From positions 1 through 20,191 of IMG/VR virus record IMGVR_UViG_3300044701_000378: DNA of 20,191 bases; one strand, written 5' to 3'. Below are positions 1-20,191 of this stretch, piece after piece. The position numbers and the translations under genes were made by a program. How positions within the stretch are numbered: the stretch's first letter is position 1; each line of letters begins with the position of its first letter. Under the pieces are notes generated by a model. It saw only the letters and a program-made list of their open reading frames with translations. It did no database searches and was not told where the DNA came from. The stretch is from a virus.

Positions 1-99
1 GGTGTTTCGCGACCGCACGCTGTGGCTTGGTACAAGGCCAAAAGGTTTCTTACCGCTTTCGACTACAGCGACCCCCTGGCCCCCAGTCAGACGGCATAG
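1..99 (+). CDS. 3' end of an upstream protein gene (partial, unknown)
   Basis: From base 1 the first frame reads without interruption to a TAG at 97-99, giving 32 residues that end DPLAPSQTA. The composition (AVAWYKAKRFLTAF) is protein-like, but no family can be named from so short a tail. The gene ends 27 bases before the small terminase start, leaving little room for a cos-type packaging site between them. It could also be a chance open frame. Confidence 0.4.
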   Translation, partial: GVSRPHAVAWYKAKRFLTAFDYSDPLAPSQTA

Positions 100-114
100 C
101 AGAAGCGTTTTTTC

Positions 115-126
115 TATTCTTGCCCT
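115..126 (+). promoter_or_regulatory. TATTCT box six bases before terS ATG
   Basis: TATTCT lies at 115-120, the spacer TGCCCT at 121-126, and ATG at 127. No Shine-Dalgarno sequence precedes the start. A sigma-70-type -10 element here would place the transcript start at or next to the A of ATG, giving a leaderless mRNA. No convincing -35 box is seen. The same box-spacer-ATG geometry recurs at four other genes of the window. The promoter role is inferred. Confidence 0.5.
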
Positions 127-672
127 ATGAGGCTTAACTTCCATCAGGCCGCTCAAGTCATTGCGCATCGTGAGCGCAGGAGCTATTCGCACAATGCCCT
201 GCTCGACCTCATCAAGCGCAAGCGCCTTGTTGATTGCGTGGTGTGGGATGCCGACGGGAAGGCAGTCGCAATCAAGGGAGAGGTTGAGTTGATGGATGAG
301 TTTGATGCCAAGGTGCAGAAGCGCCAGCGCAAGCCGGCCTCCGTTCTTGACCGGGCACCAGACCGCACGCCGCGCAGCACTGGTAGCGATGATTTGCCGG
401 ACTACAACGAGAGCAGGGCCAGGACGGAGTTTGAGCGGGCGAACCTGCTGGAGCTGGAGAGGCGTCAGAAAGAGGGCCTGCTGATCGAGCGGAAGGTGGT
501 GGAGACCACCTGGGCAACGATCATCACGACGAGTAAGACCAAGATCCTTGGCATCCCCAGCCGGATCCGGCAGCGGATCCCTCATCTGACGCTGGAGGAG
601 GTTCAGCTGATCACTGAGCTGGTTGAGGAGACGCTGGAGGAGCTGAGCCAGGAAGCGGAGGGAGAGACCTGA
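127..672 (+). CDS. Terminase small subunit (Nu1-like)
   Basis: The 181-residue product is the expected size for the lambda Nu1-type subunit, which recognises the packaging site and recruits the large subunit. The central and C-terminal part is typical of this family in prophages: an arginine- and glutamate-rich helix (ESRARTEFERANLLELERR, about residues 95-113), then LLIERKVVE, a TKILGIPSRIRQRIP segment near residues 138-152, and an acidic tail. The N-terminal 45 residues are basic and probably bind DNA, though no classical helix-turn-helix stands out. It lies directly before the large subunit gene, as in lambda, but with an unusual 193-base gap. The start is chosen at ATG 127, six bases after a TATTCT box. 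Confidence 0.85.
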   Translation: MRLNFHQAAQVIAHRERRSYSHNALLDLIKRKRLVDCVVWDADGKAVAIKGEVELMDEFDAKVQKRQRKPASVLDRAPDRTPRSTGSDDLPDYNESRARTEFERANLLELERRQKEGLLIERKVVETTWATIITTSKTKILGIPSRIRQRIPHLTLEEVQLITELVEETLEELSQEAEGET

Positions 673-746
673 TGGCAGCGGTAGTCCGATCGTGGTATGG
701 CGCTTTGCGGCGATCAATGCGATGATCTACGGGTCGCCGAAAGGCG

Positions 747-816
747 GTTGTGGCAGGGCCTGGCAAGTTCGGGCAAGGCAAGCTACGGCGAATTGCGGCG
801 AGGCCTGTTGAGGCTT
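747..816 (+). repeat. Degenerate five-base-periodic repeat (GGCNN array)
   Basis: Between the two terminase genes the sequence can be cut into 14 consecutive pentamers without gaps: GTTGT, GGCAG, GGCCT, GGCAA, GTTCG, GGCAA, GGCAA, GCTAC, GGCGA, ATTGC, GGCGA, GGCCT, GTTGA, GGCTT. Nine of the 14 begin GGC. A five-base period is incompatible with selection on codons. The rest of the 673-865 gap holds only a hairpin and two weak short ORFs (672-725 and 697-879). The function is unknown; a role in RNA structure or as a recombination relic is possible. Confidence 0.6.
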
Positions 817-825
817 GCATTCGGG

Positions 826-856
826 ATAGGCGGGGAGGTACCAGCTCTCCGCCTAT
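826..856 (+). terminator. Strong hairpin just before terL (terminator-like or RNA stabiliser)
   Basis: Bases 826-837 (ATAGGCGGGGAG) pair with 845-856 (CTCTCCGCCTAT) in a 12-bp stem with one G-U pair and a seven-base loop. It is followed by TCTTGTTTT, an imperfect U-rich run, so it could act as a weak intrinsic terminator between terS and terL. The descending arm overlaps the TATTCT box at 854-859 used by the proposed terL promoter, so an arrangement of terminator plus promoter is possible. It could instead protect the 3' end of the terS message. Confidence 0.5.
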
Positions 857-865
857 TCTTGTTTT
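854..865 (+). promoter_or_regulatory. TATTCT box six bases before terL ATG
   Basis: TATTCT at 854-859, spacer TGTTTT at 860-865, ATG at 866. The box and spacing match those before terS exactly, although the surrounding sequence differs. No Shine-Dalgarno site is present. The -10 interpretation and leaderless transcript are inferred. Confidence 0.5.
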
Positions 866-2773
866 ATGCAGACCATTGACTCGCCGCTCCATTCACTCGC
901 CCTGCAGCAGTGGAAGCCGCCGCCGCGATTAACGCTTTCGGAGTGGGCTGACACTTACGCGGTGCTGTCGGCTGAGTCGGCGGCCGAGGCTGGCAACTGG
1001 AAAACGCTGCCGTATCAGCGTGGCGTGATGGATGCCTTCACTGATCCAACGGTGGAGATCGTTGTATGGATGAAGTCCGCGCGTGTCGGTGCGACAAAGA
1101 TTTTCAACCACTTGTGCGCGTATCACATGCACCAGGATCCGTGTCCGATTATGGTTGTTCAGCCAACAGTAGAAGATGCCGAGGGTTATAGCAAAGATGA
1201 GGTTGCGCCAATGGTTAGAGATACGCCAGTCTTGCGCCAACTGGTAAGCGAACCAAAAGCTAAAGACGGCTCTAACACCATCCTGGCCAAGCAGTTCCCT
1301 GGTGGGACGCTGCAAATGGTCGGGGCAAACTCAGCGCGCGGCTTCCGTCGTGTCAGCCGCCGCGTGGTGCTATTTGATGAGGTGGATGGCTACCCGGCGA
1401 GCACGCCAGAGGGTGACCAGATCAAGCTGGGTATCAAGCGCTCGGAATACTACTGGAATCGCAAGATCGGCATTGCCAGCACACCCACAACCAAAGGCTT
1501 TAGTCGAGTTGAACGCTGGTTTGAGATGTCAGATCAGCGGCGCTACTTTGTGCCGTGTCCCGACTGCGGCCACATGCAGTATCTGCGATGGCAGCAGATG
1601 AAATGGGAAAAGGACAGGCCCGAGACCGTGACGTATGAATGCGAGTCATGCCAAGCGAAGATCCCGCATCGAATGAAGCGGTGGATGGTGGATCGCGGTG
1701 AGTGGAGGGCAACAGCGACCGCCAAGCAACCCGGAATCGTCGGGTTTCACCTCTGGGCTGGTTACAGCTACAGCCCAAATGCAACGTGGGAGCAGCTTGT
1801 TAGAGAGTTTTTAGAGGTCAAAAGCGACCCAGATCAGCTCAGAACGTTTATTAACACAACATTAGGCGAAACATTCGAGCAGGACTACGCAAACAAGATC
1901 AGCGCTGAAGGTTTGCTTGCTAGGCGTGATGAATACCAGCCTGGCCGGTGCCCATCTGGCGTCCTGCTGCTGACGGCTGGCGTGGACACGCAGGATGACC
2001 GGCTGGAGTGCAGCATCTGGGGATGGGGCGCCGGAGAGGAAGCATGGCTGATCTGGCATCAGGTGCTCCATGGTGATCCGTCACTACCTGAGGTGTGGAC
2101 CCAGCTGGATCATCTGCTGCAGGCCGAATGGGATCACGCTGATGGCGGTAGCTTGCGGATTCGGCAGATGGCGGTAGACACCGGCGGTAGTCATACGCAG
2201 TCGGTTTACATGTATGCCCGCGAGCGTGCCAAGGATGGCGTGGTCGGCATCAAGGGCAGTAGCAGGCGTGATCAGCCGATCGTCAACAAGGGCAGCCCAG
2301 CTGACATCAACTGGAAGGGCCAGACGCTCAAGCGCAGCGTGCGGCTGTACCAGGTTGGAACCGATACGGCGAAAACGACTCTCTATGGTCGGCTGCGGCA
2401 CAACGTCAAGGGACCTGGATTCCTGCACTTTCATGAGGCAGCGGATGAGGAGTATTTCGCACAGCTGACGGCCGAGAAGCAGCAGCTCAGGACCGTCAAG
2501 GGCTTTGTTGTGAAGGAGTGGGTCAAGCGCTCTGGTGATCGCAACGAAGCGCTCGACTGCTTGGTGTATGCGTATGCAGCGCTGCAGCTATTGCTGAGGC
2601 GATACGATAGGCGCACCGTCTGGGAGCAACTGCAGAAGCAGCTGGAAGGGAACAGGCGCCAGCAACATAAGCCCGAACCACAACCCCAACCCGAAGTCAC
2701 ACCAGTAGATCCAATCCTGCAGCGCCGCAAACCGCAATCAAAGCGTCGTGGCAATTTTGTCTCCGGCTGGTGA
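866..2773 (+). CDS. Terminase large subunit (lambda gpA-like ATPase/nuclease)
   Basis: The 635-residue product matches the lambda gpA family (641 residues), the motor that cuts concatemers and pumps DNA into the prohead. The Walker A-like segment KSARVGATK is at residues 70-78 and resembles the deviant P-loop of gpA. Walker B is VVLFDE at 167-172 (D171, E172). A zinc-ribbon-like set of cysteines lies at C231, C234, C259 and C262. The nuclease half has candidate metal-binding residues D374 (AGVDTQDDRLE), D438 (AVDTGG) and D564 (NEALDCLVYAY). The C-terminal 60 residues are basic and proline/glutamine-rich. The start ATG follows the TATTCT box at a six-base distance, with a hairpin upstream. The family call is firm; individual catalytic residues are by analogy. 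Confidence 0.95.
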   Translation: MQTIDSPLHSLALQQWKPPPRLTLSEWADTYAVLSAESAAEAGNWKTLPYQRGVMDAFTDPTVEIVVWMKSARVGATKIFNHLCAYHMHQDPCPIMVVQPTVEDAEGYSKDEVAPMVRDTPVLRQLVSEPKAKDGSNTILAKQFPGGTLQMVGANSARGFRRVSRRVVLFDEVDGYPASTPEGDQIKLGIKRSEYYWNRKIGIASTPTTKGFSRVERWFEMSDQRRYFVPCPDCGHMQYLRWQQMKWEKDRPETVTYECESCQAKIPHRMKRWMVDRGEWRATATAKQPGIVGFHLWAGYSYSPNATWEQLVREFLEVKSDPDQLRTFINTTLGETFEQDYANKISAEGLLARRDEYQPGRCPSGVLLLTAGVDTQDDRLECSIWGWGAGEEAWLIWHQVLHGDPSLPEVWTQLDHLLQAEWDHADGGSLRIRQMAVDTGGSHTQSVYMYARERAKDGVVGIKGSSRRDQPIVNKGSPADINWKGQTLKRSVRLYQVGTDTAKTTLYGRLRHNVKGPGFLHFHEAADEEYFAQLTAEKQQLRTVKGFVVKEWVKRSGDRNEALDCLVYAYAALQLLLRRYDRRTVWEQLQKQLEGNRRQQHKPEPQPQPEVTPVDPILQRRKPQSKRRGNFVSGW

Positions 2774-2777
2774 TTCC

Positions 2778-2789
2778 TAGCCTGCCGGT
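2778..2789 (+). promoter_or_regulatory. TAGCCT box six bases before the gpW-like gene
   Basis: TAGCCT at 2778-2783, spacer GCCGGT at 2784-2789, ATG at 2790. The 24 bases at 2773-2796, which include the A of the terL stop codon, match 10532-10555 upstream of the U-like gene at 22 positions. No Shine-Dalgarno site is seen. A -10 element giving a leaderless mRNA is the simplest reading. Confidence 0.5.
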
Positions 2790-3356
2790 ATGGCAAAGAT
2801 CCCAACCATTATTTACGCTGGCGATTCGCTCAGCTGGGTTGAGCCGCCGACCGATGATCGCGGCTCTGATCAATGGTCGTCTGTGCTGTGGCTGCGGTTC
2901 AATCAGGCCAATGAAGCGGTCACCATCAGCGGTGCACCGGTAAGCGAAGGCTGGCGCTTCACGATCAGCGCGCAGGTCAGCGGCGGGATGGAGCCCGGCA
3001 CCTGGTATTGGCAGCGGCGGATTGCACGTGACCTGGAGTCAGTCACGGTCGGCACCGGTACGGTCAGTGTCGAACGCAGCCTGGCCTACACCGGCAGCGC
3101 TGCAGCGTTCGATGGCCGCAGTCAGGCACGGCAGGACCTGGAGGCAGTGCAAGCTGCGATCCGCGCGATCGTGCGTGGTGGTGCGGTGGCTGAGTACACC
3201 ATCGGCACCAGGCGGCTTAAGAAGATGACGATGGCGGAGCTGATCATGCTGGAAGATCGGCTCAAGCGTGAAGTGATGAGAGAAGAACGAGCAGAGAAGA
3301 TCGCTAACGGCCTTGGCGATCCGCGCAAGGTTTCCATTCGGTTTCGTCAGCCATGA
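2790..3356 (+). CDS. gpW-like head-tail joining protein with extra N-terminal beta domain
   Basis: The 188-residue product falls into two parts. Residues 1-100 look like a compact beta-sandwich (IIYAGDSLSWVEPP, then GMEPGTWYWQRR near 66-77 and VTVGTGTVSV near 85-94). Residues 106-188 resemble the small gpW connector: YDGR-like FDGRSQARQDLEAV, then YTIGTRRLKKMTMAELIML and a charged helix. Lambda gpW is only 68 residues and binds below the portal to close the filled head. The position between the large terminase and the portal is that of W. I recall two-domain proteins of this kind in proteobacterial prophages, so the fusion is probably not unique. The stop overlaps the portal start (ATGA). The role of the N-terminal domain is unknown. 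Confidence 0.65.
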   Translation: MAKIPTIIYAGDSLSWVEPPTDDRGSDQWSSVLWLRFNQANEAVTISGAPVSEGWRFTISAQVSGGMEPGTWYWQRRIARDLESVTVGTGTVSVERSLAYTGSAAAFDGRSQARQDLEAVQAAIRAIVRGGAVAEYTIGTRRLKKMTMAELIMLEDRLKREVMREERAEKIANGLGDPRKVSIRFRQP

Positions 3357-4888
3357 TCGCGAACTTCCTGACCGGTATTGGCACTTCTACCAGCATGCGG
3401 CTGCCGGAACCTGAGCCGTTACCGCGGCCACGCAGCAGGCGGATGTATGCCGGCGCCAGGATGAGTCGGCTTTCGGCGGACTGGTTGGCGGGTCAGACCA
3501 GCGCCGATGCTGAAATCAAGTTGAGCATCCGGCAGCTGCGCAATCGCGCGCGGCAGATGGTGCGCGACAACCCGTATGCCAGGCAGGCGAAGCGCGCGGT
3601 TGAGCTGAATGTGATTGGCACTGGTGTGCAGCTGCAGGCCAGGGTGATGAAGCTGCGTGGCGGCATGCGGGATGATGCGATCAATCAACGCATCGAGGCG
3701 CTGTGGCTGCAGTGGTGCCGCAAGGAAAACTGCGATGCATCCGGTCGCAATGATCTGCAGCGACTGGCCAGGATCGCGGTTGGCGCGATGGTGGAATCTG
3801 GCGAAGCGATCTTTCGTGTCGTCAACCGCCGTGATCGCCGCGGCAAGGTGCCGATGGCATTACAGATGATCGAATCTGACATGCTCGACGAGGAGTATGC
3901 CGGTCCGACATCGCAGACCAATAGCGAGTGGCGGTTGGGTGTTGAGATTGACGAATGGGGACAGCCGCTGAATTATGCGTTCTTCACGCGGCACCCTGGC
4001 GACAGCAACCTGGTCGGCCGCGTTGACGACAACCGCCGCCATCTGATCATTCCAGCATCGGAAGTCATCCACCTATTCGAGCCGGACCGCCCTGGGCAGA
4101 CCCGCGGCGTGCCGTGGTTCTCGGCAGTGATGGAAGATGCGCACCAGATGGCCGGCTACGAAGAAGCGGCTGTCGTGCGGGCCCGTGGTGCCGCCAGCTT
4201 GATGGGCTTCATCCAGACGCCAGAAGGCGAGCTGGAAGGCGACGACGTGGAAGGCGAAGATCGGGTGACGGACTTCGAGCCGGGTCAGTTCCGCTACCTG
4301 AATCCTGGCGAGACCGTGCAGGTGCCGCAGCTGCAGGCGCCGGATGCACAGTATGAGATGTTCGTGCGGCAGAAAACCCGGCGCTTCGCAGCGGGCATGG
4401 GCTGCAGCTACGAGACGGTCAGCAAGGACTTCAGCCAGACCAACTACAGCAGCAGCCGGCTGAGCCTGATTGAAGATCGCGATCACTGGAAGGTGATCCA
4501 GGATCTGATGATCCAGGACTTCTACCAGCGCATTTACGTGCAGTGGCTGCAGACCGCCGTGCTAGGCAATGTGCTGCAGCTGGGCGACTACGAGATCAGG
4601 CCGGAGCGGTACGAAGATGCGGCGTATTGGCAGCCGCGTGGCTGGCAGTGGGTGGATCCACTGAAGGAAGCGCAAGCCTATGCGCTGATGGAGGATCGCG
4701 GCTACATCACCAAGAGCCAGGTGTGCGGCATGCTCGGCACCGACCTTGAGGAGAACATGCGCCAGAAAGCGTTTGAGCAGCAGCTGGCGCTAAATCTTGG
4801 TGTGACGCTTCCAGATTCTCGGGCACCGGTTAATAGCCTGCCAGGTGATACTGCAGACCAAGGGAATGGACCTGGCGGAACTGCGTAA
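3353..4888 (+). CDS. Portal protein (lambda gpB family)
   Basis: The 511-residue product fits the lambda-type portal, the dodecameric ring at the capsid vertex through which DNA passes and on which terminase docks. Family-like features include the N-terminal RQLRNRARQMVRDNPYARQA segment (about residues 61-80), the LNVIGTGVQLQA stretch after it, VESGEAIFRVVNRR near 146-159, the segment HLFEPDRPGQTRGVPWFSAV near 240-259, and METFVRQ-like YEMFVRQKTRRFAAGMGCSY, with SQTNYSSSRLSLIEDR following. The C-terminal tail is glycine/proline-rich and disordered-looking. It starts at an ATGA overlap with the gpW-like gene, and its last 44 bases overlap the GTG start proposed for the protease-capsid gene. 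Confidence 0.93.
   Translation: MIANFLTGIGTSTSMRLPEPEPLPRPRSRRMYAGARMSRLSADWLAGQTSADAEIKLSIRQLRNRARQMVRDNPYARQAKRAVELNVIGTGVQLQARVMKLRGGMRDDAINQRIEALWLQWCRKENCDASGRNDLQRLARIAVGAMVESGEAIFRVVNRRDRRGKVPMALQMIESDMLDEEYAGPTSQTNSEWRLGVEIDEWGQPLNYAFFTRHPGDSNLVGRVDDNRRHLIIPASEVIHLFEPDRPGQTRGVPWFSAVMEDAHQMAGYEEAAVVRARGAASLMGFIQTPEGELEGDDVEGEDRVTDFEPGQFRYLNPGETVQVPQLQAPDAQYEMFVRQKTRRFAAGMGCSYETVSKDFSQTNYSSSRLSLIEDRDHWKVIQDLMIQDFYQRIYVQWLQTAVLGNVLQLGDYEIRPERYEDAAYWQPRGWQWVDPLKEAQAYALMEDRGYITKSQVCGMLGTDLEENMRQKAFEQQLALNLGVTLPDSRAPVNSLPGDTADQGNGPGGTA
4834..4844 (+). promoter_or_regulatory. TAGCCT box five bases before GTG of the protease-capsid gene
   Basis: TAGCCT at 4834-4839 and GCCAG at 4840-4844 precede a GTG at 4845 that opens the protease-capsid frame. 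The box is identical to those before the W and U genes, but the spacer is five bases rather than six and the start is GTG. It sits inside the portal gene. It supports GTG 4845 over ATG 4866 as start, but the match is weaker than the other five. Confidence 0.3.
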
Positions 4889-6668
4889 GCGATCTGGTGG
4901 TTCGTTGGTGCAACGCCGCGAACTGCAGATTGAGCTACGCGAAGGTGAAGGCGACGAACTGGCGTTCAGCTTCAGCTCTGAGCAGCCGGTGGAGCGGTGG
5001 TTCGGCACCGAGATCCTGAGCCACCAGGCTGGTGCTGCTGATCTGGCCAGGCTGAATGATGGCGCGCCGTTCCTGTGGAACCACGATCGTGACGCTGTGA
5101 TCGGCGTGGTGCAGCAGGCATCGTTTGGCGATGACCGGCGCGGTTACGCCAAGGTGAAGTGGAGCCGTAATGCCATGGCTCAAGAGAAGCGGCAGGACGT
5201 TGAGGATGGCATTCTGCGCAACGTGAGCTTTGCGTATGAGATCAACGATGTTGAAGAGCGCGACGGCACGATGCTGATCACCCGCTGGACACCGCTGGAG
5301 GTCAGCTTGGTGAGCATTCCAGCTGATAACAGCGTGGGACTGGGAAGATCAATGGATGAGCCTATCCCTAGCCTGCCTGATGTAGAGCAATCTCCTGCAG
5401 CCGACGAAATGGAAGCCCCTGAAGCTCCCGCTCCCACGGTGGATATGGAGGTGGTCCGATCTGAGGCTGTCAAGGCCGAACGCGATCGGATCGCTTCTAT
5501 CACCGCTCTGGGTGAGCGCCACGAAATGCCAGACCTGGCCCGCCAGCTGATCGACGGCGGCAAATCTCTCGCAGAAGCGCGTGAGGCGATCCTGGATCAA
5601 CTCGGAACCCGTAGCACCATGCAACAACCCATCGCCAACGTGGATCTGACCACGAACGACGTCGGCCTGAGCGAGAAGGAGGCCAAGCGCTTCAGCTTCG
5701 TTCGTGCGCTGAACTACCTGTCCAATCAGGGCGACGCCAACGCCCGCCGCGCTGCTGAGTTTGAGATCGAAGTTGGCAAGGCTGCCGCTGAGAAGTACGA
5801 GCGCAGCTCCAATGGCATCGTGGTGCCCAACGAGGTGCTGCGTCGTGACCTGGTGGTCGGCACGCCGTCTGCCGGCGGCAACCTGGTCGCATCTGAGCTG
5901 CTGAGCGGTTCGTTCATCGAGCTGCTCCGTAACCGGATGGCCATGATGCAGGCTGGCGTCACCATGCTGACCGGCCTGCAGGGCAACATCAGCGTGCCGC
6001 GTCAGACGTCAGCTGCGACCGCTTACTGGGTCGGCGAGGGCAGCAGCCCCACCGAGAGCCAGCAGGCGATCGATCAGGTCAACATGACGCCCAAGACGGT
6101 GGGTGCCTTCGTTGACTACAGCCGCCGCCTGCTGCTCCAGTCGAGCATCGACGTCGAGGGCATGATCCGCGCCGACCTGGCCCGCGTGATTGCGCTGGAG
6201 CTCGATCGTGCTGCGATCTACGGCACCGGTTCGTCCAGCCAGCCGCTGGGTCTGGTGAACACCACCGGCATCGGCAGCCAGACGATCAGCACATTCGGCA
6301 CCTTCGCTGAATACATCGGCATGGAAACCGATGTAGCGACCGCCAACGCTGACGCCGGCAGCATGCGGTACATCATCAACGCTGCCGCTCGCGGTGCGCT
6401 GAAGTCCACCAGCATCGTCGGTACCGAAGCGCGCTTCGTGTACGAGAACGACGAGATCAACGGTTACCCGGTGATCGTCTCCAACCAGCTCACCACCAAC
6501 GATGCCCTGTTCGGTGACTTCTCGCAGTTCGTCGTCGGTATGTGGTCCGGCCTGGATCTGACCGTGGATCCCTACGCCGGCGCCACTGCCGGAACGGTTC
6601 GCGTGATCGCGCTGCAGGACGTGGATTACGCCGTTCGTCAGCCCGCTGCCTTCTGCTATGGAACTTGA
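4845..6668 (+). CDS. Prohead protease fused to HK97-type major capsid protein
   Basis: The 607-residue product joins two normally separate head proteins. Residues 25-168 match the S78/U35 prohead proteases: APFLWNHD (candidate catalytic H80), ILRNVSFAYE (candidate nucleophile S128) and the TPLEVSLVSIPAD segment at 149-161. Residues about 170-255 form a low-complexity proline/glutamate linker and a helical segment that resembles the delta or scaffold region removed on maturation. Residues from about 258 on are an HK97-fold capsid protein, with TSAATAYWVGEGSSPTES, PKTVGAFVDYSRRLL and a C-terminal YAVRQPAAFCYGT. Separate scaffold and protease genes are absent, consistent with the fusion doing these jobs and then cutting itself. 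The start is GTG 4845 or ATG 4866. Similar fusions occur in other prophages. Confidence 0.9.
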   Translation: MILQTKGMDLAELRKRSGGSLVQRRELQIELREGEGDELAFSFSSEQPVERWFGTEILSHQAGAADLARLNDGAPFLWNHDRDAVIGVVQQASFGDDRRGYAKVKWSRNAMAQEKRQDVEDGILRNVSFAYEINDVEERDGTMLITRWTPLEVSLVSIPADNSVGLGRSMDEPIPSLPDVEQSPAADEMEAPEAPAPTVDMEVVRSEAVKAERDRIASITALGERHEMPDLARQLIDGGKSLAEAREAILDQLGTRSTMQQPIANVDLTTNDVGLSEKEAKRFSFVRALNYLSNQGDANARRAAEFEIEVGKAAAEKYERSSNGIVVPNEVLRRDLVVGTPSAGGNLVASELLSGSFIELLRNRMAMMQAGVTMLTGLQGNISVPRQTSAATAYWVGEGSSPTESQQAIDQVNMTPKTVGAFVDYSRRLLLQSSIDVEGMIRADLARVIALELDRAAIYGTGSSSQPLGLVNTTGIGSQTISTFGTFAEYIGMETDVATANADAGSMRYIINAAARGALKSTSIVGTEARFVYENDEINGYPVIVSNQLTTNDALFGDFSQFVVGMWSGLDLTVDPYAGATAGTVRVIALQDVDYAVRQPAAFCYGT

Positions 6669-6861
6669 GATCATCCGCCCGGTGATGATCAGCGGTGAGT
6701 CGGCTCCGGCCGGCTCCATCGTTGAGATTGCCGATAGCGATGGCTACCTGCTGATGGGTATGGGTAAAGCCAAGCCTGCACCAGTGAAGGAGCCTGAATC
6801 GGTGGTTGAGCCCATCAAGCCGGCTACCAAGAAGACGACCAAGCCAACGACGGAGGATTGA
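6658..6861 (+). CDS. Small head-region protein, unknown
   Basis: The 67-residue product has a short beta-rich N-terminal half (ELEIIRPVMISGESAPAGSI) and a lysine/proline/threonine-rich tail ending KKTTKPTTED. Its ATG lies 11 bases inside the end of the capsid gene, implying coupled translation. Small proteins with a globular head and such a tail are common just after phage capsid genes, but I cannot name a family. The 60-residue product at 10976-11158 has a similar layout, with a Pro/Thr/Lys tail. Confidence 0.7.
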   Translation: MELEIIRPVMISGESAPAGSIVEIADSDGYLLMGMGKAKPAPVKEPESVVEPIKPATKKTTKPTTED

Positions 6862-6864
6862 TCC

Positions 6865-7254
6865 ATGGCTATCACGCAACGCGGACTGGAGAAGCTGGAG
6901 CTTCTCGGCTTTCACCCGACCGCTGCCCGCACCAGCACGTCCAGCGGCACTGGTGTGGACCTGCAGCAGTACGACGGCGACGTCGTGCTGATTCTGGACT
7001 CTGCTGCGGCTGGTGCTGGCACTAACCCCACGCTGGACGTGACGGTTGAGCACAGCGACGCCTCTGGCAGCGGCTACACCGCGATCACTGGTGCAGCCTT
7101 CACCCAGGTCACGAATGCCGCTTCGCAGCAGAAGCTGGTGATCAGCAAGGACGACGCCAAGCGCTACGTCCGCGTGACCTACACCATCGGCGGCACCAAC
7201 AGCCCCAGCTTCACGTTTAGCGTGACTGGTGTTAGCGCCAAGAAGTACGGCTGA
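6865..7254 (+). CDS. Probable virion structural protein (head-region beta protein)
   Basis: The 129-residue product is almost all small and beta-forming residues. After an N-terminal helix (RGLEKLELLGF) come VDLQQYDGDVVLILDSAAAG, a TLDVTVEHSDASGSGY segment near residues 55-70 and a KRYVRVTYTIGG strand near residues 99-110. I recall similar proteins in lambda-like and Mu-like prophages annotated only as structural. The position right after the capsid gene suits a decoration or stabilising protein, but this is inferred. GGAGG at 6852-6856 gives a good ribosome site eight bases before the ATG. Confidence 0.65.
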   Translation: MAITQRGLEKLELLGFHPTAARTSTSSGTGVDLQQYDGDVVLILDSAAAGAGTNPTLDVTVEHSDASGSGYTAITGAAFTQVTNAASQQKLVISKDDAKRYVRVTYTIGGTNSPSFTFSVTGVSAKKYG

Positions 7255-7273
7255 TCGCAGCCTGATGACCACT

Positions 7274-7297
7274 GCCCCTGGCCTACGGGCTGGGGGC
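7274..7297 (+). terminator. Intrinsic-terminator-like hairpin with UACG loop
   Basis: Bases 7274-7283 (GCCCCTGGCC) pair with 7288-7297 (GGGCTGGGGGC end) as a ten-pair stem including two G-U pairs, closed by the loop TACG. A C(UACG)G closure is a UNCG tetraloop, which is especially stable. It is followed by only TTT, so termination may be partial. It separates the head genes from the joiner and fibre genes. Confidence 0.55.
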
Positions 7298-7316
7298 TTT
7301 GCTGCAGGGAGCGCCT

Positions 7317-7646
7317 GTGTTCACTGAAGACCTAGATGTTTTCCTGGCTGATTTCGGGCTGCCGGTGGTGATGGGCGGCGTGAGCGGCATTGGTGTGCTG
7401 GACATGCCAGCGCAGATGATCGCTGATGGAATGGTGATCACGACCGATTACAAGCTGACCGTGCGCGCTAATCTGTTTGGCGCAATGAAGTACGGAGATA
7501 CTGTGTTGGTCAATGGCGTGACGTATCAGGTGCGTGAGCCGATGCTGGTGGATGATGGCGCGTTCCTTGAAGTTAGCCTGACTAAGCTGGCAGTAAGTCA
7601 ATCAGTGTTTGCCGCCGACGTGTTCGCCGAAGGGGTGTTTGTATGA
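7317..7646 (+). CDS. Head-tail joining protein (FII-like)
   Basis: The product is 109 residues from the GTG at 7317. Its layout is like the FII-type stopper or connector proteins: an N-terminal helix ([13 protein letters not shown]), then beta strands with an [18 protein letters not shown] turn and a [19 protein letters not shown] segment, where FII proteins have the 'GD.. ..g..Y.V' pattern. FII of lambda (117 residues) joins the head to the tail terminator. AGGGAG five bases before GTG 7317 supports that start; the TTG at 7299 lies in the terminator tail and is unlikely. The stop overlaps the fibre start (ATGA). The assignment rests on size, position and pattern. Confidence 0.65.
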
Positions 7647-8971
7647 CGCTGAACTTAGTCCGGCGCAACGTCAAGGGTTCACCGCTGACGGCGGCTGATC
7701 ATGATGGCAATTTAGACAAGCTCGAAGAAGCGATTGAGGATATTGAGCTAACGCCAGGCCCGACTGGCCCCGCCGGCCCCGCCGGCGCAACCGGCCCCCA
7801 GGGCCCTGCCGGCGCAACTGGCCCTGCTGGCCCAGCTGGAGCAGCAGGCAGCAGCGCCTATCAGGTCGCGGTTGCCGGTGGCTTCGTCGGCACAGAAGCC
7901 CAATGGCTGGCGTCACTGGTTGGCCCGCAGGGCCCGGCTGGGGCCACTGGTCCTGCCGGGGCTGCCGGGCCGCAAGGTCCTGCCGGAGCTACCGGGGCCA
8001 CCGGCCCGCAAGGCCCGAAAGGTGACACCGGAGACACAGGTCCACAGGGCCAGGCTGGCGCAACTGGTGCGACCGGTCCACAGGGACCAAAGGGCGACAC
8101 GGGTGATACGGGGCCACAAGGCCCAGCAGGTGCAACAGGAGCAACAGGGCCTGCCGGTGCCACGGGTCCGCAGGGACCAGCTGGCCCGGCCGGCGCAACC
8201 GGCGCCCAGGGCCCCGCCGGTGTGGTGGCCGCCACTGCCCCGATCACCTACGACGCCGGCACGCAGACGGTGGCGATCACCGCTGCGACCACCAGCGCCG
8301 CGGGCTCGATGAGCGCCACGGACAAGGCGAAGTTGGATGGAATCGCGGCTGGCGCCGAAGTCAATGTCAACGCCGACTGGAACGCGAGCAGCGGCGACGC
8401 CCAGATCCTGAACAAGCCGACGATCCCCGCCCCGGCTGATGCCTCCCCGCAGCCGCCCGGTGTGGCTGCGATCGGCACCAGCACCGACTACGCCCGCGAA
8501 GATCACGTCCACGCCCTGCCGCCCCTAGTCTCCACGTCTTCGGCGGGGTTGGCGCCGGCGACGGGCACAGCGACTGGGAGATTTCTGCGCGACGACGCCG
8601 CCTACGCGCACCCGATCGACACAATCGTTCTGGCCTGCAGCGACGAGACCACGGCACTGACAGCCGGCACAAACAAAGTCAGGTTCCGAATGCCGTACGC
8701 GGCAACGCTTCTAGCGGTTAGGGCCAGCGTGAACACGGCGCCGACCGGTTCGACGCTGATAGTGGACATCAACGAAGCCGGCACCAGCGTTCTCGGTACG
8801 AAGCTCAGCATCGACGCCAGCGAGACCAGCAGCACGACGGCAGCGAGCGCTGCGACGATCACCGACAGCAGCCTGGCCGACGACGCCGAAATCAGCATCG
8901 ACATTGACCAGATCGGCAGCACCGTGGCCGGTGCCGGCCTGAAGGTCATCCTGAGCGTGCGGAGGGCTTGA
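7643..8971 (+). CDS. Collagen-like tail fibre protein
   Basis: The 442-residue product is modular. Residues 1-36 are a short attachment-like head. Gly-X-Y triplets fill residues 39-69 and 94-193. They are broken by [20 protein letters not shown] (residues 71-90), a module often seen among phage collagen repeats. Then come a spacer, a [20 protein letters not shown] segment with ILNKPT (228-260) and [12 protein letters not shown] (282-293), both common in phage fibres. The C-terminal domain (about 326-442) is a beta-rich tip of a type found on many fibres. Gly-X-Y stretches would form a trimeric triple helix as a stalk. The gene sits between head-joiner and tail terminator, not at the usual place after J. 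Confidence 0.88.
7982..8125 (+). repeat. Tandem 24-residue duplication in the collagen stalk
   Basis: Residues 114-137 and 138-161 of the fibre are the same 24-residue unit ([20 protein letters not shown] then PQG and Q or P). The two 72-base units are encoded with many different synonymous codons, so the DNA copies have diverged while the protein has not. Confidence 0.75.
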
Positions 8972-9633
8972 TGATGTTGGTTCTGTTTGACCTTGAGACC
9001 GAGCAGATCCGCGATTACCCTCGTGGCGATGAACTGCCGGTTGAGCAGCTCGACCCGCGCTATGTGGTGCTGCGTCGGGTGGTGGAGCAGCGGCCTGAGT
9101 ACGACCCGGCGACGGAGTGGCTGCGGGAGACGCGGACCGTTGACCTGGAGGCTGGCGAGTGGCGCTGGGGCTGGGTGGTGGAGGATCTGCCGCCGCCGGT
9201 GCCGCCAGGCCCGGACTACGCGGGCTTCTACGGCGGCCTGCTGTCCAGCCAGGTCTATGCCGGTGTGGTGGCCGCGCAGGGGAAAACCGGCGACCAGGCC
9301 GCCGCAATGGTGGTGTTCCTTGGCGCTGTTCAGGATGCGCTCAACGGCCGCGAGAACCGCCAGGCGCTGCAGCAGGCCATCTGGCTGCTGCTGGGTCAGC
9401 TGCAGCTGGGCGCCGAGGGGCTGGCCGAACTGCAGGCGTTACTGGAAGCGCATTTTATGGCCGGTATCTACAGCCTGGTGCCGATGCCACCGGCTGAGAC
9501 ACTGGGGCAGGAGTGGACCGATGCGGCTGGGGCCATCTGGGTGGCGGAACAGGCACGTGGACAGGATGGGCAATTCTTGGCCGACGATCCGGCAACACCT
9601 GAGCGCGAGTCGTTGATCTGGGTGCGGCAATGA
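8971..9633 (+). CDS. Unrecognised protein of the fibre cassette
   Basis: I do not recognise a family. The 220-residue product has an acidic, beta-rich first part (LFDLETEQIRDYPRGDELP, then YVVLRRVVEQRPEYDPAT and EWRWGWVVEDLP), a proline hinge (PPPVPPGP near residues 74-81), then a mostly helical alanine/glutamine/leucine-rich region (about 82-165) and a tail. It lies between two adsorption genes and shares the head-hinge-helix plan of fibre accessory or assembly proteins, but this is only context. GGAGG at 8961-8965 with five bases to ATG 8971 supports the start, which overlaps the fibre stop (TGATG). Confidence 0.7.
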   Translation: MMLVLFDLETEQIRDYPRGDELPVEQLDPRYVVLRRVVEQRPEYDPATEWLRETRTVDLEAGEWRWGWVVEDLPPPVPPGPDYAGFYGGLLSSQVYAGVVAAQGKTGDQAAAMVVFLGAVQDALNGRENRQALQQAIWLLLGQLQLGAEGLAELQALLEAHFMAGIYSLVPMPPAETLGQEWTDAAGAIWVAEQARGQDGQFLADDPATPERESLIWVRQ

Positions 9634-10418
9634 GCATCATCTACATCAACCCGTATCGGTTTGCCCCTGCCTACGACCCAGACGCGCAGGACTTCATCAA
9701 TCGTGTCATTGCGGCAGACGTGGCGGCTGGCAATACCAGCGGGCTGGAGGTTGGCGTGCAGGATGCCTATAACGCCTTCGTGGTCGGCTGCAAGTCAGAC
9801 GGCATCTGGAACGCCATCAAGGCGTCGTGCATTCTGGCCGGCGCTCGGACGCTGAGCGGCTGCCTGGTGCCGCTGGTTGGGGCGGCGCCTGCAAACAACA
9901 ATTTTGTGGGCGCAGACTACAATAGAAAAGCCGGACTTGCAGGCAATGCAACCAATAAATCAATTGACACGAATAGGCTTGTAACTGCGGATCCTCAAAA
10001 CAGTTGCCATGTCTCGGTCTATTACGGTGATGAATCGACCGGTATCGGAATTGGAGGGTTTGGTGGCAGTGGGGCCGGATCAGTTGTTTTAACGAGATCG
10101 CCTCTTGCCGGAAGGATGAAGAATGTTAATTATGCAACCACTTCGCTTACTTCAGTCACTGCCGGATTCTGTGGGTTTAGTCGTGCCAGCTCTTTTAACT
10201 TTGTTGCTTTTGCAAATGGCGTCTCTGAAACAGTAAATCAAACAAGTTCAGCATTTTCAGGAGGCAATCTGTTTACGCATAGGTTTGGAGGTTCAGGGTT
10301 TGATATTTATTCACTTGCCAGGATTGCATTCTATTCAATCGGAGAATCTTTGAGCCTTCCTTCGCTGAACACCCGCGTAACCACGCTGATCAACGCAATC
10401 GCGGCGGCCATTCCCTAA
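9630..10418 (+). CDS. Candidate receptor-binding or lectin-like fibre protein
   Basis: The 262-residue product begins with a short virion-anchor-like peptide (SIIYINPYRFAPAYDPDAQ) and a helical region with DAYNAFVVGCKSDGIWNAIK (about residues 45-64). From about residue 86 it becomes a glycine-, serine- and asparagine-rich beta region resembling concanavalin/laminin-G-like carbohydrate-binding folds, ending ARIAFYSIGESLSLPSLNTR and a helix. I recall this C-terminal helix pattern in phage fibre proteins. Base composition changes sharply within the gene: about 72% G+C in 9841-9900, then about 37-48% in the 60-base lines sampled between 9901 and 10320, and back to G+C-rich near 10380. That suggests a swapped domain. 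The start is an ATGA overlap. Receptor binding is inferred. Confidence 0.65.
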   Translation: MSIIYINPYRFAPAYDPDAQDFINRVIAADVAAGNTSGLEVGVQDAYNAFVVGCKSDGIWNAIKASCILAGARTLSGCLVPLVGAAPANNNFVGADYNRKAGLAGNATNKSIDTNRLVTADPQNSCHVSVYYGDESTGIGIGGFGGSGAGSVVLTRSPLAGRMKNVNYATTSLTSVTAGFCGFSRASSFNFVAFANGVSETVNQTSSAFSGGNLFTHRFGGSGFDIYSLARIAFYSIGESLSLPSLNTRVTTLINAIAAAIP

Positions 10419-10436
10419 GAGTCCCCGACTTCTGCC

Positions 10437-10526
10437 ATGCCCCGACAGCCCGAGGTCACCGCTGCTGCCGTCGCCCTGCTGGTGACCCTGGTGGGCGGCA
10501 CTGTGGCGATCGAGGCGACGGAATAG
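10437..10526 (+). CDS. Tiny ORF with one membrane segment (hypothetical)
   Basis: A 29-residue frame runs from ATG 10437 to TAG 10524-10526. The peptide has a charged head (MPRQPEV), a hydrophobic stretch TAAAVALLVTLVGGTVAI at about residues 8-25, and an acidic end (EATE). This is the layout of a single-pass membrane peptide. It fills the 130-base gap between the lectin-like gene and the U-like gene. There is no good ribosome site and no family I can name; G+C-rich noise could produce the same frame. Confidence 0.4.
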   Translation: MPRQPEVTAAAVALLVTLVGGTVAIEATE

Positions 10527-10536
10527 CAGGCATTCA

Positions 10537-10548
10537 TAGCCTGCCGGC
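10537..10548 (+). promoter_or_regulatory. TAGCCT box six bases before the U-like gene
   Basis: TAGCCT at 10537-10542, spacer GCCGGC at 10543-10548, ATG at 10549. It is nearly identical to the site before the gpW-like gene (22 of 24 bases). It lies in the only clear intergenic gap upstream of the tail module, a suitable place for an internal promoter. No Shine-Dalgarno site or clear -35 box is seen. Confidence 0.5.
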
Positions 10549-10974
10549 ATGGCAACACGACGCGAGACCATTATTCAGGCCGCTGTTGCTGCGCTCGCAG
10601 GCACGACGCAGGTTGGCAGCAGGATCTACCGCAGCCGCACGCAGGCACTGCAGCGTGGCGAAGCTCCGGCATTGATCATCGAGCCATTGAATGACAATCC
10701 AGTCAATGACGTACTGCCGAAGCTGGATTGGACATTGCAGCTACAGGTTGCGGTGTTCACGCGCGGTACGCCTGCTGATCAGCTGGCAGATCCGATCGTA
10801 GATGAAGTGCACCGCAAGCTGATCGGCAATGCAACTCTCAACGGGTTAATCAACGGGATCAGGCCAGGTTCTACCAGCTTCATGATGGTCGATGCAGACC
10901 AAGATGCCGGGGTTACTAGCCTGATTTTTGAGGTGAGGTATCGAACCTCTTTCGCTGATCTGTCGCTGAGCTGA
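10549..10974 (+). CDS. Tail terminator protein (gpU-like)
   Basis: The 141-residue product has the size and plan of gpU (131 residues), the ring protein that caps the finished tail tube: an N-terminal helix (RETIIQAAVAALAG), a strand pattern EAPALIIEPLND and WTLQLQVAVFTRG (about residues 38-72), a helical segment with DPIVDEVHRKL and a closing strand LIFEVRYRTSF. The position just before the tail tube gene supports this. The gene starts six bases after a TAGCCT box and lacks a Shine-Dalgarno site. A separate gpZ-like completion protein is not seen in the window. Confidence 0.75.
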   Translation: MATRRETIIQAAVAALAGTTQVGSRIYRSRTQALQRGEAPALIIEPLNDNPVNDVLPKLDWTLQLQVAVFTRGTPADQLADPIVDEVHRKLIGNATLNGLINGIRPGSTSFMMVDADQDAGVTSLIFEVRYRTSFADLSLS

Positions 10975-10975
10975 C

Positions 10976-11158
10976 ATGGCCCAGAACCCAACGGGTGGTG
11001 GAACGTACTTTCGTGATGCAGACGGCGTTCTCCATCAACTGGAGGATGCTGAGGTCAAGCTGGATCCCGAAACCAGGCTCCTGATCCCACCCAAACGCTT
11101 GGCGCCGCAACCGCCCAAGACACCGGAAGTGCCGGTGACGACCACCGCTAAGAAGTGA
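10976..11158 (+). CDS. Small tail-region protein, unknown
   Basis: The 60-residue product has a GGGTYFRDADGVLHQLEDAE head, which looks like a small beta hairpin, and a proline/threonine/lysine tail ending TTTAKK. It starts one base after the U-like stop and ends ten bases before the tail tube start. The layout resembles the 67-residue product at 6658-6861. No family is recognised; small phage proteins between U- and V-like genes are common. Confidence 0.65.
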   Translation: MAQNPTGGGTYFRDADGVLHQLEDAEVKLDPETRLLIPPKRLAPQPPKTPEVPVTTTAKK

Positions 11159-11168
11159 GGATCGACCT

Positions 11169-12182
11169 GTGACCCTGAACGCGACAAAGAAGGCGATCTT
11201 CGCCAAGACTGAAACCACCTACGGCACCGCGATCTCGACGAACGCGACGAATGCCATTCTGGTGTCCAATCTGGAGGTGCAGCCGTTTGAAGGCGACCAG
11301 GTGGACCGCAACCTTGTCAAGCCGTACTTCGGCGCCAGTGACATCATCACCGCCAACGGGCGAACCAGGGTGTCGTTTGGCGTAGAGCTGGCTGGTACTG
11401 GCACTGCCCCGACCGCCAGCGCTGCGGTGCCGCATTACGGGCCACTCCTCAAGGCATGCGCCATGAGTGAGACCGCTGTGGCGAATACCGCCAGCGGTGG
11501 TGATCCATCCAATGCGTCGGTTGAATATCGCACGGTCTCGGAAAACTTCTCCAGCGTGACGATCCGTTGTAACTACGACGGTGTGCTGCATGTGGTCCGT
11601 GGCTGCCGCGGCAATGTCCGGCTGATGTGTCCGGTGGGGCAGATCCCGATGCTCATGTTTGAGTTTGAAGGGATCTACGTTAGCCCGACCGATAGCGCAT
11701 ACGCTGATTCGATCGCCAGCGTCAACTACGCTGGCATTGCTGATCCCAAGATCTTCAACTCGACCAACACCACTGGCTTTAGGTTCCTGAGCCAGAGCAA
11801 TGTTGAGATTGATCCTTGCCTTCAGAATCTGGAGGTTGATCTGGGTAACACCGTCCAATATCGCGAGCTGGTCGGCTGCGATAAGCAGGTGTTGATCACC
11901 AATCGCCGCACCACTGGATCCGTCACGATCGATGCGGTGTTGATGGCCAAGAAGAACTACTTCGAGGCTGCAAACAACAACGAGACCGGCGTCCTGAAGT
12001 TCACCCATGGCACGGAGCCTGGTAACCGTGTGTTGTTCAGTGCACCACGCGCCAACCTGACCAGCGTGAGCTACACCGAGTCTGACAACGTGCTGCAGTA
12101 CAACATTCCGTTTGTGCTGCTGCCGGATAAGGCTACTGGTGTCACGACTGGCGACCGTGAGTTTGTCCTTAAGGTGTTCTGA
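11169..12182 (+). CDS. Major tail tube protein (gpV-position)
   Basis: The 337-residue product fits the tail tube family of lambda-like prophages, whose hexameric rings stack to form the tube. The N terminus TLNATKKAIFAKTETTYGTA and the segment VDRNLVKPYFGASDII (about residues 45-60) are typical, as are the SVTIRCNYDGVLHVVRGCRG stretch near 127-146 and PMLMFEFEGIYV. It is longer than lambda gpV (246 residues). The start is GTG 11169, with GAGG at 11156-11159 as ribosome site; no ATG lies nearby in frame. It precedes the frameshifting chaperone pair, as V does in lambda. Confidence 0.82.
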   Translation: MTLNATKKAIFAKTETTYGTAISTNATNAILVSNLEVQPFEGDQVDRNLVKPYFGASDIITANGRTRVSFGVELAGTGTAPTASAAVPHYGPLLKACAMSETAVANTASGGDPSNASVEYRTVSENFSSVTIRCNYDGVLHVVRGCRGNVRLMCPVGQIPMLMFEFEGIYVSPTDSAYADSIASVNYAGIADPKIFNSTNTTGFRFLSQSNVEIDPCLQNLEVDLGNTVQYRELVGCDKQVLITNRRTTGSVTIDAVLMAKKNYFEAANNNETGVLKFTHGTEPGNRVLFSAPRANLTSVSYTESDNVLQYNIPFVLLPDKATGVTTGDREFVLKVF

Positions 12183-12187
12183 TCCCT

Positions 12188-12532
12188 ATGGCTTTTGTTC
12201 TTAAGCAGACCGATAGCTACGCCTGGCCTGTTCCTGTTGAGCTGCCTGCCGATGGTGGGCGGTTCAACAAACAGACTTTTGATGCGCAGTTTAAGCGACT
12301 GCCGCAGGATCGCATCCGTGACATCATGGAGAAGATCCAAGCTGGCGAGATCGACGATGACACGCTCTGCCGTGAAATCCTGATCGGCTGGACTGGTGTG
12401 CAGGATGCCAAGGGCGAGGAAATCCCGTTCAGTGAAACATCGCTGAATGTGATGTTGAATGTCCAGATGGTGGCAGCTGCTGTGGTGTCGGCCTGGTTTG
12501 ACAGCTTGGCGAAGGCGAAGCGAAAAAACTAA
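12188..12532 (+). CDS. Tail assembly chaperone (gpG-like)
   Basis: The 114-residue product lies between the tail tube and the tape measure, the place of lambda gpG, which coats the tape measure and guides tube assembly. It opens FVLKQTDSYAWPVPVELPAD and continues with FDAQFKRLPQDRIRDIMEKI, a pattern I recall from phage tail-chaperone frames. The reading frame ends CGA AAA AAC TAA, so the slippery heptamer A AAA AAC lies directly before the stop. The zero-frame product is the short form; a minority of ribosomes should shift back one base to make the long form. The Shine-Dalgarno site is weak and translation may be coupled to the tube gene. Confidence 0.85.
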   Translation: MAFVLKQTDSYAWPVPVELPADGGRFNKQTFDAQFKRLPQDRIRDIMEKIQAGEIDDDTLCREILIGWTGVQDAKGEEIPFSETSLNVMLNVQMVAAAVVSAWFDSLAKAKRKN

Positions 12533-12879
12533 CCGACGCCGTTGAGTACTGGGCCAACGGCGGCAAACCAAAGGTGGTTGATGAACGCTTGCAGGATCTG
12601 CAGGCGATGGGTGCACCGCAGGATGTGATCGACAAGATTATCCCGGCTGAGCACTCCGCAAAAGATGCCGACTTTGAAGTGTGGGAGGAGAACTGGCTAG
12701 CGCTTGAAATGTGGCTGCAGGTTTGCACGCAATGGCGCGTCGGAATGAATGGTCCAGTTGGGCTGGACTATAATGTGCTCAGGTGGTTGTTTGAGCTGTA
12801 CGACGTGGAGGATAAGCGAGCGCTATTTGAAGACCTGCAGATCATGGAAACCGCATTCCTGACACTGAAGACAGCGTGA
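12188..12879 (+). CDS. Tail chaperone long form (gpGT-like) by -1 frameshift
   Basis: Reading shifts back one base at AAAAAAC (12523-12529) and continues at CTA 12529-12531, adding 116 residues to give about 230 in all. The added part begins LTDAVEYWANGGKPK and carries WEENWLALEMWLQVCTQWRVG then GLDYNVLRWLFELYDV, which matches the pattern of DUF1799, a family found after tail chaperones in many prophages. The T part has no credible start of its own: the first GTG in its frame (12574) has no ribosome site and would drop conserved-looking residues. The stop is five bases before the tape measure ATG. Confidence 0.85.
12523..12562 (+). promoter_or_regulatory. -1 ribosomal frameshift signal
   Basis: The heptamer A AAA AAC (12523-12529) is in the right phase in the gpG frame. 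Seven bases later a perfect 8-bp stem forms between CGCCGTTG (12537-12544) and CAACGGCG (12555-12562) with a ten-base loop. Slippery site, spacer and stem all fit the known requirements of bacterial -1 frameshifting. The zero-frame stop TAA falls within the spacer. Confidence 0.88.
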
Positions 12880-12883
12880 CGCC

Positions 12884-15800
12884 ATGGCTCTGAATCTTGA
12901 TACTGCGATTCGCATTAGCGCTAACTTTACAGGGCGTGGACTTGATGACGTAAGAAGGAATCTGCAAGGGCTTGCTCAGCAGACCACGCTAAGCAGGCGC
13001 GAACTTGATCGGCTTTATACCGCGACTCAGGTTCTTGGCGGAGCTTCAGGCAATACTGTTGCTGGCCTGCAAAGGCAGATTGCGGCACTGCGTGGGCTTA
13101 GAGATCAGGCTGAGTTCAATAGCAGGCAATTTAGGATCCTGTCAAATGACATAAGAGATGCTGAGCAAAGACTATCGCGCTTCACTCAAACCACAAACAA
13201 TGCAGCTCGCCAAGGTAGTGGCAGGCAGGCGCTCGGCGGCGCACTGGGAACACTTGCCACCGGCGGCGGCCTGCAGGGCGCGGCTGGTGCACTGGCTGGC
13301 TCACTGGCATTCTCCGGCTCAGCTGGTGCGCTTGGCGCGGCTGCAGGGATTACAGCGATCGGCGGCATTGGCGCTCTCGCTGCCCGCGTCGGCGTTGACG
13401 CAGAGACCGCCCAGGTCAGGCTCAAGGCGCTGACTGATCAGTTCGGCGAGTATAACCAGGCGCAGGCTGCGGCGGCTAGGATCTCCGAGACGCTGCGGAT
13501 CAGTACGACTGAAGCGCAGGATGGGTTCAGCAAGCTGTACGGCGCGCTTCGGCCCACGGGTGTGACACTGCAGGAGATTGAGGATGCGTTCGTCGGCTTC
13601 ACGGCGGCCGCCAGGGCCAGTGGTGCAACGGCGGTCGAGAGCTCTTCGGCGCTGCTGCAGCTGAAGCAGGCGCTGGGCTCTGGCGTCCTGCAGGGTGATG
13701 AACTGCGTTCTATCCGCGAGCAGGCACCGGCAGTGGGCCAGGCCATCGCCCGTGAGATGGGCGTCACGATCGGTGAGCTGAAGAAGCTAGGCAGCGAAGG
13801 CCAGATCACGACCGACATCGTGCTGCGCGCGCTGGCGAAGCTCAAGGGAGAGAAGCTGGATCAGTTGAACGACCAGTTCAAGACAAGCGCACAGACTATT
13901 GCTGATCTTCGGATTGCAACTGAAGACTTTGGTCGCACTGTTGCGAAAGTGTTTGGCCCTACGGCTGTTTCATTGCTGCGTGGGTTTACAGAGGCAATCA
14001 GGCGGCTGAATGATGCGACGGTTGCATTTAGAGATCCAAGCGCCAGCACTGCAGCTGAAATCTTACGCAGTGGGCGCGCGCCAAACACTGCCATGGGGCA
14101 GAATGTCTTTCTACGTGGCGCGCAGCAGCTCTTTATTGGAACCAGTGGCGCTGGTGGCGTAGGCCTAACCGGTCTGGAAGCCGAGGCGCGCGATCTGGCG
14201 CGTACTCGACGGCAGCCTTACGACAGAGTGTTGTTTGAGCTGATGCAGAATCGCCTGGATCGCCTAGACGGCGCATCAGGCGGCAATGCAAGCCAACAAG
14301 CTGCCCGCGACGCTGCCACTGGAGAGCGCCAGGCTGCCAGGGATCGCGCTGCGGCTGCTGCTGCGGAAGCCGCCGAGAAGGAGGCCAAGAAGCGCCAGAA
14401 AGAGCTTGAGAAGCTGCAACGCGAGCAAGAGAAAGAGCTCAAGGCTCAGCTTGATTTCCAGAATGATCTCTTTGACATCCGCCTTAACTTCGAGAAACGC
14501 CTAGCCGACTTCCGCGAGCAGTCGCTGGATCGTGCGAAGCAGATGGAGCGCGATATTGGCGATCAGCGGCTGCAGCTGGAGCGGAAGACTGAAGAGCTGC
14601 GGCGGCGCGCCGAAGGACAGACGCAGGACTTTTTCCTGAAGCTAGAGCGCAATCGGGTTGCATCAATCGGCGGTGATACGTCGTCGCTTGATTTTGGGAT
14701 CGAGATGACCCGCGTTCGGCGAGATACTGCAGAGCAGATCATTCGCAACGAACAGGAAGCGTCAGACCGCAGGTTGACACTGGATCGTGCTGTTGAAGAT
14801 TACAGACTGAATGTCGCAAAAGGCATCAGGGATATTCAGATTGACGCTGCTGAACAGCAGGCAGATCGAATCAGGCAGGGTGCCGAAGATGCAGCGGAGA
14901 GGCTGCGTGAATCATCTATTGGCGGATCAGGTTCTGTTGACGGATCTGGTCCATCCGCTGGTGTGGCTCGCCTGTTGCAGGCTGCCAGCTCGAAGCTGGG
15001 CATATTTGCTGGCCAGACAGAGCGTTGCGCTGATGCCATCCGCGAGCTATTCAAGGTTGCTGGAATCGCGATCGGCACCACAAAGAAGGCATGGGATGGA
15101 CTAGGTTCCGGGCCGCGCCTTGCCAGTAGTTTCTTTGGTTCGGACATCGGCCAGCGGATTAACAACAAGCGCGACCTGAGACCCGGCGACCTGGTGGGCT
15201 TTGAGCGCACCTACGGGTCATGGGGACCTGGCGTCCAGACGCACGTGGGCATGTATGCCGGCAACGGCATGATGTTTGATCACAGCTCCAGGGGCGGACT
15301 GGTCAGGCGCTCGCTTGATACGTTTGCCGGCAAGTTCATGTATGGCGTGCGTCCGTACGCACTGATGCAAGGCGGTCAGCAGCTCCCTGCCAACGGCATC
15401 CGTCCAACCGCTATCTCAGCGACGCGCAACTTGCAAGCCGAGCTGCAGCCTGCCACGCCGATGCAGCCGGTGAATGCGGCGATGCTTCAGGTGCCAGGCA
15501 TGGATGGCATCAATGCTGGAGTCGCGAGCCTCCAGCAGGCGTCAGACGCAAACCTGCTTGCCGCCAATGCTGACGCCAGATCCCAAGGGCTGGACAAACT
15601 CCTAGAGCAGGATGCAGCCATCACGCAGGAGCTGGGCCAGCAGAAGCGGCTCAGCGAGCAGCAGCTGGAGGACTACCAGCGGATCCTTGCCCTGCAGCGC
15701 AGCGGCCTGAGCCCTGAGCTGGCCCAGCAGTCGGTAGAGCGTGCGCGGATGGCCGAGCGGGAAGCGACGCAACTGCAGGCGCTTGAGAATCAGACGGTGC

Positions 15801-16594
15801 AGTATCTGCAGCAGGCAGGGCTTACCGACGAACAGCGCAAGGTCGCGCAGCTTCTGCTGGATGCCACCCGTGCGCGCGCAACCGAGCTGCCGCTGATCAC
15901 CGGCGCGCTGCAGGTTGAAGCCGCAACCCTGGAACGGCTCCGCGACTTGGAAGCGCAACGAAAGCAGCTGATTGAAGGCATCACCGGGTCCATCAGCAAC
16001 GGGCTGACGTCTGCGATGGATGCACTGATCGACGGCACCGAGAACTGGGGCAACAGCCTGCGCGACATCGCCTCTGGCGTGCTGCGCGACATTGCGAAGC
16101 AGCTGGTGCAGATCTACGCCGTCCAGCCGGCCACCAAGGGCCTGCAGGGCTTGCTCGGCAGCCTGCTGGGTGGTGGTGGCTCTGCTGGCGCTGCCGCGGC
16201 TGCCGGTGCTGGCGCCAGCGTCTTCACCGCTCCACTCCTGAGCGGTGTCCCTGCGATCACCGGCGCCTTCGCAAACGGCGGGATCATGACCGATCAAGGG
16301 CCGCTGCCGCTGCGGGCTTACTCCAATGGTGGCATTGCCACCGGCCCGCAACTGGCTCTGTTTGGCGAAGGCCGGCGGCCTGAGGCCTACGTGCCGCTGC
16401 CCGACGGCCGGCGCATTCCGGTCGCCATGCAGGGCGGTGGTGGTAGCAACGTCGTGAACGTCACGGTCAACGCCGAGGGCTCCGCAGTGCAAGGCGACAG
16501 CAGCCGCTCTGAGCAGCTGGGCCAGGTCGTGGCGCGTGCCATCCAGGAAGAGATGATCCGCCAGCGCCGGCCCGGTGGTCTGTTGGCTTCGTAA
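12884..16594 (+). CDS. Tail tape measure protein with embedded NlpC/P60-like hydrolase domain
   Basis: The 1236-residue product sets tail length. Residues about 1-110 are helical. A tape-measure N-terminal domain spans about 160-375 (ISETLRISTTEAQDGFSKLY, then SSSALLQLKQALGSGVLQGD). Residues about 480-690 are a long charged coiled coil. About 690-835 is a cysteine-peptidase-like domain: C715 (ERCADAIRELF), RPGDLVGF, H787 (THVGMYAGNG) and H800 (FDHSS), which would cut peptidoglycan during DNA entry. A second coiled coil follows at about 875-1000. The C-terminal region carries an alanine/glycine-rich hydrophobic stretch (about 1070-1125) and lambda gpH-like segments: SLRDIASGVLRDIAKQLVQ and LFGEGRRPEAYVPLPDGR. 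The stop TAA is shared with the TAACCT box of the M-like gene. Confidence 0.92.
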   Translation: MALNLDTAIRISANFTGRGLDDVRRNLQGLAQQTTLSRRELDRLYTATQVLGGASGNTVAGLQRQIAALRGLRDQAEFNSRQFRILSNDIRDAEQRLSRFTQTTNNAARQGSGRQALGGALGTLATGGGLQGAAGALAGSLAFSGSAGALGAAAGITAIGGIGALAARVGVDAETAQVRLKALTDQFGEYNQAQAAAARISETLRISTTEAQDGFSKLYGALRPTGVTLQEIEDAFVGFTAAARASGATAVESSSALLQLKQALGSGVLQGDELRSIREQAPAVGQAIAREMGVTIGELKKLGSEGQITTDIVLRALAKLKGEKLDQLNDQFKTSAQTIADLRIATEDFGRTVAKVFGPTAVSLLRGFTEAIRRLNDATVAFRDPSASTAAEILRSGRAPNTAMGQNVFLRGAQQLFIGTSGAGGVGLTGLEAEARDLARTRRQPYDRVLFELMQNRLDRLDGASGGNASQQAARDAATGERQAARDRAAAAAAEAAEKEAKKRQKELEKLQREQEKELKAQLDFQNDLFDIRLNFEKRLADFREQSLDRAKQMERDIGDQRLQLERKTEELRRRAEGQTQDFFLKLERNRVASIGGDTSSLDFGIEMTRVRRDTAEQIIRNEQEASDRRLTLDRAVEDYRLNVAKGIRDIQIDAAEQQADRIRQGAEDAAERLRESSIGGSGSVDGSGPSAGVARLLQAASSKLGIFAGQTERCADAIRELFKVAGIAIGTTKKAWDGLGSGPRLASSFFGSDIGQRINNKRDLRPGDLVGFERTYGSWGPGVQTHVGMYAGNGMMFDHSSRGGLVRRSLDTFAGKFMYGVRPYALMQGGQQLPANGIRPTAISATRNLQAELQPATPMQPVNAAMLQVPGMDGINAGVASLQQASDANLLAANADARSQGLDKLLEQDAAITQELGQQKRLSEQQLEDYQRILALQRSGLSPELAQQSVERARMAEREATQLQALENQTVQYLQQAGLTDEQRKVAQLLLDATRARATELPLITGALQVEAATLERLRDLEAQRKQLIEGITGSISNGLTSAMDALIDGTENWGNSLRDIASGVLRDIAKQLVQIYAVQPATKGLQGLLGSLLGGGGSAGAAAAAGAGASVFTAPLLSGVPAITGAFANGGIMTDQGPLPLRAYSNGGIATGPQLALFGEGRRPEAYVPLPDGRRIPVAMQGGGGSNVVNVTVNAEGSAVQGDSSRSEQLGQVVARAIQEEMIRQRRPGGLLAS

Positions 16595-16603
16595 CCTGCA
16601 ACC
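16592..16603 (+). promoter_or_regulatory. TAACCT box six bases before the M-like gene
   Basis: TAACCT at 16592-16597 includes the tape measure stop TAA; the spacer GCAACC is 16598-16603 and ATG 16604. Box position and spacing are identical to the sites before terS, terL, W and U. No Shine-Dalgarno site. A promoter here would serve the tail-tip genes M, L, K, I and J. Confidence 0.42.
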
Positions 16604-16948
16604 ATGGCCACGTTCACTTACATCCCGGAGTTCCCACCAACCGAGAACAGTGAACCGCGCGTGCGGTCTACGAAGCTCGGTGATGGCTATGAGCATCGAA
16701 TCAGATTCGGCCTGAACACTGATCTCAAGGTGTGGGATCTTGAGTTTCGCCGGCGTGACAACACCGAAACCGGGCAGATTCGCGACTTCCTGAATGCCCG
16801 TGGCGGCGTTGAGTCGTTCACCTGGACGCCACCCTTCTACAACGCTACTGCTGGCCAGTGGATCTGCAAACGCTGGAGCATCAGCGCTGAGGCGCACAAT
16901 ATCAACAACATCCGCGCCACGTTTGAGCAGGTGCCGGAGCCGAGCTGA
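16604..16948 (+). CDS. Minor tail protein M-like
   Basis: The 114-residue product matches the plan of lambda gpM (109 residues), a tail-tip protein acting after tape measure and before gpL. Typical parts are the opening FTYIPEFPPTENSEPRVRST, KLGDGYEHRIRFGLNTDLKVW (about residues 25-45), an ETGQIRDFLNARGGVESFTW segment near 64-83, then PP and a closing strand NNIRATFEQVPEP. It starts nine bases after the tape measure stop and its own stop overlaps the L start (TGATG). Confidence 0.88.
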   Translation: MATFTYIPEFPPTENSEPRVRSTKLGDGYEHRIRFGLNTDLKVWDLEFRRRDNTETGQIRDFLNARGGVESFTWTPPFYNATAGQWICKRWSISAEAHNINNIRATFEQVPEPS

Positions 16949-18372
16949 TGAAAAAGGTTATCTCTGATCTGCAGACGGTTGCGCCATCACAGATCATCGA
17001 GCTATTCGAGCTGAAACTAAATGCCAGCCTGCACGGTAGTGGCACGACGTATCGGTTCCATGCTGGCGTCAACGCGAAGTCAACAGCAACCGCCATCACC
17101 TGGAACGGCAACGCCTACCAGGCCTACCCAGTGGAGGCCGAGGGCTTTGAATACAACGGTGAAGGCCAGCTGCCGCGGCCGAAGCTGCGTGTGAGCAACC
17201 AGCTGGGCCTGATCACCACCATCCTGATCCAGGTCAACACCAGCACTCCCGGTAACGACCTAGTTGGTGCCACGGTAACGCGGATCCGTTGCCTGGCCAA
17301 GCACCTTGATGCGGTGAACTTCACCGGCAACGTCAACCCATACGGCACGCCAGACCCTACGGCTGAGTTCCCGCGCGAGGTGTTCTACATCGCCCGCAAG
17401 ACTCAGGAGAACCGCGACATCGTGGAGTTCGAGCTGGCGGCAGCTTTCGATCTGGCCGGCATCCGTGCACCACGTCGCCTGTGCATCGCCAACCTGTGCA
17501 ACTGGGTGTACCGCTCGGCCGAATGCGGATACATTGGCGAAGCCTACTTCAATGCCGACGATAGCCAGGTCGGCAGCTCTGCGGCTGATGTCTGCAGCAA
17601 GCGGCTATCAGGCTGTGAAGTTAGGTTCAGTGCTGTGACATTCAACGGTGGAGTGACCAACGGCAGCACAACCGTCACGGGTCTGACGACCAATCAGCTG
17701 GCAAGGATCAATGTCGGTGATCCGATCTTCGGCCATGGCATCCAATCAGGTGCCACCGTCGCCAGCAAAGGCAGCAGCACTCTGACGCTTAGCCAGGCGG
17801 CGAACTCATCCACGGTGCTGACGAGAACCGCCACGCTGTCAGCGACTGGGCTGACACTGACGTTCACTGGTGCTAACAATGAAAACAGCCCTAATAACCT
17901 TCGGCCCGGTATGTTTGTATCTGGCGCTAACGTGCCCGGTGGCACAACCATATCCAGTATCTCAGGTAATACCGTCACCCTTAGCATCACCTACAACCCA
18001 GATGCTCGAGGCACATCGAAGACAACATCTGTCCAGGTTGAGAAAGGACTGTTTGAGGTTTGGATCGCAGACAACCCGGCCGATGCGCAGGTCAACGACT
18101 ACGCCGGCAACCAGTCTGGTGTGACCACTACGCAGCCGCATGGAACCAACGTTCTTGCTGGGACGCGCGTTGTTGGCAAGGACGGCGATCGACTCACGCT
18201 CAGCACGCGCTCATCGTTTGATAATGGCGCGACCTTTACCGCCATCTTTTGGCAACCCAGATCATTCACCGGGTCAACCTATACATTCACCGGATCAGGT
18301 GTCTACACCGTCCGCGCTAACAACAGCCTGCCATTCGGGTCATTCCCTGGTGTCGGCAGCTTCTACGCATGA
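16948..18372 (+). CDS. Minor tail protein L-like with large C-terminal insertion
   Basis: Residues 1-227 match lambda gpL, a tail-tip protein that binds an iron-sulphur cluster. Cysteines C184, C193, C216 and C223 have spacings 9, 23 and 7, the spacings I recall for the four cluster ligands of gpL (C173, C182, C205, C212); C179 is an extra cysteine. gpL proteins normally finish soon after the last ligand with a PFGGFPG-like end. Here about 230 residues (228-457) come in between, and the normal-looking end [13 protein letters not shown] closes the protein. The insertion holds at least two related beta units: [20 protein letters not shown] followed by SSTLTLSQ, and [20 protein letters not shown] followed by GNTVTLS. 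Length is 474 against about 232 residues for lambda gpL. The start ATG overlaps the M stop and the stop overlaps the K start. Confidence 0.87.
17629..18321 (+). other. Inserted beta-repeat region within the gpL-like gene
   Basis: This segment encodes residues 228-457 of the L-like protein, between the last cluster cysteine and the conserved-looking C-terminal end. It contains two similar units of roughly 50 residues (about 236-285 and 300-352), each with a TxTVTG or LTLTFTG strand, a G-x-x-V/I-x-G turn and a closing TLTLS or TVTLS strand. A further section contains [19 protein letters not shown] and [10 protein letters not shown]. Exact borders are approximate. Confidence 0.7.
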
Positions 18373-19082
18373 ACGACGTATCACGCGCCCTGGCACTTGC
18401 GCACGCTAAGGCCGATGCGCCACGTGAAGCCTGCGGCCTGCTGGTGGTCATCAAAGGCCGTGAGCGGTACATGCCGTGCCGGAACCTTGCGATCGGCACC
18501 GATCAGTTCATCCTGGATCCTGCGGACTGGGCCCGCTGCGAAGATGCCGGCGAGGTCGTTGCCGTGGTGCACAGCCACCCGATGACACCACCAGAGCCGA
18601 GCATTGCCGATCGGATGGGCTGCGAACGCAGCGGCCTGCCGTGGCACATCGTCAACCCCAGCACTGAAGCATGGGACAGCTGCGAACCGACCGGCTACGA
18701 AGCGCCGTTGATCGGCCGGCCATGGGCGTGGGGCATCTCTGACTGCTACGGGCTGGCGCGCGACTGGTACCGTCAGCAGTGGGGCTTGTTGCTGCGGGAC
18801 TGGCCGCGTCCGGCGGATCCAGTGGAGTTCTGCCGGGCGCCGATGTTCGAGGCCTGCTGGGCGGCGACTGGGTTTCGTGAGCTACGGGAAGACGAAGACC
18901 TGCAGGTGGGTGATTTCCTGCTGATGGCAATTGCATCGCAGGAAGTGAACCACTGCGCAGTGTATATCGGCGATCAGCTGATCCTGCATCATATGCAAGG
19001 CCGGCTGAGCAGCCGTGATTTATACGGCGGCTGGTTCTTAGCCTGTACGGGACGGCGGTTACGCCATGCTTCGCAGGATTAA
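18369..19082 (+). CDS. Tail tip protein K-like (JAMM + NlpC/P60 peptidase)
   Basis: The 237-residue product has the two domains of lambda gpK. The JAMM/MPN half shows E20 (EACGLL), H68 and H70 (VVHSHP), S78 and D81 (SIADR), a full metal-site set. The NlpC/P60 half shows C126 ([12 protein letters not shown]), H195 (VNHCAVYIG) and H207 or H208 (LILHHMQG), with VGDFLLM before them. Such proteins act at the tail tip, in assembly and probably in cutting peptidoglycan during entry. The gene starts at ATGA overlapping the L stop and its last 17 bases overlap gpI. All key residues of both domains appear intact. Confidence 0.93.
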
Positions 19083-19659
19083 GCTGTACGGTCCGCTTGC
19101 AAAGTTCATCGGCCAGCGGGTGTTGATGGCGGATGTTGCCACCGCTGCCGAAGCCGTGCGTTTTCTGGTGGCGAATTGGCCGGACGTTGAGCGGCACATG
19201 GGAGATCATCACTACCGCATCACGGTCGGCGGTGACGAGCTGGAAGCCGGCGCACAGCCTGAGCAGCTGCACTACCCAGTCGGCCGCGGTGAAATCAGCA
19301 TTATCCCGGTCGTGGCCGGCGCTGGAGCTGCCGCGCGGATCATTGCTGGCGTGGCGTTGGTGGCGCTGGCCTTCGCCGGGCCAGCTGGGTTCTTTGGTGC
19401 TGCGTTTGCTAAGAACGCGCTGCTATTTCAGGTTGCAGGCGCCGTCGGGTTCTCGCTGGCCCTTGGCGGCGTCGCGCAGCTGCTCACGCCTGTGCCGCAG
19501 ACGCAGAAAGACGAAGCAGACCCGCGTAAGTCGTTCTCGTTCAGTGGCATTCAGAACGTCAGCCGGCCTGGTGTGCCGGTGCCGATCATCTATGGCGAAG
19601 TGCTGGTGGGTAGCGTCGTGATCTCTGCTGGCATTGACATCACGCAGGTGTCAGCATGA
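19066..19659 (+). CDS. Tail assembly protein I-like
   Basis: The 197-residue product matches lambda gpI (223 residues). Residues 1-80 form a ubiquitin-like beta-grasp domain ([20 protein letters not shown]). The middle (about 82-145) is glycine/alanine-rich and hydrophobic with [18 protein letters not shown]. The end [20 protein letters not shown] then SAGIDI is a conserved-looking family signature. gpI is needed for tail-tip assembly with K, L and J and is thought not to remain in the virion. It overlaps K by 17 bases and J by ATGA. Confidence 0.92.
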
Positions 19660-20191
19660 CGCAGCTGATCGGTGGTGGCGGCTTTGGCGGTGGCGGCAAG
19701 GGTGGCGGCGGTGGCGCTAGGACACCAAGGGAAGCGAGCGATAACTTGGAGTCAACAAGCTATGCCATCGTTGTTGACCTGCTAGGTGAAGGCGAGATCG
19801 AAGGCTTCTCGACGCCATCACGCGCCGGCCTGAATCAGGGTACAAGCGCTGCCGCTTTTGCGATTCTCAAGGACATTTACTTTGACAATACGCCAATCCT
19901 GAGCCCAAACGCGAGCAACAGTTCGCCGTCAAGCTCGGACTTTAACTTCAAGAATGTTCAGGTTGCGCCGCGCTTTGGAACCAAGAATCAGGTACGTCTA
20001 CAGTTCGGCGACGAAGTCCTGCAAGAGTTTGGCGTTGGCTTGACGATTGAGAAGGATACGCCGATCACGCGCACGATCACCGACACCAATGTTGATCAGG
20101 TGCGGATTGCCCTTACGGTTCCGCAGCTGCAGGAGATTGAGAACGATGGAGACATTGCCGGTTCGGAAGTTGAGTACCGAATTGAGGTGCA
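19656..20191 (+). CDS. Tail tip attachment / host specificity protein J-like (5' part only)
   Basis: An open frame begins at ATG 19656 and runs off the window end, giving about 178 residues. After a glycine-rich N terminus (about residues 6-20) come ESTSYAIVVDLLGEGEIEGF (31-50), an ILKDIYFDNTPIL segment (69-81), RFGTKNQ and ITRTITDTNVDQVRIALTVP, all typical of the first domains of gpJ. gpJ trimers form the central tail spike; the receptor-binding end lies beyond this window. Start and position right after gpI support the call. Confidence 0.92.
   Translation, partial: MTQLIGGGGFGGGGKGGGGGARTPREASDNLESTSYAIVVDLLGEGEIEGFSTPSRAGLNQGTSAAAFAILKDIYFDNTPILSPNASNSSPSSSDFNFKNVQVAPRFGTKNQVRLQFGDEVLQEFGVGLTIEKDTPITRTITDTNVDQVRIALTVPQLQEIENDGDIAGSEVEYRIEV

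Follow-up and report, generated by a model that had tools for sequence, protein, structure and literature searches.

A three-unit beta-repeat cassette inserted after the iron-sulphur cysteines of a gpL-family phage tail-tip hub protein

We analysed a viral DNA of 20,191 nucleotides (IMG/VR record IMGVR_UViG_3300044701_000378, positions 1 to 20,191; hereafter the window) and found that its gpL-family tail-tip hub protein carries a long cassette of beta units between the last cysteine of the predicted iron-sulphur (Fe-S) set and the normal C-terminal tail (Table 1). We favour, at somewhat better than even confidence, the view that this cassette is a modular surface decoration of the tail-tip hub, most likely for auxiliary contact with the host surface. 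It fits a known class, the insertion-decorated tip proteins of siphophages, and what differs is its site after the fourth cysteine (Cys4) and its three-unit repeat. No description of a three-unit cassette at this site was found in the literature searched, the coverage of which was partial.

Table 1. Features of the gpL gene and its cassette (positions in the window)
Feature	Position	Strand	Evidence
gpL-family tail-tip hub protein, 474 aa	16948..18372	+	PF05100, PHROG 18, 8iyk_L fold and profile
Conserved core (HDI-like domain and Fe-S domain, ends CEVRF)	16948..17628	+	Alignment of 31-32 gpLs
Inserted cassette, residues 228-460, 233 aa	17629..18327	+	Alignment; 60 distinct relatives have the site empty
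Beta unit 1, residues 228-289	17629..17814	+	AF2 strands; hhalign 98.1% with unit 2, 95.5% with unit 3
Beta unit 2, residues 290-353	17815..18006	+	AF2 strands; hhalign
Beta unit 3, residues 354-428, most divergent	18007..18231	+	AF2 strands; hhalign 97.6% with unit 2
Return strand and hairpin (YTFTGSG.YTVR), leads back to core	18232..18327	+	Alignment; strands E204-212, E218-223, E227-230
Normal gpL C-terminal tail (LPFGSFPG end)	18328..18369	+	Common to insert-free relatives

The open reading frame matches PF05100 (Phage_tail_L) in Pfam at E=1.4e-54 over residues 32-229 (185 bits against a cut-off of 25) and PHROG 18 at E=5.9e-80, and the profile of its family retrieves lambda gpL (8iyk_L) from the PDB at E=2.9e-38. 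The AlphaFold2 (AF2) model of gpL also matches 8iyk_L (Foldseek E=5.7e-16), with the Fe-S region of the model partly at low local confidence. The gene is preceded by a gpM-like gene (16604-16948) and followed by a gpK-like JAB/NlpC-P60 gene (18369-19082), which is the usual lambda arrangement. The predicted Fe-S set consists of C184, C193, C216 and C223, and the corresponding cysteines of lambda gpL lie at 173, 182, 205 and 212 (PMC10721106); further cysteines are found at 115 and 179. The two proteins share the HDI-like domain, four Fe-S cysteines at a 9-23-7 spacing, a conserved C-terminal end and the gene order gpM-L-K-I-J, whereas lambda gpL has 232 aa and no cassette after Cys4. Elsewhere in the window, a collagen-like Gly-X-Y repeat protein is encoded at 7643-8971 among the morphogenesis genes (PF01391, E=1.6e-20).

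An earlier note on this DNA, made from the sequence alone, had described an insertion of about 230 residues just after the Fe-S site, with both the cysteine spacing and the normal end retained. Alignment with other gpLs confirmed each of these points and upheld the start of the segment at 17629, while its end was moved from 18321 to 18327, two codons later. Relatives with an empty site have 5 aa between CEVRF, which holds the last Fe-S cysteine, and the LPFGSFPG end, so the net addition is about 228 aa; the gpL of Synechococcus phage S-H1, for example, has CAKRFTSGLLPFGGFPG at this position and no insert. These matching empty sites in close relatives identify the segment as an insertion, and an added C-terminal tail was ruled out because the normal gpL end is retained. 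The Cys1-Cys2 motif is kept in 54 of 56 insert-bearing gpLs.

IMG/VR was scanned with two N-terminal gpL patterns, a key that is unbiased by the insert, which returned 80 loci. Two of these end before the site between Cys4 and LPFG and were left out; among the other 78, the insert is present in 17 and 5 aa are present in 61, so the segment is far from universal in gpL relatives; its common presence in them, which the earlier note had named as grounds for rejecting its view, is not what the scan shows. A second scan was keyed to the insert, and the two scans together gave 140 distinct gpLs, 60 with 4-5 aa at the site, 71 with more than 100 aa and the rest without a readable end. No intermediate lengths were seen among the readable gpLs, and the insert measures 210-272 aa in 56 distinct cases. 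In the clade with the N-terminus ISSVYEEL, five phages carry the insert and others do not, and the DNA of filled and empty members is approximately 70-94% identical on both sides of the site. Natural pairs with and without the segment, as suggested by the earlier note, therefore exist, but they do not differ in this segment only. In many comparisons the upstream similarity within this clade runs to about codon 209, just before Cys3, and resumes at the LPFG codons. The exchanged piece thus often includes Cys3-Cys4. The insert-free core tree requires at least seven gains or losses of the cassette, although the starred branches alone force only two. No named phage with the cassette was found, as tblastn searches of 50,697 phage records with the window insert, with two divergent inserts and with related units from a tail-collar fibre returned no match, to which BLAST low-complexity masking may contribute. 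At the other end of the protein, many relatives in the ISSVYEEL clade (L054-L099) have a frame that stays open for about 64 aa ahead of the gpL start (..STITDGTVVWTA), and in the 887-aa frame of L168 the gpL core starts only at residue 444, which suggests N-terminal extensions or fusions of gpL.

The AF2 model of the insert, based on an alignment of 16 inserts, has a mean pLDDT of 82.8 and a pTM of 0.74, and shows three strand groups in succession followed by a closing hairpin. The beta-rich content proposed from the sequence is supported by this model. The earlier note had counted two related units; the repeats are real, and both hhalign and AF2 put their number at three. Comparisons of the unit profiles (probabilities in Table 1) gave hhalign scores of 41-63 and shuffled-column controls scored at most 16, bar isolated outliers in the shuffles of units 2 and 3, one of which was inspected and proved to be a degenerate 5-column alignment. 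The hairpin motif is kept in all 16 aligned insert-bearing gpLs. The model of full-length gpL (pLDDT 77.5, pTM 0.51) does not fix the orientation of the cassette relative to the core.

The sole sensible fold match of the insert in the PDB is chain 1 of 8eci, the decoration protein of Arthrobacter phage Bridgette, to which Foldseek matched one unit (probability 1.0, 2.3 Å over 65 columns, 26% identity). The unit profile also picks 8eci by sequence, at a modest E=0.0016. The Bridgette protein differs in being a separate capsid protein and not part of a tail-tip hub. Fibres of Synechococcus phages and virion structural proteins are among the predicted viral structures that match the insert. In the fetched contigs, the unit was also found within proteins that match a head-tail adaptor, head closure Hc3 and tail-collar fibres. 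The units in several of these share 46-48% identity with unit 1 of the window, and units 1 and 2 of the window share 23%. The presence of the unit in fibre, head-closure, adaptor and capsid decoration proteins shows that it is a widespread virion-decoration module, with gpL as one of its hosts. In the stretches read of the related contig G001 (40 kb), no protein other than gpL bears the unit. Individual occurrences were located inside proteins matching Hc3 (phrog_578) at L175, L176 and L178 and inside a head-tail adaptor match at L177.

These relationships bear on an alternative that we consider unlikely, in which the cassette is a structural decoration that braces the tip or the contacts between gpL and gpJ, as capsid cement proteins do, and makes no contact with the host. 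The nearest solved relative of the unit is indeed a capsid decoration protein, the head-closure and head-tail adaptor proteins that also bear it are not where primary adhesion takes place, and the insert is under purifying selection (see below). However, close relatives lack the cassette at the equivalent site, so the tip can stay intact without it; in addition, most pairs show faster divergence in the insert than in the core, and other gpLs bear lectin-containing inserts in the Fe-S domain. The earlier note had called the modules Ig- or adhesin-like. The Ig part was ruled out, as no match to Ig, Big or FNIII domains was accepted in Pfam, PDB sequences or Foldseek; one member of the insert family has a weak Pfam match to PKD_6 (E=0.79). 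The adhesin-like part is plausible because the unit is common to tail-collar fibres and a capsid decoration protein, and because lectin domains occur at a neighbouring site in a relative. No carbohydrate-binding module (CBM) or lectin family was found for the window insert, and CBM structures were only very weak Foldseek matches (probability at most 0.07). The unit resembles the Ig-like domains of phage structural proteins in being promiscuous, occurring in many virion proteins and varying in presence between relatives, but it has another sequence and another predicted fold, and no relation to Ig was found.

Evolutionary rates were compared between insert and core in seven pairs. In each pair the insert has the lower amino acid identity (for example 47%, against 86% for the core), and in six pairs it has the higher dN/dS. 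With values of 0.05-0.41, the insert dN/dS is purifying, and no sign of positive selection was seen in these pairs. Insert and core identities are correlated (Mantel r of 0.73, permutation maximum of 0.13). Some pairs have cores that are about 80% identical and inserts that are just 30-40% identical, so replacement or fast divergence of the insert occurs. Recombination confined to the insert was considered for the window and L004 and rejected, since substitutions rise only modestly, up to 32 per 200 nt versus 9-16 around it. The frequent gain or loss of the cassette and the presence of the unit in unrelated virion proteins could also be explained if it were a largely neutral passenger, a promiscuous domain that an exposed loop can accommodate. 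We regard this as very improbable, given the purifying selection and the conservation of the length and hairpin among insert-bearing gpLs.

A second site in gpL, between Cys2 and Cys3, holds different insertions in several relatives. One of them is a gpL of 941 aa (L041:4001-6826) with a 696-aa insertion that contains D-mannose-binding B_lectin domains (PF01453, E=1.2e-29); by sequence, this is a lectin built into the Fe-S domain of the tail tip. An insertion of 284 aa in L053 has a weak B_lectin match, and those in L046, L048, L050, L059, L071 and S-CBS4 (70-221 aa between Cys2 and Cys3) have no strong family matches. Both sites are filled in the gpLs at L112:1891-3426 and L144:2161-3636, which combine an insertion of about 40 aa between Cys2 and Cys3 (motif GAPSAG..DGxxYYDTTNNLYYGPKTxGAWG) with a cassette after Cys4. 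In Marine virus AG-345-A17 (L008:2986-3978), the entire Fe-S cysteine domain of gpL is absent and LDAVNFP is followed by an insertion of about 138 aa; these residues look cupredoxin-like by eye and have no Pfam match.

Decorated hubs have been described previously. RcGTA gp13 is described with an oligosaccharide-binding domain (168-249) within its ion-binding domain (PMC7296036), the Fe-S domain of the phage R4C hub is split by an extra domain described as oligosaccharide-binding (PMC10276861), and JBD30 gp50, judging from its cysteines at 147, 156, 238 and 245 (PMC11445458), would have an insertion between Cys2 and Cys3. The remark in the earlier note that this position is not usually thought of as adhesive is thus half true, as RcGTA and R4C are described with such domains in the Fe-S domain, but at the other site. 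All three are gpL-like metal-cluster proteins, and differ in that their insertion lies between Cys2 and Cys3 and has about 60-80 aa, whereas the cassette lies after Cys4, has 233 aa and is a three-unit repeat. The window gpL itself has the undecorated Cys2-Cys3 distance of 23. Evolved Dit proteins of siphophages are similar in that an optional surface module in a conserved ring protein of the tail end adds host contact, but Dit is not gpL and its modules are recognised CBMs, whereas the cassette unit has no assigned ligand. In JBD30, the gpL-like upper baseplate protein forms the tail-fibre attachment site together with the distal tail protein (PMC11445458), and in the related contig G001 gpJ is followed by a fibre-like ORF. 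The cassette could accordingly be a docking platform for side tail fibres and not a host binder; we find this improbable, as its presence varies within one clade with otherwise similar flanking DNA.

Contact with the host surface is the favoured reading, followed by structural bracing, fibre docking and a passenger role. It draws on the clean insertion at a site that has 4-5 aa in 60 relatives and no intermediate lengths, the similarity of flanking DNA between clade mates with and without the cassette, the intact cluster cysteines, the three modelled units, the other virion proteins that carry the unit, the B_lectin domains at another site of L041 and the faster divergence of the insert. A further argument is that the Fe-S domain of lambda gpL lies on the outer surface of the tip (PMC10721106), with which the outward pointing of the cassette proposed earlier is consistent. 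A large addition at a short-linker site, whose units recur in fibre and capsid decoration proteins, would most simply be an outward decoration. Against this reading count the purifying dN/dS of the insert and the lack of a Pfam or PHROG family match for the window's own insert. Decoration or stability without adhesion is possible, since the unit is a decoration of capsid and neck proteins as well. An inward turn of some of the residues that follow Cys4 is also possible, since the gpL-like protein of JBD30 has its C-terminus buried between domains of the hub (PMC11445458).

We infer the surface exposure, trimer arrangement and host-surface binding of the cassette as follows. The three tandem beta units and their closing hairpin are inserted between Cys4 and the normal end of gpL. 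As gpL is trimeric in lambda, three cassettes with nine units would ring the exterior of the tip beside the Fe-S cluster. Their most likely role would be auxiliary: to touch the host surface (envelope glycans, S-layer or capsule) with low affinity and so help the tail tip to dock or to become oriented ahead of engagement by the main receptor-binding proteins.

The virus is probably a cyanobacterial phage. The best gpL matches among named phages include Synechococcus phages, and a search of genome contigs for a host returned only enterobacterial gpLs (37-39% identity). The contig G001 carries a gpL identical to that of the window. A sigma-70 gene on the contig with the identical gpL (L107:10148-11221, minus strand) has Sig70-cyanoRpoD (TIGR02997) as its best NCBIfam match, below the cut-off, and an ORF of G001 looks tyrosine recombinase-like by eye, with no NCBIfam match. 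The virus may plausibly be a temperate phage that infects a picocyanobacterium.

The cassette adds a second insertion site, recurrently filled with three units, to a protein best known for its Fe-S cluster. More tentatively, and with doubt prevailing, the Fe-S domain of gpL may be a general two-site outer display platform of siphophage tips, in which the cluster acts as a staple for exchangeable modules, with beta-repeat cassettes after Cys4 and lectins and others between Cys2 and Cys3. If this is true, the staple would allow large modules to insert without unfolding the hub, and the platform would help explain the strong conservation of the gpL cluster. Natural pairs that differ in the presence of the cassette but have similar flanking DNA make it possible to test what gpL decorations contribute to adsorption. 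Lectins, beta units and helical hairpins around one cluster suggest that gpL is an overlooked source of host-contact determinants in environmental siphophages.
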